This document shows, piece by piece, positions 1 through 64,000 of a stretch of 64,000 bases of DNA (the stretch's first letter is position 1; every line of letters begins with the position of its first letter). The stretch comes from Ruminococcaceae bacterium YAD3003 (lineage in GTDB: Bacteria; Bacillota; Clostridia; Saccharofermentanales; Saccharofermentanaceae). The notes beneath the pieces are model-generated. The model had not been told where the DNA came from, did not search any database, and worked only from the letters and a program-made list of their open reading frames with translations. A program made the position numbers and the translations under genes. The stretch covers positions 1 through 64,000 of the forward strand of contig FNPA01000009.1 in assembly GCA_900107185.1 (NCBI GenBank). The letters are read 5' to 3'.

Positions 1-120
1 ACCTGTCGACGATTTGTCGACGAAATCAGGCAAAAACGTCGACGTTTTCGTCAATTTAGGCCTGGATTGACGATTCTGTCGACGAAAAACGTTATTTCCG
101 TCGACATTTCGTCGACAGAA
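1..120. repeat. GTCGAC-rich intergenic array
   Basis: The palindrome GTCGAC occurs six times in 116 bases (starts at 5, 16, 38, 78, 100 and 111). It often sits in a longer context related to TTTCGTCGACA or its complement, so the two ends resemble inverted copies of each other. No open reading frame is supported. It lies just downstream of the minus-strand ATP-grasp gene and its terminator. Function unknown; the array may continue left of the window. Confidence 0.7.
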
Positions 121-139
121 CCTTCTTTCGAAAAGTAAA

Positions 140-171
140 AGAGGCTGTTGCTTTTGTTTGCAACAACCTCT
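140..171. terminator. Bidirectional rho-independent terminator
   Basis: A hairpin with arms AGAGGCTGTTGC and GCAACAACCTCT around a T-rich loop is followed by TTTTT on the plus strand, and by TTTTACTTTT on the minus strand. It closes the minus-strand operon ending at 201. Confidence 0.8.
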
Positions 172-200
172 TTTTAATTTGCTTTAGATCAGATTGTCCG

Positions 201-1388
201 TTATTCCAATACGAAATTGATTTCGCTTATGGCCTTATCGCAAAGATCCATTGCTTCTTTTGTAGTTGCGCCTTCGCAAACCACATAGCCGAATCTCGCA
301 GAATCGTCCGTTGCTTCTTCGTAAATCTTACCAACCTTGCCTGTTATAAACACAGCAATGGTGCCGTCCATCGAAGAAGCCTTCTCGACGTTGTTGATTT
401 CTTTTAACAATCCCTTTTTGGTAGGAATGAATTTGACAGCAACACTCTTTCCACTGTCACGATAATTGCTGATGTCAGGTGTCTTACCCATAGCGAGTAA
501 AATAGCTGCAGCGGTCATGTTTACTCCGCTTACAGAGTTGTCGATAAGGAAGGATGTAATGCAGTCGCCGCCCAATCTCGCGCCTAATTCGACCATCTTC
601 GGTCCTTCAGGTGTCGTGATTATTTCAACGTGCGCAGGGCTGTTATCGATGCCTAACGAGAGGACAGCTGCCTTGGCCAGTTCCTTGATTTTCTCCTTTG
701 TTTCCTGAGCCAGAGCAGACGGCTGCGAATGTCCGACCTCATAGAAATTCGGCTCGCCGGATGTGAGTTTATCCGTGACCTGAAGAACATGTGCAACGCC
801 GCCTGATACCAGGACTTCTACGCTGACCTCAGGGCCTGCCATATACTCTTCAACAAGGACGTTTCCCGATCTTCCTGCGTTCGAACTGAACAGCATTGCA
901 TCGCGTAATTCAGCCATGCTCTTAACGATGCTTACACCACGTCCGCCTGCTGAATCCGTAGGCTTTGTGATGACCGGAAAAGGAATGCTGAGTTCAAAGC
1001 TGTCGATATCTTCTTTGTTTACTAACTGGAATAAAGGATGTGATACGCCATGCGCTTCGAAAGCCTTGAGCATCTCTACTTTATTCGTTGCCTTGATTGC
1101 AGTCTCAACTGAATAACCGGGCAGTCCCAGTGCTTCGCGCACCTTTGCTGCGGTCACAACAGATGTATCACAGGCTCCGCTGATTATTCCGTCAGGTTGG
1201 AATTTTTTCGCTACTTCGAGCACTCCGTCGAAATCAATAATACTTCCTACAAAGGTCTCATCTGCGTATGCCATTGCCGGCGCATCTTCATTGATATCAA
1301 CTATGCCGACATATAAACCTAATTCTTTTGCCTTCTTGACTACTTCAATTTGAAATACCGGTGCACCCAGTATCAGTAACTTTTCCAT
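201..1388 (-). CDS. ATP-grasp domain carboxylate-amine ligase
   Basis: This 395-residue soluble protein has an N-terminal Rossmann-like pre-ATP-grasp domain (LILGAPVFQIEVVKKAKELG near residue 5) and a central ATP-grasp fold. Visible pieces are the glycine-rich loop GGRGVSIVKS, the adenine-binding segment VLVEEYMAGPEVSVEV and the metal-binding segment VELGARLGGDC. Such enzymes join a carboxylate to an amine through an acyl-phosphate. It is the last gene of a three-gene minus-strand unit, 12 bases after the cytidylyltransferase fusion. With an aminotransferase in the same unit, amide formation on a newly made amine is a plausible but unproven role. The start has a good ribosome site (GAGGCGGG). 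Substrate cannot be named. Confidence 0.8.
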   Translation of the reverse strand: MEKLLILGAPVFQIEVVKKAKELGLYVGIVDINEDAPAMAYADETFVGSIIDFDGVLEVAKKFQPDGIISGACDTSVVTAAKVREALGLPGYSVETAIKATNKVEMLKAFEAHGVSHPLFQLVNKEDIDSFELSIPFPVITKPTDSAGGRGVSIVKSMAELRDAMLFSSNAGRSGNVLVEEYMAGPEVSVEVLVSGGVAHVLQVTDKLTSGEPNFYEVGHSQPSALAQETKEKIKELAKAAVLSLGIDNSPAHVEIITTPEGPKMVELGARLGGDCITSFLIDNSVSGVNMTAAAILLAMGKTPDISNYRDSGKSVAVKFIPTKKGLLKEINNVEKASSMDGTIAVFITGKVGKIYEEATDDSARFGYVVCEGATTKEAMDLCDKAISEINFVLE

Positions 1389-1400
1389 TACCCGCCTCGC

Positions 1401-2750
1401 TTATATGTACTTAACATTATCACCGGATGTGAAACGCTCAACCACATTGCTGATCGCAAGAGATACATCACGGTCGATACTGTCGAAATAATCGGCTTCT
1501 GTTTCTTTGCCTTCTGTATATGCGGAGATCATTTTGAGGAATGATACCCACTCATATCTGATACCTTCACCATCTAACTGGTAGAAGTATCTCTTGTTGT
1601 TCTCAGGGTTCTCGTAGCGGACCTCGAAATAATCTGTCTTCCACCATGGAGCAGGAACGTAGATATATCCTTCCGTACCTGAAATTACCAGTTCGCCTTC
1701 AGACTTAACGCCTGTACCGACCTTGATCGTCGCAACTGCCTTGGGATACGTGATGTCTATCTTCGAGAAATTGTCGATCTTCTTGTCTTCACCGCATCTT
1801 GAGGTAATCAGGATATCGTCGTAATTAGTTCCCAAAATCTGGAATACAGGCAGAAGAGCAGTCGGTCCCCACGCGGTCATACCACTCCAGTTCTCACCTG
1901 CTGATGAGTTTGTCCTAAGGCTCGTACATGTGGCATCGATTGAGATAATGTCACCGATCTTACCGCCCTTAATGAGCAACAGCATTCTCGAATAAGCAGT
2001 TGAATAAGCAGTTCTGAGCGATTCCATCAGGACGAGCTTTTTTGATTTTGCGAGCTCTAACAATTCATTACATTCACTCTGTGTCTCAGCCAGAGGAGAC
2101 TCGCACATTACGTGTTTGCCCGCAAGGAGTGCCTCCTTGATCTGTTTATAGTGAACGCTCGGATGGGAGTGAATGTATACCGCATCTACAGCGTCTAATA
2201 CTTTACCCAGATCATCTGACATGACATCAACAGAACACAGCTCTTCGCTGAACTCTGTTGAATCAGTTGTGCAGACAGCATTTACGTTTATTCCGTTAAC
2301 GAATTTGCTCTCGTTGAATACCTTGTTCAGATACTTCTCGTAGCCTACGAGGCCGATATTAACAGCCTGCTTCTGGTCCCTGATCTCTGAACTGGAGACG
2401 CCCTCTGTTCTGGGCAGATAAACGACCTTGCAGTATTCGTTGAGGTAATCGAAATAACCGGTCCAGTCTGAACCGACAGTGAAAATATCCACTCCGTACT
2501 TACGGATGTCATCGATCTTCTGACCTTCGTATTCTTCGATGATTACCTTATCAGCAATGCCTGTTGCCTGGACGGCCTTAACACGTTCCTCAAGACTCTG
2601 CTGGACATTGATCTTACCTCTCGTCTTATCGAAGTCGTCAGAAGTAACTCCGACGATGAGATAATCTCCGAGTTCTTTTGCTCTCTGAAGAAGACGTATG
2701 TGGCCATAATGCAACAGGTCGTAGGTTCCGTATGTAATAACTTTTACCAT
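1401..2750 (-). CDS. Cytidylyltransferase fused to Gfo/Idh/MocA-type oxidoreductase
   Basis: Residues 1 to about 130 form a TagD-like nucleotidyltransferase: HYGH at about 14-17 and the substrate-side SSSEIRDQ near 120 are the family's two signature motifs. Residues about 130-449 resemble the Gfo/Idh/MocA family, with an N-terminal nucleotide-binding fold and the segment GKHVMCESPLAET. In that family the motif is normally E-K-P with a catalytic lysine; here the lysine position is serine, so ordinary dehydrogenase chemistry is doubtful. The cytidylyl half would activate a polyol- or amino-alcohol-phosphate as a CDP derivative for a surface polymer. It lies between an aminotransferase gene and an ATP-grasp gene, in the same direction. 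Confidence 0.8.
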   Translation of the reverse strand: MVKVITYGTYDLLHYGHIRLLQRAKELGDYLIVGVTSDDFDKTRGKINVQQSLEERVKAVQATGIADKVIIEEYEGQKIDDIRKYGVDIFTVGSDWTGYFDYLNEYCKVVYLPRTEGVSSSEIRDQKQAVNIGLVGYEKYLNKVFNESKFVNGINVNAVCTTDSTEFSEELCSVDVMSDDLGKVLDAVDAVYIHSHPSVHYKQIKEALLAGKHVMCESPLAETQSECNELLELAKSKKLVLMESLRTAYSTAYSRMLLLIKGGKIGDIISIDATCTSLRTNSSAGENWSGMTAWGPTALLPVFQILGTNYDDILITSRCGEDKKIDNFSKIDITYPKAVATIKVGTGVKSEGELVISGTEGYIYVPAPWWKTDYFEVRYENPENNKRYFYQLDGEGIRYEWVSFLKMISAYTEGKETEADYFDSIDRDVSLAISNVVERFTSGDNVKYI

Positions 2751-2781
2751 GTCTATTTCTCCAAAAACAAAGCGGTTGCGG

Positions 2782-3855
2782 TTACAGCTTACCCTTGCTG
2801 TGTAAGTCCTTCAACGCGTTAATGAGCGTCGTATTGTCATCGTGGTTAAGGTGTCCGATATGTCCTACACGGAAAACAGTACTCTTCATGTCACCGCCGT
2901 TAGGGCATATCCAGATTCCGTAGTTATCTTTAAGCTCTGTGAAAATCTCATAGGCATCTGCGTTAACAGGATGCAGAGGTGTAACTCCGTTTGCGGGAGA
3001 TTCTGATACAAACTCAAACGGGAGCTCCCTGATCTTTTCTCTGAAATCAGCAGCCTGCGCAGCAACTCGTGCAATCTCTGCATCTGCTCCGCCAGCTCTC
3101 TCGATTTCTTTGAGTCTGGCATTTATCTGGAGAAGGATGCCTACTGCAGGAGTAAAAGGAGTCTGGCCTCTCTCCATGTTCTTAAGGGCATCAGCGAGGT
3201 TGAAATACATAGATCTAACTTTCGCGTTGGTAACTCTCTCAACAGCATTGGGAGCCATGACAATAATAGAGATACCAGGAGGGCATGCGAGAACCTTCTG
3301 TGAACCTGTGATCATCACAGATGCACCGCAATGAGCCATATCGAAAGGATCCGCGAGGAATGCAGATACGCAGTCGCAAACAAAGAACATGTTGTTCTTT
3401 TTGCAGAACTCACCGATCATTTCCGAGTCGTAGAGAACACCTGTTGATGTCTCATCGATATTTACGAGCAAACCCGTAAAGCCCTGTCCGTCATATTCAT
3501 AGAGGCGCTCTCTGTTAAGCTTCTGCCCGTGATTGAGTTTAAGGGCTACATAAGGAACTTCATGTATTTCGCACAGTTCAACAAATCTGTGTCCAAAGCT
3601 GCCGCCGTCGATTACCAGCACCTTATCAGCAGCGGTAAAACAGTTCATTACGACTGCTTCCATAGAACCTGTTGAAGAATTGGTCATGAATACTGCTCTG
3701 GAATTCTCCGGAGCCTTGGCAAATTTAAGCATTAACTGCTCATTCTCGAGCATTACATTTGAGAACTCGGGTGTTCTGAAATATGGAACCTGCTCACCAC
3801 CGACAGCGCAGACTTCCTCGCTGCTCATTACAGGTCCAATAGTGAAATTAAGCAT
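2782..3855 (-). CDS. Class V PLP-dependent aminotransferase
   Basis: This 357-residue enzyme resembles the alanine-glyoxylate / serine-glyoxylate / 2-aminoethylphosphonate transaminase group. The likely PLP lysine is in [12 protein letters not shown] (about residue 186), preceded by a DCVSAF segment that holds the pyridine-binding aspartate. The start has a clear GGAGG site 8 bases upstream and a TATAAT-like box (minus strand, 3878-3883) in the 86-base gap before it. It is therefore probably the first gene of the unit that continues into the CDP-activating fusion and the ATP-grasp ligase. The family assignment is firm. The substrate, perhaps a keto or aldehyde precursor of an aminated head group, is inference. 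Confidence 0.85.
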
Positions 3856-3941
3856 AATTCATCCTCCAAGTTCTAATATTATAATTCAAATCTTCGAATA
3901 AACTTAGAGAAATATAAGGTTATGAGGAAAAGCCAAATTGG

Positions 3942-4511
3942 TTATTTCTTACGTCTCAGAGTAGCGTCGTAAGAATAGTTCTGTTCGAGGAAATCCTCTC
4001 CCTTCTGCTCTTCCTTAAAAGACAGCCCGGGATAGTCCAGCTGGCGGAGTGCCTCATAAATTGCTATTGCGCATGCATTACTGAGATTCAAGCATCTGCA
4101 GTCAGCACTCATCGGAATTCTGAAGCAGCGGTCAAGGTTTGCGCGCAGGATCTCACCGGGGATACCTGTACTCTCTTTGCCGAATATGAGATAGATCTTT
4201 GAGCTCTCTGAAGCCTTCTTAAAATCGATGTCTGACGGCGGAACTTTGCCGTAACGTGTCATGAAGAAATACTCGCCCTCATTCTTCTCTGCAAAGTCCT
4301 GCCAGGAATCGTAGAGGGTATATTCCGCCCATGTAATGTGGTTTGTCGATGCCCTTCTGAACTCAGGATTATCAATATCAAAACCGACAGGTCCGATTAT
4401 ATGCAGAGTAACTCCTGCAGCAACACATGTGCGCATAATGTTGCCTGTATTCTGGGGAATCTCAGGTTCAAAGAGAACCACATTTATGAGCTCGTCTGCT
4501 GTATGATCCAT
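3942..4511 (-). CDS. trmL: tRNA (cytidine(34)-2'-O)-methyltransferase TrmL
   Basis: A SPOUT-class RNA methyltransferase of about 189 residues that 2'-O-methylates the wobble base of certain tRNA-Leu species. Recognisable are the N-terminal INVVLFEPEIPQNTGNIMRT segment, the middle LIFGKESTGIP loop and the C-terminal CRCLNLSNACAIAIYEALRQ segment that make up the trefoil-knot SAM site. I place the start at the ATG at 4511, giving MDHTADELINVV. A longer reading from 4556 would overlap the upstream gene and adds no family sequence. It follows the XrtG operon with a 7-base gap, so it is probably co-transcribed though functionally unrelated. Confidence 0.9.
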   Translation of the reverse strand: MDHTADELINVVLFEPEIPQNTGNIMRTCVAAGVTLHIIGPVGFDIDNPEFRRASTNHITWAEYTLYDSWQDFAEKNEGEYFFMTRYGKVPPSDIDFKKASESSKIYLIFGKESTGIPGEILRANLDRCFRIPMSADCRCLNLSNACAIAIYEALRQLDYPGLSFKEEQKGEDFLEQNYSYDATLRRKK

Positions 4512-4518
4512 AAAATTA

Positions 4519-7023
4519 TTAACTCTTCGGAGCACGTTTTTTGCTGATGTAAACACACATCAGAGTGATCACGAGAATACCTCCGACAGATGTGAGAACA
4601 CCCTCTAAGAGATACGGATATTTGTATGTGATCTCTGTCGTTCCGCTGTCAACGTAAACCAGGTGATTGAATGACTTGTAATCACCTTCGAAGATATCGT
4701 GATCTGCAATGTTCGAATTGACGTTATCTGCCGGAGAAGTAATCGTGATCTTGTCTTCACCATATACAACATCAAGCGGCACCACTGTTCTCTCCGGGAT
4801 CTCAGTCTCCCCCGTATCAACGATTCCGGCAAGAAGTGCTCCAACCATCTTGTCTCTGGTAAGAGAATAATAGTATGTCAGGTTAAATGCTATGAAATTG
4901 ATGTTGTCATTTGAACCCTTGCCGTAGAACGGGAGCTGCTCACCCAGGACTTCGGAATAACCCTTAACCTCGGTAAGTCCGTTGATATAAACAGTCTTCC
5001 ACTGCTTTAAATCATTGGGGAACAGAGCAAGTTCAATATCACCGAAGTCAGTGGTCTTAAGCTTCGGGAAACCGTTATCAAATGTAACGCTCTGGCATTC
5101 AACACCAAGGAATCTGTATGTTCTGCTCTGGGCATTTTCGGGGATACCGTCAGCCAGAATATATACCTTTGTACCGTTCTCTGCAGCCTTTGTTATGAGG
5201 TCTTCTGCAACCTCAACATCGTGATAGAGGAACCCGTCAAGGTAAATGATGTTATAGCTCGACAGCTCTTCTACAGTAAAGTCATCGATGTATTCTGAAG
5301 GTGCTTCACTTACTGTCGGGAACATCATGGAGATGTAGTAAGCACCGTTACCGATGGCGAGGCCGTCGTAGTGAGTAACAGTACCATAATTGCCTGTTAC
5401 TTCAGGATGGTGATATACGACATAGATATCTTCGTCGTAAACCTTCTCATAGCCTCTGAGTTCGGCAGCAGCCTGTGCTTCCTTCTCATTGAAAGGCTCA
5501 ACAGCAGCTGAATCCTTCTTGATGAGGACAGTATCGCAACCGCATTCCAGGAGTCTGTCGAACATGAAATAGTAGTAACCGCAGTCAAAAGACTCGTTTA
5601 TCTGCGCGATCTGCAGAGATGTGGAAGCAGCCTCCCATCCCTGTCCGAACATCTGGTTCTTTGAACCGTTGAAATCTGTTAAGTAGAATACGCCATTACC
5701 GATAGGATTTACGCTGTCCATCAGAGCAATTCTGTTGCAGGTCAGATCCTTTGCCTCATCGATAAGTGTAGTGTCTGCCATATTCTCGAAATACTCGGTC
5801 ATGGTAGGCTCTTTTACTCTGGGCACGAACGTGCTGAATGCGATTACGCAGTCAGCTGTCAGCAATGCCGTAAATGCAACCGTAAAAGGAATCTTGAGGC
5901 TGTCCCATTCAAACATTGAATACAGGATCATGGCAGCTGCAAGAGGCAGGAATCTGAGCATCCACATGAGTGACGCGCCCGGGAGCAACTGGATGATCGA
6001 ATAAGCTGATTTAGATGTCAGCAATACGATGATTATCGCTGTAATAAATCCTGCACGCGCTCTCTTCTTTGCTGCGAGAACACCGAATACAGCCAATACG
6101 AATGAAACTATACCAAAGTAAGAAGCAGCATAACCGCCCGTTACCTTATCAACAGGGTTAAGTGTAATGAAGATGCTCTGGAAAAATCCTTCTGCTGCCT
6201 GGCTCGCGTTTGAAGTGTTTGATGCCAGACCTCCCTTCAATGAAGGAATGAGGAATACTCCGCTTAGGAGGAACCCTCCGAGCACTGCTACTATCAGTTC
6301 CAAATCTCTCTTGCCTGATCTCTGCAGTCTTCCTGAACCTGTAAAGCAGCAGAGTCTGTAAACGAGGAGATAGAGAAGAACCGCGAGTGCGACCATTCCC
6401 GTATAACCTACGTGACATCCGCACATAGCAAGGAATGTAACGGAAGTACCGATGAAGTTTCTCTTCTTACCGTGCTTCAGATATTCGTTGATGAACAGGA
6501 ATGCCAGCGGGAAGATCGCGAGAATAAGGCTTCTCGGGAGGTTACCTTCAGCAAATAAAACGTGGAGGCTCTGCGGCATGAAGAACCACAGAAATCCGAA
6601 TATGAGACCCATAACAGGTCTTCTCTTTACGTAAGCTGCAATATTCCATGTGCAGGAACCGACAAAGTAAACGATTCCGCAGAATACGCTGAATCCTTCG
6701 AAGATGTAATTGTCAGGGAAAATACCCGGCAGGCTCCTTGCGATGAACTGGCAGAAAGCCATTACATACGCAGCAACCGGGGGCCAGTAACGCATCAGTT
6801 CGACACCGTTATACCAGACAGGGTTGTAAAGAGGCCACAGGTCACCTGACTCTATGGACTTCAATACCCAGTCACCACGGTAGATGTGGTACATCGAGTC
6901 TGAGCCTTTGAACAAAACACCGCTGCGGCTTACGACACCAATGATCGCAACGCTGATGAGCAGGTTAATGAAAATGCTCAGAATAAGGACTATTTTCGAT
7001 GTCTTGTTACTTTTCTGTTCCAA
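4519..7023 (-). CDS. XrtG-associated large membrane protein (PTPS-related)
   Basis: About 834 residues with many hydrophobic segments: one near the N-terminus, a cluster over roughly residues 70-430, and one near the C-terminus before a KKRA tail. A large extracytoplasmic region lies between them. It resembles the multi-spanning proteins called 6-pyruvoyl-tetrahydropterin-synthase-related that accompany XrtG. I choose the TTG start at 7023 because GGAGAAGGG sits with 7-base spacing from its GGAG core. An ATG at 7110 would overlap the upstream gene by about 100 bases and lacks such a site. Its exact role is unknown; glycan-lipid handling at the membrane would fit the neighbouring glycosyltransferase. 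Confidence 0.75.
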   Translation of the reverse strand: MEQKSNKTSKIVLILSIFINLLISVAIIGVVSRSGVLFKGSDSMYHIYRGDWVLKSIESGDLWPLYNPVWYNGVELMRYWPPVAAYVMAFCQFIARSLPGIFPDNYIFEGFSVFCGIVYFVGSCTWNIAAYVKRRPVMGLIFGFLWFFMPQSLHVLFAEGNLPRSLILAIFPLAFLFINEYLKHGKKRNFIGTSVTFLAMCGCHVGYTGMVALAVLLYLLVYRLCCFTGSGRLQRSGKRDLELIVAVLGGFLLSGVFLIPSLKGGLASNTSNASQAAEGFFQSIFITLNPVDKVTGGYAASYFGIVSFVLAVFGVLAAKKRARAGFITAIIIVLLTSKSAYSIIQLLPGASLMWMLRFLPLAAAMILYSMFEWDSLKIPFTVAFTALLTADCVIAFSTFVPRVKEPTMTEYFENMADTTLIDEAKDLTCNRIALMDSVNPIGNGVFYLTDFNGSKNQMFGQGWEAASTSLQIAQINESFDCGYYYFMFDRLLECGCDTVLIKKDSAAVEPFNEKEAQAAAELRGYEKVYDEDIYVVYHHPEVTGNYGTVTHYDGLAIGNGAYYISMMFPTVSEAPSEYIDDFTVEELSSYNIIYLDGFLYHDVEVAEDLITKAAENGTKVYILADGIPENAQSRTYRFLGVECQSVTFDNGFPKLKTTDFGDIELALFPNDLKQWKTVYINGLTEVKGYSEVLGEQLPFYGKGSNDNINFIAFNLTYYYSLTRDKMVGALLAGIVDTGETEIPERTVVPLDVVYGEDKITITSPADNVNSNIADHDIFEGDYKSFNHLVYVDSGTTEITYKYPYLLEGVLTSVGGILVITLMCVYISKKRAPKS

Positions 7024-7453
7024 AACCCTTCTCCAGTCTAGATACAGCAATTTCGACTTCGTCAGCAGCTCTGTCGTCATCGACACCCTCTGCCTCAGGG
7101 AATCTGACACCGTATGTTCTTACAGGTGTCTCGCTTCCTTCAAATCTTCTCAGGTGATAGTTCATAGGAGCTACTGCCTGTGCGATTTCTTTCGCGAAGT
7201 ATTCTGTCATATTTTCCAATGAAGGAATGATCGCATTAAAAGGTTCATGCTCATTCATTATCTGATTCTGATAAGGCTCGAAAACCTTCATGATCTGCTT
7301 CTCAGGCTCAGTGAACTTGATGATGTCATCACCTGTTGTATAAACAGTTGCAACGAACTCCCATGTGTGAGGATGTACGTCACCTTTCTTTCCATCGAAA
7401 ACCACGAAGTGGCTGGCATTCAGGTATGCTTTAATTCTGTAATATCTGAGCAT
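7007..7453 (-). CDS. 6-pyruvoyl-tetrahydropterin synthase-like protein of the XrtG system
   Basis: 148 residues with the PTPS/QueD fold signature. SHF near residue 15 and HPHTWE at about 27-32 would supply the zinc-binding histidines, and a C-terminal RRFEGSETPVRTYG segment matches the family's end. No pterin or queuosine genes are near. Instead it lies inside the exosortase operon, 3 bases after the GGDEF-like membrane protein and overlapping the next gene by 17 bases. That context matches the PTPS-related member described for XrtG loci. Whether it still acts on a pterin is unknown. Confidence 0.8.
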   Translation of the reverse strand: MLRYYRIKAYLNASHFVVFDGKKGDVHPHTWEFVATVYTTGDDIIKFTEPEKQIMKVFEPYQNQIMNEHEPFNAIIPSLENMTEYFAKEIAQAVAPMNYHLRRFEGSETPVRTYGVRFPEAEGVDDDRAADEVEIAVSRLEKGFGTEK

Positions 7454-7456
7454 TTA

Positions 7457-8509
7457 TTAATCCTCCCCTTCACTTAACGATTCGTAAACTGCAACTGCAC
7501 TGTTGTTCTCATCTGCAGTCTTTGCAACCATATTCTCCGGAACAGTATCCTTAGGAAGTCTGTTCTCAATAGCCTTAATTGTTTCGTCAGCATTCATGCC
7601 GCCGAATACGAGCATATAACCATCCTTGCAGTAACGGACCCAGACGACATCGTCGCCGAGGAACTTACCGTTTACAGTGTGGAAGCTCATCATGTTCTCT
7701 GTCTCGAGCTTAACTCTTACGAATGTGCAGGGGTAAACCTTACGCTCATCGATTCTGTGGAGAAGTCTTAATGTCTTACCTTCACCTGTGATGATCATTC
7801 TCTGGTTTCTGCCCATTACGACATTGTCGAGATAATCGATGTAGTTATTAAGTTCTGTATTAACCTTCTTAGTGCTGTCGACCTTTTTGCGCGCTTCAAT
7901 AAGTCTTGCCGTGAAATAGATAACAGCGATTGCGAGGAGCGCGACCATAAGGATAAGGTCGATGAGCAGATAGAGCTTGCTGCTCAGGTATTCGTTGTTG
8001 GTGAGCATTATGTCGTAATCGGTAAGAAGACAGAGTCTGTAATCCGTACCGTTGTATTCGAAGATAATGCCTGAAGCAACGTACTTATATCCTTCGAGTG
8101 TAATGATTGAGTGAGTTACGTCGCCCTTTCGAAGTGTTGCAAGGAAGTCCTGCGCACTCTGAGTATTATAAAAAGTATCCGTAGAGAATGTCTTGTATAC
8201 GTTTGTTTCACTGATACTCTTAACGAAGAGGAAGTACTCGGAGTTATCGAGTGTCCAATAACGCTGTGATGTAGAGTCGAGCATCTGGATCGTCTCTTCA
8301 ACGAACTCGTCACCTGCGATGTCACCATAGAGGTTGATCTGTCTTGCAACGATCTCAACGTAACCGTCCTGCTCTTGAGCATAGAGCTCGGCTACGCCCT
8401 GCTCGTAGTTGTAGATCTGCCACATAGCGAATGCGGACAGGAGCGCTGCGAAAGCAACTACGGCAACCGTTATCAGAACCAGTATCTTCGTGTAATTCTT
8501 ATTGTTCAT
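7457..8509 (-). CDS. XrtG-operon membrane protein with degenerate GGDEF-like domain
   Basis: 350 residues: a membrane segment at about 9-30, an extracytoplasmic sensor-like region to about residue 175, a second membrane segment at about 178-200, then a cytoplasmic domain. The cytoplasmic part has the general look of a GGDEF fold (LLHRIDERKVYPCTFVRVKL, then GDDVVWVRYCKDGYMLVFGG), but the GGDEF signature itself is absent. Cyclase activity is therefore unlikely, and binding of a nucleotide or a partner is possible. It overlaps the glycosyltransferase gene by 11 bases, so the two are probably translated together. The GGDEF relation is my inference from pattern only. Confidence 0.6.
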   Translation of the reverse strand: MNNKNYTKILVLITVAVVAFAALLSAFAMWQIYNYEQGVAELYAQEQDGYVEIVARQINLYGDIAGDEFVEETIQMLDSTSQRYWTLDNSEYFLFVKSISETNVYKTFSTDTFYNTQSAQDFLATLRKGDVTHSIITLEGYKYVASGIIFEYNGTDYRLCLLTDYDIMLTNNEYLSSKLYLLIDLILMVALLAIAVIYFTARLIEARKKVDSTKKVNTELNNYIDYLDNVVMGRNQRMIITGEGKTLRLLHRIDERKVYPCTFVRVKLETENMMSFHTVNGKFLGDDVVWVRYCKDGYMLVFGGMNADETIKAIENRLPKDTVPENMVAKTADENNSAVAVYESLSEGED

Positions 8510-9884
8510 AGTATTTATCCTCGTTATTGACCAGCCCTCTGAATTTCTTTATTGCATCTGAGAATCTTCCCAGACTCTCTCTGGCAGCGACACGGAACTT
8601 ATCTGCTTCTCTGGTCAGCGTATCCGTCTTCCAGCTGCTCTGTGTATTGATACTGTTAATGATTCCTGCAAGTCTTATGAAGAAAACCACAAAGTTATAG
8701 AACGGAAGCAATGCAACGATTGCCCACTGTTTTTTGTAGTAAGCGCGCGTCTCAGGGAACGGCTTTAACAGGTGCTGCGCAATGTGGAAATACAGGTAAC
8801 CGCAGACTATGTAGAATGCGAAGATAACGCCCATAGAGACCAGTACCGTTGTGCTCGAGAAACCGTAACACATGAGTACTATCAGCGCCAGGTACCAGAT
8901 CATTCTCGGGAATGCGAATGTGTGGTCGAAGAGCAATGTATGAATGTTTGTATCCTTTGCAAATCTCCACGGGCGGAGCTTACTCTGAGGATATAATCTC
9001 GCAACCTCAAGAGATCCTCTCTGCCAACGCTGACGCTGTGTATAGAGCTTGTTTACGCCCTCGATAGGATCAGTGAAGTAGATGGCATCAACACAGATAC
9101 CGACTTTCTGCTTCTGGATATATCTCATCTGGAAAGTGATCTCCGTATCCTCCGAGATAGTCTCTGTGTTATACAGATGTGACTTACGGATGGAGCTCAT
9201 TCTGAATGCAGAGAAAGCACCTGACAACGTATACATGCTGTTGGTCTCAGAAGCGAAATTTCTTCCTGCGAGGAATGCCTGCGCATACTCACAGAACTCG
9301 ATCCTTCTGAACAGTCTCGCCTTGATGGTCTTATATTCTTCAATCTTGTCAGGTCTCGTGAGAATCGAACCTGTAAGACATGTGTATTCAGGATAGTTTT
9401 CGAGACGGAGGATCATGTTCTTGAGAGCGTGCTTCTCGAGGTAACCGTCTGAGTCGATATTGATGAGGTAAGAACCCTTACTGTTATAGATAGCGAGGTT
9501 CAATGCTCTTGATTTACCCTGTCCGGAATTGAGCCAGTTCATACGAAGACTCGGATACTTTTCCTGTGCCCTCGCGAAAGCAGCAAAGCTCTTATCCGTA
9601 CTCATGTTATTAACGAGATAAACTTCGATATGGTCGTTCGGATAATCGCACTCATTAACTGACTGGAGACATCTCTCGAGGCTGTCTTCGGAGTTGTAAA
9701 CCGGGATGATGAGAACGATGTCAGGCCAGATTGCAGGCTCAACGAGCTTCTTCTTTTTGCGTTCCTGGTGGAGAAGTACGAAGTATGAACCGATCGAAGG
9801 GATAACCTCAACGATAAGCGGAATGATAACCCATGCGAGCCAGTAGAAAAACGGATTGATTACATGCGTGAGGAAATGATTCAT
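8499..9884 (-). CDS. XrtG-associated family 2 glycosyltransferase
   Basis: 461 residues resembling processive membrane glycosyltransferases: an N-terminal membrane segment at about 14-38, a GT-A domain with IIPVYNSEDSLERCL, the DSDGYLE metal motif at about 145, SEDTEITF, and the QRQRW motif at about 283-287. Several C-terminal membrane helices follow. QxxRW is the acceptor/product motif of cellulose- and hyaluronan-synthase-type enzymes. The gene overlaps xrtG by 4 bases, the arrangement described for the exosortase-G-associated glycosyltransferase family. It probably makes a glycan that is linked to, or transported with, the sorted protein, but the sugar is unknown. Confidence 0.88.
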   Translation of the reverse strand: MNHFLTHVINPFFYWLAWVIIPLIVEVIPSIGSYFVLLHQERKKKKLVEPAIWPDIVLIIPVYNSEDSLERCLQSVNECDYPNDHIEVYLVNNMSTDKSFAAFARAQEKYPSLRMNWLNSGQGKSRALNLAIYNSKGSYLINIDSDGYLEKHALKNMILRLENYPEYTCLTGSILTRPDKIEEYKTIKARLFRRIEFCEYAQAFLAGRNFASETNSMYTLSGAFSAFRMSSIRKSHLYNTETISEDTEITFQMRYIQKQKVGICVDAIYFTDPIEGVNKLYTQRQRWQRGSLEVARLYPQSKLRPWRFAKDTNIHTLLFDHTFAFPRMIWYLALIVLMCYGFSSTTVLVSMGVIFAFYIVCGYLYFHIAQHLLKPFPETRAYYKKQWAIVALLPFYNFVVFFIRLAGIINSINTQSSWKTDTLTREADKFRVAARESLGRFSDAIKKFRGLVNNEDKYYEQ

Positions 9885-10513
9885 GCCTTATCTCCTCCGC
9901 CTTCTGTTATGGGTTTTTCTTCCCTCTTGTGATATCCGAAATCTCCCGTCCTCATCTTAAGAACATGGGATCTTGTGAACACGAAGAAATAGAGAATTAC
10001 CTGGAGCACATAGAATACGATTCTTCCGACAACGGTGTGAGCCAGATAGTAGTAATCTGTTCCCAGGAAATGGATCATGGTGCAGATAACACTGATTCTC
10101 AAAGCGTTTGAAAGAATTGTATAGAGCGTTCCGATAATGCCGACATAGATACGCTCCGGCACGTTATAGATCTGATAGAACGTAAGGAGCGATACGAATG
10201 CAGCTATCTCGATGATACCTGAACACTCCATGTCGATATTAACGGTTATAGCGCCGTTAAATGATTCTATGAATATAACTCCGTATCTGAAATAAGCCTG
10301 ATAAAAACCTGTGACCTTACCGAAGATTCCTGCTATAGCAGCAACGAGCCTTGCCAGCGGCAATACCGCCCAAGGTCTTATGATGATCATGAATATGAGG
10401 AATAACCCGCAGGCACCAAGAAGGTATCTCCAAAACCTGAGCCCTGCTTTCTTTAGCACGTGAAGAAGCCAAATCCACAAGGCTATTGCGGCGGCAGAGA
10501 TTAAATATGTCAT
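9881..10513 (-). CDS. xrtG: Exosortase family protein XrtG
   Basis: A 210-residue integral membrane protein with about six hydrophobic segments. The catalytic triad expected of exosortases and archaeosortases is visible: C97 in MECSG, R139 in SNALRI and H159 in LAHTVVGR. XrtG is the Firmicute branch and is predicted to cleave near the C-terminal sorting signal of its substrate and transfer it to another molecule, by analogy with sortase. Its neighbours match: the upstream gene encodes a secreted protein with such a signal (4-base overlap) and the downstream gene is the associated glycosyltransferase (4-base overlap). Family confidence is high; biochemical activity is untested here. Confidence 0.92.
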   Translation of the reverse strand: MTYLISAAAIALWIWLLHVLKKAGLRFWRYLLGACGLFLIFMIIIRPWAVLPLARLVAAIAGIFGKVTGFYQAYFRYGVIFIESFNGAITVNIDMECSGIIEIAAFVSLLTFYQIYNVPERIYVGIIGTLYTILSNALRISVICTMIHFLGTDYYYLAHTVVGRIVFYVLQVILYFFVFTRSHVLKMRTGDFGYHKREEKPITEGGGDKA

Positions 10514-11799
10514 TCTGCCTTCTTTCTGCGATTATAAGTGAAGTATGAACCGGCAGCCAAGGCAGATAAAGCTAAAACGAAAACCGGTCCGGTAGAAATA
10601 CCTGATGCCCTGAGCTTCTCATCTCCGATTCTGTGGAACTGCACATCAATGTGCTGAGTTTCAGAATAAGGGATTCCGGCTCTCTCGGCGAGTTTAGCGA
10701 CGTCGAACCAAAATTCGGTCTGATTCTGATAATCCCCTACTTCAATATACATGTCGCCCAAGTATGTATCACTTGGTAATATATCGTTTATATTTTCAGA
10801 CAATTCGGAGTCTCCGGAATAGAACAGCGCAAAATGATGGCTGCCCGGAGCCTGAGGATTATATTCTTCCTTCCAGTCAAGGCTGCCATCATCGTAGATC
10901 TTAACTGCCTTGAGCATTGTGAAAGTATAGTCGTTTATCCATACAGTTACTTCGAGGAACTCTGAACCGTCACAGAAACCTGTGTCCTGTGTCTCGAAGT
11001 AGTTTGTAGTAGCGTGAACATATGCCAGTCCGTCTCTTGAGAGAATGGAACCCTTAGCATCGCAGAAGTTCTTCATCATTCCGGCTGTATCGTACTCGAT
11101 CGTTGTTACGGGGAAATAATCCCAATCATGATAATCACCGTCGATAACGATTCCGGAACCGTCGTTATAAGGAGCTTCTGTCGGAATGGGAGTCGGATCA
11201 TCAGGATCAACGATAATTGTCTGACTGCAGTCAGCAACACCCTCAACGAAGTTCTCACCAAGATAGAATCCGAAATTAATTGTAGAAGAATAATCCGGCA
11301 GAGCAGATGAAGGAATGGCAATCTCGATAAGAGAAGGAGCTTCCCAAGTCAAATAGTCACTGTTCTGTGCAATCTGTACTCCGCCGTTTGTATCTGACAG
11401 ATAGAGGTCAGTCTTGGGGTTAGTAACCTCAACGTGGTTACCGCCGTTATCTATACGGCTGAGCGCAACGACCAATGTCTCACCGATATCTGTCTCAATT
11501 ACAAAGTTACCATTGTGGTTGGGGCCTGCCCAATTAGAAGAATGATCCTGTACCTCGTTAATGTAGAGATAGATCCAGTCACCGTCCCAGACAATTGCCG
11601 CATCATTTACAGTGGGCTGGTAAGGATCGTTCCAGGCATCATACTTAACAACGCTGTCCCAGTCACTGAAATCACCGTCAATAGTAATTCCTGAATATGA
11701 ATCGGCACTTACCGGGAAAGCAACGAAAGGAATAACGAGCGCAGCTGCTGCAGCTCCGCATAATGCTTTGATCACTCTATCAAAAATATGCATATTCAT
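10510..11799 (-). CDS. Secreted XrtG substrate with Firmicu-CTERM-like sorting signal
   Basis: 429 residues. An N-terminal signal peptide (hydrophobic run about 10-30, ending VSADS) leads to two related domains that begin ITIDGDFSDWDS (about 37) and IVIDGDYHDWDY (about 216). A linker PDDPTPIPTEAPYNDG joins them. The C-terminus has STGP, a hydrophobic helix and then NRRKKAE, the tripartite layout of an exosortase sorting signal. This is the first gene of the XrtG operon and very likely its cognate target. A strong AGGAGG site precedes the ATG. The IDGDxxDW domains look like carbohydrate-binding or surface-display beta domains, but no ligand can be named. Confidence 0.85.
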   Translation of the reverse strand: MNMHIFDRVIKALCGAAAAALVIPFVAFPVSADSYSGITIDGDFSDWDSVVKYDAWNDPYQPTVNDAAIVWDGDWIYLYINEVQDHSSNWAGPNHNGNFVIETDIGETLVVALSRIDNGGNHVEVTNPKTDLYLSDTNGGVQIAQNSDYLTWEAPSLIEIAIPSSALPDYSSTINFGFYLGENFVEGVADCSQTIIVDPDDPTPIPTEAPYNDGSGIVIDGDYHDWDYFPVTTIEYDTAGMMKNFCDAKGSILSRDGLAYVHATTNYFETQDTGFCDGSEFLEVTVWINDYTFTMLKAVKIYDDGSLDWKEEYNPQAPGSHHFALFYSGDSELSENINDILPSDTYLGDMYIEVGDYQNQTEFWFDVAKLAERAGIPYSETQHIDVQFHRIGDEKLRASGISTGPVFVLALSALAAGSYFTYNRRKKAE

Positions 11800-11823
11800 A
11801 GTTATTCCTCCTAGGCCTGATGA

Positions 11824-11865
11824 ATTATACCATGTTTCAAATCAAAATGTGACAGAATTGTGTCA
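11824..11865 (-). promoter_or_regulatory. XrtG operon promoter with inverted repeat
   Basis: An extended -10 box (TG-G-TATAAT; plus-strand complement 11824-11829) lies 24 bases upstream of the first gene of the operon. The inverted repeat TGACA-N6-TGTCA at 11850-11865 covers the -35 region, where no good -35 hexamer is present. This suggests control by a dimeric regulator. The motif is visible; the regulator is unknown. Confidence 0.55.
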
Positions 11866-11947
11866 TATTATTAAATTTTGTTGAATCTGTATCAAAAAAG
11901 TCTGATTGACCTGCTCTCAGTCGGCATTTAGTTCTAAACATGATAAC

Positions 11948-12985
11948 TCAGCCCTGTTCCATGAATCTGTTAATAGCAGCTTCGAGTTTGGCGATGCAGG
12001 TTCTCTCATATTCTCTTTCAGAGCCGCTCGAGAAAGAATCGACAGATGCTTTCGCTGCGTTAAGACAATTAATGGCGCTGTTAACATCGCCAAAGCAATT
12101 AAGGTTATAAAAACCCTTGATGCGCATAACGTTGGCATCTTTGTCCTTTTCGAAAGTGTCACCCATGCGGTGATAGTATTCCTTCGCCTTACGGACATCT
12201 ACATAGTGATAGGAATAATAATAGACGAGTGTTGCAGCCGCCATCATTTCAGGGCCGGTTGTGGCAGCGGGTCTCATCTCATTTTCAATGTCACCTACTG
12301 CGGCTGCCATCAGGTCATATTGTCCGCTGGCATCCAGATATGTGAAATATATTGGGAAATACATGATCTTCTCTGCTCTCATTACCTTCTTAAAATCCAG
12401 ATCCATAACCGGTTTCAAATCCAACTGGGCCATCGGAACACCCGCCCTTATCTTTCCTAACGCTGTCTGAACGTAGCCTCCGAGCGAGTTTTGGGCATTA
12501 ACTCTTAAGATCAAAAAAAGCCTTATTCCAAACCTTACGATGTCAAAAATGAAAAGAGCTATGCCTGTCCAATATGCGACCGAAGCCAGGAAATCCGATT
12601 CAATGCAGAGTCCGCCCAACACACCCAGAGCGGCGCAGGAACCCGTAATCAGAAGAGATACTAAGCCTGAGATGATAAGAAATAACGATTCTTTGGCAGC
12701 TAACTGCTCCTGACTGAGGCCTTCAGCTTTTTTCAGATCGAAAGTAAATTCAGCTGCAAATCCGAAATAAAACTTTGCATCTCTTTTTTCCCATTTGCCG
12801 TCAGACTGTTTTTCGAGAGTAAGCCCGAATATTCTGATACGCTTGGCCTTTGAGCAGAACATCGGAGCGAAAACGAGTCCTAATACTGTAGTTATTCCCG
12901 ACCCGAGTATAAATGCGAACAACGCGAGAAATAATACCAGCCACGGATTGCTGTCTATATCCATGATGCTTCTGACCGTTTCCAT
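11948..12985 (-). CDS. M50-like membrane protein lacking HExxH
   Basis: About 345 residues from the ATG at 12985 (METVRSIMDID); an alternative upstream start at 13033 adds 16 residues. There are membrane segments at about 13-38, 105-130 and 135-165, then a mostly helical cytoplasmic C-terminal half with repeat-like helices. The segment after the first membrane helix (RIRIFGLTLEKQSDGKWEKR) resembles Clostridial M50-like membrane peptidases. The place where HExxH would lie reads GSGITTVLG, so peptidase activity is unlikely. It stands alone on the minus strand upstream of the XrtG operon, separated by about 150 bases. Function unknown. Confidence 0.5.
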   Translation of the reverse strand: METVRSIMDIDSNPWLVLFLALFAFILGSGITTVLGLVFAPMFCSKAKRIRIFGLTLEKQSDGKWEKRDAKFYFGFAAEFTFDLKKAEGLSQEQLAAKESLFLIISGLVSLLITGSCAALGVLGGLCIESDFLASVAYWTGIALFIFDIVRFGIRLFLILRVNAQNSLGGYVQTALGKIRAGVPMAQLDLKPVMDLDFKKVMRAEKIMYFPIYFTYLDASGQYDLMAAAVGDIENEMRPAATTGPEMMAAATLVYYYSYHYVDVRKAKEYYHRMGDTFEKDKDANVMRIKGFYNLNCFGDVNSAINCLNAAKASVDSFSSGSEREYERTCIAKLEAAINRFMEQG

Positions 12986-13153
12986 ATTTAACCAATCCCC
13001 ATTCTGTTTTTTATTTCTAATAAATATTACCACATCGGTAAATGTGGCAAATTAGGGGAAACGCACTCTTAAACAAGGTTCAGTATTGAATAATGTATAA
13101 TACCGCGTTATACTCCGCCTATAGGGAAAGATTAATACAAGTGGAGTGCTTTT

Positions 13154-13978
13154 ATGAATTATGATTGCAACCTTAAATATCCATTACTGATGGTTCATGG
13201 AATGGGATTCCGTGACAGGAAACACCTTTGCTACTGGGGCCGTGTCCCTCAGACTCTGGAATCCATGGGAACCAAAGTCTTCTTCGGTCATCAGGACGCT
13301 GTTGGCTCTGTTGAGAGCAATGCGGAGATCATCGCCAGGAGCCTCGACGAGGCATTGGCAGTCACCGGTGCTGAGAAGGTAAATATTCTCGCGCACTCAA
13401 AAGGCGGGCTCGAGGCAAGATATCTCGTAAACCACGGATACCGCGATAAGATCGCTTCCATTACTACTATCGATACTCCCCACCATGGTTCGAACGCTGT
13501 CGACTTCCTAATGAAGACACCCAAATGCATTGTTAAGATGGCCGCCTTCGGCACCGATGTCTGGATGAAGATTTTAGGCGACAAGAATCCTTCCACATAT
13601 GAATGCTTTGAACTCTTCACCACAAAGACCGCTGATCAGTTCAATAACGATAACCCTGCGCCCGACAATGTCTACTGCCAGAGTTATGCGTTCAAATGCA
13701 ATGGCGCATTTTCCGATCCGATGTTCTGCATCACTTACCCTGTCGTAAGAAAATTCGACGGCGATAACGACGGCCTCGTATCAGTTTCTTCCGCCACTTG
13801 GGCAAATTTCAAAGGCGTCCACACCTCCCCTTCCAGAAGAGGAATCTCACATGCGGACGTCGTTGATATCAGACGCATGAAGTTCACCTCCAGAACGCCT
13901 GATTCTGAAGATGAAGTCAGCGACATCGTAGTCTTTTACGTTAACGTGGTAAAAGAACTCAAGCAGATGGGATATTAA
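13154..13978 (+). CDS. Lipase/esterase-like alpha/beta hydrolase
   Basis: 274 residues. The N-terminal PLLMVHGMGFRD is the oxyanion-hole segment of bacterial lipases. The nucleophile elbow AHSKGG (serine near residue 83) follows a stretch of the form VNILAHSKGGLEARY. A DGDNDGLVSVSSA segment near residue 197 and HADVVD near 234 could supply the acid and histidine. No signal peptide is seen, so it is probably intracellular. It is monocistronic on the plus strand, with GTGGAG as ribosome site. Its stop codon overlaps the stop of the convergent small gene by 3 bases. Triacylglycerol-lipase-like family; natural substrate unknown. Confidence 0.8.
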   Translation: MNYDCNLKYPLLMVHGMGFRDRKHLCYWGRVPQTLESMGTKVFFGHQDAVGSVESNAEIIARSLDEALAVTGAEKVNILAHSKGGLEARYLVNHGYRDKIASITTIDTPHHGSNAVDFLMKTPKCIVKMAAFGTDVWMKILGDKNPSTYECFELFTTKTADQFNNDNPAPDNVYCQSYAFKCNGAFSDPMFCITYPVVRKFDGDNDGLVSVSSATWANFKGVHTSPSRRGISHADVVDIRRMKFTSRTPDSEDEVSDIVVFYVNVVKELKQMGY

Positions 13979-14361
13979 TAACTGCTTAAACCGCCAATAA
14001 CAGCAATAATCATTATCAGGAAAGCAATAACCCAGTATGTTAAATAAATACCCCAGAATACCGAGCATGCAATACCGGAATACTTACCTGCCCTGCTAAG
14101 AGCTGAACTGACCTGCACCTTGGTCGTGTGCAGTCCGCCCTGTTCGATGTAATCGAGTAATGCCTTCCTGTTTTTGGTAGCCATCGCAATAGCGATAAAG
14201 CTTCCGACAGGTATTGTTGAGATACAGCATGAAACGATCGCCTTTGTAAGGAAATCTTTTGCCTTTGCTTCATATTCAGGATCGTGCGCAGGTGCAGGCT
14301 GCTGGTATGTCTGCTGATACTGCGGGTTGTACTGCTGCTGTGAATAGTTATTATTTTCCAT
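13975..14361 (-). CDS. Small membrane protein with Gln/Pro-rich N-terminus
   Basis: 128 residues. The first 30 are rich in Gln, Pro and Tyr and predicted unstructured. Hydrophobic segments follow at about 45-65 and 100-125. It resembles short DUF4190-type or interferon-induced-transmembrane-like proteins of Firmicutes only in general layout. The reading frame is convergent with the lipase gene, sharing bases of both stop codons. A GAAAGAAGGGA ribosome site precedes the ATG. Function unknown. Confidence 0.6.
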   Translation of the reverse strand: MENNNYSQQQYNPQYQQTYQQPAPAHDPEYEAKAKDFLTKAIVSCCISTIPVGSFIAIAMATKNRKALLDYIEQGGLHTTKVQVSSALSRAGKYSGIACSVFWGIYLTYWVIAFLIMIIAVIGGLSSY

Positions 14362-14445
14362 AGTCTCTATCCCTTCTTTCTAAACTTATTCCAATAAATA
14401 TTATACATCAACTACGCTGCCCTGTGTGGAAAACTGCAGGATGTT

Positions 14446-14897
14446 ATATTCGGATTTTCGAGATTTGGCAATTGCGAATACGTTTGGGAGTGATTCTGTA
14501 TTCCTATTTTCGAAAAGCAGCAATTGAGAATACATTTTTCATCAAAAATGTATTCCAATTCTCGAAAACTAGTAATTACGAATACGTTTAATTCCGAATT
14601 TGTATTCCTTTTTCTCAAAAAATGCGAAAGCGAATACATTTAATTAGAATTTTGTATTCACATTTTTAATTTTTCGCATTTACGAATACGTTTTTTGCGA
14701 TTTTTATATTCGCATTTTCGATATGAGGTATTTGCGAATACGTTTTGGTGCGATTCTGTATTCCTTTTCTCGAAAATCAGTAAATGAGAATACATTCTTC
14801 ACCAAAAATGTATTCCTATTTTCGAAAATCAGCATTTGCGAATACGTTTATATCCAAATTTGTATTCCCTTTTTCAAAAATCACCAATTGCGAATAC
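14446..14897. repeat. Tandem array of 52-bp units with GAATAC/GTATTC
   Basis: GAATAC recurs at 14476, 14528, 14580, 14632, 14684, 14736, 14788, 14840 and 14892, exactly 52 bases apart every time. A partial unit at the left keeps the same phase. Each unit also carries GTATTC or a close variant at offset 22, and most carry TTTCGAAA near offset 32. The bases between drift considerably, yet the period never changes. It fills most of the 600-base gap between two minus-strand genes and holds no supported gene. It is not a CRISPR array, since no part of the unit is a constant repeat of 20 or more bases with unique spacers. Confidence 0.85.
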
Positions 14898-14905
14898 ACA
14901 ACAAA

Positions 14906-14940
14906 TAAAAAAGAGCTGCGAAGTCACCTTTCACAGCCCT
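14906..14940 (-). terminator. Terminator after ABC permease genes
   Basis: On the minus strand AGGGCTGTGAA, a short loop and TTCGCAGCTCT are followed by TTTTTTATT. It lies 25 bases after the malG-like permease stop. Confidence 0.8.
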
Positions 14941-14964
14941 ATTTTATTTTCACCCCGATGTGAT

Positions 14965-15807
14965 TTACATTTTTACACTGCCCAACGAGATACCTTCGAC
15001 AATATGCTTTGACAGGAATGCATAAAGAAGGATCGGCGGGAGGCAGATGAGGAGTTGAGCGCCCGGAGGCCCTCCCATTATCGGAAGCATTCTCTTTTTT
15101 CCCTCCATAAGAACGATCCTCGGAATCCAGATATTGCTCCAGCTCGCAACAAAAGAGAATATCGTCTGCGTTGCTATGGCGGGCTTCATGATAGGTAAAA
15201 TAATCTGATTGAAGATCCTGAATTCGCGGGCTCCATCGAGTCTGGCCGACTCGACCAGCTCTTTGGAGAATGTCGCTTTGAGATACATTCTCATAAAGAA
15301 AACATTCATTGGCGAAGCTATTGCCAGAAGAATAAATACGAACAACTTATTTGTAAGTCCGAGTTTATATATCCATTGGACAATACCGACTGATGCTACT
15401 GTGCCCGGAATCATCATAGCGACAATTACAAACTTCTCGAACGCCTCTCTCATTTTCCATTCATATGCTGTTATCGCATAAGCGGTGAGAGCCGAAATAT
15501 ATATATTCAGAATCGTGCTGGTAAATGTAACATATACAGAGTTACCGAAACCTATAAATGTATATTCATTAAATAACCCACAGAATTCTTTCAGGGTCAT
15601 CATCCCTTCTCTCGGAATATGAGTTATTTTGAAATTACCGCCCCCTGCAGGTTCTATTATCGTCTCTTCACCGAATACCTCTTTGAGCATACCCCAGAAA
15701 GGAGTAAGTATCAGGATCGCCAGCAGGATAGATACGATATAAGTAATGACTTTAAGAGTAAATGTTCTCTTTTTATCTTCAGTTAAAGTATTTACATAAT
15801 CACTCAT
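14965..15807 (-). CDS. Carbohydrate ABC transporter permease (MalG type)
   Basis: 280 residues with six predicted membrane segments. The EAA loop is visible as LVESARLDGAREFRIFNQIILPIMKP (about 180-205), the contact site for the ATPase subunit. It follows the MalF-type permease by 10 bases and so forms the second half of a sugar-uptake channel. No substrate-binding protein or ATPase gene is adjacent in the window. The complex must use subunits encoded elsewhere, as is common in Clostridia where one MsmK-type ATPase serves several importers. The sugar is unknown. Confidence 0.88.
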   Translation of the reverse strand: MSDYVNTLTEDKKRTFTLKVITYIVSILLAILILTPFWGMLKEVFGEETIIEPAGGGNFKITHIPREGMMTLKEFCGLFNEYTFIGFGNSVYVTFTSTILNIYISALTAYAITAYEWKMREAFEKFVIVAMMIPGTVASVGIVQWIYKLGLTNKLFVFILLAIASPMNVFFMRMYLKATFSKELVESARLDGAREFRIFNQIILPIMKPAIATQTIFSFVASWSNIWIPRIVLMEGKKRMLPIMGGPPGAQLLICLPPILLYAFLSKHIVEGISLGSVKM

Positions 15808-15817
15808 ATCTTTACCC

Positions 15818-16807
15818 TCACACAGCTTCCTTGGCAGCCTTGCGTTCCTGCCTTATAAGCTTTTTAAGCTTTGCTTCATCCTTATCCCTTAACAAAGTAA
15901 GGTAAATGATTCCGGAAATGATGATATAGATCGCAAGAAGGACGAGGCTCGCTGCCGATGCTTTGTCGTACGCATAAGATCCTAAGAAAGCCTGGTTTTC
16001 CATATACATCATCAGTGTAAGATTACGCCTTAACGTATCATAAATTCCGAAATAGGAAGGGATATCTATCATACCGACTCCGTCAACTACTGCTATTACA
16101 GTAATGAAGAACAGTATCGGTTTCATAGATGGCAACGTAACGTGGAAGAAGGTTTGGAGCCTGTTCGCACCATCTATTTCGGCAGCTTCAAATGTCTCAA
16201 CAGGAATACCCGTTATACCCGCCACGACGTAAATAAAGGTAATACCGAAATGCATGAAGATCGTGACCACTATGATGAAGAATCTGACATTCATGAACGG
16301 TTCCAGATCTTCCGGCGTAATACCGAATCCGTCGATAGCGCTGGCCATCAGAACGTTTCCAATGGAATCTCCGACAAATGAGATCAGATGGATCAAAAGG
16401 CTTCCGCCCAATGCCGTACCTGCAACGAGTTTAGGGAAAAAGAAGGCTGTCTTAAATATCACTCTTCCCTTGATCTTCAGTCTTCTGTCAGTCATCATTA
16501 CTGCCAGCCAGAATGCCAGGATCCATTCAGGAACGACAGATGCAATCCAGAAGAAAAAAGTATTCTTAAACGCATCCCAGAAAGATTTTGCCTTGAAGAC
16601 ATCTTTGAAATTCTGGTACCACGGTTTTCCTACCAGCGGAAGGAACTCAGGGTTTGTATTACCGGCATGCTTCAGATAACAAAAAGCATAGTAAAAAGTG
16701 CTCGCCAGAGGAACGAAGTTGAATGCCAGAAAACATATAAAAAATGGTATGGAGAATATATATCCCCACTTGGTATATCGCCTGTTGATAAGATTTCTAT
16801 TGCTCAT
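15818..16807 (-). CDS. Carbohydrate ABC transporter permease (MalF type)
   Basis: 329 residues with six membrane segments. The EAA loop, ETFEAAEIDGANRLQTFFHV (about 210-230), is of the sugar-permease type. The N-terminus is short and positively charged (NRRYTKWGY). The C-terminus ends in a lysine/arginine-rich tail. An AGAGGG ribosome site precedes the ATG, only a few bases after the lysine-rich reading frame that trails the acyltransferase. The two permeases may therefore be transcribed together with that gene. Partner of the MalG-type permease downstream. Confidence 0.88.
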   Translation of the reverse strand: MSNRNLINRRYTKWGYIFSIPFFICFLAFNFVPLASTFYYAFCYLKHAGNTNPEFLPLVGKPWYQNFKDVFKAKSFWDAFKNTFFFWIASVVPEWILAFWLAVMMTDRRLKIKGRVIFKTAFFFPKLVAGTALGGSLLIHLISFVGDSIGNVLMASAIDGFGITPEDLEPFMNVRFFIIVVTIFMHFGITFIYVVAGITGIPVETFEAAEIDGANRLQTFFHVTLPSMKPILFFITVIAVVDGVGMIDIPSYFGIYDTLRRNLTLMMYMENQAFLGSYAYDKASAASLVLLAIYIIISGIIYLTLLRDKDEAKLKKLIRQERKAAKEAV

Positions 16808-16816
16808 ATTTCCCTC

Positions 16817-17059
16817 TTATTTCTTCTTGCCATTCTTCTTGTTTCCGGAGGATTTTTTCTTTCCGGAAGAAGCCGGTTTAGAAGCTGCTTTGGGTGCAGC
16901 TTTTACCTCAGACTTTGTTTCTGTTTTAGGCGCTGTTTTTGTTTCAGCCTTAGCCTCAGTCTTTTCCTTAGACTTTGGAGTTGTTTCATCTTTTACGCAT
17001 GCCAGATGCTTCGTATCAGAATCATCGATCAGCGACCACGAAGTATCGAAGACAACAGT
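16817..17059 (-). other. Out-of-frame Lys/Ala-rich coding tail
   Basis: After and partly overlapping the acyltransferase gene, a different minus-strand frame reads TVVFDTSWSLIDDSDTKHLA and then a tail of about 50 residues rich in Lys, Ala, Glu and Thr, ending GNKKNGKKK and a stop at 16817. The composition is clearly protein-like. Upstream in this frame there is no ATG, GTG or TTG before an in-frame stop near 17165, so it has no start of its own. The simplest reading is that it is the natural C-terminus of the acyltransferase, detached by a -1 shift somewhere near 17030-17100. A real frameshift, a sequencing error or recoding are all possible. Confidence 0.55.
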
Positions 17060-18324
17060 TGCTTCTTGACGAATAAGAGCTTCTGTATGCGCTCTGTAAG
17101 ATTTTGTTCTCCGACACCGAACAGGACTGTAAGAATAATTACAGAAACAGCATAGATGAGAAGGTTATTCTTTACATCTCCGACGCATACCACAACATCC
17201 GGAACCTCGACGAAACGCAGGAGAGTAATCGCAGCCAGATTCATTAGGTACGTATGGAGTGAATATTTTCCAAAGAACTGTGTAACCGGATTGTTTACAT
17301 AGAACTTCATCATCAGCATGAACACTGTGAATGGGAACAGGAACAACAGCGGGATCTGGAGGAAATAAGTAGCGAGTTTATCACCTATCTCAGGGCCGGT
17401 TCCTGCAAATTCTGTCCAATAACCGAATTTGTTCTGACCATACGCATTAAGACCGTAGAGAAGAACAGTGACGACCAGGAGAACATGGAATTTGAGGATA
17501 TACTTCTTCTTGAAGAAAGCAACGATCGGCTTCTCGAAATTCGCGAAAATAAGTCCTGCCAGGAATGCCGGTGCTGAGTTCGCCCACCATTCACCGCTGA
17601 ACCAGAAAATCTGTTCATCCATCCACCACTTTGCCTGGGTCTCCCAGTAATGCTCATCGATCCACCAGTTGTTGGGGCCTGCCCACCAAGCATAGTGACC
17701 TTCGAAGCAGAAGAGAACACCCATTCCGATTATGAATACGAGAATGATTCCGAAGCTTACATAACGGTTTTTAATGAAACGGAAGCACAGATAGAACAGG
17801 AGATACAAAATGGCAAGAACGATCGGGAACCATGCGAAGCGGTTCATCATGGTAACACCTAAGAGGTTTGTTACCCACTGTGTCTTATCCAGCGGCATCT
17901 TAACAATAAACTGGAACAGTCCGTAGATCAAAACGTTTACGTAGAAAGGCACTACGATAGCCTTAACTATTCTCTTTTTAATAAAACCTTTAAGATAATT
18001 TGGCTTCGAATCAAAACTCTTGAGGAGACCATAACCGGAACAGAAAAAGAAGATCGCTACAAAGTATGCGCCTGCATTTACGAATAATGAGAGCACGCCT
18101 TCTTCCTGGAAGAAATACTCCTGTGAAATGTGGTGAAGGATAACGCCGATAGCGGCAATACCTCTGATGGATTTCATCGCATCAAGGCTCAAAAAATCTT
18201 CATTGAACTCATCTTTTTTGCCGAATTTATTTTTCGCGCCCCAGAAAAGAACGATGATAAACAGATAAGCAACGATCTTATCGATTATCGTCCAAATGGT
18301 CACACCTTCGAACAATTGTCCCAT
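17029..18324 (-). CDS. Acyltransferase family 3 membrane protein (possibly frameshifted at its end)
   Basis: 431 residues with about ten membrane segments. Near the N-terminus SIRGIAAIGVILHHISQEYF carries the conserved arginine and histidine of the acyltransferase-3 / OafA family, which transfers acetyl or other acyl groups to cell-surface sugars. The middle has an unusually tryptophan-rich loop between about residues 210 and 250 (HYAWWAGPNNWW). In the called frame the protein ends abruptly at LLSSILRGR. A second frame continues with a plausible lysine-rich tail to 16817 (listed separately), so the true product may be about 80 residues longer. The gene lies directly before the two ABC permease genes. 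Confidence 0.82.
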   Translation of the reverse strand: MGQLFEGVTIWTIIDKIVAYLFIIVLFWGAKNKFGKKDEFNEDFLSLDAMKSIRGIAAIGVILHHISQEYFFQEEGVLSLFVNAGAYFVAIFFFCSGYGLLKSFDSKPNYLKGFIKKRIVKAIVVPFYVNVLIYGLFQFIVKMPLDKTQWVTNLLGVTMMNRFAWFPIVLAILYLLFYLCFRFIKNRYVSFGIILVFIIGMGVLFCFEGHYAWWAGPNNWWIDEHYWETQAKWWMDEQIFWFSGEWWANSAPAFLAGLIFANFEKPIVAFFKKKYILKFHVLLVVTVLLYGLNAYGQNKFGYWTEFAGTGPEIGDKLATYFLQIPLLFLFPFTVFMLMMKFYVNNPVTQFFGKYSLHTYLMNLAAITLLRFVEVPDVVVCVGDVKNNLLIYAVSVIILTVLFGVGEQNLTERIQKLLFVKKQLLSSILRGR

Positions 18325-18407
18325 AAAACACCCCTCATATTTGCGACCTGTCAGAAGGCAATCAGATTGCCTCTAAATAACCCGCATTATTAGATATTCA
18401 AAACCTC

Positions 18408-20255
18408 TTAATCCCAGGACTTCATCATTCTAACCAAGCCGTCAACAGAATGGCTGATATAACCTGTTTCCAGTTCGCCATTTCCGCCGGCCAGGTACAG
18501 ACTGCCGTTTGCAGTAAGAGTGCTGGCTGCTCTTAATTCGTCAACATTCTCGCTGCCCGAAGCCGTAACAAAGATTACAGGGATCTCGGTATAACTGAAC
18601 ATATAGTAAATATTGATGTAGTCGTTAATGATTACCTTCGGATTCGTCTGATATGTAAGGAACTGCTTTTCGGTCAGATATGGATCAACAAGAATTATGC
18701 CCCTGATCTCAGACTGTCTCTCAATACCCAGGAACGCAGAAACAAAACCGCCCAGCGAGTGACCCCACAAATACACGTTCGAACGGTCAACATCAGGAAG
18801 ATATCTGAGGCTGTCCATAACAGCTGAGAGATCTGAAACCATCTCATTTACCAATACGCCGTCAACGGATGAGTTATTGAGCATTTCAGCATCAAATTCA
18901 GAAGCATTGGAAAATTCAAACTGAATAGTTGCGTAACCGTTATTATTAAAACTCTGTGCTACCTCATCGTAAACTGAGGAATCGGAAACACTGCACATTA
19001 TCACTGTCTTAAACGGACCTTCACCCTGTGGAAGTCTTAACTTACCCTTGATGGCAATGCTGTTTCTATAGAAGAAAATATCCTGTTCTCTGGGGCTTAT
19101 GTAAACCTCATCAACCGGTTCTTCTACGATAACTTCTGCAATAGTATCGCTGTCATCTTCAGGCATTTCAGTTTCTGCAGCCCTCGGTTCCAATACGAAA
19201 CATGAAGATACGATAATTGTTGCGATCAATGCCACAGCGAGTGTCTTATAACTCTTCCTGGCGGGATTGGCTATGCTCATGATTCTGTTCTTCATAGTCT
19301 TATATCCGCCTCTCATACCGGTAGTCATTGTGAAACTGTATTTCATCTCTGACTTCTGCTTGAGCAAAGTGATAAGAGACTCGGCATAACCTAATGATGA
19401 ACCTTCGCCTGACTGACGGATAACTTCTTCATCACATGCCAATTCACAGTCACGTCCTGACAGAACAAAAGCGATCCAGATAAACGGGTTATACCAGTTG
19501 ATTGCAAGAACCAGATGTCTTACGATTACCCAGATAAAATCGCCGTGTCTGAAGTGGCATGCCTCGTGGCAGATAACATACTTGTTTATTCTGTCTGTAG
19601 CATCATCGATATACAGCTCGTTATTTGCCTTGTACTTTGCCATCTTGTCTGCAGAATAATCAACATAGATTCTGTTAAACAAAAGGAACGGCGTGCCCTT
19701 GTGATCGATCCCGAAGATCTTAAGTCCGCTAACGGGATCTCTTCCGATATACTTACTGTTCTTCCTGCAATACCAGACAAATCCGGCGTTATAGATTGTG
19801 AGTAAGAGAACGAGGATGATAGAGATGTTTATGATGTACATCTCGATCTTTGCCATCAGGTCAACTGATTCAACAGCGGTGACGTCTTCTGTGACAACAT
19901 AGTCAGTGACCGTCATTCCGTCCAAGACAGAACCGTCAGTATAAACAACTCCGTCAACTGCTTCCCTGTCGTAGCTGAGATCAACGGTATCAGCCTGGTC
20001 TGCGAGTGCCGGAGTGATGTTACTTTCGCTATTCGGAATAATAGCAGTATCTGTAGTTTCCTTTACGGGAATAATTGAACTTAATGCTTCGGGTACTGTG
20101 ACTCCGATCTTAAGGAACGGGAATAATATCATGCAGACAGGAACCATAATCCACAGTGCATACTGATGCTTCTTCAGGATCTTTCCGTTCGAAAGACGCC
20201 TGATGATCATTATGACTATCGAGATTATCGAAATGCCGATGATATATCGAAGCAT
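18408..20255 (-). CDS. BlaR1/MecR1-like M56 metallopeptidase with C-terminal alpha/beta hydrolase
   Basis: 615 residues. Four membrane segments (about 2-20, 35-50, 135-160 and 340-360) surround an M56 zinc peptidase core with HEACH at about 231-235 and ACDEE at about 272. The classical C-terminal penicillin-binding sensor is missing. Instead residues about 395-615 form an alpha/beta hydrolase with VYLWGHSLGGF, where serine is the likely nucleophile. The gene starts one base after the blaI-like stop, so the pair is translationally coupled. By analogy the peptidase inactivates the repressor when the extracellular part is triggered. The trigger may be an ester or acyl compound rather than a beta-lactam; that is inference. 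Confidence 0.82.
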   Translation of the reverse strand: MLRYIIGISIISIVIMIIRRLSNGKILKKHQYALWIMVPVCMILFPFLKIGVTVPEALSSIIPVKETTDTAIIPNSESNITPALADQADTVDLSYDREAVDGVVYTDGSVLDGMTVTDYVVTEDVTAVESVDLMAKIEMYIINISIILVLLLTIYNAGFVWYCRKNSKYIGRDPVSGLKIFGIDHKGTPFLLFNRIYVDYSADKMAKYKANNELYIDDATDRINKYVICHEACHFRHGDFIWVIVRHLVLAINWYNPFIWIAFVLSGRDCELACDEEVIRQSGEGSSLGYAESLITLLKQKSEMKYSFTMTTGMRGGYKTMKNRIMSIANPARKSYKTLAVALIATIIVSSCFVLEPRAAETEMPEDDSDTIAEVIVEEPVDEVYISPREQDIFFYRNSIAIKGKLRLPQGEGPFKTVIMCSVSDSSVYDEVAQSFNNNGYATIQFEFSNASEFDAEMLNNSSVDGVLVNEMVSDLSAVMDSLRYLPDVDRSNVYLWGHSLGGFVSAFLGIERQSEIRGIILVDPYLTEKQFLTYQTNPKVIINDYINIYYMFSYTEIPVIFVTASGSENVDELRAASTLTANGSLYLAGGNGELETGYISHSVDGLVRMMKSWD

Positions 20256-20256
20256 A

Positions 20257-20613
20257 TTACCCTTCCTTGATTATTTTCCTGAGTTCTTCCAGTTGTTCTT
20301 CGGTGAGCTGTTCAGAACCAATCAGGTTAGAGATCATAAGGCCGATGTTACCCTTATAAACTTTGTCGAGGAAAGAGGTTGTTTCTTCGAGCTCGGCTTC
20401 TGTTCTGTCGATAACGGGACAGAATCTTTTCGCGCGGTCTTCCTGAACATAAGTAACCGCGCCCTTATCGATCATACGCTTGAGCAGTGTAATGATCGTG
20501 TTTTTGGACCATCCTGTATCCGGACTGAGTTCATGAGTAAGTTCCGTTATTGTCATGGATTCATTCTTCCACAGACAATCGGCAATCTTCCATTCTGAAT
20601 CTGATAAACGCAT
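20257..20613 (-). CDS. BlaI/MecI-family transcriptional repressor
   Basis: 118 residues. The winged-helix N-terminus (LSDSEWKIADCLWKNESMTI, then GWSKNTIITLLKRMIDKGAV) matches the BlaI/MecI/CopY family. The C-terminal half is a dimerisation helix region. An AGGAG site lies 10 bases before the ATG. It is followed at once by the BlaR1-like sensor gene. The palindrome GGTATAC-AAAA-GTATACC in its own promoter is the obvious operator, so the pair is probably autoregulated and released by proteolysis of this repressor. Confidence 0.9.
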   Translation of the reverse strand: MRLSDSEWKIADCLWKNESMTITELTHELSPDTGWSKNTIITLLKRMIDKGAVTYVQEDRAKRFCPVIDRTEAELEETTSFLDKVYKGNIGLMISNLIGSEQLTEEQLEELRKIIKEG

Positions 20614-20633
20614 TTATAATCAACTCCTAAAAA

Positions 20634-20683
20634 GGTATACAAAAGTATACCGTGAATATAGCATGCAGGTAGACATGTGTCAA
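20634..20683 (-). promoter_or_regulatory. blaI-like promoter with 18-bp palindromic operator
   Basis: On the minus strand TTGACA (20678-20683), a 17-base spacer and TATATT (20655-20660) form a near-ideal promoter. The perfect inverted repeat GGTATAC-AAAA-GTATACC (20634-20651) lies immediately downstream of the -10 box and would cover the transcription start. A bound repressor dimer there would block initiation. Confidence 0.85.
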
Positions 20684-20743
20684 CCCGTGTTATCAATAAT
20701 TCTTTATGTATATATTTGTTGCTTTTGAGATTATAAGAAGGCA

Positions 20744-20777
20744 AAAAAATACCCTCCCGTTTCTCGTTCGGGAGGGT
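20744..20777 (-). terminator. Terminator after metalloprotease-like lipoprotein gene
   Basis: On the minus strand ACCCTCCCG, a 9-base loop and CGGGAGGGT are followed by ATTTTTTT. It lies about 17 bases past the stop codon of the gene ending at 20794. Confidence 0.9.
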
Positions 20778-20793
20778 AAAACGATTTAAACGT

Positions 20794-21960
20794 TTACTCA
20801 GGCATCGGGAAAATTCCGTCCACGTCCTGCAGAACATTATTCTCAACGCACCAGTCACCGAACCTTGTGAAGATATCTTCTCCGAATGCGTTCTTCATAG
20901 CTTCTGCGAAATATGCCTTTTCTTCAGCAGTGAAGAAACCATAGTTATTCTCGAAGGTAAATGTCTTTATCTCGTTCATATACTTAACAAGGAATCCTTC
21001 GCCATACTGCTCTAAAAGGAACTGACAGAAATATCTGCCGTGAACATATTCAGCGCAGCCCTGAGGTCCGCCGTCTTCCTCATAACTCTCGATGAATAAT
21101 CTCTCTGAATTGTCTGCATTTACCGCTTCAACAATTCCGTAATCGTAAAGATATCTGTTATCTCTTACCGTCGCGAAAGCAGGACTCTGATCAGCGAGAA
21201 CATCGATTATATGGCGCTCCATATAAGAAGCGATTCCCTCTGTCATGATGGAATTCATATCATGGCATCTGTCAGTAATTGAGTGAGTCAATTCGTGAGC
21301 AATAGTGCTGTAATCGATATAACCGGGTCTCTCAATGTCATAAGGACTATTAGGAATTGCTGCATTCCATCCGTCATCTGAATAGAGGCCGTAATCTACA
21401 ATGCATGCCATCTCGCCGTCACCGCATGATACCCAGCCTTCAAAATCAGTATCTACCATGAGGAAGATAGGAAGCTTTGTTCCGAGTTTCCAGTCGAACC
21501 ACGGGTTGAAACCACCGTAATAGATAGAGTTATCAATGATTCCGGCCAATGAATAATCGTAATCAGGATTCATTAGTTCCATCCCTAGTTCTTTCTCGAG
21601 CTCATCGATGATCATGTCTACATTAAGAGCAAAATCACCCGGCAGATCTAATCCTGCCTCCATAAGGAGAAAGTACTTCTCTGACTCAAGATAACAATAA
21701 TCCGTAGTGACAAAGTGGCTGTCCGGATTGCCGTCCAGCGTGATCTCCTCATAATTTGTGCTGAAGAAAATATGAGGCATCTCCTTCGTTGTTTCGTAGG
21801 TTGTCTCTTCTGTCTCTTCAACTGTTGTAGTGGCAGTCGTAGTCTCTTCAACTGTCTCCGTTGGAGTATAAGTCGGTTCAGCCTTTGTGCAGGAACTGAA
21901 GATCAGACTTCCAACAACTGTTAATGCCATAAGTGTCGTAGCTGTTTTTGTGTTTTTCAT
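20794..21960 (-). CDS. Secreted lipoprotein, gluzincin-like metalloprotease
   Basis: 388 residues. The lipoprotein signal is clear: a hydrophobic stretch ending SLIFSSC, with the cysteine near residue 24. A Thr/Glu-rich linker (TVEETTTATTTVEETEETT) follows. The body carries IAHELTHSITDRCHD, an HExxH zinc motif, and 18 or so residues later TEGIASYMERH, which would supply the third zinc ligand of a gluzincin. The protein is therefore probably a zinc peptidase tethered to the outer face of the membrane. It stands alone with its own terminator, about 100 bases from the cyclase gene. Substrate unknown. Confidence 0.75.
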   Translation of the reverse strand: MKNTKTATTLMALTVVGSLIFSSCTKAEPTYTPTETVEETTTATTTVEETEETTYETTKEMPHIFFSTNYEEITLDGNPDSHFVTTDYCYLESEKYFLLMEAGLDLPGDFALNVDMIIDELEKELGMELMNPDYDYSLAGIIDNSIYYGGFNPWFDWKLGTKLPIFLMVDTDFEGWVSCGDGEMACIVDYGLYSDDGWNAAIPNSPYDIERPGYIDYSTIAHELTHSITDRCHDMNSIMTEGIASYMERHIIDVLADQSPAFATVRDNRYLYDYGIVEAVNADNSERLFIESYEEDGGPQGCAEYVHGRYFCQFLLEQYGEGFLVKYMNEIKTFTFENNYGFFTAEEKAYFAEAMKNAFGEDIFTRFGDWCVENNVLQDVDGIFPMPE

Positions 21961-22056
21961 AGTCTACCCCCTAAAAAAAGAAAAACTCAAAAATAATTTA
22001 TGTGAACTACTCACATTATAGCAGAAGTTTTTAAATTTGGTTGATTTACAGGGGTT

Positions 22057-23187
22057 TTAAGTGGATTCAGCCGTACCTGCATCTTCATAGATCAGGATGT
22101 TCTTTCCGTGCTGCTTGCCATAATACATACGCTCATCGGCTTTCTTGATGACTTCTTCAGGAGTTTTGTAAACATCACTGTACTGCTCAAGACCGATAGT
22201 AGTTGTAACGAATATCTGCTTGTTGAAGAACGATGTCGGATTGGATTCGATTGTTTTTCTGAGTCTTTCAACCTTTGCTTTGGCAGAGGCGAGATCACAG
22301 CCCTTAAGGAGAATGACGAACTCTTCACCACCCCATCTGCAGATATCAGATCCGGGGAGTTCCTGTTTGATCATCAGTGTCGCATGCTTCAGAACTTCGT
22401 CGCCAGCTTCGTGACCATATGAATCGTTTACACGTTTAAAATCGTCGAGGTCGCAAAACGCGATACAGAATTTCCGGGATTCCTCATTATCCATCAAATT
22501 CTTTACGAGCGGCAGGAATCCTCTTCTGTTAAGAAGGCTGGTCAGAGCATCCTCCTGAGCATCAACAGATAACTGCTTGTTCTTCTCCTCAAGAACAACA
22601 ACCGTATTCTCACTTGCGAAGATATACATTGCATTATAGAAAATTGTTGACAGTATCATCGCGAAAGATGAGAACACTACAAGAATCAGCATTATCGCAG
22701 AAGAAACAACAAAAACAGGTTGAGCGTTGAAGAACCTTATATACAAAACGATAAACGTAGCAAAGTTCAAAAAGAGCATTAGCGCAACACTCCACCTCTT
22801 TTTGCCCTTAAAGATTCTGCATCCGAAATAAATGATTATCGGAACGATCGAGAATAGGAAACAATAAGTGCCGCATCTTAGTCCGACGTAATAAGTGGAT
22901 ATAACAGCATAGAACGTTACTTCCAAAATCACGCTGATATAGACCGGATAAATAATGTTGAACCTGCATAAGATAAAACAGAATATGTATACAATTATGC
23001 TGAGAAGATTAACAAAGACCAGTGGTCTGACACCGGCAAACAGGAAAATAACCATCAGGCCAAAGTGAACTGCACCCATAACCGCAACAGTAAACGCATA
23101 TGAATTAGCAGTGAAAAATCTCAGCAGTTTGCTGAAATATCCTTCACCTTCTTTTTTGATCTGTCTTTTATCAGTTGCAGTTTCCAT
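22057..23187 (-). CDS. Membrane diguanylate cyclase (GGDEF)
   Basis: 376 residues. Six or so membrane segments occupy about 28-195, without a recognisable extracellular sensor. A short coiled-coil linker follows, and a GGDEF domain spans about 210-370. The active-site motif reads RWGGEEF, an active variant, and DALTSLLNRRGF marks the domain start. The inhibitory I-site RxxD, expected five residues before the motif, reads PGSD, so product feedback at that site is probably lost. It would make cyclic di-GMP from two GTP. It is monocistronic between a lipoprotein gene and the divergent MoxR operon. Confidence 0.9.
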   Translation of the reverse strand: METATDKRQIKKEGEGYFSKLLRFFTANSYAFTVAVMGAVHFGLMVIFLFAGVRPLVFVNLLSIIVYIFCFILCRFNIIYPVYISVILEVTFYAVISTYYVGLRCGTYCFLFSIVPIIIYFGCRIFKGKKRWSVALMLFLNFATFIVLYIRFFNAQPVFVVSSAIMLILVVFSSFAMILSTIFYNAMYIFASENTVVVLEEKNKQLSVDAQEDALTSLLNRRGFLPLVKNLMDNEESRKFCIAFCDLDDFKRVNDSYGHEAGDEVLKHATLMIKQELPGSDICRWGGEEFVILLKGCDLASAKAKVERLRKTIESNPTSFFNKQIFVTTTIGLEQYSDVYKTPEEVIKKADERMYYGKQHGKNILIYEDAGTAEST

Positions 23188-23489
23188 TGGCGGGTTCGTT
23201 CCTTGTTCTTAAATGAGCCTGTCGAATGTTCTTAGATTTATAGTACCAATTTTACAATCAAAATAAGGTATCCCTATTGAAAAACTATGAATTATTTGTG
23301 ATTTATGTTGTGATTTTCTATAAATGTTTCCGTCTTATTAATTATTTATAGGGCTGGTCAGAACCTGTATTTTGTTGGGGTTTCCACTTGAATCTGACCT
23401 GTTATCAAGCGGGATTATTTCCTGTATAGTTGAAATTAGTAAATGGGGAAAAACGTGTCAAATGTATCTAAAACGGAAAGGAAAACTAT
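23188..23489. promoter_or_regulatory. Divergent intergenic region
   Basis: This 302-base, A/T-rich gap separates the minus-strand cyclase gene from the plus-strand MoxR operon, so it should hold both promoters. On the plus strand a TG-TATAGT box near 23434 with a weak TTATCA about 18 bases upstream is the best candidate for the MoxR operon. An AAAGGA ribosome site precedes the ATG at 23490. I see no strong hairpin, repeat or small gene. Confidence 0.35.
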
Positions 23490-24455
23490 ATGAACACTTT
23501 CTCTGAAAAACTCATCGGAAATGTAAACAAGGTCATCGTCGGTAAAGACAGACAGATAGAATTGCTGCTCGTGTCACTCCTTGTCGGGGGACATGTTTTA
23601 CTCGAAGATGTACCCGGTACCGGTAAAACAAAAACAGCGAGAGCACTGGCTCAATCACTTGATCTGGATTTTAAGAGAGTTCAGTTCACGATCGATCTCT
23701 TGCCTTCAGACCTTACAGGAATCAACTTCTTCGACCGCGAAGCAAACCGTTTCGTATTCCGTAAGGGACCTGTTTTTACCAATATCCTCCTTGCAGATGA
23801 GATAAACCGTGCAACTGCAAGAACACAGTCCAGCCTATTGGAATGCATGGAAGAAAAGCAGGTTACAGTCGATGGCGACACCAGAAAATTAGAGCCCCCT
23901 TTCCTCGTAATCGCTACACAGAACCCGATAGAGTCACAGGGAACTTTCCCGCTTCCCGAAGCACAGCTCGACCGTTTCCTCATGATGCTCAAAATGGACT
24001 ATCCGACACACGATGAGAGCATCGCAATTCTAAAAAGATTTGCAACTGATGATCCTCTCGACACACTCACTCCTGTCGCAACAAAAGAAGAACTCGCATC
24101 AATGCAGGAACAGGTTAAGAATGTATTCGTATCTGATCTTCTTTACGACTACGCTGCAAAGATCGTAGAAGCAACAAGAGAATCGAGTGAAGTTGCAATT
24201 GGCGCCAGCCCTCGTGCGCTCCTTGCATTTGTTTCAGCAGCAAAGGCACTCGCATTTGTGCGCGGCAGAAATAATTGCATTCCTGACGATTTCAAGGAAC
24301 TCGCAACACCTATTCTGGCTCACCGTCTGACGATCCGCTCACACGGTTCACTCACAGGCACCGGCAAGTTCCTGTCAAAGAGCGAGGCATCATGCAACAT
24401 CATCAAGGGCATCCTTGATAATGTTCCCTGCCCTACAGAAGATTTCAGCAAATAA
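23490..24455 (+). CDS. MoxR-family AAA+ ATPase
   Basis: 321 residues. The Walker A motif is VPGTGKTKTA (about residue 41), the Walker B motif LLADEINRA (about 108), and sensor 1 is ATQNPIE. These are the MoxR subgroup's standard motifs. MoxR ATPases act as chaperones that remodel or activate partner proteins, typically with a VWA or DUF58 protein encoded next door. Here the next gene is a DUF58 protein 12 bases downstream and the third a membrane protein, the classic three-gene arrangement. The partner complex is unknown. Confidence 0.92.
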   Translation: MNTFSEKLIGNVNKVIVGKDRQIELLLVSLLVGGHVLLEDVPGTGKTKTARALAQSLDLDFKRVQFTIDLLPSDLTGINFFDREANRFVFRKGPVFTNILLADEINRATARTQSSLLECMEEKQVTVDGDTRKLEPPFLVIATQNPIESQGTFPLPEAQLDRFLMMLKMDYPTHDESIAILKRFATDDPLDTLTPVATKEELASMQEQVKNVFVSDLLYDYAAKIVEATRESSEVAIGASPRALLAFVSAAKALAFVRGRNNCIPDDFKELATPILAHRLTIRSHGSLTGTGKFLSKSEASCNIIKGILDNVPCPTEDFSK

Positions 24456-24467
24456 TACTTAAATCAA

Positions 24468-25598
24468 ATGGCACTTCTTGTACTCGTCATTACACTTATT
24501 GCGATATTCACAGCGGAATTAATCCACTATCGCAAACATGCACTCGATAACCTTCACCTCAAGGTCGACTTCTCCAAAAACGTCGTAAACTTCGGTGAAG
24601 ATGTCGAGCTCATAGAAGTGGCTGAGAACAAAAAGCGTCTCCCTCTCCCGTTCATCATTCTCAAATTTGAGTGTCCCAAGGAACTCCGTTTCTATGACAT
24701 GGAAAATACTTCCACATCGGACTATCTCTATAGAGAAGATATGCTCACCATGAAGGCTTTCTCAAAGCACACAAGAAGGATCAGAGCACAGTGCACCAAG
24801 CGCGGTTATTACGTATTCCCGAGAGTCGGCATCTCAACTTCCGACCTGTTCCTCATAGAGCGTTTTACAGTCGATTTCCCTAACGATTCCCATCTGGTTG
24901 TTCTGCCGGAAATTATCGATATGGATATCATGGAGATGCTCACTTCAGTAACACTAAGTGAGATCCAGTGCCGCCGTACTCTTCTTACAGATCCTTTCAC
25001 TCTTGCAGGCATCAGAGAGTACACACCAAACGATCCGATGAAGAGCATTAACTGGAAGGCCAGCGCGAAAACAAGTGAGCTCATGGTTAACCAGAACGCT
25101 TCAACATGCGCGCAGAAGGTCCATATTTTTGTTAATCTCGGATACTATAATCCGAAGCGTTCACTCTCACTTTTAGAAGATGCAATAAGTCTTACATACA
25201 CTTATCTGAATAAGTTAGCAGAACTGGGAATCCCCGCTTCGCTCTATACAAACGGACTGGACATCATCACGGATGCGCCTGTCATTTCAGAGAAGGCTTC
25301 AGGATTCGATACACTCGAAGAGCGTGCAATAATGCTCGCCAGGATCGATCTGAAGCAGCCTGCTATTCCTTTCGAAGAGATAGTGGAAAAGTATATTTCA
25401 TCGACAAACAGGGATGACTTTATTCTCGTGATCTCTCCTCAGTACAACGGCACTTTCCGTCCCGTTCTGGCTGACATGAAATCACGCCGCGATTCAACCC
25501 ACTGGCTCATGCCCTGCCACAGGTCAACACCGGATGCAAAGCCTGAGCCTGAGATCGCAGGTTCTTATACCAGGTGGGAGGTGCTCGGCAGTGACTGA
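24468..25598 (+). CDS. DUF58 domain protein
   Basis: 376 residues. A single N-terminal membrane segment (about 1-17) precedes a beta-rich region and the DUF58 core, recognisable by DPFTLAGIREYTPNDPMKSINWKASAKT split around residues 175-200. A VWA-like fold follows. These proteins accompany MoxR ATPases and are thought to be their membrane-anchored partner. There is no clear Shine-Dalgarno sequence before the ATG, and the MoxR stop lies 12 bases upstream in the same frame, so translation is probably coupled to the upstream gene. Confidence 0.85.
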   Translation: MALLVLVITLIAIFTAELIHYRKHALDNLHLKVDFSKNVVNFGEDVELIEVAENKKRLPLPFIILKFECPKELRFYDMENTSTSDYLYREDMLTMKAFSKHTRRIRAQCTKRGYYVFPRVGISTSDLFLIERFTVDFPNDSHLVVLPEIIDMDIMEMLTSVTLSEIQCRRTLLTDPFTLAGIREYTPNDPMKSINWKASAKTSELMVNQNASTCAQKVHIFVNLGYYNPKRSLSLLEDAISLTYTYLNKLAELGIPASLYTNGLDIITDAPVISEKASGFDTLEERAIMLARIDLKQPAIPFEEIVEKYISSTNRDDFILVISPQYNGTFRPVLADMKSRRDSTHWLMPCHRSTPDAKPEPEIAGSYTRWEVLGSD

Positions 25599-26856
25599 CA
25601 TCCGCGACATCAACTCCACCAGCTATACAACCGACAACATTGATGGCAGATCTGTTCAAAAGATCCGTGATGGTTTGGCGGCCGATATTCTGCTGTCCAT
25701 AATCATCGGACTCACTATCCTGACTGTCAGCACACTGGTTAAGAGCTACATCGAATTATTCACTGTCGGCATGTTTGCGCAGTTATCTGTCCTGGCGGTT
25801 GCAATCGTTCACACTCTCGTAAGAAGGCTTAGGATAAAATCAAAACTCCTGATCTTTGTTCTGCACGTTGTCGTGAGCGTTGTGTTCTTTATTGCCATAA
25901 CAATGATTCCTGTATTAGAGTTCGGAAACAGCTCTGCTAACAAGATCTATTTGGTCCTGATCCTTACTGCTCTCACTGCCTTCTCATTCCTTCACGGTAT
26001 AAGGCCGCGCTTTGCTGCCGCCAACAGTGATTTCTTCCTCTTCCCGGGACTTATCCATGTAATCTTGTATATCCTCTACGCATTAACAGGTCAGAGAGAA
26101 TCTGCGCAGAATGTATTGCTTCACGCCATATCGATTGCGATCCTTTTTGTCATCATGAGACAGATTGCTGTTTTCGATGCGAAGTACTATCACTCGATCC
26201 ATAAGTTAACAAAACCGGGTGAGCTTCTTAAGAAACAGAACCGCAAAACCGTCCTCGGCATTATCGGAATCGTCGCAATCTCTTTGGCCGTTATTGCCGT
26301 ATTCCCCTATAGTTTATTATCGGGTTTTATCAAGCCCGTTATCGTATCTGTTTTCAGATTTGTATCAGGAGTTTTCCTTGGCCGTGAATATGATATATTG
26401 ATCACCCCGATGGATGAGGAACCTAACTGGGATAATGAAGAAGAGGAAGAGATTTTCGCTGATCTCCCATGGCTCGAAGTCCTCGGCAAAGCTCTGGTTA
26501 TCATCGTTGCTGTAATTACGATCTATCTGATCATTAATGCCATCAGATTGATCCTTCTGCACGCTCCGAAGATGCTCAAGCCTGAAATAATAAAGGACGA
26601 GAATCTCACTGATACTATTGAAAACATAGCACCTGAGGCAAAGAAAAAATCTGCACCTAAAAACGATTTCGGTACAGGTTATGAACGCCGCGTCCGAAAA
26701 CAATTCTACGACAAGACCCGCAATGCCATGAAAAAGGGCCTACCGGTTGATGCTGCATCCACACCGGGCGAGATTGAAAAAGTCCTGTTGGAAAACGGCG
26801 ATAAAAACATCTCATCTCTTAGGACTGAGTATGAGAAGGTCCGTTATGGCAAATAA
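25591..26856 (+). CDS. Membrane protein of the MoxR-DUF58 operon
   Basis: 421 residues from the GTG at 25591. That start overlaps the DUF58 stop by 8 bases and has GGGAGG 9 bases upstream, so it is preferred over an ATG at 25534 lying inside the DUF58 gene. About seven membrane segments are seen (roughly 35-75, 85-105, 120-135, 155-175, 190-210, 240-265 and 320-345). A soluble C-terminal tail of about 90 residues resembles the C-terminal DUF4129-like helices of transglutaminase-type operon partners, without a transglutaminase domain here. It is the third member of the operon; role unknown. Confidence 0.75.
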   Translation: MTDIRDINSTSYTTDNIDGRSVQKIRDGLAADILLSIIIGLTILTVSTLVKSYIELFTVGMFAQLSVLAVAIVHTLVRRLRIKSKLLIFVLHVVVSVVFFIAITMIPVLEFGNSSANKIYLVLILTALTAFSFLHGIRPRFAAANSDFFLFPGLIHVILYILYALTGQRESAQNVLLHAISIAILFVIMRQIAVFDAKYYHSIHKLTKPGELLKKQNRKTVLGIIGIVAISLAVIAVFPYSLLSGFIKPVIVSVFRFVSGVFLGREYDILITPMDEEPNWDNEEEEEIFADLPWLEVLGKALVIIVAVITIYLIINAIRLILLHAPKMLKPEIIKDENLTDTIENIAPEAKKKSAPKNDFGTGYERRVRKQFYDKTRNAMKKGLPVDAASTPGEIEKVLLENGDKNISSLRTEYEKVRYGK

Positions 26857-26862
26857 ACTTAT

Positions 26863-27462
26863 TCAGGAATTCTTTTTAAGGAACTCAAATGCAGCTTTGT
26901 AATCGCCTTCAAAACGGAAGGCGTTAAGGCCTGCCGCCTTCGCTCCCGCAACGTTATCTTCCCTATCATCAATGAACAGACATTCATCACCGTTTAAACC
27001 ATATTTAGAGAGGAATGTCTTATAGATTTCCACGTCAGGTTTAAGCATAAGATAATCAGCGGAAACGAACACGCCGTTAAAGAAATCGAGCGGCAGAAAC
27101 TTCGGGAAATATGTATAGAACAAATCGCTGGCATTGGACAAAACATAGATGCCGTAACCTGATTCTTTTACCTGCTCACAGAACTCACGGGCGCCTTCAA
27201 TCGGTGTCATGCAGATATCCCATTTATCAGCGCAATTCTTAAGCGCCCTATGATATTTCTCAGGAACTCTCTTTTTAACGAGATCATATCTGTCTTTATC
27301 TTTTATCTCGCCCTTATCACCCAATGCCCACTCGGGACCGTTAAAGAGCTCTCTTCTGATAACGTCTTTTTCTTCTTCTGAAGAACAAAACTCATCCATA
27401 ACAAATTCAGGTCTGAAATCCAAAAGGACATTTCCCATGTCGAGCACTACATTCTTGATCAT
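26863..27462 (-). CDS. HAD-superfamily hydrolase (subfamily IA)
   Basis: About 199 residues from the ATG at 27462, which has GGGGA close upstream; a TTG four codons earlier is less likely. Motif I reads VVLDMGNVLLDF: the nucleophile is the first aspartate, but the usual DxD second aspartate is asparagine (DMGN), as in several HAD-IA phosphatases that read DxGNVL. Motif II is VLSNAS, motif III lies in MLKPDVEIY and motif IV is FIDDREDN. It probably removes phosphate from a small sugar or nucleotide. Convergent with the MoxR operon, 6 bases away. Confidence 0.85.
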   Translation of the reverse strand: MIKNVVLDMGNVLLDFRPEFVMDEFCSSEEEKDVIRRELFNGPEWALGDKGEIKDKDRYDLVKKRVPEKYHRALKNCADKWDICMTPIEGAREFCEQVKESGYGIYVLSNASDLFYTYFPKFLPLDFFNGVFVSADYLMLKPDVEIYKTFLSKYGLNGDECLFIDDREDNVAGAKAAGLNAFRFEGDYKAAFEFLKKNS

Positions 27463-27540
27463 ACTATTCCCCAATGATTAATTTTCTACTGAATAATAAC
27501 CCATAGTGTTGGATTTTACATCGGTAAATCTGAATGAGTT

Positions 27541-28671
27541 TTAGAAAAAGAAAACTCCGCGCGAGAAATACACTGCAGTAACTATCGATATCATCACCAT
27601 CGGATAAATAAGCATCCTGGTAACATCTTTTTTGAAAGGCTTCCTGCCCAGCATAATGAAGATAGAGAACATACCTGCATAGTATCTGTAGAAGCTGTCT
27701 GTCGGACAGTCGATCAACGGATCACGGATGGTCGAAGTAATGAAGAATACGCAAAGCAGACTGAATAAAACAAGCACCAGTGAATCTGTCTCAACCTTCT
27801 TGTTTTTAACCATTGCTATGACTTCTCTTACCACCAAAAAAATAATGAAACACATCAGCAAAAGTGAGATGAATTCATTTACTTTAAACAGGATAAGCGT
27901 ATCCATTCCGTCGTGCGGGAACTTATCGGTAAATACATATCTCAGACTCCAATATGTTGTATAGAAAATGTTGGAATGAATTCTGATCCAATACGTATAT
28001 TGTGTTTCAACAAACGCGTTCCATTTACCGAATGCGATCTGAAGATATACAGGATATGACAGGCTCAAAAGTGTAGCCGGAACATATGCTGCCACTATAT
28101 CGACGAAACGTGTTTTCTTCCTGATCCAATCGACACACATGCCCGCAAATACGGCAAAGAACAGCAGTGCACCAACGCTTCTTGTCATTACCGACAGCCC
28201 CATCAGAATACCCATGAGCCATGGATGTTTTTTCTTTTTAAACAGGGCAAAAGCGCCGAGAGTAAACAGGAAAAATAAACTCTCGGTGTACTCGAGCATA
28301 GAGAAGAAACCCATTGGTGATAAAGCAAACAACAGCAGTATCAGCAATGAGTCTTTGAACTGGTATTCCTTGATAAGAAGGTCTTTCAAGATGAAGAGAG
28401 ATACCAGAAATGCGAGTTCATTTATAATGACCAGACCTATGTCACCCGTGAATCTTATAAGCAGCGGAATCATCGGGAAGAAGGCCGTTATGTCTTCGCT
28501 TATGTAGCCATAATGCGCAATAGTCCTGTAGTGTTCAGCATCAAACAGTCCTAATATGGTCGGATACGAATTCTTTGATATCAGCATCAGAAGAGCAAAC
28601 ATCAGTCTTGAAGCAAAAAATGCGATAAACACATCTTTGTTTTTCTTCAAAAAATCAACGACTTTGCTCAT
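27541..28671 (-). CDS. PIG-V-like mannosyltransferase membrane protein
   Basis: 376 residues with about nine membrane segments. The first lumenal-side loop holds the motif FDAEHYRTIAHYGY, which corresponds to the WDAxHY motif of GPI mannosyltransferase PIG-V and its bacterial relatives. These GT-C enzymes use a polyprenyl-phosphate sugar and act on the outer face of the membrane. The gene is followed, about 80 bases downstream, by the HAD hydrolase, and sits 26 bases after a flavin reductase gene. The acceptor cannot be deduced. Confidence 0.78.
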   Translation of the reverse strand: MSKVVDFLKKNKDVFIAFFASRLMFALLMLISKNSYPTILGLFDAEHYRTIAHYGYISEDITAFFPMIPLLIRFTGDIGLVIINELAFLVSLFILKDLLIKEYQFKDSLLILLLFALSPMGFFSMLEYTESLFFLFTLGAFALFKKKKHPWLMGILMGLSVMTRSVGALLFFAVFAGMCVDWIRKKTRFVDIVAAYVPATLLSLSYPVYLQIAFGKWNAFVETQYTYWIRIHSNIFYTTYWSLRYVFTDKFPHDGMDTLILFKVNEFISLLLMCFIIFLVVREVIAMVKNKKVETDSLVLVLFSLLCVFFITSTIRDPLIDCPTDSFYRYYAGMFSIFIMLGRKPFKKDVTRMLIYPMVMISIVTAVYFSRGVFFF

Positions 28672-28697
28672 ACTTCACTCGAATCAAAAACTGGTCA

Positions 28698-29252
28698 TTA
28701 ACCCTTCAGCTTTTTACCGCAGCTGAATGCATCACCGACTGCATCACCAAGTTTAACATACTTGTTATTGCAGGGATCAAACGCGATCGGTCTTAACTTT
28801 TTCAGGTCAACATTACCATCTGTGATTACACTCTCATCTGCAGAAACATTTACGATCTCACCGATGAGAATTCCGTCGTTAAAACTCTTAACTTTGCACT
28901 CTAATGCCATAGGCAGTTCATCTATAAGAGGCGCATCAACGAACTCGGATTTGCTAGCGTGGAAACCAGCAACTTCAAACTTATTTGGCACTTTGCGTCC
29001 TGATTCAATGCCGACATAATCACATGGAATCACCTGGTCTTCTGTCGCCATGCTGACAGTAAATGCACCACGTGCTGCGAGATTATCAGTCGTCTTATGT
29101 TCGCTGAGACTGATCGTGATTTCCTGGAAATCAGTAGTAATTCCCCATGCCGCATTCATCGCATTCGGCACACCGTTCTCGTCATAAGTTCCGATGATCA
29201 ACACCGGCTGCGGTAACATTATCGGCTTCGCACCAAAATTCTTTCTGCTCAT
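28698..29252 (-). CDS. Flavin reductase family protein
   Basis: 184 residues with the FMN-binding split-barrel look of flavin reductase-like proteins: VLIIGTYDENGVPNAMNAAW near the N-terminus, TISLSEHKTTDNLAARGAFT and the central DYVGIESGRKVPNKFE. Such proteins either reduce flavin for partner enzymes or act as FMN-binding electron carriers in anaerobes. It stands first of a minus-strand run, followed by the PIG-V-like gene. Start at the ATG with AGGAGACA upstream. Specific partner unknown. Confidence 0.85.
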   Translation of the reverse strand: MSRKNFGAKPIMLPQPVLIIGTYDENGVPNAMNAAWGITTDFQEITISLSEHKTTDNLAARGAFTVSMATEDQVIPCDYVGIESGRKVPNKFEVAGFHASKSEFVDAPLIDELPMALECKVKSFNDGILIGEIVNVSADESVITDGNVDLKKLRPIAFDPCNNKYVKLGDAVGDAFSCGKKLKG

Positions 29253-29426
29253 AAAATGTCTCCTGCTTTTTTCATAGATACACCTCTTGGTCTTCCGTGT
29301 CCCGTCTCTAATAAACTATTCATGTATCAGAATGAAATGTTCTTTCCCATAGTGCCCCCATGGATAAAACAATATGAGTAATTATAGCATGGCCAGACTC
29401 TCGAATGAGATTAACACAATTAAAAA

Positions 29427-29453
29427 CGGTCTCAGATTTTACTCTGAGACCGC
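29427..29453 (-). terminator. Terminator after ABC exporter operon
   Basis: On the minus strand CGGTCTCAGA, a 6-base loop and TCTGAGACCG are followed by TTTTTAATT, only a few bases after the permease stop at 29459. Confidence 0.92.
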
Positions 29454-29458
29454 GAGAA

Positions 29459-32155
29459 TCATTCGACATTCTTCAGCGCTTCGTCCATCGGTATCTTCTT
29501 GATCCTTATGAAATCAATGACCGATACGGCCGCATATCCGACGAGCATGTAGACTATGGACATCGCCATGGATTTGGTTGACATATAGAATGTAAACCAT
29601 CCGTCCATCTGCAACATGAATGCCCTGAACACATAGATAAGAATAACGTATCCCGCACCAAAACCCAGGAGCGTAAACAGCAACACGATAAAAGCAGTAG
29701 GAATCATGTACAACGCACTGATCTCGGAATTCTTGAATCCCAATATCTTAACCATCGAGATCGAGTGTTCATTACGCTCAATGATTATCTTTGTTAAGAG
29801 GAATATCAACGCAGCAGATAGAACCAGGAGAACATACTGCGCTACCACCATGAATCCGCCCATTGAATGCATGAGCTGTGTAGTAACTTTCACGATGTCA
29901 TCCTTATCTATAACTGTTGCAATATACTTCTCATCGATATCAGTGATTTCTTCGTTCGAGAAATAACCGGTAAACGATCCTTCTTTCTTATCGAAAACAC
30001 TGATGAAATTATCGTTGGGCATGAACACTGCGATACCGCCTTCGTAATCGACAATTCCTGATACAGTAAACTCGTAACTCTTGTTTGCGAACTCTTCGGA
30101 AAGAGTAATCTTATCACCTGTATCAAAACCGAATTTATCCTTAAAAGCAGACGAGATATATACCTCACCATCGTTAAGTTCCGCACCGATAACAACGTAC
30201 TTACTGCCGTCTTCAATACCGTAAACAGTAACTGCTTCTGTGGTTCCTCCGCTGCCTCTGCCCTTAATAAATGAAGTAACATTCTTCTCATACAGCAGTG
30301 ACGTGGAATTGAATTTCTCAGCATCTTCATTTGCTGTAACGAGTTCATTTCCATCATCATCTTTTGTTCCTGCCAACATGTACTGATACTTCGCAAACAA
30401 CATATCAGGCGCTCTGTCACCATAGTGGTTAAGTGAATCCGGAAGGCCGAACGCAAAGCACAACATAACTTCAACAAACACAATACCGAAGATAAGGATC
30501 GCGTAGTTAGGGATATTCTGGAACAGAATTCTTAATCTGAATCTGTTCATGAAAGACCACGCAGGAATCCTTCTGGCCTTTGTTCTTTTCGTTCTTCTTA
30601 AATCATGTCTTAAGAACTTCAGAGGACTTAACTGAAGCTTTCTGACAATAACAAAAAGATTGATAAGAAACATAAGCGACAGCGGGATAACCGTTGTTTT
30701 CACGAGTGCTACAGGACTCCATACAACTCCGCAATTCGGCAGACTGTAAGTTTCAAAATAGATGTTTACAGCCACTTCTTTAAACCATGTGTAACCCAGA
30801 ATATTACCAATGGCCGCACCTATCAGGGTTACGACAACAGGAGTTGACAGATAGTGGAAGATGAGCTCACCTTTGGTATAACCGGACGCGCGCATCGTTC
30901 CTATTACTGATGCTTCTTTATCGATCGTATTGCTGATCGTAATCGCGAAAATAAATGCGATTACTGCAATGAGAATATAGCAGAGAATTTCCGTTCCGGC
31001 TGCGTCACCTTCAACGTCAGAAGGTGCGAAATTAGATGCCTGGCGGTAACACTCAGGGAGAAAATCTTCGAGGTCGTTATCGAACACCACAGACTGTGTG
31101 ATAAGTGCCTTCAAAAATTTGTCCGCATAATCTGCCTGAGCTACTTTTCCTGAAGGCTTTACATCGTAGAAATATGCATAACTGTAATGTGTTCTCGTTC
31201 TTAATGAATCAAATCCCTCAGGCGTTACCATTGCAACGTTAAACCCGAAAGCATCAAACATCAGATCGTTGTTATTCTCATGCAAAGAAGTGTAGTTGAT
31301 ATAGGACAACAGACCGACTACTTCGAACTCTTTCCCTCCGACTAAGATCGTGTCACCTATCTTGATCCCAACATTGCTCGCATGCATTCTGTCGATTGCA
31401 ATCTCATTATCTTTTTCAGGTGCACGGCCTTCATTGAACGACGCCTTATCTACTTCATCCGTGCTCTTAAATACTCTTACGGCCGCGTCCTTTACACCGT
31501 CTTTATCGAAATCTTCATCTTCGTTTTTGAAGAAGTGTTCGTATACGGTTACCTTTACAGGCGAGAAATCAGGATCATCGAGATTATATTCTTCAACCGT
31601 TTCGTCCCATTTTTCATCGACAGCTTTTACGACTTCTTCGTGTGCTTCTTTATATGCATCAGAGACAGCTTCTTTGAACTCATCCGAATTGCGAGCTTCT
31701 TCTAATGCATCTTCGTAATTTTCTTCCATAAAGGTATCGATCTGACTCTGGATCATGTCCTCATCAGTGATACCATATGCTTCACACTGCGCACGCACAG
31801 CTGTCTCAATACCTTCTGTTACCTGCTTTTCGAGTTCTTCGTCGATTGCTTTGGCAACTTCTTCATCAGCTTCTTCATATCCCTTATTAATGAGATATTC
31901 TCTTACGTCAGCCATGTCGCCTTTCTCAATGGCTCCGATAAGTTCTTCTGATGCCTTGTTCTTAAACTCGAAAGAACCATCTTCCAGTTTTAATGTAATC
32001 TTTCCGGTGTTGATTGCAGCGAGCATGCTGTCACGTCCGACGGACATTCCGGAAACAAAGCCGATCATGAGCACCATGAAAACAACTATTACCAGATATT
32101 TCTGCCAATCCCCCACCAGTTCTTTGGGGATTCGTTTGATAAGCGGATTTTTCAT
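29459..32155 (-). CDS. FtsX/MacB-type ABC transporter permease
   Basis: About 898 residues from the ATG at 32155, which has AAGGAGG 8 bases upstream. A longer frame from 32236 overlaps the ATPase gene. One membrane segment near the N-terminus is followed by a large extracytoplasmic domain with an acidic, helical coiled-coil-like insertion (about 60-210, rich in Glu and Ala). Then come FtsX-type membrane helices (about 405-430, 455-480 and 500-525), a second extracytoplasmic domain and three C-terminal helices. The duplicated layout is that of lipoprotein- or peptide-exporting MacB/YknZ-like permeases. It works with the ATPase encoded 13 bases upstream. Substrate unknown; the upstream riboswitch hints at a metal link. 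Confidence 0.87.
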   Translation of the reverse strand: MKNPLIKRIPKELVGDWQKYLVIVVFMVLMIGFVSGMSVGRDSMLAAINTGKITLKLEDGSFEFKNKASEELIGAIEKGDMADVREYLINKGYEEADEEVAKAIDEELEKQVTEGIETAVRAQCEAYGITDEDMIQSQIDTFMEENYEDALEEARNSDEFKEAVSDAYKEAHEEVVKAVDEKWDETVEEYNLDDPDFSPVKVTVYEHFFKNEDEDFDKDGVKDAAVRVFKSTDEVDKASFNEGRAPEKDNEIAIDRMHASNVGIKIGDTILVGGKEFEVVGLLSYINYTSLHENNNDLMFDAFGFNVAMVTPEGFDSLRTRTHYSYAYFYDVKPSGKVAQADYADKFLKALITQSVVFDNDLEDFLPECYRQASNFAPSDVEGDAAGTEILCYILIAVIAFIFAITISNTIDKEASVIGTMRASGYTKGELIFHYLSTPVVVTLIGAAIGNILGYTWFKEVAVNIYFETYSLPNCGVVWSPVALVKTTVIPLSLMFLINLFVIVRKLQLSPLKFLRHDLRRTKRTKARRIPAWSFMNRFRLRILFQNIPNYAILIFGIVFVEVMLCFAFGLPDSLNHYGDRAPDMLFAKYQYMLAGTKDDDGNELVTANEDAEKFNSTSLLYEKNVTSFIKGRGSGGTTEAVTVYGIEDGSKYVVIGAELNDGEVYISSAFKDKFGFDTGDKITLSEEFANKSYEFTVSGIVDYEGGIAVFMPNDNFISVFDKKEGSFTGYFSNEEITDIDEKYIATVIDKDDIVKVTTQLMHSMGGFMVVAQYVLLVLSAALIFLLTKIIIERNEHSISMVKILGFKNSEISALYMIPTAFIVLLFTLLGFGAGYVILIYVFRAFMLQMDGWFTFYMSTKSMAMSIVYMLVGYAAVSVIDFIRIKKIPMDEALKNVE

Positions 32156-32168
32156 TCTCCCTTCCTCC

Positions 32169-32885
32169 TTACCACTCGAGCTCGGAAGCAGGAATTTTCT
32201 TATCGTTGATATCGTTGTGGCGGACAACACCGTCACGGAGCTTGATAACGTGATCAGCCATATATCTGATGGCTTCGTTGTGTGTAACCATAATTACGGT
32301 ATTGCCGAACTTCTGATTACAGTTCTCGATGAGGCCGAGAATTTCTTTCGATGTTTTGTAATCGAGGGCACCTGTAGGTTCGTCACACATAAGAATGTCC
32401 GGATTCTTAACAACTGCACGACCTATTGATACACGCTGTTGCTGACCTCCGGACAACTGATTGGGGTACTTATATTTGTGATCTTCCAGACCCAGTGTCG
32501 AGATAACATCATCTACATTGAGCGGGTGATCCGACAGATAGGCCCCGACCTCGATATTCTCTTTTACATTCAGATTCGGGATAAGGTTATACATCTGGAA
32601 AACATAACCGAGGTGTTTTCTCCTATACATGGTGAGTGCCTTCTCATCCATATCCTTGAGCTTATCGCCGTTAATGCTAACGTAGCCGGAATCCGGGGTA
32701 TCAATACCGCCGATAATGTTAAGGAGAGTGGATTTACCCGAACCTGAAGGTCCTAAGAGGACACAGAATTCGCCTTTGCTGACAGTGAAGTCCATACCTC
32801 TGAGTACATCCTGTTTTGCTTCACCGGTACCGAAACTTTTCCTCAGATCGTGAATCTCGAGGAACTTCTTTTCTTCTTCGCTCAT
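32169..32885 (-). CDS. ABC transporter ATPase (MacB/LolD type)
   Basis: About 238 residues from the ATG at 32885, chosen because GGAGG lies 5 bases upstream; a TTG 12 bases earlier overlaps that site. Motifs are complete: Walker A GPSGSGKSTLLN, Q-loop FQMYNLIPNLNV, signature LSGGQQQRVSIGRA, Walker B ILMCDEPTGALD and H-loop VTHN. The NLIPNLNVKENIE segment is typical of the LolD/MacB group that pairs with FtsX-like permeases. It is the first gene after the terminator of a riboswitch-like leader. Confidence 0.94.
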   Translation of the reverse strand: MSEEEKKFLEIHDLRKSFGTGEAKQDVLRGMDFTVSKGEFCVLLGPSGSGKSTLLNIIGGIDTPDSGYVSINGDKLKDMDEKALTMYRRKHLGYVFQMYNLIPNLNVKENIEVGAYLSDHPLNVDDVISTLGLEDHKYKYPNQLSGGQQQRVSIGRAVVKNPDILMCDEPTGALDYKTSKEILGLIENCNQKFGNTVIMVTHNEAIRYMADHVIKLRDGVVRHNDINDKKIPASELEW

Positions 32886-32900
32886 AAAAGCCTCCAAAAT

Positions 32901-32926
32901 AAAAAAGATATGACCGAAGCCATATC
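32901..32926 (-). terminator. Leader terminator of the riboswitch-like element
   Basis: On the minus strand GATATG, the loop region GCTTCGGT and CATATC are followed by TTTTTTATTTT. It sits only 6 bases before the ribosome site of the ABC ATPase gene, far too close to end an upstream gene, so it is a regulatory terminator in the 5' leader. Confidence 0.88.
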
Positions 32927-32947
32927 AAAACTATCTCGGAGAATCGT

Positions 32948-33051
32948 CATGTATAGCTTCGCAGTTATACATGAGTCTCGCAAATTAAAACAAGCCAGGT
33001 TATTACCAGGATGTTGACTTGTTGCGCGTGAGCGCTTGCTACTCCCTCATG
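32948..33051 (-). ncRNA. yybP-ykoY-like (Mn2+) riboswitch upstream of ABC exporter
   Basis: On the minus strand the leader starts CATGAGGGAGTAGC (33051-33038) and closes with GCGAGACTCATG (32981-32970), the two conserved ends of the yybP-ykoY aptamer with a P1 helix CATGAG/CTCATG. Between them are a short GCGC hairpin and an arm bounded by AACAAGTC and GGCTTGTT, again as in that family. A hairpin at 32948-32973 re-uses the 3' strand of P1. It also exposes CGAAGC, which could pair with GCTTCG of the terminator. Ligand-stabilised P1 would thus favour read-through. Family call from memory of the consensus. Confidence 0.75.
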
Positions 33052-33150
33052 GGATGATGTTTTTATGCTAACAACCGATATCTTTTATGTCAAGGTGAAC
33101 ATTAACAAAAATATTTTTGGAATACCTTTTTTATTCCATCACATTTCCTA

Positions 33151-33681
33151 TTAACCGGCAGCCGGATCTATTACCGGAATATTTATTCCGTTCTGCCTTA
33201 AGTATTCGAACATCGGGGCTTTATATTCAATAGGTACCACCATAATTGATATCTCCGGATCTTCCGGAATAAACAAGAACAAAGTCTTATAAACTCTTAT
33301 AGTTTTTATCTTCTTCCAAAATATCTTTACCATAATGCCATCTTTAATGTGGGTAATGCCATACTTATCGAGATCATAGTTTCCATCGAACTTCGCGTTC
33401 TTCTTATATTTCGAAAGATTTATTGCAGTCTTAATGTAAGGAAGCGAGAGTCCTCCAAGACAACCCATCAAAAATGCAAGGAAGTATGACTTTGTTACGA
33501 ATATCAGAACCAGGGCATTAAGCATACCTGTGCCGCAAAAGACGATCATCAGTGTATTGATCAGTTGGGCATCCTTGACCTTTGCAGTGGGGGTCTTACG
33601 GATAGATGCCATCTGGAGACTGATATTTGCAAATTCGTTGATGTATGCGGCCGGATTCTGCGTGTCTAAATGTATCTGCAT
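33151..33681 (-). CDS. YcxB-like membrane protein
   Basis: About 176 residues from the ATG at 33681, which has GGGGTG 7 bases upstream; an earlier in-frame start at 33702 lacks one. Two hydrophobic segments (about 43-60 and 65-85) precede a C-terminal domain. That domain has KYGITHIKDGIMVKIFWKKI and ending FEYLRQNGI, the layout of YcxB-like proteins in which a short membrane hairpin anchors a PH-like domain. It is the last chromosomal gene before the integrated element. Function unknown. Confidence 0.65.
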   Translation of the reverse strand: MQIHLDTQNPAAYINEFANISLQMASIRKTPTAKVKDAQLINTLMIVFCGTGMLNALVLIFVTKSYFLAFLMGCLGGLSLPYIKTAINLSKYKKNAKFDGNYDLDKYGITHIKDGIMVKIFWKKIKTIRVYKTLFLFIPEDPEISIMVVPIEYKAPMFEYLRQNGINIPVIDPAAG

Positions 33682-33772
33682 ATTGTTCACCCCATGATTC
33701 AATTACAGTTAATGATTACTTCTCGTCCTGCCAAATACCGGTATTACACAACTTACATTATAACAAGGAAAT

Positions 33773-33804
33773 AAAAAAGACGACCGGATGTTTATCCGAT
33801 CGTC
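33773..33804 (-). terminator. Terminator, probably the original tRNA-Ser terminator
   Basis: On the minus strand GACGATCGGA, TAAACA and TCCGGTCGTC are followed by TTTTTTATTT. It lies 8 bases beyond the left attachment copy. In the uninterrupted chromosome it would have followed the tRNA-Ser gene directly, so insertion of the element separated the tRNA from it. Confidence 0.75.
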
Positions 33805-33811
33805 TCAATAC

Positions 33812-33834
33812 TGGCGGAGAAGGAGGGATTCGAA
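33812..33834 (-). other. Left attachment site (attL), tRNA-Ser 3'-end duplication
   Basis: These 23 bases repeat the 3' end of tRNA-Ser (43592-43614, including its CCA) with a single G/A difference. The sequence diverges right after TTCGAA. Together with the integrase at the far end this defines an element of about 9.8 kb. Confidence 0.88.
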
Positions 33835-34711
33835 TTATAATCACCCGATTAATGAAGTTTAATGAATTGTCCGAAAGGCTTTGCTTTTAGGGGGGATTAA
33901 TCAAAAATAGGATTAATGAATTTCCTGTTCTTTGATGAAGTTTAATGACCTGATTGCCGTTAATTGCCGTTAATCCTTATCCAAGTTCTGAATAAGAGAG
34001 ATAGAGAAATCCATTCGAATGAATGAGGGCAAACGTATGCTCTTTTCTGATTCTTTGCGGGGTTTGGGGCGCAGCACCAACATGCTTTACTTTTTTGCCG
34101 GCTTGCCGGTATAAAAAGTATGCTTGTTTGCAAAAATGTGGGCCCGAATACACCTAACAAGTCATTTGAAGTCATTAGCACGTCATTTGACGTCATATCA
34201 GCCCATCGACATAAAAGCATCTCGACTTAGTGTTCTCCGGGTTAAACATCGGCTGTTTGATGTGAATAATTGACTGTGATTGACAGAAAATCTTCAGGAA
34301 AAACACCGGGAAAAACAGGGAAAAACATCTGCAAGTACATGCGGTTTCGTTCGTAATTCGTGTGCTCTTTCGTCAATTTTTTCGCTGCCGGGAACAGTAA
34401 AAATCCCGGAAAAACTTCCTTGACGCCAACTCGTTTTTGCTCTTATTTTTGGTAAGACAAGCAGTCCCGGCTGCTCAACCGGAACCAGAAAATCGAACAA
34501 AAAGTATCGCAAGTTCGATAGGAAAACTGACTGAGAACCGACAGGATTTCTGCTCGAAACTTAAGTGAAACTCAGAGGACTTTCTGTCCTTCCCCTCTCC
34601 TGTTTTCAGCCCGAACTCAAAGGACTTTCAGTACAGGTCGGACTGCCGGAACTGCCCGTTAAGGGTGTCAGATTTACCATCAGACTTTCTCTGTCTTTTA
34701 GAGATTTACGG
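33835..34711. other. Gene-free left end of the element: arm-site repeats and oriT-like region
   Basis: No convincing gene lies in these 877 bases. At 33847-33980 the words GATTAATGAA and GTTTAATGA recur several times; GATTAATGAA also occurs at 43459, beside the integrase end, as expected for integrase arm-type sites. At about 34034-34125 there is a G-rich GGGGTTTGGGGCGCAGC block and an interrupted inverted repeat joining GCATGCTTTACTTTTT and AAAAAGTATGC around GCCGGCTTGCCGG, which looks like a transfer-origin region. At 34161-34201 four GTCATT words lie 10-11 bases apart. The rest shows nothing I can name. Confidence 0.45.
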
Positions 34712-35266
34712 TTAAAAATCCTCTTCAAATTGGAGAGAATCAAGAGTTTCTGCAAGTGAATCAGCGAGCTCTTCCCACTCGTTTTTTGATTCAAAATCGA
34801 GTGTTTGTAGCATTGTAATCGTGAGCTCATACAGCCCGAGTTTGGTGTTTCTGATGTAAGAAAACTCAGTGTTCGAGCTGATATTCTCGCATGAAAGCAG
34901 GACAAAACGCGCCGTCTTCCGAGCGATTATCTCGTCAAAAAGCTCGGGATTATCGTTGAATAACAATCTGTTTTTTACGTCATTTCGAACTCCAAGGCCA
35001 TGCCAAACGTCTGAGTTTTTATTGTCTTTGTAGCACTGAATCTCGTTGTTCAGAGCCTCAACGAACTCACAAAAAGTCTTATCGGATGCGAACTTTACGC
35101 ACTGGGTCGCGCACAAACCATACTCGTAAAACACTCTCAAACCGACTTGAAACTCTCGTTCCGTTGTCCCAAATCCGAGCTCATTTATGGTCTGTTGTAT
35201 CCTATCGATACGGTTTTCCATATCAATCATAAAGCTCTTTCGGTCTGGCATTTTAGGTCTCTCCAT
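34712..35266 (-). CDS. Hypothetical protein of the element
   Basis: 184 residues, mostly helical and charged, without signal peptide or membrane segments; acidic C-terminus (LDSLQFEEDF). A second start at MPDRKSF, six codons in, is possible. I do not recognise the family. It is co-directional with the small gene and the restriction-modification enzyme upstream, so it may accompany that cargo. Codon use looks coherent along its length and the opposite frame is weaker. Confidence 0.5.
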   Translation of the reverse strand: MERPKMPDRKSFMIDMENRIDRIQQTINELGFGTTEREFQVGLRVFYEYGLCATQCVKFASDKTFCEFVEALNNEIQCYKDNKNSDVWHGLGVRNDVKNRLLFNDNPELFDEIIARKTARFVLLSCENISSNTEFSYIRNTKLGLYELTITMLQTLDFESKNEWEELADSLAETLDSLQFEEDF

Positions 35267-35296
35267 TCTCTATTTGCGTGTTGTTTTCAGCGGGAT

Positions 35297-35542
35297 TTAT
35301 CCGATTTTTACCCCAGGTTTTATGAGAATTCCGTCTTCATTTTGCTTGTATCCAAGCAAGTGTTTCATGATGAATTCGGCTGCGTCTACACCCAAACTCT
35401 CCATCTGTTTAGCCCAATAATCCGTCTCTTCGAACGGTGTATTCGGACTATCCGCAGACGTCGCGGCAATGTTATTTGCAATAAAATATGCCTCGTCCCA
35501 TGTGATTAAGCCTTGCTTATATTCCTGATAAACGTCTCTCAT
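35297..35542 (-). CDS. Hypothetical small protein of the element
   Basis: 81 residues, acidic, helical (YQEYKQGLITWDEAYFIANN, and TDYWAKQMESLGVDAAEFIM). It has an AGGAGG site in the preceding bases. No family is recognised. It lies between the unknown 184-residue gene and the type IIL enzyme, all in the same direction, and ends 30 bases before the former. Possibly a small accessory of the restriction-modification unit; that is only context. Confidence 0.5.
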   Translation of the reverse strand: MRDVYQEYKQGLITWDEAYFIANNIAATSADSPNTPFEETDYWAKQMESLGVDAAEFIMKHLLGYKQNEDGILIKPGVKIG

Positions 35543-35698
35543 TGTGCTTTACCTCCTGATTTTTCCTTAGGTAATTCCAATCATAACTACTCGTTGATAG
35601 CTTGTGGGGGTAAAGTGTTGCAAAATGAAAAAACAGGCCTCTATTTGAGACTTTTGAGCAAAAACTGAGACTATTGCGTCATGTAGTGAGGTTGCTTC

Positions 35699-38506
35699 TT
35701 ATTCTTTGGTCAGTTCCTGATACATCTTCATAAGCTCTGCAACTATCTCCGGTTCGCCCATATCGCGCGCAAACCCGTAAGCATCCATAACTGCCTTGTC
35801 GTTAGCTTCGTGCGCGATACGGAGCTCCACAGGCATCTTATCGGGATCATACAGTTCTGCGAGACTCTTGTCCGGATACAACGCGCGAGCATCGAGTATT
35901 CCCTGAGCTGTCTGCTCTATGATTGCTTTCTGGTCATCGGTAGGGTTAGGCCAAGGGAAGTTGTTATATGTTATTTCCGCAGAATATTGATAGCTCGGTC
36001 CGTATCTGCTTGATGTAACTCTCATCCAAGCCATATGTACTGTTGATTCAATGACTCCAAAATGATATACAGTAGCCCCTGGTAAAAGCATTAATTTTTG
36101 ACTACAAAGAGACCTATCATCAAGAAAACCTATTGGTATAAAATCTCGTGTTCCAGCAGAAACAACAGGAATAACCATAAAAACACCTTGTGGCATATTT
36201 TCAACTAAGAATCGAGTAGGTGTTTCTGCTAATTTTTTTGTCTGTGGACGCTTACTTTTGAATCTTGCTTGCTGTACAGCTGAAACAACCTGCATGCACT
36301 TAGGCATGGTTTCCAATTCCTGCGGCGAACAATTCCCTAACCATAAAATATACAATCCATCATCTCTACTATTATTGTTAATAAATTCATTTCCTCCAAC
36401 CCAGGAAAAGAAGTATTTTTGCGATTCTGGTTCGGCTTTAATAAAATGCATCATCTCATCTTTGGTAAAGAGATAATTATCAAAATCCAATAATTGGTTG
36501 CCAATACCTATTTTGGGGGAAGGGCATATCGAACTTGTTCTTTTAGGCAAATATACATCATCTGCATCTAACAAATATGCGTTGATGTTTTTTGCTTTCT
36601 CAACAAGATTACTATCAAAAATTCGTTTTTCTATTGTAAGTGTTTTATTTGAGAAACCTATTATTACACAATAAACCAAAGCTTCGTTGTCTGTATCGTT
36701 ATTCCACTTAAATGTTCTATATGCAAAGTCAAATTTAATGTTAAATCTTTCAAAAACGGGTTTCCATACGCATGTTGTTTGAACACCTTGAACAACAGAG
36801 TTTGTTGAAACGAACGCACACATTATAGATGTGTTCTGAATGTATTGAGCACCTTTCCAAAACCAAGCTGCAACATAATCAATATCGCCTGTTCCACTAA
36901 GAGTTTTTCCTTTGGAATCAACATATATTTCGTTGAGCTCTGTCCTTTGTTCGGGGGTGCGATTCTTTCTATCCACAAACGGCGGATTTCCCATTATGTA
37001 AGACACTCTTGAAGGCTCTACAAGGTCATTCCAATCGAACCTCAAAGCGTTCTCGCAAATGATGTTGGCCCGGTCGTCTAACGGAAAGTCTTTCTCGTCG
37101 AGGTCGAGCAAAAGCATATAGTCCTTGTTCGCTTTCAACCTTGAAATCCATAGCGCCGTCTCCGCAACGGATACAGCAAAGTCGTTTATCTCAATACCGT
37201 AGAATTGGTCAAGTTTAATCCTCAGTTCAACCTCACCCTCGACACTACTGTCGAAGAGAGACATCTGCTTTGATTTGTATTCCTTCAGAACTGCATACTC
37301 CAATCGCTTCAGGCAGATGAACGTCTCCGTCAGGAAATTGCCGGAGCCGCATGCAGGGTCGAAGAACACCAGCGAGCAGAGCTTCTCGTGGAACTTCCTA
37401 TATCTATTCCGCCGCTTTATAACTGATAGTTCTTCGTCAGTTCTTATAGCATCAAACTCAGCCTTGAGGTCATCAAGGAACAGCGGATCAATTACCTTAT
37501 GAATGTTTTCAGGCGACGTATAGTGCATACCGCCCTTGCGTCTTGTCTCTGGATTCAACGTACTCTCAAAGATACCGCCGAAGATAGTCGGAGAGATATT
37601 AGACCAGTTAACCGGCAACGCAACCTTGTTAAGCAGGAAGTCCTTAATCTCCTGCGTGAAGTTCGGTATTATAACCTTCTCTTTGAAGAGTCCGCCGTTA
37701 ACATACGGGAACACCTTTATATCTTCATCGTACTCATCACGCTCAGCACGCGGTTTATCTAAGTTCTCAAACAGATGCTGAAGCTTGATTCTGATATTCG
37801 TCGGGTCCACGCGGGTAAGATAGTTCGCAAACGCATCAGGCTCACCGAATAATCCTGCATCTTCGCAGAACAGACAGAATACGAGACGTACGCATAGAAC
37901 GTTCAACGAGTGTTTTGCTTCGTCAGAATCCGGGTCGTGATACTGTGAACGCAACATATCATAGAGTTCACCGATAAGACGACCGGCCTGCTCCGATACT
38001 TCTTGTTCTTTTCTAAGTCGACTATTACCCGGGTCTACAATGCAGCCCAAATACTCCGGGTGCTCGACCAAATCTTCAAGAGCGAACTCAAAAGCATTAT
38101 TTACGAGCTCTTTATCACCGTACTTGCTACGGTCATAAACCCTAAACGATTTGAAATTGCAGGTAATGAAATACTTCGGTTGTTCTGTAAGCGGTAATGA
38201 TGCCGCATAGTCCTGAACTTGTTGCAACGGGGTTTTGAGTTCACCCTGACGCATCTCCGCTTTGTCTAAATCAATCTCAATACCCTTCTGCTCAATCATA
38301 ACATCGGATTGTCTAATCCAAACGTCAATATAACCGCCTGTTGAGACATGATGTTCAAAGAGGACTGTGTCGTTATGTTCGTAACCTAATACGTTAGTAA
38401 GTAGCGATAACCAAAACTGTTGTGTCTCGCCCTTTTCGTAGCCTCTACCCTTCCAAGTTTCCACAAAAGACTTTCTTGATTTTTTGTCCCGATACGCCAT
38501 TCCCAT
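35699..38506 (-). CDS. MmeI-like type IIL (IIG) restriction-modification enzyme
   Basis: 935 residues. The N-terminal nuclease part shows a PD-(D/E)XK pattern, with D61 in GYIDVWI and E72-x-K74 in IEQKG. An inter-domain spacer follows, then an N6-adenine methyltransferase with motif I DPACGSGNFL (about 373) and catalytic motif IV NPPF (about 508). A target-recognition region and a short C-terminal domain finish the protein. One polypeptide would thus cut and methylate DNA, defending the host or stabilising the element. The part coding for residues about 520-820 (36.04-36.95 kb) is visibly more A/T-rich than the flanks, suggesting exchange of the recognition domain. Confidence 0.88.
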   Translation of the reverse strand: MGMAYRDKKSRKSFVETWKGRGYEKGETQQFWLSLLTNVLGYEHNDTVLFEHHVSTGGYIDVWIRQSDVMIEQKGIEIDLDKAEMRQGELKTPLQQVQDYAASLPLTEQPKYFITCNFKSFRVYDRSKYGDKELVNNAFEFALEDLVEHPEYLGCIVDPGNSRLRKEQEVSEQAGRLIGELYDMLRSQYHDPDSDEAKHSLNVLCVRLVFCLFCEDAGLFGEPDAFANYLTRVDPTNIRIKLQHLFENLDKPRAERDEYDEDIKVFPYVNGGLFKEKVIIPNFTQEIKDFLLNKVALPVNWSNISPTIFGGIFESTLNPETRRKGGMHYTSPENIHKVIDPLFLDDLKAEFDAIRTDEELSVIKRRNRYRKFHEKLCSLVFFDPACGSGNFLTETFICLKRLEYAVLKEYKSKQMSLFDSSVEGEVELRIKLDQFYGIEINDFAVSVAETALWISRLKANKDYMLLLDLDEKDFPLDDRANIICENALRFDWNDLVEPSRVSYIMGNPPFVDRKNRTPEQRTELNEIYVDSKGKTLSGTGDIDYVAAWFWKGAQYIQNTSIMCAFVSTNSVVQGVQTTCVWKPVFERFNIKFDFAYRTFKWNNDTDNEALVYCVIIGFSNKTLTIEKRIFDSNLVEKAKNINAYLLDADDVYLPKRTSSICPSPKIGIGNQLLDFDNYLFTKDEMMHFIKAEPESQKYFFSWVGGNEFINNNSRDDGLYILWLGNCSPQELETMPKCMQVVSAVQQARFKSKRPQTKKLAETPTRFLVENMPQGVFMVIPVVSAGTRDFIPIGFLDDRSLCSQKLMLLPGATVYHFGVIESTVHMAWMRVTSSRYGPSYQYSAEITYNNFPWPNPTDDQKAIIEQTAQGILDARALYPDKSLAELYDPDKMPVELRIAHEANDKAVMDAYGFARDMGEPEIVAELMKMYQELTKE

Positions 38507-38569
38507 ACACCTCTCAAAGCGGATAACTTAATTATATATAAGAGGTGTATTTGACTCAATAAAGAATAA

Positions 38570-38593
38570 TGCCGCAAGGCGAACCTCACGGCA
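38570..38593 (-). terminator. Hairpin after Thr/Pro-rich lipoprotein gene
   Basis: On the minus strand TGCCG, TGAGG, TTCG, CCTTG and CGGCA form a hairpin with a TTCG loop, followed by TTATTCTTTATT. A moderate terminator between the lipoprotein gene and the restriction-modification gene. Confidence 0.65.
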
Positions 38594-38654
38594 TATCGTT
38601 TGCTTGGGTCAGTCGTTACAACATAATGTTATTACGAGAGCAAGCGAGGTATCA

Positions 38655-39503
38655 TTAGTCGTACGTGACTGAACCATCGGAATAGTGATACTCAACAGAG
38701 GAAATATAAGAACTTGTGCTATAAGGATAACCCTGTGTGTTAACATCCCAGCCCTGACTTGCAAGGTAGTCATTAGCCTGGCTCTTAACGGTAGCCTTGG
38801 CATCGCTCTGAGTGCTTGCGCCTGTAGCACTATTGTATGTGTAGGTTGCGCTGATTGCGGGCGGATTGCCGGGTGTATCATCAGACCAATTAACCTGAAT
38901 CGTAACAGTATCAATCTCATACTCAAGTGTCGGAACCGGAGTAGGTGTTGCGGTAGGCTCGGGCGTAGGTGTAGGCGTAGATGTTGCAGTAGGCTCAGGT
39001 GTAGGTGTTGCCGTAGGAACAGGCGTGTTCGTCGGCTGCGCAGGCTGAGTTGTCTGCTGAGTTGTCTCAGTAGGCTTAGGTGCCTCAGTCGGCTTTGTCG
39101 TACCAGATGTCGGCTGTGTTGTCTGCTGAGTTGTCTCGGTAGGCTGAGCCTGTGCCTGTGTCGTACCTGTCGTACCGGTAGGATTGCCGTTAGTAGGCTG
39201 AGTTGTCTGCTGTGTTGTTGCAGTAGCAGATGTACCAGTTGTACCTGTTGTCGGCTTTGTTGTACCGGAAGTACCGATTGTTGTCGCGGTTGTTTCGATA
39301 ATAGAAGTCTCTAACGGGTTACCTTCTGCATCAGTAGCCACAACAGCGACTTTAATTGTCTCACCAGACTCGTTTGTTTCGATAAGCGTATCGCCAGTCC
39401 ACTCTGTCTGCTGTTGATTGTTATTACAAGCAGCAAAGGCGGAAATCATAATAGTGATTGTTGTAATAGACACAATGATCTTAAAGGTACCGATGTTCTT
39501 CAT
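38655..39503 (-). CDS. Lipoprotein with Thr/Pro/Gln-rich spacer
   Basis: 282 residues. The lipoprotein signal ends ISAFAAC with the cysteine at about 26. Residues about 70-195 are a low-complexity spacer of repeated TTQQTTQPT, TTGTT and PTPEPTAT blocks, the kind that lifts a domain through the cell wall. The C-terminal domain (about 197-282) is a small beta-rich region, EIDTVTIQVNW to SVEYHYSDGSVTYD. It is carried by the integrated element, between the helicase gene with its GTAAC array and the restriction enzyme. A surface role such as phage-receptor masking would be speculation. Repeats make its length prone to change. Confidence 0.75.
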   Translation of the reverse strand: MKNIGTFKIIVSITTITIMISAFAACNNNQQQTEWTGDTLIETNESGETIKVAVVATDAEGNPLETSIIETTATTIGTSGTTKPTTGTTGTSATATTQQTTQPTNGNPTGTTGTTQAQAQPTETTQQTTQPTSGTTKPTEAPKPTETTQQTTQPAQPTNTPVPTATPTPEPTATSTPTPTPEPTATPTPVPTLEYEIDTVTIQVNWSDDTPGNPPAISATYTYNSATGASTQSDAKATVKSQANDYLASQGWDVNTQGYPYSTSSYISSVEYHYSDGSVTYD

Positions 39504-39744
39504 AGATTTACACCTCTCTTACATCATAACTCTATCTGAAGTACATAGTATACATTTGTATTATACCGACAGGTTGGACTTCCGTACGGAACCACAGCGT
39601 CGCTGTTTTCTGACTCTATTTAGGGGCCTGAGCCGTAAAAAGCAGCGGGGACTCGCGGGAGAGCGGAAGCCATTTCTTCTTAGGACTACTCTACTTCGTA
39701 TAAAATCAAAGAACCAGCTTCCTATCGTCCCCTTTTCCGTTCCT

Positions 39745-40009
39745 GTTACCAAATGAGATTCAGTAACACTCTGGTAACGCCTTTGGTAACAGCTCCAAAT
39801 GCAATGATTTCAATGTTTTTAGGAAAAACGTTACCAGTGTAACTAAATAATTTGAAAATATTTAATCTCATTATTTATTCTATATTTATTCTATTTTCCC
39901 CAATTTGAGAAGAATTCAGTAACACGGTAACGCTAACTAATAAAAAGGCCTGCAACGCAGTGTTTGCAAGCCTTCTTTTGATTAGTTGTTTGTTACCAAA
40001 TGTGTTACG
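39745..40009. repeat. GTAAC iteron cluster with AT-rich block, candidate replication origin
   Basis: GTAAC or its complement, usually as GGTAAC/GTTACC, occurs ten times (39745, 39763, 39773, 39785, 39830, 39839, 39919, 39926, 39992 and 40004). The two halves of the cluster flank about 60 bases of almost pure A/T (39842-39900). This is the layout of an iteron origin with an unwinding region. It sits directly at the 3' end of the VirE-type helicase gene, where satellites of the PICI type keep their origin. No gene is supported in 39504-40004. Confidence 0.6.
39945..39974 (-). terminator. Terminator after VirE-type helicase gene
   Basis: On the minus strand AAGGCTTGCAA, ACACTGCG and TTGCAGGCCTT are followed by TTTATT. 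It lies about 30 bases past the stop at 40005, inside the GTAAC cluster. Confidence 0.8.
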
Positions 40010-41270
40010 TGAACTCATCCGGGAGTTCAAAAGGGGTATCGTTCTTCACTTCTGGTTTGTCGGCTACGCCTTTCTTCCTCCATGGTTTTTGTGGACCGTA
40101 TTCATGGAACCTCTTATTACTCTTGCCGCATTCCCAGCCAAGCTTATTCAATATTCGTTTTAGGCGATGTTGGTCCTTGTTGTCATAATTTGTCTTCAAA
40201 TTGCCGAGACATGCTTGCCATATTTGGAGTGTGCAAATTGGTTCTCCTTCATGCGGTTCGAGCCACGCTTCAATTATACCTTCTAACGGGTCGGTAATCA
40301 CCGCCGCTTGCTGTTGCCTTCTTGCTTCCGCTTCTATATCAGGAGGCAAGACCAGTGTCTCGCCTGCGTCATAGTAATGCTTCGCTTCGGCAAGGATTTG
40401 CAAGACTTCGTCTTCTTCCAAGTCCCAGGAATATCTCGTCTGTTTTTCTTTATAGCAAACGACCGGCCAGAAACGTCTGTTACCTGTAACGTCTCTTAGG
40501 ATACCGTCACGCTCGTTCGTCGTGCCAAAAATAACGCTTATGCGTTTAACTGATATGACACAGCGACCGTATGCGGGACGGTATTTATCAACCGCTGTTG
40601 ATAAGAATGCTTTTATGGCATTTTCTTCAGTGTGGCTCATACCGTTGCATTCTTGTATCTCAACTATCCAAGCTTTTGAAATAGCCATCTTTCCGTCTTT
40701 GTTGTCCATGTCCCTCATGGAAAGAGAGCCGTTATAGTATGCGCCTCCTATTTTTGCGAGCAATGTCGACTTACCCTGCCCCTGGTCGCCAATAAGAATT
40801 ATCATTTGGTCGAATTTTTCAGGGGTGTCGCTGAGCACTCTCGCAATAGCAGCTACAAATGCTTTCCTTGTAACCGTCCTTGTATACGGAGTATCATCAG
40901 CTCCGAGGAAATCAATAAACAGTGTATCTACTCTGGGAACGCCGTCCCATACCTCGTCTGTGATTCTCTCTTTGATTGGGTTATAAGCAATTAAAGGTTT
41001 GATTGCTTCCAATGCTTCGATAATCATAGCGGAAGAGGGAGAGAATAAATAGTTTTGTTCGATGTAACTGCGCAAACATGCGTTATCGCTATCAGTCCAG
41101 CATACACTGCAAGGATCATGTTTCCACGGTAACTGTCCGATTACTATGATTTGCTGTTCAATCTCGTCAAATCTTATCAATTCGCAAAAAACTGCCATAA
41201 GAATTGAAATTACATTAGAGACAAACTTACATGGTTTGCCGTCTTTATTTCTAACTAAATCTGGAATCAT
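40005..41270 (-). CDS. VirE-type (virulence-associated E) P-loop helicase, replication protein
   Basis: 421 residues. The N-terminal KDGKPCKFVSNVISIL and QLPWKH segments match the usual beginning of the VirE family core. The Walker A motif is GDQGQGKSTLL (161-171), Walker B lies in AWIVEIQECNG, and a sensor-like IFGTTNERDGILRD follows. Such proteins drive replication of phages and satellites, often with an N-terminal primase domain that is absent here. It starts about 280 bases downstream of the excisionase start on the same strand. The start has no clear ribosome site. The GTAAC iterons at its 3' end are the likely target. Confidence 0.82.
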   Translation of the reverse strand: MIPDLVRNKDGKPCKFVSNVISILMAVFCELIRFDEIEQQIIVIGQLPWKHDPCSVCWTDSDNACLRSYIEQNYLFSPSSAMIIEALEAIKPLIAYNPIKERITDEVWDGVPRVDTLFIDFLGADDTPYTRTVTRKAFVAAIARVLSDTPEKFDQMIILIGDQGQGKSTLLAKIGGAYYNGSLSMRDMDNKDGKMAISKAWIVEIQECNGMSHTEENAIKAFLSTAVDKYRPAYGRCVISVKRISVIFGTTNERDGILRDVTGNRRFWPVVCYKEKQTRYSWDLEEDEVLQILAEAKHYYDAGETLVLPPDIEAEARRQQQAAVITDPLEGIIEAWLEPHEGEPICTLQIWQACLGNLKTNYDNKDQHRLKRILNKLGWECGKSNKRFHEYGPQKPWRKKGVADKPEVKNDTPFELPDEFT

Positions 41271-41306
41271 ATATTCGAAAAAACAACTACCATTGTCTCA
41301 ACTATG

Positions 41307-41549
41307 CTATAATATTTGTGTGCAGTAATTATAGGCGTTGTTAAGACTCTGTCTGGCAGCGCTTATTTTTCCCCCTTTCGATATGTATTTGGATTTAATG
41401 TATGCCTTAAGCTCTTCTTCCGACACACGATACTGCCCGCCAATCTTTACAACGGGAAAATCCGGATCACCCCGCGCCATACGGTACATCTTGTCCGAAC
41501 CGAAGCCGAGAATTTTTCCAGCTTCTTGTAATGAAATGTATTTAGTCAT
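41307..41549 (-). CDS. xis: Excisionase / AlpA-like helix-turn-helix protein
   Basis: 80 residues from the ATG at 41549, which has AAGGAGG 8 bases upstream; an apparent start 18 bases earlier lies within that site. The N-terminal YISLQEAGKILGFGSDKMYR is a MerR-like excisionase helix-turn-helix, followed by a wing (FPVVKIGGQYRVSEEEL). A lysine-rich end follows. It is transcribed divergently from the repressor-integrase pair and upstream of the VirE gene. Such proteins bend attachment-site DNA for excision or switch on satellite genes. Confidence 0.85.
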   Translation of the reverse strand: MTKYISLQEAGKILGFGSDKMYRMARGDPDFPVVKIGGQYRVSEEELKAYIKSKYISKGGKISAARQSLNNAYNYCTQIL

Positions 41550-41601
41550 TACGATGACCTCCTTCAATTAGTTTTGGTTGATTTCAACCATTTACAACTA
41601 T

Positions 41602-41701
41602 ATATTACCCACCTGAGCAGCCTTTGTAAACACCAAATTTGTAAATTTGTGGTTGATTTCACGGGATATTAGTTGACTTCTTCCACTTTACAACCTATAA
41701 T
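41602..41701. promoter_or_regulatory. Divergent control region of the element
   Basis: Two face-away promoters are visible. Minus: TTTACA (41625-41630), 17 bases, TAATAT (41602-41607), for the excisionase-VirE side. Plus: TTGACT (41673-41678), 17 bases, TATAAT (41696-41701), for the repressor-integrase side. Between and around them the words TTTGTAAA (twice) and GGTTGATTTCA (twice) repeat and are candidate operators for the XRE repressor. This is the typical switch of a lysogenic element. Confidence 0.7.
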
Positions 41702-41729
41702 CAACTCAAATGCAGGGAGGTCTCATAAT

Positions 41730-42212
41730 ATGAATGACTATATTGATGAAGAGAAGAAAACAGAAATGAAAATGAGAATTGCCGGAAATGTCGCGTACTA
41801 CCGCTCTGTTCGAGGTTACACGCAAAAAGAATTAGCCGATATGCTCGGAAAATCTATGGGTTGGTTAAACAAATTCGAAAAATTCAAACCTTCTCAGCCG
41901 AAGAATCAGAGAGTTAGCTTTAGTCGAGATACTGTAGACGATATTGCTAAGGCATTGAAGATTCCCACCGCATGGTTATATGACGAGACACTAAGAGACT
42001 CCGCTGACGTCGAAACAGCTTCACGTTATGATTCTGATTATTATTCCTTCTCAGAAGATAATAATCGGATTCGGATTCCGTCTTCGATAGAGGGTTTAGA
42101 CTCGCTTGTCGAAGAATTACAGCAGCTTACGCCTGAACAGCTCGCGTTGCTCAGGGTAGGACTAATGAAGTTAGACGCCAAAGGAGGAAAAGGTGAAAAA
42201 GAAAACCAGTAA
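41730..42212 (+). CDS. XRE-family transcriptional repressor of the element
   Basis: 160 residues from the ATG at 41730, which has GGGAGG 9 bases upstream; a longer frame from 41673 would begin inside the promoter. Residues about 13-75 form an XRE helix-turn-helix (NVAYYRSVRGYTQKELADML, then MGWLNKFEK). A longer C-terminal region ends EELQQLTPEQLALLRVGL. It overlaps the integrase gene by 20 bases, so repressor and integrase are translated together. By position it is the counterpart of CI or the satellite repressor Stl. Confidence 0.85.
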   Translation: MNDYIDEEKKTEMKMRIAGNVAYYRSVRGYTQKELADMLGKSMGWLNKFEKFKPSQPKNQRVSFSRDTVDDIAKALKIPTAWLYDETLRDSADVETASRYDSDYYSFSEDNNRIRIPSSIEGLDSLVEELQQLTPEQLALLRVGLMKLDAKGGKGEKENQ

Positions 42213-43383
42213 AAGAACATCAGGAACGGGTAGCATAGTCTACAGGAACGGAAAGTGGGTCGCACAGGTGTCAAAGTATGACCCGGACACCGGAGAGACT
42301 CTTTATACTCCTAACGGAAATGCAGTTCGTCTTTCTAAATCATTTGACACTAAGGCAGAGGCCGAACGATTCTTGGCTGATTATCAGCAAAAGAGATATA
42401 ACCTTAAACCGTTTGTCTCCTCTGATATGCCATTACAAGAATGGTTAGAGCAATGGCTCGAAGATTACAAGCATTCGGGTGTTAAACAATCCACGATTGA
42501 TACCGCGGATAACATTATACGCAATCATTTGATTCCGAATCTTGGCAAAGCAAAGCTCAATCAGTTGACGGCTTATCAAATCCAGAAGATGTACTACAGC
42601 TACAGCAATACCCTAAGTGCAAAGTCAATTAAGAACATCCACTGGATATTGAGTATGAGTCTTGCTGAAGCTGTAAGATATAACCTATTAATAGAGAACC
42701 CCTGTGCTCGAGTCAAACTTCCAAGATGCATCAAGTTTGAGGCAAAACCCCTAACTCCTTCCGAGCTACAGTTGCTGGTCAAAGAGGTTTGCCAATTCAG
42801 AGATGTATATGACTTCATAGTCTATTTCGTCCTATTTACCGGTCTAAGACAGAGTGAGGCGTTGGGTCTTACGTGGGACCGTGTTAATTTGCTAACCAGA
42901 GAGATAACCATTGACCGTCAGTTAACACGCACAACCCATTACAAGAATTCAAAGCTTGAACTAAAACCGACTAAAACAAACAACTCACGAACATTTCTTC
43001 TTGCAACGTCCCTGGTCGACATATTGAATAAGCGCAAACTTCAACAGATTGAATATGCCGATATGCTCGGCAATAACCAAGTTATTGAGAAGAACCTAAT
43101 ATTTACCCTTCCCAACGGAAACCATATCAGCGCCCCGTCGCTCCATAAACACTTCAAGAGAATAGCAACCAAAATCGGACGACCGGACTTAAGGTTCCAC
43201 GATCTGAGACACTCGTACGCTACTATGGCTGCCGAGAAAGGCTTGCCCCCGTCGACGCTTGCTAAAATCCTCGGTCATTCAACCTCAGCAGTTACGATGC
43301 AATACTACATTCACAAAACGACTGAGGGCGATGTGACGAATGCTAATATCACCGAGAGACTAATCAAGGAAGCCGAAAGTTAA
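42193..43383 (+). CDS. int: Tyrosine recombinase (phage-type integrase)
   Basis: 396 residues from a GTG with GGAGGAAAAG just upstream. An N-terminal AP2-like arm-binding domain (GTGSIVYRNGKWVAQVSKYD) is followed by a SAM-like core-binding domain (about 72-165) and the catalytic domain. The catalytic residues are visible: R in TGLRQSEALGL, HDLRHSYATMA, LGHSTSAVTM and the final tyrosine in QYYIH. It lies next to tRNA-Ser, whose 3' end is the attachment site, and catalyses insertion and, with the excisionase, removal of the element. Confidence 0.94.
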   Translation: MKKKTSKRTSGTGSIVYRNGKWVAQVSKYDPDTGETLYTPNGNAVRLSKSFDTKAEAERFLADYQQKRYNLKPFVSSDMPLQEWLEQWLEDYKHSGVKQSTIDTADNIIRNHLIPNLGKAKLNQLTAYQIQKMYYSYSNTLSAKSIKNIHWILSMSLAEAVRYNLLIENPCARVKLPRCIKFEAKPLTPSELQLLVKEVCQFRDVYDFIVYFVLFTGLRQSEALGLTWDRVNLLTREITIDRQLTRTTHYKNSKLELKPTKTNNSRTFLLATSLVDILNKRKLQQIEYADMLGNNQVIEKNLIFTLPNGNHISAPSLHKHFKRIATKIGRPDLRFHDLRHSYATMAAEKGLPPSTLAKILGHSTSAVTMQYYIHKTTEGDVTNANITERLIKEAES

Positions 43384-43404
43384 TCCCTAAACTCGATAAT
43401 GCCA

Positions 43405-43438
43405 AAGCTCCTTCTGTAACCCACAGAGGGGGCTTTTT
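43405..43438 (+). terminator. Integrase terminator
   Basis: AAGCTCCTTCTGT, a short loop and CACAGAGGGGGCTT are followed by TTTTAATT, 22 bases after the integrase stop. Confidence 0.85.
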
Positions 43439-43591
43439 AATTGAACTGAATTCAACATGATTAATGAATAATACTGATTTCAATGTATGCTTAATTATCC
43501 CATTGCCGTTCCGGTTGCCGATAATAAGTCTACAACAAACAACAAAAAACCTGAAAGCCTTTTGAATAGGGACTTCCAGGTTTTTGCGCAT

Positions 43592-43684
43592 TGGCGGAGA
43601 AGGAGAGATTCGAACCCTCGAAACCCTTTTGGGGTTTACACGATTTCCAGTCGTGCGCCCTCGACCAGGCTAGGCGACTTCTCC
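43592..43684 (-). tRNA. tRNA-Ser(GGA)
   Basis: On the minus strand the gene begins GGAGAAGTCGCCTAGCCTGG and ends TTCTCCGCCA with encoded CCA. The anticodon loop is CTGGAAA, giving GGA, and the long variable arm (AACCCC..GGGGTT) is that of a class II tRNA. Its last 23 bases are duplicated at 33812-33834, so it is the integration target and is regenerated intact. An element-derived hairpin (AACCTGGAAG..CTTTCAGGTT then TTTTT, about 43548-43584) now serves as its terminator. Confidence 0.96.
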
Positions 43685-43824
43685 GTGTTCCTTACTATAA
43701 GGACTAAAATGCTCAATGATTGTATAATCTTTGAGTTCAGTTGTCAACATAAACAGGCGCCCGTGGCCTGCCCTGTTTATTGTCAACCAACAGTTACTGT
43801 GTTATACTTCATAGGCTTTGACTT

Positions 43825-43900
43825 GCCCCCATAGCTCAGTCGGTAGAGCGCATCCATGGTAAGGATGAGGTCTCCGGTTCAAGTCCGGATAGGGGCTCCA
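43825..43900 (+). tRNA. tRNA-Thr(GGT)
   Basis: A 76-base cloverleaf: acceptor GCCCCCA pairing with TAGGGGC, D-arm AGCTCAGTCGGTAGAGC, anticodon arm CATCC-ATGGTAA-GGATG with anticodon GGT, T-arm CCGGTTCAAGTCCGG, and encoded CCA. Confidence 0.95.
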
Positions 43901-43906
43901 AATAAA

Positions 43907-43930
43907 AAGGCTGTCTGTAAGGACAGCTTT
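43907..43930. terminator. Terminator shared by tRNA-Thr and azlCD
   Basis: AAAGGCTGTC, TGTAA and GGACAGCTTT form a hairpin with a T run on both strands (TTTTTTTATTT on plus, TTTTTATTTGG on minus). It separates tRNA-Thr from the convergent transporter gene. Confidence 0.85.
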
Positions 43931-43937
43931 TTTTATT

Positions 43938-45101
43938 TCAGATATACATTACTATGACTCCGGTGACGAGCGACGCAACGCATGCGCCGATCGCAACAGT
44001 CAGGAGCGACTTTTCAAAAAAGCCCAAAACAAGTGACACGATGAATCCGACAAGAGCGGAGATATAAGAACCCGTCGCATAGAGGATTGCAGGGAACGTC
44101 ATCGCAGACAGGACCGTATATGGGATGTAATCGAAGAATGCTTTGACAGAAGGCCTTTCGAGCTTTTTACGGAACAATACGAAAGGAATCATGCGCACGA
44201 GATAAGTCGTGAGTGCCATGACCAAAAGAAGCGGGATAAAGACTTTGTTGTCGAGTTTTCCGGCTGAAACATCAGCAGCTACGGAAGAAGCCTGCTCTTT
44301 GTGGACCGGTGCCATAAAAACCATGATTACTATAAGGAATATGCCTGCGAGGATCGCTGTTACCGTACCGGCCTTCCCTGCCACCTGCTTTCTCAAGAAA
44401 ACAACGATGAGTGCGGATACGACTGCTGCAATGATTATCGCAAAGCCGCCCGATACGTTCTCCGCCAGAACGGGCGTGAAAAAGAAAACACAGGATATTA
44501 TGCAGGAGATGAGAGAACCGGTCATGATGACCTTGTCATGCTTTGCCTTTGGCAAAACGATGGATACGAACATTCCGTAGATGCCGATTGCGAGTGCGTT
44601 AGTGAGGAAATCAGGGAAAACGCGTCCAAGGATCGCACCGATCGTCGTTCCTGCGACCCATCCGATTACGGGAAGGATCGTAAGACCAAAGAAGTATCTC
44701 GCGCCGAATTCGTATTTCTTACTGACCGCAACTCCAAATATCTCATCGGTAATTGCAAATGACAGAAGGATTCGAAGGAGCGGGGTCATGGTCTTGTCGG
44801 CCTTCTGCGACAGAGCGATTCCCATGAGTGAATATCTGAGATTGATCACTATCTGCGAGATGATCATAGCGATAATGCCGCCTCCGGCCGTCATGATGCC
44901 GAGGCCTGCTACCTGGCCTGCCGAAGTAATGTTGAAGAGCGATATGAGGCTGGCCTGCAGCCATGAGAGACCCCTTGAAACTGCCAGAATACCAAAAGTG
45001 AAAGATACCGACAGATAACCTAAACCAATGGGGAGACCGTCCTTGACGCCCTCCCCTAATGTGTATCCTTTAAACTGTTGTGTCTCGGATGAATCAGGCA
45101 T
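43938..45101 (-). CDS. azlCD: AzlC-AzlD fusion, branched-chain amino acid exporter
   Basis: 387 residues. Residues about 8-230 are AzlC (GLPIGLGYLSVSFTFGILAV, then FGARYFFGL and IGAILGRVFPDFL). A few membrane segments connect to an AzlD domain at about 285-387 (ALTTYLVRMIPFVLF, then FFDYIPYTVLSAMTFPAILY). In most bacteria these are two small genes; here they are one polypeptide, which fixes subunit ratio. The complex exports valine, leucine, isoleucine or analogues. Its start overlaps the lipoprotein stop by 8 bases, so the two are coupled. Confidence 0.88.
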   Translation of the reverse strand: MPDSSETQQFKGYTLGEGVKDGLPIGLGYLSVSFTFGILAVSRGLSWLQASLISLFNITSAGQVAGLGIMTAGGGIIAMIISQIVINLRYSLMGIALSQKADKTMTPLLRILLSFAITDEIFGVAVSKKYEFGARYFFGLTILPVIGWVAGTTIGAILGRVFPDFLTNALAIGIYGMFVSIVLPKAKHDKVIMTGSLISCIISCVFFFTPVLAENVSGGFAIIIAAVVSALIVVFLRKQVAGKAGTVTAILAGIFLIVIMVFMAPVHKEQASSVAADVSAGKLDNKVFIPLLLVMALTTYLVRMIPFVLFRKKLERPSVKAFFDYIPYTVLSAMTFPAILYATGSYISALVGFIVSLVLGFFEKSLLTVAIGACVASLVTGVIVMYI

Positions 45102-45678
45102 AGATTGCTCTTATCTCATCGAAAGAAAAATACAGGTCATTGGTCTTCTTGAAATCATCAACCGTAGGATCGTTAAGATCGATCATCTTCGTCACAGTTT
45201 CTGCGGCTCCATCGACCTTATATAGACTGCCGTCTATGATATAAAACTTCTCGACAGGATCGAAGTTTCCATCGGAATAAACCGTCGTACGAGCAATAAA
45301 TACAGCATCTCCGAGGTTAAAATACTCATCGATCTGGATGCCGTTATCGAGCGTCTTCTCCATCTGGAGCGACTCATATTTTCCGTCAGGTGAAATGGTG
45401 TATGTGCATTCAGCTGCAACGCCGTTAAAAGTTTTACCTGAAACCTTCTTCTGTGTTGCTTCTGCTACGTGCTCTCTCATGTACTCGTTAATTCCGAAGT
45501 TATAATCACGGAGTCTCGCATCAATAGCTGCAAATGACATTGGGTCAAGTGTTGTCTGGACAACTGTTGCGTTATCAGAACTCTCTGTGAGTTTCTCATT
45601 GCATCCCGTACCTGCGAAAACGAGCGCAGCCGAAAGAACAGATGCAATTACCATATTCCTAAATCCCTTGTTGATCAT
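45094..45678 (-). CDS. Lipoprotein of unknown function
   Basis: 194 residues with a lipoprotein signal ending VFAGTGC (cysteine about 26). The mature part has a short acidic linker and a beta-rich domain with ECTYTISPDGKYESLQMEKT and SLYKVDG, the look of a small lipid-or-ligand-binding barrel. It overlaps azlCD by 8 bases and shares a divergent promoter region (45679-45829) with another lipoprotein gene. Family not recognised. Confidence 0.75.
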   Translation of the reverse strand: MINKGFRNMVIASVLSAALVFAGTGCNEKLTESSDNATVVQTTLDPMSFAAIDARLRDYNFGINEYMREHVAEATQKKVSGKTFNGVAAECTYTISPDGKYESLQMEKTLDNGIQIDEYFNLGDAVFIARTTVYSDGNFDPVEKFYIIDGSLYKVDGAAETVTKMIDLNDPTVDDFKKTNDLYFSFDEIRAIYA

Positions 45679-45829
45679 AAAAATACTCCCTTAATTAAGC
45701 GTATCTTTGACTCTTTGCCGATAGATTATAGCACACGGGCGTTTTTCTTTCTCTATTATCCATATTTTAAACAAACATGTTTTATGTTATATTCTCCTTG
45801 CTTTGGAATTAAGAAAGGACAGGTTATAT

Positions 45830-46414
45830 ATGAAGACTACAAAGTTAACAATGACCGGCGCTCTTGTTCTTACGGCAGCAACACTTTTTTCAGGTTGCGC
45901 AGGAATAACACACGAGCCCAAGGTAGATGTCGCTTCACTCAAGGACATAACAGAGACAGAATTTTTCGCAGCATTGGATAAGGTAGGCGTTTCCGAGTCT
46001 GATGCAGACGTAATGGAAGACACCAGCTTCTCATTCAACGGTAATGACAGAGATTTCGATGTTGAATACAACATTGATGCAGTTTCTGAAGTCGGCAACT
46101 ATTACAGCTACACACGCTGCGTTGACGAAGCAACAGCAAAGGATCTTTTCGATTACTACTTTGACGATTACGATCACATCCTTGATGACAAGGACTTCTC
46201 CGGCATCAAGAGCTATGAGGTTGGCACAAACACAGCATATCTCCTCATCGACGGCAGATATGACGATAAGATCAACAACACATACACACCTTATCACGAT
46301 GCAATCTTCCTCAAGGGCAACATGGTAGTCATCGTTACAGCAGCTGATTACGATGTTTCAATCGAGAAGGAAGTTAACACATTCCTCGATGCTCTGGGTT
46401 ATCCCCATCCTTAA
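45830..46414 (+). CDS. Lipoprotein of unknown function
   Basis: 194 residues from the ATG at 45830, which has AAAGGACAG about 10 bases upstream; an earlier in-frame start at 45803 is not needed. The signal ends TLFSGC (cysteine about 22). The mature domain is acidic and repetitive in Asp and Tyr (CVDEATAKDLFDYYFDDYDH). It is divergent from the lipoprotein-azlCD pair and has a strong terminator. No family recognised. Confidence 0.75.
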   Translation: MKTTKLTMTGALVLTAATLFSGCAGITHEPKVDVASLKDITETEFFAALDKVGVSESDADVMEDTSFSFNGNDRDFDVEYNIDAVSEVGNYYSYTRCVDEATAKDLFDYYFDDYDHILDDKDFSGIKSYEVGTNTAYLLIDGRYDDKINNTYTPYHDAIFLKGNMVVIVTAADYDVSIEKEVNTFLDALGYPHP

Positions 46415-46438
46415 GGAATCGCAAAACTGATCATTCAG

Positions 46439-46465
46439 CCCCCGGATTCGTTCCGGGGGTTTTTT
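46439..46465 (+). terminator. Terminator of plus-strand lipoprotein gene
   Basis: CCCCCGGA, TTCG and TTCCGGGGG are followed by TTTTTTATT, 24 bases after the stop codon. Confidence 0.95.
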
Positions 46466-46466
46466 A

Positions 46467-46770
46467 TTGGGTGGTTTTCGAGGGGCAGGATGTTGATAAC
46501 AACGTGGCTGGGTTGGGTGGTTTTCGCGAGGGTAATACTGCTCTCACCACTGCGGTTGTTATTGGGTGGCTTTCGAGGGGGCAAAACATTGCTCTCACCA
46601 CGACTGTTTTGTTGGGTGGCTTTCGCGAGGATAATACTGCTTTCACCGTGGCTGGCAGAATCCTGGCGTAAAAACGCTCGAAAACGCCAAGAAAAACGCC
46701 ATTCTTGGCAAATTGGCGTAAATCCTGGCGTAATTCAGCCCAAATACGCCAAGAAAAACGCCAACCATAA
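46467..46770. repeat. Intergenic double array: GGGTGG(T/C)TTTCG units and TGGCGT/ACGCCA words
   Basis: TTGGGTGG(T/C)TTTCG begins at 46467, 46513, 46562 and 46612, giving four units of 46-50 bases; they share inner words such as TACTGCTCTCACCAC. Then, from about 46665 to 46765, TGGCGT and its complement ACGCCA (often ACGCCAAGAAAAACGCCA) occur eight or so times in both orientations. The whole lies between two convergent genes and their terminators. No gene is supported. Confidence 0.75.
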
Positions 46771-46773
46771 AAA

Positions 46774-46801
46774 AGAGGTTGCCCACGAAGGAGCAACCTC
46801 T
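46774..46801 (-). terminator. Terminator of zinc-ribbon membrane protein gene
   Basis: On the minus strand AGAGGTTG, a 12-base loop and CAACCTCT are followed by TTTTTTATGG, 24 bases after the stop codon at 46825. Confidence 0.9.
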
Positions 46802-46824
46802 CGAAAACTAGTATGTTCAGTTAA

Positions 46825-47820
46825 TTACTTAACTTCTGCGTAAGCAACAACGTAAGGCTTCTTGAAGCTGTCATCAGCAGCTACGATTACAACGTAGTAG
46901 CCCTTTGTGATCTTCTTGGAGCAGTCTACATTGTAGAAAGCTGTACCGTCACCGTATTCTTCAGGTGCGATAGTATCTTCGAAGATAGGCTTGGACAATT
47001 CATCCTTATCGAATTCCTTATCCTTGCTGTAATAGTAAGCATAATAGACTTCGTCTTCAGCATCCTCGTTAACTTCGATAGAGAAAGCGAGTGTATCTGT
47101 ATCTGTGTTGTAGGTGCCTTCCTTATCCATTGTGCCGTCGTAGTCCCACCATCTTGCCTCTTCAATGTAGTCATTGAAATCTTCGTCATAGATAGTGTAC
47201 TTCTTGCCTGAATCAACCTTATCCATCTTCTCGATACGGTCGAGAACAGTGCCGCCGAAGCCGCCACCAAGAACTACAGCAACGCCGATACCGATAAGAG
47301 CCAGAGCAACAACGCCGATTGCAACGAAGAGAATAATAAGACCTGTCTTACCGCCCTTCTTCTTGGGAGCTGCCTCAGTTGCGGGTGTAGCTGCAGATGC
47401 ATCGAGAGGACCTGAAGGCGCCTCGAAAGGTGCAGGTTCAGCAACGGGTGCTGCTGCAACAGGAGCTGCCACAGGTGCGGCCTCTACAGGTGCAGGTGCT
47501 ACGGGTTCAGCAACAGGCTCAGCCACAGGAGCTGCCTCTGCTACAGGTTCAGCAACGGGTTCAGCTACGGGAGCTGCCTCTACTGCAGGTTCAGCAACGG
47601 GTTCAGCAACGGGTTCAGCAACAGGCTCAGCCACAGGAGCTGCCTCTACTGCAGGTTCAGCAACAGGCTCAGCTACGGGAGCTGCCTCAGCTACGGGTTC
47701 TGCAACAGGTGCTGCTTCAGGAGCAGGAGCTGCAGCGATATTTAACTTGGCACCGCAATTAGCGCAGAAAGCTGCTGTATCTTTTACGGCACTGCCACAG
47801 TTAGTACAAAACTTAGCCAT
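46825..47820 (-). CDS. Zinc-ribbon membrane protein with AEPV repeats
   Basis: 331 residues. The N-terminal double zinc ribbon is CTNCGSAV and CANCGAKL (residues 5-25). About 33-150 is a low-complexity stretch made of repeated AAPVAEPVAEP-type units, whose DNA repeats make spurious long frames on the other strand. A single membrane segment (about 156-180) is preceded by PKKKGG. The C-terminal domain of about 145 residues is acidic and lies outside the membrane. The layout, zinc ribbon inside and domain outside, is common in Firmicute zinc_ribbon_2 proteins of unknown role. A good AGGAGG-like site (GGAGGGT) precedes the start. Confidence 0.8.
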   Translation of the reverse strand: MAKFCTNCGSAVKDTAAFCANCGAKLNIAAAPAPEAAPVAEPVAEAAPVAEPVAEPAVEAAPVAEPVAEPVAEPVAEPAVEAAPVAEPVAEPVAEAAPVAEPVAEPVAPAPVEAAPVAAPVAAAPVAEPAPFEAPSGPLDASAATPATEAAPKKKGGKTGLIILFVAIGVVALALIGIGVAVVLGGGFGGTVLDRIEKMDKVDSGKKYTIYDEDFNDYIEEARWWDYDGTMDKEGTYNTDTDTLAFSIEVNEDAEDEVYYAYYYSKDKEFDKDELSKPIFEDTIAPEEYGDGTAFYNVDCSKKITKGYYVVIVAADDSFKKPYVVAYAEVK

Positions 47821-47882
47821 TTTTCTACCCTCCTATATTTTTTAACTTATAAATAATATCACAATACAGGAACACTTGCTTG

Positions 47883-47912
47883 AAAAAATACGGCAGAGCG
47901 CCAGCCCTGCCG
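47883..47912 (-). terminator. Terminator of the shikimate operon
   Basis: On the minus strand CGGCAGGGC, TGGC and GCTCTGCCG are followed by TATTTTTTC, about 28 bases after the aroQ stop. Confidence 0.92.
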
Positions 47913-47940
47913 TGAATATTTCTCGTTATTTCGTCTGTAA

Positions 47941-48375
47941 TCAGTTTACGCCGTCTGCGAGGAAGTCGATTGCTTTCAAATATCCGTCGAATCCTTCACC
48001 AATAATGGTTCTGGTTGCGTAATAGGATACATACGAGAGCTGGCGGAAAGATTCGCGCTCATCGACATGCGAAATGTGGACTTCGACAGTCGGTATTGAA
48101 ACTGCTTTGAGAGCGTCAAGGATCGCAACGGAAGTGTGCGTATATGCGCCCGGATTAATGACGATTCCGTCAACCTTATCGAAATAAGCCTGCTGGATGT
48201 AATCGACCAGGTCGCCTTCGTGATTGCTCTGGAGGCAGTTTACTTCAATGCCCTTCTCAGCGCAGTGTTTTTCAATAAGTGCAACGAGATCCTTATATGT
48301 TGAGGTGCCATAAATGTCCGGCTCTCTGATGCCGAGCATGTTGAGATTGGGGCCGTTAAGTACAAGTATCTTCAT
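47941..48375 (-). CDS. aroQ: 3-dehydroquinate dehydratase, type II
   Basis: 144 residues, the usual length of the dodecameric type II enzyme. [20 protein letters not shown] carries the conserved Asn and the flexible-lid Arg-Tyr region, [17 protein letters not shown] the substrate-binding Asn and catalytic-loop residues, and [15 protein letters not shown] the catalytic histidine. It removes water from 3-dehydroquinate (third step of the shikimate pathway). Last gene of the aromatic operon, one base after the fusion gene. Confidence 0.96.
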
Positions 48376-48376
48376 A

Positions 48377-49927
48377 TTATTTCAGCTCTCCCAGGATGTC
48401 TGCGACCGCCTTGTCGTAGAAGTCCTGCTTTTCTTCGAATCTGTCGTAGAAGAAACGGTAATCGCACCATGTCTCATACTTGTCCTTGCGCTGAGAATAG
48501 AGCTTCTCAACGCCGTGGAGTTGTGAGATCGGTCTGTTCTTATCGGTAAGAGCAGTGAGAGGTCGCTCTAAATAGAAAACGTTGGAATTGCAGCGCACAA
48601 AGAACTTATTGACGTCGCGTGTTACAATGCCGCCTCCGCATGAGATAACGAGTCCGCTCTGAGGCAGGAATTCTGCTGCTATCTCGCACTCCATCTCGCG
48701 GAAAGCATCTTCGCCCGGACCTGACAGAACTTCTGCAGGTGTCTGTCCGAATTTCTCAGCGAAAGCAATGTCGAGGTCGACCAATGTGCGGCCTGTTTCT
48801 TTCGCGATGTTCCTGGCAAGGAGAGACTTACCCGAACCGGGCATGCCGATGATGGTGATATTCTTCATGCGGTTCTCAAGGATTCTGATGACCTTCTCGA
48901 TCGCCTCTTCTGCCTCTGAAGGAATGCTCTTGTCAGGGTTGCCGAGTGCAGATGCGCCTTCGATGTCACCTGCAAAAATACGTGATGACTTATATGCCTG
49001 TGCAACAAGCATTGCGAGGCCGCCGCAGGTCTTGAGGCCGAGTTCTTCGGCATCCTGCAGGAATCTGGTTCTTGAAGGGTTATAGACTACGTCTGCACAA
49101 GCCTCAAGTGAAGAGAACTTTGTGAGGTCCAACAGTCTGTTATCTACCTTCGGGAACATACCGACAGGGGTGCAGTTTACGATGACCTGAGCGTCAGATG
49201 CCTTCTCGTAAACATTTGAATAATTGATCTCTGTCTCGAGGTCGCATGCGTAAGTTTCTGCTGCACCAAGAGTCTTGAGCGCGTAGAAGACTGCAGATGC
49301 TGCGCCGCCCGTACCAAGAACGAGCACCTTTTTGCCTGTAACGGAAATACCCTTTCTGTGGAGCATGTAGATGAATCCGAAATAGTCGGTGTTCCAGCCC
49401 TTTACCTTGCCGTCTTCGAAAAGGACGGTATTAACACTGCCTGTTGTGCTCGAAGCATCGTCAACTTCATCGCACATTGCGCATGCATTTTTCTTGTAGG
49501 GGATGGTAACGTTGAAGCCCTTGAAAACACCGCTCTTGAAGAGTTCTTCCAACTCCTCGGGTTCACGTTCGATTACTGAATATGAATATGAGGGATCGAA
49601 AAGATTATGGATCTCAGGTGAGTATGTGTGGGCAAGAGTTCTGCCCAAAACGCCGAACGCAGGTTTATTCTGGTGAACCTTGGAGATGTCCATGAGAGTC
49701 TTCATGAGGTCCTTAACATAAGGCTTACTCTCAAATCCGGCAATCTCTTCCAGGGCCTTGATCTTCTCCGCTTCTCTTGCAGGATCGTAGGTCTGGAGAC
49801 CCTTCGATCTTTTGTAGTTGCCGATTTCCCTGCTCGTCGCAACTCTTGCTTCCAGCAAATCGAGAATATCGCTGTCGATCTGGTCCAGCTTATCTCTGAG
49901 GTCCTTAAGTTCCAATCTCTCACTCAT
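48377..49927 (-). CDS. aroE-aroK: Trifunctional chorismate mutase - shikimate dehydrogenase - shikimate kinase
   Basis: 516 residues in three parts. Residues 1-90 are an AroQ-class chorismate mutase ([20 protein letters not shown], then [12 protein letters not shown]). About 93-345 are shikimate dehydrogenase AroE ([19 protein letters not shown], then FNVTIPYK with the catalytic lysine, and [15 protein letters not shown] for NADP). About 352-516 are shikimate kinase AroK with Walker [20 protein letters not shown] and SCGGGIV. One chain thus does pathway steps 4 and 5 and the first step after chorismate. I know two-domain versions; the triple order is unusual. It lies 15 bases after aroC in the operon. 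Confidence 0.93.
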
Positions 49928-49942
49928 GGGATCTTACCTCCG

Positions 49943-51034
49943 TTACATTGATACAAGCAGCAGATCGTAGAGAGCGATAGCTGCAGCGGCTTCAACAACA
50001 GGAACGGCGCGCGGTGCAACGCACGGATCATGCCTGCCTTCAATATTGATCGTAGTATTTTTATGTGCAGCCAAATCGACTGTCTCCTGTGATCTGGAGA
50101 TAGACGGTGTTGGCTTTAATGCAACATCGAAAACAATCGGCGCAACATCACCAAGGCTTATTCCGCCCTGGATTCCGCCGCTGTGATTTGTCTTAAGTGT
50201 AAGGTTGCCGTCATCGTCGAAAACGAACGAATCGTTGTTCTCAGAACCCTTGAGGTCCGAACCTTCAAAACCGTTTCCGAACTCGACGCCCTTAACTGCA
50301 GGAATCGCATAAAGAATCTGCGCGAGCTTTGCCTCGATACCATCGAAGATCGGTCCTCCGATTCCTTCCGGATATCCGTAAACAACGCACTCGATAACGC
50401 CTCCGACAGAGTCGCCTTCCATACGCGCTTCCTCGATCTTCGCCTTCATCTCTTCGCCCTTTGCATCGTCTACAACAGGAAACTCCTTGTCCTCGACAAC
50501 TGCCAGAGCATTTCTGAAAGAATCGTCGTTAACGCCGTGGTTGAAATAAGAATCGTCACTTACGCCTGCAACCTTTTTGAGGTGCGCACTGATCTGGATA
50601 CCTCTTTTATTGAGTTCCTGCAGCGCGATAGAACCTGCAATGCAGAGCGGTGCGGTCATTCTTCCGGAGAAGATTCCGCCGCCTGATTTGGATGCTTCGT
50701 CACCGTAGAGAAGTCTTGCCGCATAGTCAGCATGTGACGGTCTCGGGCAGTTGATTATCGAAGCATAATCCTTGGGTTTTGTATTTGTGTTAATGATGTA
50801 ACCGTGGAGCATTGCGCCGTTACGCTCGAAAATAACCTCGTCGGCTTCCTTTCGAGGGGTTGACCATGCATTCTTACCGGGCGCACGTCTGGCCATAAAA
50901 GCAGCTGTCTTCGCTGCATCGGGAGTAACATCTTCAGGAAGTCCGTTGATATATACACCGATTGCTTCGCTGTGTGACTCACCGTAGATCATTATGTCCA
51001 GGGCATCTCCCTGGTATGTGCTGCTGGTACTCAT
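49943..51034 (-). CDS. aroC: Chorismate synthase
   Basis: 363 residues. YGESHSEAIGVYINGLP is the N-terminal signature, RPSHADYAARLLYG and SGGGIFSGRMTAPLCIAGSI follow the FMN-site pattern, and the C-terminal INIEGRHDPCVAPRAVPV is the third family signature. It converts EPSP to chorismate using reduced FMN (seventh step). It starts 2 bases after the aroA stop region, in the compact operon. Confidence 0.96.
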   Translation of the reverse strand: MSTSSTYQGDALDIMIYGESHSEAIGVYINGLPEDVTPDAAKTAAFMARRAPGKNAWSTPRKEADEVIFERNGAMLHGYIINTNTKPKDYASIINCPRPSHADYAARLLYGDEASKSGGGIFSGRMTAPLCIAGSIALQELNKRGIQISAHLKKVAGVSDDSYFNHGVNDDSFRNALAVVEDKEFPVVDDAKGEEMKAKIEEARMEGDSVGGVIECVVYGYPEGIGGPIFDGIEAKLAQILYAIPAVKGVEFGNGFEGSDLKGSENNDSFVFDDDGNLTLKTNHSGGIQGGISLGDVAPIVFDVALKPTPSISRSQETVDLAAHKNTTINIEGRHDPCVAPRAVPVVEAAAAIALYDLLLVSM

Positions 51035-51036
51035 AA

Positions 51037-52278
51037 TCAGGTCATCTCCTCCAGTAAAACTCTCCTGAATTCAGGAAAGGATTTATTGAGGCAATCGATA
51101 TCATCTAATTCTATATCCCTGCCCGTGGCTGCGGCGCACAATACTGCCGCCATAGCCATTCTGTGATCGCCCGAAGAAGTAAGACTGATATCTTCAGGCA
51201 CTTTATTTCTATCTATATATTCTATCGTAATTTGGTCTTCTTCGAGCGTGACTTTTCCGCCTAATGCAGTGAGCATCTCGGTGATCGCCTTCGCCCTGTC
51301 GGACTCTTTAATACGAAGTCTCTTAATTCCTTTTAAAGTTGTCTGGTAAGCTCTGAACGCACCGACAACAGCCATGTACGGAACGATGTCGGGAATGTCG
51401 CTGCAGTCCATCTCAAGAATCTTTCTTACCGGATTAATGAGGCTGTCCTGCACGAAAACAGTGCTGCCCTCAGTGAGAAAAGTTGTGCCCGCCAGTTTCA
51501 GGAAATGCATGATCTCCCTGTCACCCTGGACAGATTCCATATTAAGACCTGTGACCTTGATTGAGCCGCCTCTAATAAGGCTGCCGAGGCAGAGCAAAAA
51601 TGCTCCGTTGCTCCAGTCACCTTCAACTTCAAATTCACCTGAAGGAACTGCATTTGCAGTTTTAGCAGGAACTTTAAACGTGTCACCTTCTCTTACAATG
51701 CTGATACCGTATTTTGCGAGAGCAGCAATCGTGAGTTCGATGTAATGGACAGATGCAATTCCGCCTGTGACTTCGATCGTTGATCCCTTATCGAAAGTAG
51801 CCAGCGCCATGAGCAGTCCGGAGATATACTGCGAAGAAACACTGCCGTCAATGACATATCGACCTGCGTCAATATTTCCTGTAACCGTTATTTCATTTGC
51901 TTCTGTGTCTTTGGTAATGACAACGCCAAAAGGCTTGAGGCATTCTTCTAATTCTGCGATAGGTCTCTCGATCAATCTTCCGCGTGTTTTGAAAACGAGC
52001 TTCTCTGTCTCAGAAGACTTCACCGCGAGTGCAACGGGGATCATGAACCTTAAGGTTGAACCGCTCTCGTTGCAGTTTAAGACTATCTCTTTTTCATTGC
52101 CTTCAAGTGCACGAAGGCATGATTTGGTAGCTCTGATATCATCGTTATCCTCAGGCGAGTCGTTCAGAAAATCCCCACGCGCACCAAGAATAAAGTTAAC
52201 TATAAGTTCCCTGTGATATACGGACTTTGAAGGCGGTGCCTTAACGTCCAGATTTAACTGTCTGCAAGAAATTCTCAT
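51037..52278 (-). CDS. aroA: 5-enolpyruvylshikimate-3-phosphate synthase
   Basis: 413 residues. Visible are the N-terminal APPSKSVYHRELI, NCNESGSTLRFMIPVAL (the phosphoenolpyruvate-site loop), RLRIKESDRAKAITEML and the C-terminal DHRMAMAAVLCAA. The N-terminal loop SGSTLRF corresponds to the GNAGTAxR loop of class I enzymes but reads differently, like several Clostridial variants. It condenses shikimate-3-phosphate with PEP (sixth step). It overlaps aroB by 4 bases. Confidence 0.94.
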   Translation of the reverse strand: MRISCRQLNLDVKAPPSKSVYHRELIVNFILGARGDFLNDSPEDNDDIRATKSCLRALEGNEKEIVLNCNESGSTLRFMIPVALAVKSSETEKLVFKTRGRLIERPIAELEECLKPFGVVITKDTEANEITVTGNIDAGRYVIDGSVSSQYISGLLMALATFDKGSTIEVTGGIASVHYIELTIAALAKYGISIVREGDTFKVPAKTANAVPSGEFEVEGDWSNGAFLLCLGSLIRGGSIKVTGLNMESVQGDREIMHFLKLAGTTFLTEGSTVFVQDSLINPVRKILEMDCSDIPDIVPYMAVVGAFRAYQTTLKGIKRLRIKESDRAKAITEMLTALGGKVTLEEDQITIEYIDRNKVPEDISLTSSGDHRMAMAAVLCAAATGRDIELDDIDCLNKSFPEFRRVLLEEMT

Positions 52279-53342
52279 ACTGTCAAAAACTCTAAGAACT
52301 CCTCTTTTGTCATCTTCTTGATCTCGGCCTCGCCGATCTTATTTACAAGTATAACCGATAAAGTATCGCCGCGCTTTTTCTTATCATTCAATGCGCCGTT
52401 TACGATGGCTTCGGGAGTAATGTTATCGGTTACGGGGAGCTTATAAAGCTTTAGAAGATTCTTCATCTTCTCTGCATCATTCTTATCGAGTGTTCCTGCT
52501 CTGACGCACGCATCCATAATGATACCCATACCCATCGCAACACATACACCGTGAGGCTTAGTAAAGCCGCTGTCACGTTCGATTACGTGACCTACTGTGT
52601 GACCGAAGTTCAATGTCTGACGTCTGCCGTTATCAGTCTCATCGGCACTGACAACTGATGCCTTATCTGAAACATTCATGTATACGATTTCTTCGAGGAG
52701 GTCCTCATCATCTCTGATGTTTCCGTTAGCCTTCTCAAGCTTATCGAACAGCGCAAGGTCCATGATGAACGCATGCTTTGTAACTTCGCCCATGCCTTCA
52801 GTGAACACTCCATCAGGAAGTGTCTTCAGAAATGACGTGTCTTCTAAAACGAGAGCCGGCTGCCAGAACGCACCTACCTGGTTCTTGCCCATCGGAATGT
52901 CGATTCCGGTCTTACCTCCGACCGATGCATCCACCATCGCAAGAAGTGATGTAGGAATCTGAATTACATCAATGCCGCGCAAAAATGTTGATGCAGCAAA
53001 TCCCGCCATATCTGTCGTTACTCCGCCGCCAAGACCTGCAACAATGTCAGTTCTTGTAAATCCCGCTTCGGCCATCTTATTCCACATGCCGGCGATTTCG
53101 TTGATATTCTTGTTCTGCTCGCCCGCTTCGAAAACATAACTGATTACTTCGAGGCCGATACTTTCGAGCTGGGAAGTTATCTTATCAAGATAAAGAGGCG
53201 CAACATTTGTCTCAGATACAACGAGCACCTTCATTGCCTTCGGGCAGAGCCTTTTTACTTCTGTGCCGAGCGAAGTGACCGCATCTTTGCCGATCAGGAC
53301 ATCGTATGTTTTGGATGCCGCAAGAACGTTAACAGTTCTCAT
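52275..53342 (-). CDS. aroB: 3-dehydroquinate synthase
   Basis: 355 residues with the NAD-binding GGGVTTDMAGFAASTFLRGI core, PTSLLAMVDASVGGKTGIDI, and zinc ligands expected in EVTKHAF, LNFGHTVGHVIE and KPHGVCVAMGM. It turns DAHP into 3-dehydroquinate (second step). It overlaps tyrA by 4 bases and aroA by 4 bases, so translation is likely coupled along the operon. Confidence 0.96.
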   Translation of the reverse strand: MRTVNVLAASKTYDVLIGKDAVTSLGTEVKRLCPKAMKVLVVSETNVAPLYLDKITSQLESIGLEVISYVFEAGEQNKNINEIAGMWNKMAEAGFTRTDIVAGLGGGVTTDMAGFAASTFLRGIDVIQIPTSLLAMVDASVGGKTGIDIPMGKNQVGAFWQPALVLEDTSFLKTLPDGVFTEGMGEVTKHAFIMDLALFDKLEKANGNIRDDEDLLEEIVYMNVSDKASVVSADETDNGRRQTLNFGHTVGHVIERDSGFTKPHGVCVAMGMGIIMDACVRAGTLDKNDAEKMKNLLKLYKLPVTDNITPEAIVNGALNDKKKRGDTLSVILVNKIGEAEIKKMTKEEFLEFLTV

Positions 53343-54184
53343 ATTCCGTCTACCTCTTCTTTGATCTTTCTGCCTTCATCGAGCAGATCTCTTAAGCCGT
53401 CAAAATCGTCATCGACAAGTGCCTGTCTGTATTTTGCGAGTTCTTCCTGGAGGTGGTCGATCTCAAAAATGAGGTTGTCCTTGTTTTCCAAAAAGAGTTG
53501 TGTCCACATCGTGGGGTTAAGCCATGCAACTCTGGTCATGTCCTTATATGAACCTGCTGAGAAGCCTTTGTGGTTTCTGGCAGAAGGGCTCTTGATGTAA
53601 GCGTTTGAGACGAGGTGTGCCATCTGCGAAGTGAACGCGATCATCTTGTCGTGTTCATCGGCATGCGAGAGATGGAAACTTCCGAAGCCGCAGGGTGAGA
53701 GGAGATCCTTTACCCTGTCGAGCAGGAACATATCGTCGAACCTCGGCGGTACGACTACCATCGGCGCACCGAAATACATGTCGCCTCTCGCGTGGCCCAT
53801 GCCGGAGAACTTCGTGCCTGCCATCGGGTGGCAGCCTACGAAAAGGAAACCGTTCTCTTTGGCGATCTCAAAACCCTTCTCACAAACGAGTCTTTTTGTA
53901 CCGCAGGCATCTATTACCAGGCCTTCCTTGTTGAAGTGCTCCTTGTGCTCTTCCATCCAGTTGATGGTAGCTTCGGGATACAGAGAGAGAATAACGATAT
54001 CGCATGTTCCGAGATTCTCATCTGTCAGCTCACCGTCAATGATGTGCTGCATCTGAGCCATCTGCGTAACGCTCTTCGTACGGTTCCAGCCGTAAACGAC
54101 TGAATTCTCTTCATTCTCCTTGTAAGCCTTCGCGAAAGAGGCACCGATAAGACCTAATCCGACTATGCCGACTGTTAAACCCAT
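53339..54184 (-). CDS. tyrA: Prephenate dehydrogenase
   Basis: 281 residues. The N-terminal VGIVGLGLIGASFAKAYKEN is the dinucleotide-binding site, GCHPMAGTKFSGMGHARGDM carries the catalytic histidine segment, and FTSQMAHLVSNAYIKSP with SAGSYKDMTRVAWLNPTMW is the helical dimer domain. No regulatory ACT domain follows, so tyrosine control must come from elsewhere, probably from the attenuator in the operon leader. It commits prephenate to tyrosine. No prephenate dehydratase is in the window. Confidence 0.94.
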   Translation of the reverse strand: MGLTVGIVGLGLIGASFAKAYKENEENSVVYGWNRTKSVTQMAQMQHIIDGELTDENLGTCDIVILSLYPEATINWMEEHKEHFNKEGLVIDACGTKRLVCEKGFEIAKENGFLFVGCHPMAGTKFSGMGHARGDMYFGAPMVVVPPRFDDMFLLDRVKDLLSPCGFGSFHLSHADEHDKMIAFTSQMAHLVSNAYIKSPSARNHKGFSAGSYKDMTRVAWLNPTMWTQLFLENKDNLIFEIDHLQEELAKYRQALVDDDFDGLRDLLDEGRKIKEEVDGI

Positions 54185-54247
54185 TTTAAAAACACTTCCT
54201 TCTTAAACTTATATAAAAAGACGCTGAAAGATCTCAGCGTCTTAGTT

Positions 54248-55246
54248 TTACAGAATACTTCTTGCCTTGTTGATAGCTTCCATAACCTCAGTGAACTGTG
54301 CAGGCGTGAGCTGCTGTGCTGCATCTGAGAGAGCCTTTTCAGGATTGCAGTGAACCTCGATTTCCAACGCGTCCGCACCTGAAACAACCGCTGCCATGGA
54401 CATCGGCTTGATGAGGTTGGACTTACCTGTAGCGTGTGAAGGGTCACCGACAACAGGAAGGTGTGTAATCTGCTTCAATACAGAGATTGCGCTCACATCG
54501 AAAGTATTTCTAGTGTATGTCTCGTATGTTCTGATACCCCTCTCGCAGAGGATTACATTGGGATTGCCCTCAGACATAATGTACTCGGCACTCATGAGGA
54601 GCTCCTTGATCGTTGCTGAGAGACCTCTCTTCAAAAGGACCGGCTTACCTGTCTTACCGAGCGCCTTCAAGAGATCGAAGTTCTGCATGTTTCTTGCACC
54701 GACCTGAAGGAAATCAACCTCTTCGAAAACAGGGATCTGCTCAGGGCTCATGATCTCAGAACAAATAGGAAGACCTGTTTCCTTCTTAGCTTCGAGAAGA
54801 AGTCTGATACCTTCCTCGTGGAGACCCTGGAAATCGTAAGGTGATGTTCTGGGCTTGAACGCACCGCCTCTGAGGATCGTTGCACCACATGCCTTAACTG
54901 CTCTGGCAGCATTCATGATCTGCTCTTCGCTCTCGACAGAGCAGGGACCTGCGATAACTGCGAAATTGCCGCCGCCGATCTTAACTCCTGAAACATCTAC
55001 GACAGTGTCTTCCGGATGGAACTTTCGATTTGCCTTCTTAAATGTCTCGGATACTCTTGTTACCTTCTCGATGATATCCAATCCCTGGAGCATATCGATA
55101 TCAACTGTTGATGTGTCGCCGATAAGACCCAGGACAGTGCAATACTCACCCTTTGATTCGTTGACCTTAAGGCCCTTATCTTCAAACCAAGCGATGAGGC
55201 TTGATATCTGCTCTCTTGTTGCTGTGTTCTTCAGTACTGCAATCAT
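54248..55246 (-). CDS. aroF: 3-deoxy-7-phosphoheptulonate (DAHP) synthase with N-terminal ferredoxin-like domain
   Basis: 332 residues. About 1-70 is a ferredoxin-like (ACT-type) domain ([20 protein letters not shown]), as in the feedback-regulated Thermotoga-type enzymes. The TIM barrel follows with [49 protein letters not shown] and [12 protein letters not shown]. It catalyses the first step from PEP and erythrose-4-phosphate. It is the first structural gene of the operon, preceded by a leader with terminator, and has a GAAAGGAGAAAG site before its start. Confidence 0.96.
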
Positions 55247-55304
55247 GTTTCTTTCTCCTTTTCGGGTTAGGATATCCCCTATTTGTCACCTGATTTGATT
55301 TGAA

Positions 55305-55343
55305 TAAAAAACGCTGCCGGGCATTTAGCGTACCCTGCAGCGT
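55305..55343 (-). terminator. Attenuator terminator of the aromatic operon
   Basis: On the minus strand ACGCTGCAGGG, a loop and CCCGGCAGCGT are followed by TTTTTTATT. It lies between the leader peptide and the aroF start, so it is conditional rather than the end of a gene. Confidence 0.92.
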
Positions 55344-55394
55344 TATTCAACTCAAATCATATCTTTGGTTTTCTTTGCGCCAGCAAAAGTCGCT

Positions 55395-55457
55395 TTAGTT
55401 CTTCTCCCTAAAGTAGTAATAATAGCTATACGCATAAAAGAAAACCGCAGTCTTCAT
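55395..55457 (-). CDS. Tyr/Phe-rich leader peptide of the aromatic operon
   Basis: A 20-codon frame on the minus strand reads MKTAVFFYAYSYYYYFREKN, stop TAA: six tyrosines and three phenylalanines in eleven positions. AAGGAGAG lies 8 bases before the ATG. It is followed by hairpins and by a terminator ahead of aroF. This is the pattern of pheL- or trpL-type attenuation: ribosome stalling at Tyr/Phe codons during shortage should keep the downstream terminator from forming. The flanking segments AACCGCAGT and ACTGCGGTT can pair and would enclose the ribosome site. Confidence 0.9.
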   Translation of the reverse strand: MKTAVFFYAYSYYYYFREKN

Positions 55458-55487
55458 AAGGAACTCTCCTTGAATTAAACTGCGGTT

Positions 55488-55516
55488 ATTAAATCACACC
55501 TTTGGGGATATTGCAA
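55488..55516 (-). promoter_or_regulatory. Promoter of the aromatic operon leader
   Basis: On the minus strand TTGCAA (55511-55516), a 17-base spacer and TTTAAT (55488-55493). Transcription would begin near 55481, about 24 bases before the leader ATG, at the first strand of the CCGCAGT hairpin. Confidence 0.65.
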
Positions 55517-55539
55517 CAACTAATACCACTTCAATAGGT

Positions 55540-56061
55540 TTATGCAAAATCTTCGAGTCCCGTCTTCTCGTGAATCAGTTCGACAACACTGTCAGGTTCC
55601 ATGTTGAGTGCAACCGCGATCTCGTTGTTCACTCTGTTTCTCGCATCGATCAGGGCGCGCTCGTCCTGGGCATTCAGATGCTTGCCTTCCTTAGCGAGCT
55701 TCTCAGCATGTCTGTTGATCAGGTAAATAAGACCAACGATGTCCTCACGGCTGCCGTTAACGATAATATCTGTAAATGAAGCCTTACGCTCGTTGCGGTC
55801 CTCGATCCAGCTGCAGTTATCAATGGGCAGCTTATCGATCAGAGCGATAGCCTCCTTCTTCGAAGCTACGGGTCTGATCCTGCTGACCTGCGCCTCGTTA
55901 TCAAGAGGCACGTAAACAAACTGGGATCTGGTTACAAAGAGAGGCTTCAGGACGTAATATTTCTGCGGTTTCTCTTTGAAAAAACTAATGTCTTTAATGT
56001 CATCAATCTGGCACACTCCGCTGCCTGCGTAAACGATGTTGTCACCTATTTTAAAGCCCAT
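55540..56061 (-). CDS. CarD-family transcriptional regulator
   Basis: 173 residues. The N-terminal KIGDNIVYAGSGVCQIDDIK is the RNA-polymerase-interacting domain of CarD/CdnL proteins (a Tudor-like fold shared with TRCF), followed by a helical C-terminal domain (VNGSREDIVGLIYLINRHAE, then DERALIDARNRVNNEIAVAL). Such proteins bind the polymerase beta subunit and modulate promoter opening. It stands alone just upstream of the aromatic operon leader, with AGGGAGG before its ATG. Confidence 0.9.
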   Translation of the reverse strand: MGFKIGDNIVYAGSGVCQIDDIKDISFFKEKPQKYYVLKPLFVTRSQFVYVPLDNEAQVSRIRPVASKKEAIALIDKLPIDNCSWIEDRNERKASFTDIIVNGSREDIVGLIYLINRHAEKLAKEGKHLNAQDERALIDARNRVNNEIAVALNMEPDSVVELIHEKTGLEDFA

Positions 56062-56278
56062 CTAAACCTCCCTTTCATAAATTAATCCATAAAAGAAGTC
56101 AAAAAATTTTATAAAATTCTCGAAAAACTATTTGTAAAAATCGAATTATGGTATATACTACAAGATTTATTTTAGCATGCGTATTTGGAAATTGCCCGTG
56201 ACAATTTCTACAAAAAACGCTCAAAATCAAGGGTTTTGTTTGACTTCAACAGGTTTTAGGCCATTTTAGCGGCCGTTT
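56062..56278. promoter_or_regulatory. AT-rich gap upstream of carD
   Basis: Between the Pap stop and the CarD start, both on the minus strand. The first half next to carD is very A/T-rich and should contain its promoter. A possible minus-strand TATACC/TAAT-type box lies near 56150, but I cannot settle on one. No gene seen. Confidence 0.25.
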
Positions 56279-57757
56279 TTACGCCTTTTCGCAAGCTTCT
56301 TTGATTCTTTCTATTACAATCTCAAGAGCCTTAATGCGCGCATACTTCTTGTCAACCGACTCCAGAATGTACCACGGCGCAAATTCAGTCGATGTCTTCT
56401 TGATCATCTCATCGACAGCAGATTCGTACTTGTCCCACTTCTCGCGGTTACGCCAATCCTCATCAGTGATCTTCCACTGCTTGTCGGGATTAGCCTGACG
56501 TTCCTTGAAGCGCTTGAGCTGGGTCTTCTTGTCGATCTGTACCCAGAACTTGATTACGACCGCACCCCAGTCGCTGAGTTCCTTCTCGAACTCATTGATC
56601 TCGTTATAAGCGCGCTGCCAGTCGTTCTCTGAGCAGAATCCTTCGATACGCTCAACCATGACTCTGCCGTACCATGTGCGGTCAAAAATTGCGACGTGTC
56701 CGGTTCTGGGGAGCCTCGTCCAGAATCTCCAGAGGAAGTGTCTCGCCTTTTCGTGCGGTTCAGGGCTCGCAATCGGGAGCACCTCATATCCTCTCGGGTC
56801 GAGCGCGCCTGTGATTCTCTTGATGTTGCCGCCCTTACCTGCCGCATCCCATCCCTCGTAAGCGATGATGACCGGGATCTTCTTCCTGTAGAGCTTATTA
56901 TGCAGGTCTCTTAGCTCATCCTGCAGCTCATCAAGTTTCTTATCGTATTCCTCTTCCGTCAGCTCCTTGCCCTTCAGTTCGATATCCTTCAGGAGCGGCG
57001 TCTTCTTGAGCGGGAAAGTGTTCTGCAGGATCGGTGCAGCATTATTCCTGTTCTTCATTGCCGTCTCAATACCCTGGTTGAGGAATTCCAGAACCTGGAG
57101 CTCAGCGAACTTCTTATCCTTACTGTCAATGATGTACCACGGCGCCGTAGGATTATTCGTATCCTTCAGATACTGGTCGTAAACTTCCAGGCAGTCATCG
57201 TAGTGCTTGTTCTCATACAGGTCGCCCTTATCAACACGCCACTTCGTGTCCTTGTCATCAAGGAGCTTTTCGAGGCGCTCCTTCTGCTCCTTCTTACCTA
57301 TCTGGAAGAAGAACTTCATAATCAGATATCCGTTATCAACGAGCGACCTCTCCGTCCTGTTGATCGAGTCGATCATCTTCTCATACTCTTCATCGTCCAG
57401 AACCTCTTCGACTCTGGCATCCGTGATCTCCTCCATCCAGAAAGTGTCGTAGAACGCGAACTTGCCCTTCTCAGGGATTTCCTTCATATACCTGTACAGG
57501 AACGGATATCTCAGTTCCTCCTTGCTCGGCTTCGGGAAAGTCTTTACCCTGAAAAATCTCGGATCAATATTCTTAATTATCTTGCCGAGCACACTGCCCT
57601 TACCTGCAGCTCCCCAGCCCTCGAAAATAACCATTACCGGGAGCCCTGCGTCCTTCAGCTTCATCTGTGACGCAAAGAGCTTATTTCTCTCTTCTTCAAG
57701 TCTTCTGGAAAACTCTTCATCTTCCGGCTTTTCCAACTTCACAAAATCCTTAAGCAT
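56279..57757 (-). CDS. pap: Polyphosphate:AMP phosphotransferase (two PPK2 domains)
   Basis: 492 residues with two tandem PPK2 domains. The first has Walker A FEGWGAAGKGSVLGKI (about 45), the second YEGWDAAGKGGNIKRI (about 302). The second also has the lid-side RFWTRLPRTGHVAIFDRTW and WYGRVMVERIEGF. Two-domain PPK2 enzymes phosphorylate AMP to ADP with polyphosphate; in known ones the C-terminal domain is active. The first domain's DTFWMEEI replaces the usual DRSWY, so it is probably structural. It is monocistronic, with GGAGG before the start, and divergent from the unknown gene at 58089. Confidence 0.93.
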   Translation of the reverse strand: MLKDFVKLEKPEDEEFSRRLEEERNKLFASQMKLKDAGLPVMVIFEGWGAAGKGSVLGKIIKNIDPRFFRVKTFPKPSKEELRYPFLYRYMKEIPEKGKFAFYDTFWMEEITDARVEEVLDDEEYEKMIDSINRTERSLVDNGYLIMKFFFQIGKKEQKERLEKLLDDKDTKWRVDKGDLYENKHYDDCLEVYDQYLKDTNNPTAPWYIIDSKDKKFAELQVLEFLNQGIETAMKNRNNAAPILQNTFPLKKTPLLKDIELKGKELTEEEYDKKLDELQDELRDLHNKLYRKKIPVIIAYEGWDAAGKGGNIKRITGALDPRGYEVLPIASPEPHEKARHFLWRFWTRLPRTGHVAIFDRTWYGRVMVERIEGFCSENDWQRAYNEINEFEKELSDWGAVVIKFWVQIDKKTQLKRFKERQANPDKQWKITDEDWRNREKWDKYESAVDEMIKKTSTEFAPWYILESVDKKYARIKALEIVIERIKEACEKA

Positions 57758-58076
57758 ATGAGACCTCCGATAGTTAATCGTTGAAATGTGTTATGTACAC
57801 GCGCCCTTCTCCCGTTCACACTTTCGAGTGTCATAATCCACACTTTCGAGTGTCCGCGTATCCGTCCGTTTATTCATTTGCGCGCGCCACCCGCCCGCGC
57901 AAAAATATTTATGCTTTTATTATGAGAACTCATTTGTCGATTTGTAAGTCGGTATTTGCATACTTTTGTCGGTTTTTGATTGTGCAGATAACCCATTCAG
58001 CCAATGCCCGGCTGCGTTCCCCGCCTTGTCGGTTTTTGTACGACTTTTGTACTGGAAAACCGACAAAAAGCCAACT
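57758..58076. repeat. Intergenic region with two UUCG hairpins and TTGTCGG words
   Basis: Two identical 14-base units ACACT-TTCG-AGTGT lie at 57818-57831 and 57840-57853; each would fold into a 5-bp hairpin with a UUCG loop. From 57933 to 58070 the word TTGTCGGTTTTTG, or shortened forms of it, occurs about four times and once inverted (AAAACCGACAAA). The region separates divergent genes. No gene is supported in it. Confidence 0.6.
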
Positions 58077-58088
58077 TATAATTTTTGC

Positions 58089-58889
58089 ATGAACATCACA
58101 ACACCCTACATTCCAAAAGAATACCTTGCATTGAAGATCAATTACTGTAAGCAGCAGCTTGCAGCACTGCCGGAAGTGGTGAGGACAAAAAGAAGTATGA
58201 GAGGCATCATAAGAGATGTTTGTGTTGTAAATGATCATCCTTACACATGCGAAAGCAAAACAGGTCAGCGTTTATTACAAGCTGACCGGCAACGGGAAAC
58301 CTATCTTTGTAAACTCTCAGAATTAGAAGGACGCTGGTACAGTTCTTTCCGCGGGGAACCGCCTTCGGACATCAGACCCGAAAAAGTGCAAAGAAGATAC
58401 ATTAATCCCAATGGAGAATCCGTGATCATTGACCGCAGGTTTTTCGACAGCCTGAAGCATGACTCTAACCCCTATTACCCTGAACACAAAACGATATATT
58501 ACAACGGCACATATTACAGATCTGCCGCAGAAGCAACTATAGCACGGTTTTACACGGAGAATGGTATTCCATTTAAATACGAGCCTGAAATATGGCTCCA
58601 GGGGCTAACTCATCCTATTTATACGGACTTCGTTATTCTGATAGAGGAGTTGGACCTCTGTAAATTTCATGAGCATTTTGGATTAAAGAATTCTGCAGAC
58701 TACTCGCGCAAGACATCAACTACTTACAACAATTATTCAGGTGCCGGACTGCTTCCCGAATTGGATGTCTTCTACACTTACGATGTGGATGATGTTCCAT
58801 TTGACATCAGGACTCTAAGCACCAAACTGAACTCTGCAGTTTACGATACATTATTTGGATTTGATGTTTCCTGTAAGCAGCCGAAATAA
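58089..58889 (+). CDS. Unknown protein with nuclease-like C-terminal domain
   Basis: 266 residues from the ATG at 58089; a longer frame from 57966 would run through repeats and precede the promoter. The N-terminal half is helical and basic. The C-terminal half has YRSAAEATIARFYTENGIPF, KYEPEI, then YTDFVILI and FHEHFG, which fits the E / D-x(n)-E spacing of restriction-endonuclease-like folds, with the last catalytic lysine not evident. TATAAT (58077-58082) ends only 6 bases before the ATG and no ribosome site can fit, so the message may be leaderless. Function not known. Confidence 0.6.
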   Translation: MNITTPYIPKEYLALKINYCKQQLAALPEVVRTKRSMRGIIRDVCVVNDHPYTCESKTGQRLLQADRQRETYLCKLSELEGRWYSSFRGEPPSDIRPEKVQRRYINPNGESVIIDRRFFDSLKHDSNPYYPEHKTIYYNGTYYRSAAEATIARFYTENGIPFKYEPEIWLQGLTHPIYTDFVILIEELDLCKFHEHFGLKNSADYSRKTSTTYNNYSGAGLLPELDVFYTYDVDDVPFDIRTLSTKLNSAVYDTLFGFDVSCKQPK

Positions 58890-59020
58890 TGTCTAGGATT
58901 TTGTCTAGGAAAAATCAGCAAAAATCCTAGCAAAAAAGTTGAACATTAGCATTTGCAAGGAAAATGTCTAGGAAAAACCTGTAAAAACCCTAGACAATTT
59001 CCTAGACAGTCCCGGAACGC
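58890..59020. repeat. TGTCTAGGA / TCCTAGACA intergenic array
   Basis: TGTCTAGGA starts at about 58891, 58903 and 58969, with TCCTAG, CCCTAGACA and TCCTAGACA at about 58923, 58989 and 58999. It starts at the stop codon of the plus-strand gene. The two halves are inverted with respect to each other. No gene. Confidence 0.7.
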
Positions 59021-59068
59021 AAAAATCCACTTCCTATACAGACCCAAAATGCCCAAAATCCACCCATC

Positions 59069-59089
59069 AAAAAAGGGGCAATCGCCCCT
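59069..59089 (-). terminator. Terminator after the 48-residue gene
   Basis: On the minus strand AGGGGC, GATT and GCCCCT are followed by TTTTTG. It lies 40 bases past the stop of the small gene. Confidence 0.8.
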
Positions 59090-59128
59090 CATAATCTTTC
59101 AGTCAACTATGGTACCGTGCCTAAGGGA

Positions 59129-59275
59129 TCAGCTGACCCTTATCTCTTCCATTAATGTCTCGAAATCAACCTGGTCGAGTTCTGCTTCTTCCTTCAGATC
59201 CGCAAAGCTCATTCCGGAGAGTACGGTGATGTTCTGCTCGCTTTCAGTATTACGTTTAAAAGAATAATCTTCCAT
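59129..59275 (-). CDS. Small acidic protein, 48 residues
   Basis: The frame reads MEDYSFKRNTESEQNITVLS and ends FETLMEEIRVS. AAGGA lies 9 bases before the ATG and a terminator follows, so it has all parts of a gene although very short. It is strongly acidic and probably helical. It is downstream of nrdD on the same strand but separated by that gene's own terminator (59395-59430), so it should have a promoter in 59276-59390. Family not recognised; a small regulator or antitoxin-like peptide are open possibilities. Confidence 0.6.
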   Translation of the reverse strand: MEDYSFKRNTESEQNITVLSGMSFADLKEEAELDQVDFETLMEEIRVS

Positions 59276-59394
59276 AACAGACACATCCTTATTAAGTTAT
59301 TTCTCGTATTGTACTACTACTTTTCAAATTTCCATGAGGAAATTTTCAATTGTAATCGAAAAATAATTTACCGCCCGGAACCTCCCCGCAAAAT

Positions 59395-59430
59395 AAAAAC
59401 TCCCGCCGGGCGCACGGCCACTGGCGGGAG
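59395..59430 (-). terminator. nrdD-nrdG terminator
   Basis: On the minus strand CTCCCGCC, a 15-base loop and GGCGGGAG are followed by TTTTTATTTT, about 25 bases after the nrdD stop. Confidence 0.93.
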
Positions 59431-59454
59431 CTCTTTTTTATAACACCTTAGTCC

Positions 59455-61863
59455 TTAAGACTTAATACCTTTGCATTCATTGACATACTGTCTGATAGGT
59501 CCTACGTCTATGTACTTAGCGATGCCGTCAGCCTCAGGGATAACGAGGACAGGTACGTTAACGATCTCGAACTTCTTTGCGAGCTCAGCGTCGTCGTCAG
59601 CGTAGATCAACTCGTAGTCGAAGTGCTGCTCATCGAACATTGCCTTAACAGCCTTGCACTTAGCACATGTGTGTGTTGTGAAGAGCATCGGCTTGTCACC
59701 AATGGAACCTGCATCAACGGGTGCCAATGTAGGGAGTTCCTTCTCCTCAACAGAGCCTACAGTAACAGTTGCTGTTCTGGGCTTCATTGAAGAGTTGCAG
59801 GTGTCATAAGTCTTTCTGTCCTTGAACTCCTGGAGCTTACCGTCGTTCCAGTTCTTAACCGGACGATAGTAACCTGTGATACGGCTGTATGTTTCGGTCG
59901 GGCCGCCGCACTCAGGGCATGCTTTGACTTCACCGGGGAGGTATCCGTGAACAGAACAGATGGAATATGTAGGAGACATTGTGTAGTAAGGCAGTCTGTA
60001 GTTCTCGGCGATCTTTCTTACGAGAGATGCTGCAGCCTTCCAGTCAGGGAGACGCTCGCCTAAGAATGCGTGGAATACCGTACCTGATGTATAGAGTGTC
60101 TGGAGGTTATCCTGAACATCCAATGCATCGAAAATATCTGTTGTGTAGCCGACAGGAAGGTGTGAGCTGTTGGTGTAATAGAATACGCCGGAAGCATCGT
60201 TAGCCGTGATGATGTCAGGGAACTTAGCCTTGTCGTGCTTAGCGAGACGGAAAGCTGTTGACTCAGCAGGTGTAGCCTCGAGGTTGTAGAGATCACCGTA
60301 CTTCTCCTGGTATTCTGAGAGCTTGTTTCTCATGTGGTTCAATACGTCAGCTGCGAACTTCTGTGTCTCTACATGTGTGAGGTCCTTTCTGAGCCACTTA
60401 GCGTTGAGACCTGCTTCGTTCATACCAACAAGACCGATTGTTGAGAAGTGGTTGTTGAATGTTCCGAGGTAGTGTCTTGTGTAAGGATAGAGACCTTCGT
60501 CGAGGAGCTTTGTGATTGTGTTTCTCTTGATCTTGAGTGATCTGGCAGAAACATCCATGAGGTGGTCGAGTCTCTTATAGAAGTCTTCCTCATCTGTTGC
60601 AAGGTAAGCAATACGGGGAATGTTGATAGTAACAACACCAACAGAACCTGTTGACTCACCTGAACCGAAGAATCCGCCGGACTTCTTACGGAGCTCACGG
60701 AGATCGAGTCTCAAACGGCAGCACATTGAACGTACATCGGAAGGCTCCATGTCGGAGTTGATGTAGTTAGAGAAGTAAGGGATACCGTACTTCGCAGCCA
60801 TCTCGAAGAGGAGCTTGTTGTTCTCTGTCTCTGACCAGTCGAAATCTCTTGTGATTGAATATGTAGGAATAGGATACTGGAATCCACGGCCGTTAGCGTC
60901 ACCTTCGATCATGATCTCGATGAAAGCCTTGTTGACCATGTCCATCTCAGCCTTACAATCCTTGTACTTGAAGTCCATCTCCTTGCCGCCTACGATACAA
61001 TTCTGCTCTGCGAGATCGTTTGGTACTGTCCAGTCGAGAGTGATGTTTGTAAACGGGCTCTGTGTACCCCATCTTGAAGGTGTGTTTACGCCATAGATGA
61101 AGGACTGGATGTCCTGCTTAACCTGCTTGTATGAGAGGTTATCAACCTTTACGAAAGGAGCGAGATATGTATCGAAAGATGAGAATGCCTGAGCGCCTGC
61201 CCACTCATTCTGCATGATGCCGAGGAAGTTAACCATCTGGTTGCAAAGTGTGGAGAGGTGCTTTGCAGGTGCAGATGTAATCTTACCCGTGATGCCGCCC
61301 AAACCTTCCTGGATGAGCTGCTTCAATGACCATCCTGCGCAGTAACCTGTGAGCATGGACAAGTCGTGAATATGGATATCAGCGTTTCTGTGAGCATCTG
61401 CGATTTCCTTGTCATAGATCTCAGAGAGCCAGTAATTAGCTGTGATAGCGCCTGAGTTGGAGAGGATAAGGCCGCCTACTGAATATGTAACTGTGGAGTT
61501 CTCTTTAACACGCCAGTCTTCAACCTTTACATAGCTGTCGACGAGGTTCTTATAGTTCAAGAGAGCGGAGTTCATGTTACGGATCTTCTCACGCTGGTTA
61601 CGGTAAAGGATGTAAGCCTTTGCTACGTCCTCATAACCCATTCTCTGGAGTGTAGCCTCAACGCTGTCCTGAATTGACTCGACGTCTACCTTACCGTCAA
61701 CTGCCTTCTTCTCGCAGTCTGAAACAGCATTAAGCGCGAGCATATCAATGATCTGATTGTTATACTCTCTCTTCTGTGCTACGAAAGCCTTCTCGATAGC
61801 TCCCGAAATCTTGCTTAAGTCAAAGTCTACTACTTTGCCGTCTCTCTTAATGATTTGAAACAT
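59455..61863 (-). CDS. nrdD: Anaerobic (class III) ribonucleoside-triphosphate reductase with C-terminal glutaredoxin-like domain
   Basis: 802 residues. An N-terminal ATP-cone (about 1-90: QIIKRDGKVVDFDLSKISGA) for allosteric control precedes the ten-stranded catalytic barrel. Zinc-site cysteines CSVHGYLPGEVKACPEC (about 655) and the glycyl-radical segment SRITGYYRPVKNWNDGK (about 678) follow. After an SVEEKELPTLAPVDAG linker, residues about 728-802 form a glutaredoxin/thioredoxin-like domain with TCAKCK. Class III enzymes reduce ribonucleotides without oxygen, using formate or, in one subclass, a redoxin; the fused redoxin suggests the latter. It lies 11 bases after nrdG. Confidence 0.95.
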   Translation of the reverse strand: MFQIIKRDGKVVDFDLSKISGAIEKAFVAQKREYNNQIIDMLALNAVSDCEKKAVDGKVDVESIQDSVEATLQRMGYEDVAKAYILYRNQREKIRNMNSALLNYKNLVDSYVKVEDWRVKENSTVTYSVGGLILSNSGAITANYWLSEIYDKEIADAHRNADIHIHDLSMLTGYCAGWSLKQLIQEGLGGITGKITSAPAKHLSTLCNQMVNFLGIMQNEWAGAQAFSSFDTYLAPFVKVDNLSYKQVKQDIQSFIYGVNTPSRWGTQSPFTNITLDWTVPNDLAEQNCIVGGKEMDFKYKDCKAEMDMVNKAFIEIMIEGDANGRGFQYPIPTYSITRDFDWSETENNKLLFEMAAKYGIPYFSNYINSDMEPSDVRSMCCRLRLDLRELRKKSGGFFGSGESTGSVGVVTINIPRIAYLATDEEDFYKRLDHLMDVSARSLKIKRNTITKLLDEGLYPYTRHYLGTFNNHFSTIGLVGMNEAGLNAKWLRKDLTHVETQKFAADVLNHMRNKLSEYQEKYGDLYNLEATPAESTAFRLAKHDKAKFPDIITANDASGVFYYTNSSHLPVGYTTDIFDALDVQDNLQTLYTSGTVFHAFLGERLPDWKAAASLVRKIAENYRLPYYTMSPTYSICSVHGYLPGEVKACPECGGPTETYSRITGYYRPVKNWNDGKLQEFKDRKTYDTCNSSMKPRTATVTVGSVEEKELPTLAPVDAGSIGDKPMLFTTHTCAKCKAVKAMFDEQHFDYELIYADDDAELAKKFEIVNVPVLVIPEADGIAKYIDVGPIRQYVNECKGIKS

Positions 61864-61874
61864 GTTCCTCTCCT

Positions 61875-62573
61875 TCAGCTCTCTCCGCGTATCTTTGCCT
61901 GCGGTATTATTTTCTTTGCACCTTCCAATGCCTTTTCCAATTCTTCGCGGGGAAGTTCACTTAATCCCTCACCGTTCAGAAGTTCGCCAGAATCTACAAA
62001 GTTCTGGAGGAAGTATTTATCAGATCCTTCCACCTGCTTTGCGATCTGCTCGAAATCACCTGCGCTGTGCAGAGGCGATACCACCGTTGTTCTGAACTCA
62101 TGGTCGACGCCGCTGTCTTCTATTAGTTTGATGCTTCTCTTAATGAGGGAAACATCGAACCCCTCGATTCCGACTGTTTCTGCATACTTCTCGAAAGTAT
62201 TCTTCAGGTCCATTGCGACGTAATCGACATTTCCTTCAGCCAGGATCTTCTCGAGCCTGTCAGGGAATGTGCCGTTGGTATCAAGCTTTACCTTGAATCC
62301 CATTGACTTGATCTTTGCAATAAACTCACCGATGTCAGAATGCAGAAGCGGTTCGCCGCCTGTGATCGCAACTCCGTCAAGGATCCCCTGTCTCTTCTTA
62401 AGGAACGCGAAAAACTCTTCTTCGCTGATCCTGTACTCTTCCGGGGGATTGAATACCAATGCCGGGTTGTGGCAGAAGGGGCATCTTAAGTTGCATCCGA
62501 CTGTAAAGACGGTGCAAGCTACAGTCCCGGGGAAATCCAAAAGTGTAAGCTTCTGAAGTCCGCCTAAGATCAT
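61875..62573 (-). CDS. nrdG: Anaerobic ribonucleotide reductase activating protein (radical SAM)
   Basis: 232 residues. VGCNLRCPFCHN contains the CxxxCxxC-like cluster motif (spacing as in the YjjW/NrdG2 type), with TGGEPLLHSD as the SAM-binding GGE motif. It installs the glycyl radical on NrdD. It is the first gene of the nrdG-nrdD operon, under the NrdR-type control region upstream. The order nrdG before nrdD is the reverse of many genomes. Confidence 0.94.
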   Translation of the reverse strand: MILGGLQKLTLLDFPGTVACTVFTVGCNLRCPFCHNPALVFNPPEEYRISEEEFFAFLKKRQGILDGVAITGGEPLLHSDIGEFIAKIKSMGFKVKLDTNGTFPDRLEKILAEGNVDYVAMDLKNTFEKYAETVGIEGFDVSLIKRSIKLIEDSGVDHEFRTTVVSPLHSAGDFEQIAKQVEGSDKYFLQNFVDSGELLNGEGLSELPREELEKALEGAKKIIPQAKIRGES

Positions 62574-62916
62574 GCCCCAATACCTCGCTTTAGATTGAAA
62601 AATAGGTGCGAATGCGTTCTGAATTCCTCAAAACGCTCTTACAGAATACCTATATGTTGTGGTTGTGTCAACAGCAAAACCCAATATATTGTGCCTGTAA
62701 TATGAATGTAATAAAAAGCATGAAAAGTTGACAAACAATAGGGTTTCAAGACTTTTTTAGGAATTTTTCGGGGTTAAAAAATTAAAAATGTAATATTTCC
62801 AGACGCCGGAAATGGCCGCAAATGAGAATTTGAACCAAGACAAAAAAACCATGCAAAATCCGCGCGGTCGCTTTGATTTTGCTTGGATAATTGCAGTTAC
62901 GATAGAACTTCAGGAC
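62574..62916 (-). promoter_or_regulatory. nrdG-nrdD promoter with two NrdR boxes
   Basis: On the minus strand TTGACA (62666-62671), 17 bases and TATTCT (62643-62648) form the promoter. Two box-like palindromes, CAATATATTG (62682-62691) and CTATATGTTG-type (62650-62659), have centres 32 bases apart, about three helical turns, which is the spacing known for NrdR boxes. One lies in the spacer, the other upstream of -35. The rest of this 343-base gap is A/T-rich up to the SDR stop at 62917; nothing else is evident. Confidence 0.75.
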
Positions 62917-63606
62917 TTATTTCTTCTTTGCGATCCTGTTAAACTGAGGTCTGACTTCGACTTCGGTTACCGCACAGCCCTCGCGCATATTAATAATATT
63001 CTTTATACATAAAGCAACGTCTTCGGGAACGAGATAGCATCCCTCTTCGTCCGACGGTGTGAAATCAGCATTTCTGTAGAGCTTCGTGCCGAGAGTGAGG
63101 TCCGGGCAGACGGTTACAACGCGGACTCCTGTCTTGCGCACTTCTTCATATAAACTTCTGCTGTAGCTTCGAAGTCCTGCCTTGAGCGCGCCGTATACAG
63201 CGCCGTGGGTATTGATCCTGGTCGAAGTAACTGATGCGATATTTATCACCATGCCCTTAGTATCTTTAAGTTTGGGGAGCAAAGCGGATGTGAGGATCAT
63301 TGGAGCTTCCAGATCAGTTCTGCACATCTCTTTTATCTGTTCTGGAGTGTTGAATTCGGCCAGACCATAGTAAGCACTGCCTGCTCCGTTTACGAGCAGG
63401 TCGACGCTCTTTATGTCAGAGATCTTTTCAAGCAGGATATCAGTGTCCCTTATGTCGAGCGAGATCCTCTTCTCAAAGAAATCACATCCTTCGGGGAATA
63501 CCCTTCCGATGCCGTAAACCTTATATCCTTCTTCAGAGAGCATCTTTGATGTCGCAAGGCCGATTCCGGATGAAGCGCCGGTTACAATGGCAGTCTTTAA
63601 TTCCAT
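62917..63606 (-). CDS. Short-chain dehydrogenase/reductase (SDR)
   Basis: 229 residues. TGASSGIGLATSK is the cofactor-binding TGxxxGIG motif, LVNGAGSAYYG replaces the usual NNAG (here NGAG), INIASVTS holds the catalytic serine, and YGALK the tyrosine and lysine. Classical SDR length. The start overlaps the upstream radical SAM gene by 10 bases, so the two are probably one operon. Substrate unknown. Confidence 0.88.
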   Translation of the reverse strand: MELKTAIVTGASSGIGLATSKMLSEEGYKVYGIGRVFPEGCDFFEKRISLDIRDTDILLEKISDIKSVDLLVNGAGSAYYGLAEFNTPEQIKEMCRTDLEAPMILTSALLPKLKDTKGMVINIASVTSTRINTHGAVYGALKAGLRSYSRSLYEEVRKTGVRVVTVCPDLTLGTKLYRNADFTPSDEEGCYLVPEDVALCIKNIINMREGCAVTEVEVRPQFNRIAKKK

Positions 63607-64000
63607 GTGAAGATCTTCTCCCTTTCGATGTGATCTGTAAGAAGTCCGCAGACATAATCCTGCATCGACTTGTCAGTTTCAGGATCGTATTGAGCGACGC
63701 TGTCCCTGACCATGTACGGATACCAGGCAATCTCGGAATCCGGGTAAGCCTGGCGCATCCTGGTCAAATAGTCAGCAGATATTCTGAACGCGCCGACGCT
63801 GATGTCCGTCAGACGCGAAAAATCTATCGCAGCAGCCGCATCGTCGATCAGCTTTTTATAAGCCTTCTGATAATCAGGAATCTTAATGATGGGGTCAAAA
63901 CAGAGCCTGACCCGGGCACCGTTCTCAACTGCTTTCGCGGCCGCTCTGATACGCGCATCAACAGGCGCGGTAAAACGTTCGTAATGCTCAACAACCTCTA
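63597..64000 (-). CDS. C-terminus of a spore-photoproduct-lyase-like radical SAM protein (partial)
   Basis: The frame enters from beyond the right edge and ends at TAA (63597-63599), giving 133 visible residues. RLCFDPIIKIPDYQKAYKKL, DISVGAFRISADYLTRMRQA and AWYPYMVRDSVAQYDPE, then IEREKIFTWN at the end, match the C-terminal half of the SPL family of radical SAM proteins. The cluster-binding cysteines would lie outside the window. It overlaps the SDR gene by 10 bases. Some members repair thymine photoproducts in spores; others, common in non-sporing Clostridia, have no known role. Confidence 0.8.
   Translation of the reverse strand, partial: EVVEHYERFTAPVDARIRAAAKAVENGARVRLCFDPIIKIPDYQKAYKKLIDDAAAAIDFSRLTDISVGAFRISADYLTRMRQAYPDSEIAWYPYMVRDSVAQYDPETDKSMQDYVCGLLTDHIEREKIFTWN

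Follow-up and report, generated by a model that had tools for sequence, protein, structure and literature searches.

We identified in the window, the 64,000-nucleotide stretch of DNA analysed here, a minus-strand leader that most probably acts as a transcriptional Mn2+ riboswitch of the yybP-ykoY class and turns on an operon for an ABC ATPase and an FtsX-type permease at high Mn2+, a reading to which we give a probability of about 0.85. The novelty is the target, an ABC-FtsX operon in place of the usual manganese pump, and not the riboswitch class; association with metal riboswitches has earlier served to name transporters, namely MntP and the P-type ATPases. A literature search of incomplete coverage, which leaves an earlier report possible, found no FtsX or ABC target of a Mn2+ riboswitch and no paper naming yybP-ykoY together with MacB. 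A Mn2+ riboswitch before a MacB/YbbP-type ABC pair would link poorly understood envelope machines to metal stress and provides a testable claim on the role of the FtsX-type ABC pairs that are abundant in gut and rumen Clostridia. The partner, an ATPase-permease pair of predicted type VII fold, occurs in at least two Clostridia families and also under other apparent metal regulators, and the leader points to compact members of the Mn2+ riboswitch class, a branch to which the current Rfam model is blind.

Leader layout and aptamer class

On the minus strand, the leader is flanked by a 183-aa ORF (33151-33702), for which no Pfam family was found, and the ABC ATPase gene (ATG at 32885). A predicted sigma-70-type promoter (33065-33093) consists of TTGACA at 33093-33088, a 17-bp spacer and TAGCAT at 33070-33065, and TTGACA with TAGCAT or TAGCCT stands at the same place in window-type leaders L003, L004, L005, L008, L009 and L071. 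The compact aptamer that follows (32968-33053) lacks P4; its ends, GAGGGAGTAGC and GCGAGACTC, are closed by P1, in which CATGAG (33046-33051) pairs with CTCATG (32970-32975), and its internal arm is ACAAGTC/GGCTTGT. An intrinsic terminator, GATATGGC-TTCG-GTCATATC followed by T6 (32902-32927; -8.3 kcal/mol), has an 8-bp stem in 9/9 window-type leaders, and a Shine-Dalgarno sequence, GGAGG (32891-32895), sits between it and the ATG. Folding of the leader was more stable than that of 200/200 dinucleotide shuffles (z -4.33). Every part listed in a preliminary description of this DNA (conserved yybP-ykoY ends, P1, internal arm, and terminator before the ribosome site) was recovered on the minus strand, as were the hairpin competing for the P1 3' strand and the CGAAGC/GCTTCG pairing that it had proposed.

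The Rfam model RF00080, the check proposed in the preliminary description, did not match the window leader at its gathering score, nor at E<=10. The E. coli K-12 mntP leader, a founding member of the yybP-ykoY class, also falls below the RF00080 cut-off of the same release (41.6 of 45 bits), so this test is insensitive and its threshold cannot serve to delimit the class. The covariance model R1, for which 19 congeneric mntP leaders were the sole input, found the window aptamer at 69.0 bits (E 4.2e-16), its sole match at E<=1 in the 64 kb, and scored 23 distinct ABC leaders of the window type and of a second type at 51-71 bits. A combined model covering both leader types (R2), which has the window leader among its training sequences, gave that leader 91 bits and, in the whole of the window's genome, matched nothing beyond it and an mntP leader. 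The latter lies directly upstream of a MntP gene (Pfam Mntp 7.8e-38), coincides with the genome's one sub-cutoff RF00080 match (30.5 bits), and shares GAGGGAGTAGC, AAGTCAACAT-CTGGTAATA, CCTGGCTT and GCGAGACTC with the window leader.

Kinship to known members extends beyond the genome. The window leader shares GGGAGTAGC, GTCAACAT-CT, TGGC and GCGAGAC with the E. coli mntP leader, and the conserved L1 and L3 loop sequences and helices P1-P3 are all present, the helices being kept in 27 leaders. MntP itself is the target of a nearly identical leader (CATG..CTCATGTA) in g5, a sister genus. Compared with the E. coli mntP and L. lactis members of RF00080, the window leader has the same loops, P1-P3 layout and P1-based control of a terminator, with mntP as a sister target in its own genome; unlike them, it has no P4 and a short P3b, escapes the Rfam model, and couples a P1/anti-P1/antiterminator/terminator relay to an ABC-FtsX target. 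With the full RF00080 model, orthologous and divergent ABC leaders gave matches under the cut-off (L032 33.2 bits, L024 27 bits, others 20.9-24 bits). Given the E. coli mntP leader's own score, the mntP paralog in the genome, the R1 score and these sub-cutoff matches, we attribute the missing match to the model and not to the sequence. By its sequence kinship the window leader appears to be a bona fide, if Rfam-invisible, member of the Mn2+ riboswitch class, and the class proposed earlier is supported by the mntP paralogy, the sub-cutoff matches of orthologous ABC leaders and the regulon that the models retrieved.

The genes downstream of related aptamers are the known partners of the class plus the ABC operon. 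In a sample of 391 Clostridia genomes searched with the model covering both leader types, 117 had a match, and the downstream gene was read at 64 sampled places: 31 MntP, 24 P-type ATPase, 5 Na/Ca-type exchanger, 2 ABC ATPase, 1 GDT1 and 1 other. MntP, P-type ATPases, Na/Ca-type exchangers and GDT1 are all known types of Mn2+-exporter genes. Within the order but outside the family, 11 readable places comprised 3 MntP and 8 P-type cation ATPases, assigned by sequence similarity with two checked in Pfam. At individual loci, a Mn2+-type aptamer was seen directly before a Na/Ca-exchanger family gene (L102; Pfam Na_Ca_ex 2.5e-67) and before an ORF reading like an SPFH/stomatin protein (L301), a putative and unusual partner.

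Alternative pairings and the proposed switch

The 3' strand of P1 is common to P1 and to an anti-P1 hairpin, TCATGTATA/TATACATGA (32947-32974), which forms 9 pairs in 9/9 sequences and is assigned to the ligand-free state (-9.9 kcal/mol, versus -5.7 for the P1 duplex alone). The loop and 3' arm of this hairpin, CGAAGCTATA (32952-32961), can alternatively pair with TATGGCTTCG (32915-32924), the 5' half of the terminator stem-loop, which lengthens the CGAAGC/GCTTCG pairing to 10 bp. An extended hairpin around the terminator, CTCCGAGATAG/TTATTTTGGAG (32893-32942), was found in folds, with TCTCC invariant in 9/9 leaders, and carries the OFF hairpin on to CTCC/GGAG. Judged from sequence and folding, P1 is predicted to exclude terminator formation in this expression platform.

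These pairings are conserved. All leaders compared, 9/9 of the window type and 18/18 of the second type, preserve P1, in which some A-U pairs have become G-U. In the nine window-type leaders, the ON fold pairs 98.9% of its cells and the OFF fold 99.3%, and these shares fall to 26-49% and 22-55%, respectively, when partners are slid. The anti-P1 hairpin shows one U-A to U-G change among 9 sequences, and in L130 an antiterminator G-C is replaced by A-U, a compensatory change of both sides that the terminator stem does not account for because the 3' base sits in the terminator loop. The high similarity of the leaders keeps covariation thin: among 9 sequences, two pairs show double changes. The second group, in 18 congeners, builds the same relay from other letters, with antiterminator AACTATAC/GTATAGTT opposed to terminators of the form CCAAGTATAG../CTGTACTTGG. 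The simple on-switch suggested earlier, combining P1/anti-P1 competition with the CGAAGC/GCTTCG pairing, thus gains support from conservation and from one compensatory change.

When the leader was folded at increasing lengths, P1 was closed at 91 nt, the anti-P1 hairpin formed at 116 nt, P1 with the antiterminator was the minimum free energy (MFE) fold at 146 nt, and the terminator prevailed at full length. Since the full-length MFE structure is the OFF fold, the ON state depends on kinetics and ligand, and the length-dependent folds are as expected, in these predictions, of a kinetic switch whose outcome depends on how stable P1 is. In the mechanism we propose, the ligand-bound aptamer would hold P1 closed and block the anti-P1 hairpin, so that the freed CGAAGCTATA could pair with the terminator 5' half and allow read-through. 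Without Mn2+, TCATGTATA/TATACATGA would capture the P1 3' strand and the terminator would form, its extended stem also hiding the ribosome site. The L. lactis member works with the same polarity: it is an ON switch in which Mn2+ makes the P1.1 switch helix more stable and keeps transcription from terminating, and its A41U mutation abolishes Mn2+ binding (PMC11087558). The mntP leader of the window's genome, in which P1 competes directly with the terminator (CTCAAGGC...GCCTTGGG-T-rich), is likewise predicted to be ON.

The ABC operon, its relatives and their regulators

The first gene of the operon (32169-32885, minus strand, start ATG at 32885) encodes an ABC ATPase of the MacB/LolD/YbbA/BceA type (Pfam ABC_tran 1.5e-35), whose neighbours in NCBIfam and the PDB are MacB, YbbA, BceA and DevA, below equivalog cut-offs. 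The second (29459-32155, minus strand, likely start ATG at 32155) encodes an 898-aa FtsX-type permease (Pfam FtsX and MacB_PCD) with two FtsX-type TM modules, a duplicated FtsX, and two extracellular domains. A PDB sequence search with the permease returned nothing at E<=0.01. Its AF2 model (21 sequences, pLDDT 79.9, pTM 0.64) is closest to E. coli YbbAP (9ge6; Foldseek 1e-15; VIA Z 18.2, rmsd 6.8, 540 residues) and BceAB (8s5g; Z 19.5, rmsd 10.9, 486 residues), and its C-terminal half to the heme exporter HrtBA (Z 15.7). From this model the permease is predicted to have a type VII ABC fold like that of YbbAP, BceAB and HrtBA, and the hallmarks of that type, an FtsX-type permease with MacB_PCD-like extracellular domains and a cognate MacB-type ATPase, are present. 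The MacB/FtsX-type exporter named in the preliminary description is therefore borne out by the Pfam families and fold matches. We rejected MacB proper, a fused chain of nucleotide-binding domain and permease, on the grounds that the chains are separate and the ATPase scored 197.7 bits against a MacB cut-off of 966.

The pair shares its MacB/YbbA/BceA-type ATPase with YbbAP, BceAB, MacB, LolCDE and HrtBA, and differs from these systems in having only ~10-16% identity, no NCBIfam equivalog, a leader predicted to respond to metal and, in the window clade, an added acidic helical insert. This insert, at permease residues ~70-200 in the first extracellular domain, is a feature of the window clade, is partly present in L147, and is absent in other orthologs. 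No TesA- or MacA-like partner was recognised adjoining the window's ABC pair.

The riboswitch recurs with the operon. A permease at least 64% identical was found in 31 genomes; the aptamer lies ~0.8-1.1 kb upstream of it in 27 of them and is missing in the other 4. Among relatives that carry a name, the closest are MAGs from rumen and gut, labelled Saccharofermentans sp. and Clostridiales, and Ruminococcaceae bacterium AB4001. Downstream of window-type leaders lie the orthologous ATPase and permease genes, except in five congeners, where a short ORF comes first and the ABC-FtsX pair behind it is a different one. Far-diverged aptamers of the L032, L057, L098 and L099 types likewise precede ATPases 58-78% identical to the window's, and in two members of a second Clostridia family (L312, L332) the aptamer stands before an ATPase ~61% and a permease 33-36% identical.

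Some relatives have a short ORF and a second promoter between riboswitch and ABC genes, so the riboswitch is not always a direct ABC switch. At L142, L143 and L145 (loci L005, L008 and L007), the order is a window-type riboswitch, an ORF of 20-24 codons (MSR...), GTTAGC palindromes and then the different ABC-FtsX pair, which has a 1022-aa permease. At the g5 loci L176, L184, L187 and L193, a riboswitch with a long P2 arm precedes a short ORF with its own GGAGG, which the riboswitch may serve, and then a second promoter with both palindromes ahead of the ABC genes.

Two palindromes were found on ABC promoters where the riboswitch is missing or distant. One, CATATGAA-N6-TTCATATG, also precedes ArsR/SmtB metalloregulator genes (two were tested and both exceeded the cut-off of NCBIfam NF033788) and Zn/Cd-type P-type ATPase family genes, of which one was scanned. 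The other, GTTAG-N6-CTAAC, precedes several genes and operons of the window's genome: mntP, where it overlies the -35 box, a ZIP transporter, FeoAB, a flavodoxin and a second ABC-FtsX operon. These sites, candidate operators by their sequence, look like an Fe/Mn regulon, possibly of DtxR type. These putative operators suggest that the ABC operon belongs to metal homeostasis whichever the switch. Loci in the range L161-L193, upstream of riboswitch-less ABC operons, and the L006/L007 promoters have CATATGAA-N6-TTCATATG or near matches just past the -10 box, and this palindrome was also found at SAM-methyltransferase-like ORFs. GTTAG-N6-CTAAC has 11 sites in the window's genome (for example L223, L230, L231, L236 and L238), including two in tandem at FeoAB and others before TetR/ABC-exporter genes, and 7/11 lie within ~50 kb of contig C12.

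Ligand, polarity and possible role

Kinship of the aptamer, conservation of the alternative pairings and recurrence of the gene partner are direct observations; we infer Mn2+ as the ligand, the ON polarity and a role of the operon in metal stress. It is unlikely that the same aptamer fold is tuned in the ABC-linked leaders to another divalent metal, such as Ca2+, Fe2+, Zn2+ or Co2+. Altered metal preference is suspected among yybP variants (PMC7266159), so Mn2+ may not be the window leader's ligand, and the ArsR/SmtB-type palindromes that riboswitch-less ABC operons have in common with Zn/Cd ATPase genes mean that the operon may answer other metals too. Against a changed ligand, the window aptamer retains the segments shared with E. 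coli mntP and closely resembles the second aptamer of its own genome, the one before mntP, and the near-identical g5 leader controls MntP.

Repression of the ABC operon by Mn2+ would agree with a 2024 review that labels the class OFF switches (PMC11477304), but we consider it very unlikely, as P1 and the anti-P1 hairpin cannot coexist, closure of P1 releases a strand that pairs with the terminator 5' arm, and the mntP leader of the same genome and the L. lactis member (PMC11087558) are both ON, the former by prediction. It is scarcely credible that the leader is a riboswitch relic or a chance resemblance, serving only as an attenuator with an aptamer that no longer senses: the window copy's lack of an RF00080 match would suit such a history, but the leader is conserved in over 40 orthologs and paralogs, whose loops vary, keeps P1 and both alternative helices intact, and is retained before two different ABC operon types.

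The ABC pair would most likely, like other type VII systems, spend ATP on moving or extracting a substrate at the outer face of the membrane. An E. coli YbbAP study describes hydrophobic compounds being extracted from the membrane (PMC12646458). Pumping of bare Mn2+ ions would be out of character for the type VII fold, and a membrane-partitioned metal complex, as for HrtBA, or an envelope component would fit better. Of the new Mn2+-linked transporter or metal-dependent surface export envisaged in the preliminary description, a metal link is probable and direct Mn2+ pumping is disfavoured by the predicted fold. Tentatively, and with somewhat less than even odds, this could be a new Clostridia metal-stress ABC system, placed by lineage under a Mn2+ riboswitch or under ArsR/SmtB-type or Fe/Mn-regulon (GTTAG) operators, in which type VII removal of a metal complex or a metal-damaged envelope component would detoxify the cell. 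Elsewhere in the window, positions 35699-38506 (minus strand) encode a Type IIG restriction enzyme-methyltransferase (PADLOC REase_MTase_IIG, E 3e-304).

Follow-up and report, generated by a model that had tools for sequence, protein, structure and literature searches.

What controls the entry of RNA polymerase into the aromatic biosynthesis genes of Ruminococcaceae bacterium YAD3003? The question is raised by a locus at 55305-55516 on the minus strand of contig FNPA01000009.1, 5' of aroF, within a window that is the whole stretch of DNA analyzed (64,000 nucleotides). On sequence evidence, we give a probability of about 0.93 to the reading that this locus is a ribosome-mediated (leader-peptide) transcription attenuator that senses Tyr and Phe and governs a complete shikimate operon. 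The features behind this reading are present in the sequence: a leader, its codon bias and conservation, a terminator, an antiterminator, the spacing between them, and the content of the operon, which is as follows.

54248..55246, minus strand: aroF, DAHP synthase (type I, with a ferredoxin-like N-domain)
53339..54184, minus strand: tyrA, prephenate dehydrogenase
52275..53342, minus strand: aroB, 3-dehydroquinate synthase
51037..52278, minus strand: aroA, EPSP synthase
49943..51034, minus strand: aroC, chorismate synthase
48377..49927, minus strand: three-domain fusion of chorismate mutase, shikimate dehydrogenase (aroE), and shikimate kinase (aroK)
47941..48375, minus strand: aroQ, type II 3-dehydroquinate dehydratase (the sole type II dehydroquinase of the genome)

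From this gene set it follows that all seven common shikimate steps are present together with prephenate dehydrogenase and chorismate mutase. The first-pass annotation had placed the seven steps and tyrA behind a single leader; the set is indeed complete, and the spacing (from tyrA onward, some neighboring genes overlap and the others are no more than about 15 bases apart) suggests that the genes are co-transcribed.

Between the upstream gene and aroF, the following elements for transcription and translation of a leader were located.

55540-56061, minus strand: carD-like gene, directly upstream of the attenuator
55511..55516, minus strand: -35 element TTGCAA (from sequence), 17 nt from the -10 element
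55488..55496, minus strand: extended -10 element TGATTTAAT (from sequence), TGn type with hexamer TTTAAT
55466..55471, minus strand: Shine-Dalgarno sequence AAGGAG of the leader, 8 nt 5' of the ATG at 55457
55395..55457, minus strand: leader peptide gene MKTAVFFYAYSYYYYFREKN, 20 codons, with the stop counted in the coordinates
55410..55442, minus strand: 11 control codons, 6 Tyr and 3 Phe (from sequence)

A simple promoter and terminator scan called neither element at this locus; the promoter was missed because the scan rule requires A at position 2 of the -10 hexamer, which here reads TTTAAT. In the upstream regions of congeneric relatives, TG[AT]TTTAAT is conserved at -10 and a perfect TTGACA is found at -35 in many; 55516-55488 is a putative promoter. 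The carD-like gene ends 24 nt 5' of the aro promoter, and its read-through would also cross the attenuator. The leader, which is presumably translated, reads F F Y A Y S Y Y Y Y F at codons 6-16 and has no family in NCBIfam or Pfam. In dinucleotide-preserving shuffles of the 300 nt upstream region, an open reading frame with nine aromatics in 11 codons never appeared (0/20,000), and one with eight appeared once (1/20,000). The 20-residue leader with six Tyr and three Phe in eleven codons that had been proposed at first pass was confirmed to the exact count, and the promoter, competing hairpins, and terminator proposed with it 5' of aroF were each located on the minus strand.

The RNA elements on which attenuation would depend are the following.

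55485-55480 (CCGCAG) with 55450-55445 (CTGCGG), minus strand: 5' hairpin that encloses the leader Shine-Dalgarno sequence (sequence and folding)
55431..55446, minus strand: region 1 GGTTTTCTTTTATGCG, within the leader (sequence and folding)
55377..55394, minus strand: region 2 AGCGACTTTTGCTGGCGC, its first nucleotide directly 3' of the stop codon; 5' strand of the antiterminator
55327..55343, minus strand: region 3, 5' arm and loop of the terminator; 3' strand of the antiterminator
55310..55344, minus strand: intrinsic terminator hairpin AACGCTGC..GCAGCGTT, about -19.7 kcal/mol
55303..55311, minus strand: U tract of the terminator (from sequence)

The fold of the 182-nt leader RNA was more stable than those of 200/200 dinucleotide shuffles (z about -4.3; -4.27). 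In this fold analysis, region 2 pairs with the 5' arm of the terminator, and the resulting antiterminator excludes the terminator. With a ribosome stalled in the control codons and the 3' arm not yet transcribed, the antiterminator is the minimum-energy structure (-18.2 kcal/mol). A ribosome at the stop codon leaves no more than a weak structure (-8.1 kcal/mol), and the terminator is what forms next; with no ribosome the 5' hairpin, a region 1 hairpin (region 1 pairs with 55380-55367 if the leader is untranslated), and the terminator coexist. Since the full terminator is the more stable of the two structures at equilibrium, switching between them must be kinetic.

Among close relatives of the window locus, the stem formed by regions 2 and 3 (AGCGACUUUUGCUGGCGC with ACGCUGCAGGGUACGCU) is G-U rich and interrupted by an internal loop, and between 0 and 8 of 100 shuffles pair equally well. 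Its columns are nearly invariant, too much so for the stem itself to reveal covariation in this clade, but the lineage of L010 has both sides altered together (UUUUGUUGC with GCAAGGG). In the sister clade (alignment A1, 22 congeners), the 2:3 stem joins GUGGUUUGUGC (region 2) to GCACGGAUCAC (region 3) over 11 bp. Here 97.9% of the alignment cells in the 2:3 stem are standard pairs; sliding the partner lowers this to 27-54%. One of the pairs swaps among UA, CG, and AU. In the terminator stem (3:4), 90.5% of the cells pair and four pairs are doubly changed. Since columns 75-79 are common to both stems, the two are mutually exclusive, and the covariation in this clade supports alternative, exclusive stems.

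These elements suggest the following mechanism. RNA polymerase would initiate near 55480, and a ribosome would translate the 20-codon leader. Given its footprint, a ribosome would leave region 2 free when the last aromatic codon is in the A site, and would cover region 2 when it has reached the stop codon. With both Tyr-tRNA and Phe-tRNA charged, the ribosome would be expected at the stop codon, over region 2, the terminator would form, and transcription would stop before aroF. If either Tyr-tRNA or Phe-tRNA ran short, the ribosome would stall on the Tyr/Phe run and region 2, about 16 nt downstream of the last aromatic codon, would be free to pair with the 5' arm of the terminator before the 3' arm is made, letting the polymerase proceed into the genes from aroF to aroQ. 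An untranslated leader RNA would fold on itself and allow the terminator to form, making the default state off. The response to charged tRNA is what this arrangement of codons and stems would predict.

To follow the arrangement beyond one genome, three sets of aroF upstream regions were assembled: one from congeneric genomes, one comprising the 80 nearest GTDB loci, and one from a sample drawn evenly across the class. Of the congeneric loci, 41/42 have a leader in which 7 or more of 11 codons are aromatic, compared with 0/420 shuffles and 0/42 reverse strands. Specifically, the four codons nearest region 2 were Tyr or Phe in all 29 distinct congeneric leaders (29/29), with the first position of these codons invariant, the second exchanging A and T, and the third variable. 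Exchanges between F and Y and synonymous exchanges were common among congeneric leaders, and one leader (L014) carries additional in-frame Tyr codons. The lone exception (L008, genome G020) has a 29-nt deletion that takes most of the leader and destroys the frame, leaving MLLLLL with region 2 and the terminator still intact; it is a candidate for either a natural loss of the leader or an assembly error. The loss of the frame in relatives that keep the hairpins, which the first-pass annotation had named as evidence against a leader, was therefore not the pattern observed, either in the genus or across the class.

The position of the stop codon shifts by about 17 nt among congeners, and the nucleotides of region 2 stay constant: one leader (L018) runs through region 2 and ends in KVRVVCA before its stop, and another (L022) ends just before it. 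Region 2 is hence conserved as RNA. The stop codon lies at or within region 2, and an intrinsic terminator follows the leader in 40/41 congeners. Where the antiterminator outperformed shuffles (z below -2), 33/34 congeners had 14-19 nt separating region 2 from the last aromatic codon (median 16); the corresponding medians were 15 for the 80 nearest loci and 13.5 for the class.

Runs of 11 codons with 6 or more aromatics occurred in 51/106 aroF upstream regions (300 nt) of the class sample, compared with 40/1060 shuffles and 4/106 reverse strands. A leader followed by a terminator preceded aroF in 49 of the 98 Clostridia genomes, belonging to 27 of 45 families. Measured against shuffles, antiterminator partners fell within the top 5% in 37/40, 34/55, and 29/48 cases across the three locus sets. 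Outside the genus, leader codons for Phe (579) outnumbered those for Tyr (449), and Trp codons were rare (25). No aromatic leader was found in the 16 aroF upstream regions from other families of the same order, and no Rfam family was found in those same-order regions that were scanned. What is conserved across the class is the coding frame rather than an RNA core. These distributions make it very likely that the aroF leader attenuator is a class-wide arrangement of Clostridia rather than an isolated exception. Five loci labelled Treponema, Bacteroidaceae, Lentisphaerae, or Thermoguttaceae (L037, L049, L065, L095, and L106) have a Clostridia-like aroF, several of them with an aromatic leader, and probably represent mis-binned metagenome contigs, or transfer.

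The leader might also act on translation, with stalling exposing the ribosome binding site of aroF, as in the translational attenuation carried out by stalling leaders of the erm type. We regard this as very improbable given the position and nature of the 3:4 hairpin: it is a G+C-rich stem followed by the U tract at 55311-55303, it ends about 45 nt 5' of the aroF ribosome binding site (55260), which thus lies outside the hairpin, and a terminator of this kind occurs between control codons and aroF in 146/155 leader-bearing regions of all sets (12/150 in shuffles).

Still less probable is that a T-box or another riboswitch for tRNA or a metabolite controls aroF and that the short frame is incidental. 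Firmicutes do commonly use T-boxes for aromatic genes, and this genome has them at trpE, trpD, pheS, and aspS. At the locus itself, however, no Rfam model matched: gathering-level matches in the whole window were limited to two tRNAs, the T-box covariance model (RF00230) was not matched upstream of aroF, and the conservation across the class is that of a frame, as described above. A T-box specifier here, the other finding that was to count against the leader from the start, was absent, and the same search recovered five T-boxes elsewhere in the genome as a positive control (L127, L128, L129, L130, and L131), 5' of trpE, pheS, an XRE/cupin-acyl-CoA ligase gene, trpD, and aspS, as named by reading the translated frames. 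Lowering the threshold to E values up to 1 in 55100-55700 brought up hits to snoRNA or Salmonella sRNA families that fell well short of the gathering level; being matches to eukaryotic or unrelated models, they were rejected as chance.

That the terminator belongs to the carD-like gene immediately upstream on the same strand, and that the leader is a free-standing small protein, we consider the least probable of these readings: promoter and leader intervene between that gene and the terminator, the terminator lies 3' of the leader and has a covarying antiterminator partner at the leader end, and the aromatic-only codon constraint suits control codons, not a protein.

The leader-peptide attenuator at aroF has a counterpart in another branch of the same genome. 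The pheA gene (chorismate mutase-prephenate dehydratase) has its own leader, with six Phe and zero Tyr codons, an antiterminator (GTTCACTGC:GCAGTGAAC), and a terminator.

L241, about 950-1165 (G000:C8, upstream of 78490): pheA leader MTNFAFTWRDFSFFAFTNRGN, which starts 6 nt after TATAAT

Among congeneric pheA genes, a Phe-rich leader starts 6-8 nt after TATAAT in 27 loci, this one included, and 26/27 of these leaders are without Tyr. Because of this short distance, the pheA leader is probably translated from a leaderless start. In 27/27 loci with a Phe leader, the 5' arm of the pheA terminator complements a region 2 close to the leader end; two further congeneric pheA genes whose upstream DNA was examined (L266 and L271) lack this arrangement. 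The codon content mirrors the branch: Tyr plus Phe codons precede the common pathway and tyrA, pheA has Phe alone, and the Trp branch uses T-boxes. One genome can therefore combine T-boxes and leader peptides inside one pathway. Beyond the aromatic genes, the hisZ-hisG stretch contained no His-rich open reading frame (the region 5' of hisZ was barely covered), and ilvD was not found in the genome.

Taken across the class, we lean slightly towards the view that leader-peptide attenuation, rather than the T-box, prevails in the common aromatic pathway of Clostridia and is possibly ancestral, with the three branches of one genome split by mechanism and codons. The aroF attenuator, which is absent from the RNA-family library searched (Rfam), would supply half of the sampled Clostridia genomes with a concrete, testable rule for the timing of aromatic amino acid synthesis. 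Ribosome-mediated attenuation requires a ribosome close behind RNA polymerase. In Bacillus subtilis, transcription reportedly outruns translation, as attributed to Johnson et al. 2020. If our reading is true, transcription and translation in Clostridia would be coupled tightly enough for RNA folding to depend on where the ribosome stands, in contrast to the uncoupled view of B. subtilis, and natural attenuators spread across the class make this coupling directly testable.

The mechanism is known in kind, and this instance and its breadth in Clostridia appear to be unreported in the available literature; searches of openly readable full texts turned up no mention of a Tyr/Phe leader ahead of aroF in this class. 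Enterobacterial pheL-pheA, trpL, and hisL are short leaders rich in codons for the product of the pathway, with regions 1-4. The first-pass annotation held that Firmicutes mostly rely on T-boxes or TRAP for aromatic genes; leader-peptide attenuation was nevertheless already known in Firmicutes at hisS/hisZ, ilv, and his genes, and at aroF in Acholeplasma. His leader attenuators were described at hisS/hisZ in bacilli (Naville and Gautheret 2010, PMC2965389) and his operon leaders in Peptostreptococcaceae, Erysipelotrichales, and the B. cereus group (PMC9413887). They resemble our locus in using a leader peptide, an antiterminator, and a terminator in place of T-boxes, and differ in responding to histidine and in occurring in few genomes, with no aroF leader in the text found. 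The leucine-rich attenuator peptide of ilv-leu in S. aureus, which has genetic support (Kaiser et al. 2018, PMC5794164), is likewise leader-peptide attenuation of a biosynthetic operon in Firmicutes, but for leucine and in Bacilli. Eight uORF candidates are given in a 2024 survey that covered 50 genomes; it treats ilvB and fthC, and its text has no mention of aroF.

A further close relative is uORFC-13-1, located 5' of aroF in Acholeplasma and unassigned environmental sequences only, with 24 representatives, "at least one" Phe codon, and attenuation proposed (Brewer et al. 2021, PMC8632094). Compared by its published description, it is similar in having a uORF with one or more Phe codons, a promoter, and a terminator before aroF; unlike it, the leaders described here have up to ten aromatic codons in eleven and occur class-wide in Clostridia. 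The T-box (RF00230) follows the same logic, in which a shortage of charged tRNA leads to antitermination, and serves the Trp branch of the same genome, whereas the aroF locus has no match to its model. On the one hand, the window leader shares with enterobacterial pheL, trpL, and hisL an exclusive antiterminator and terminator and a region 2 that lies under the ribosome at the stop codon. On the other hand, it differs from them in mixing Tyr and Phe codons, in acting on a single operon for the common shikimate pathway, and in belonging to the Clostridia.
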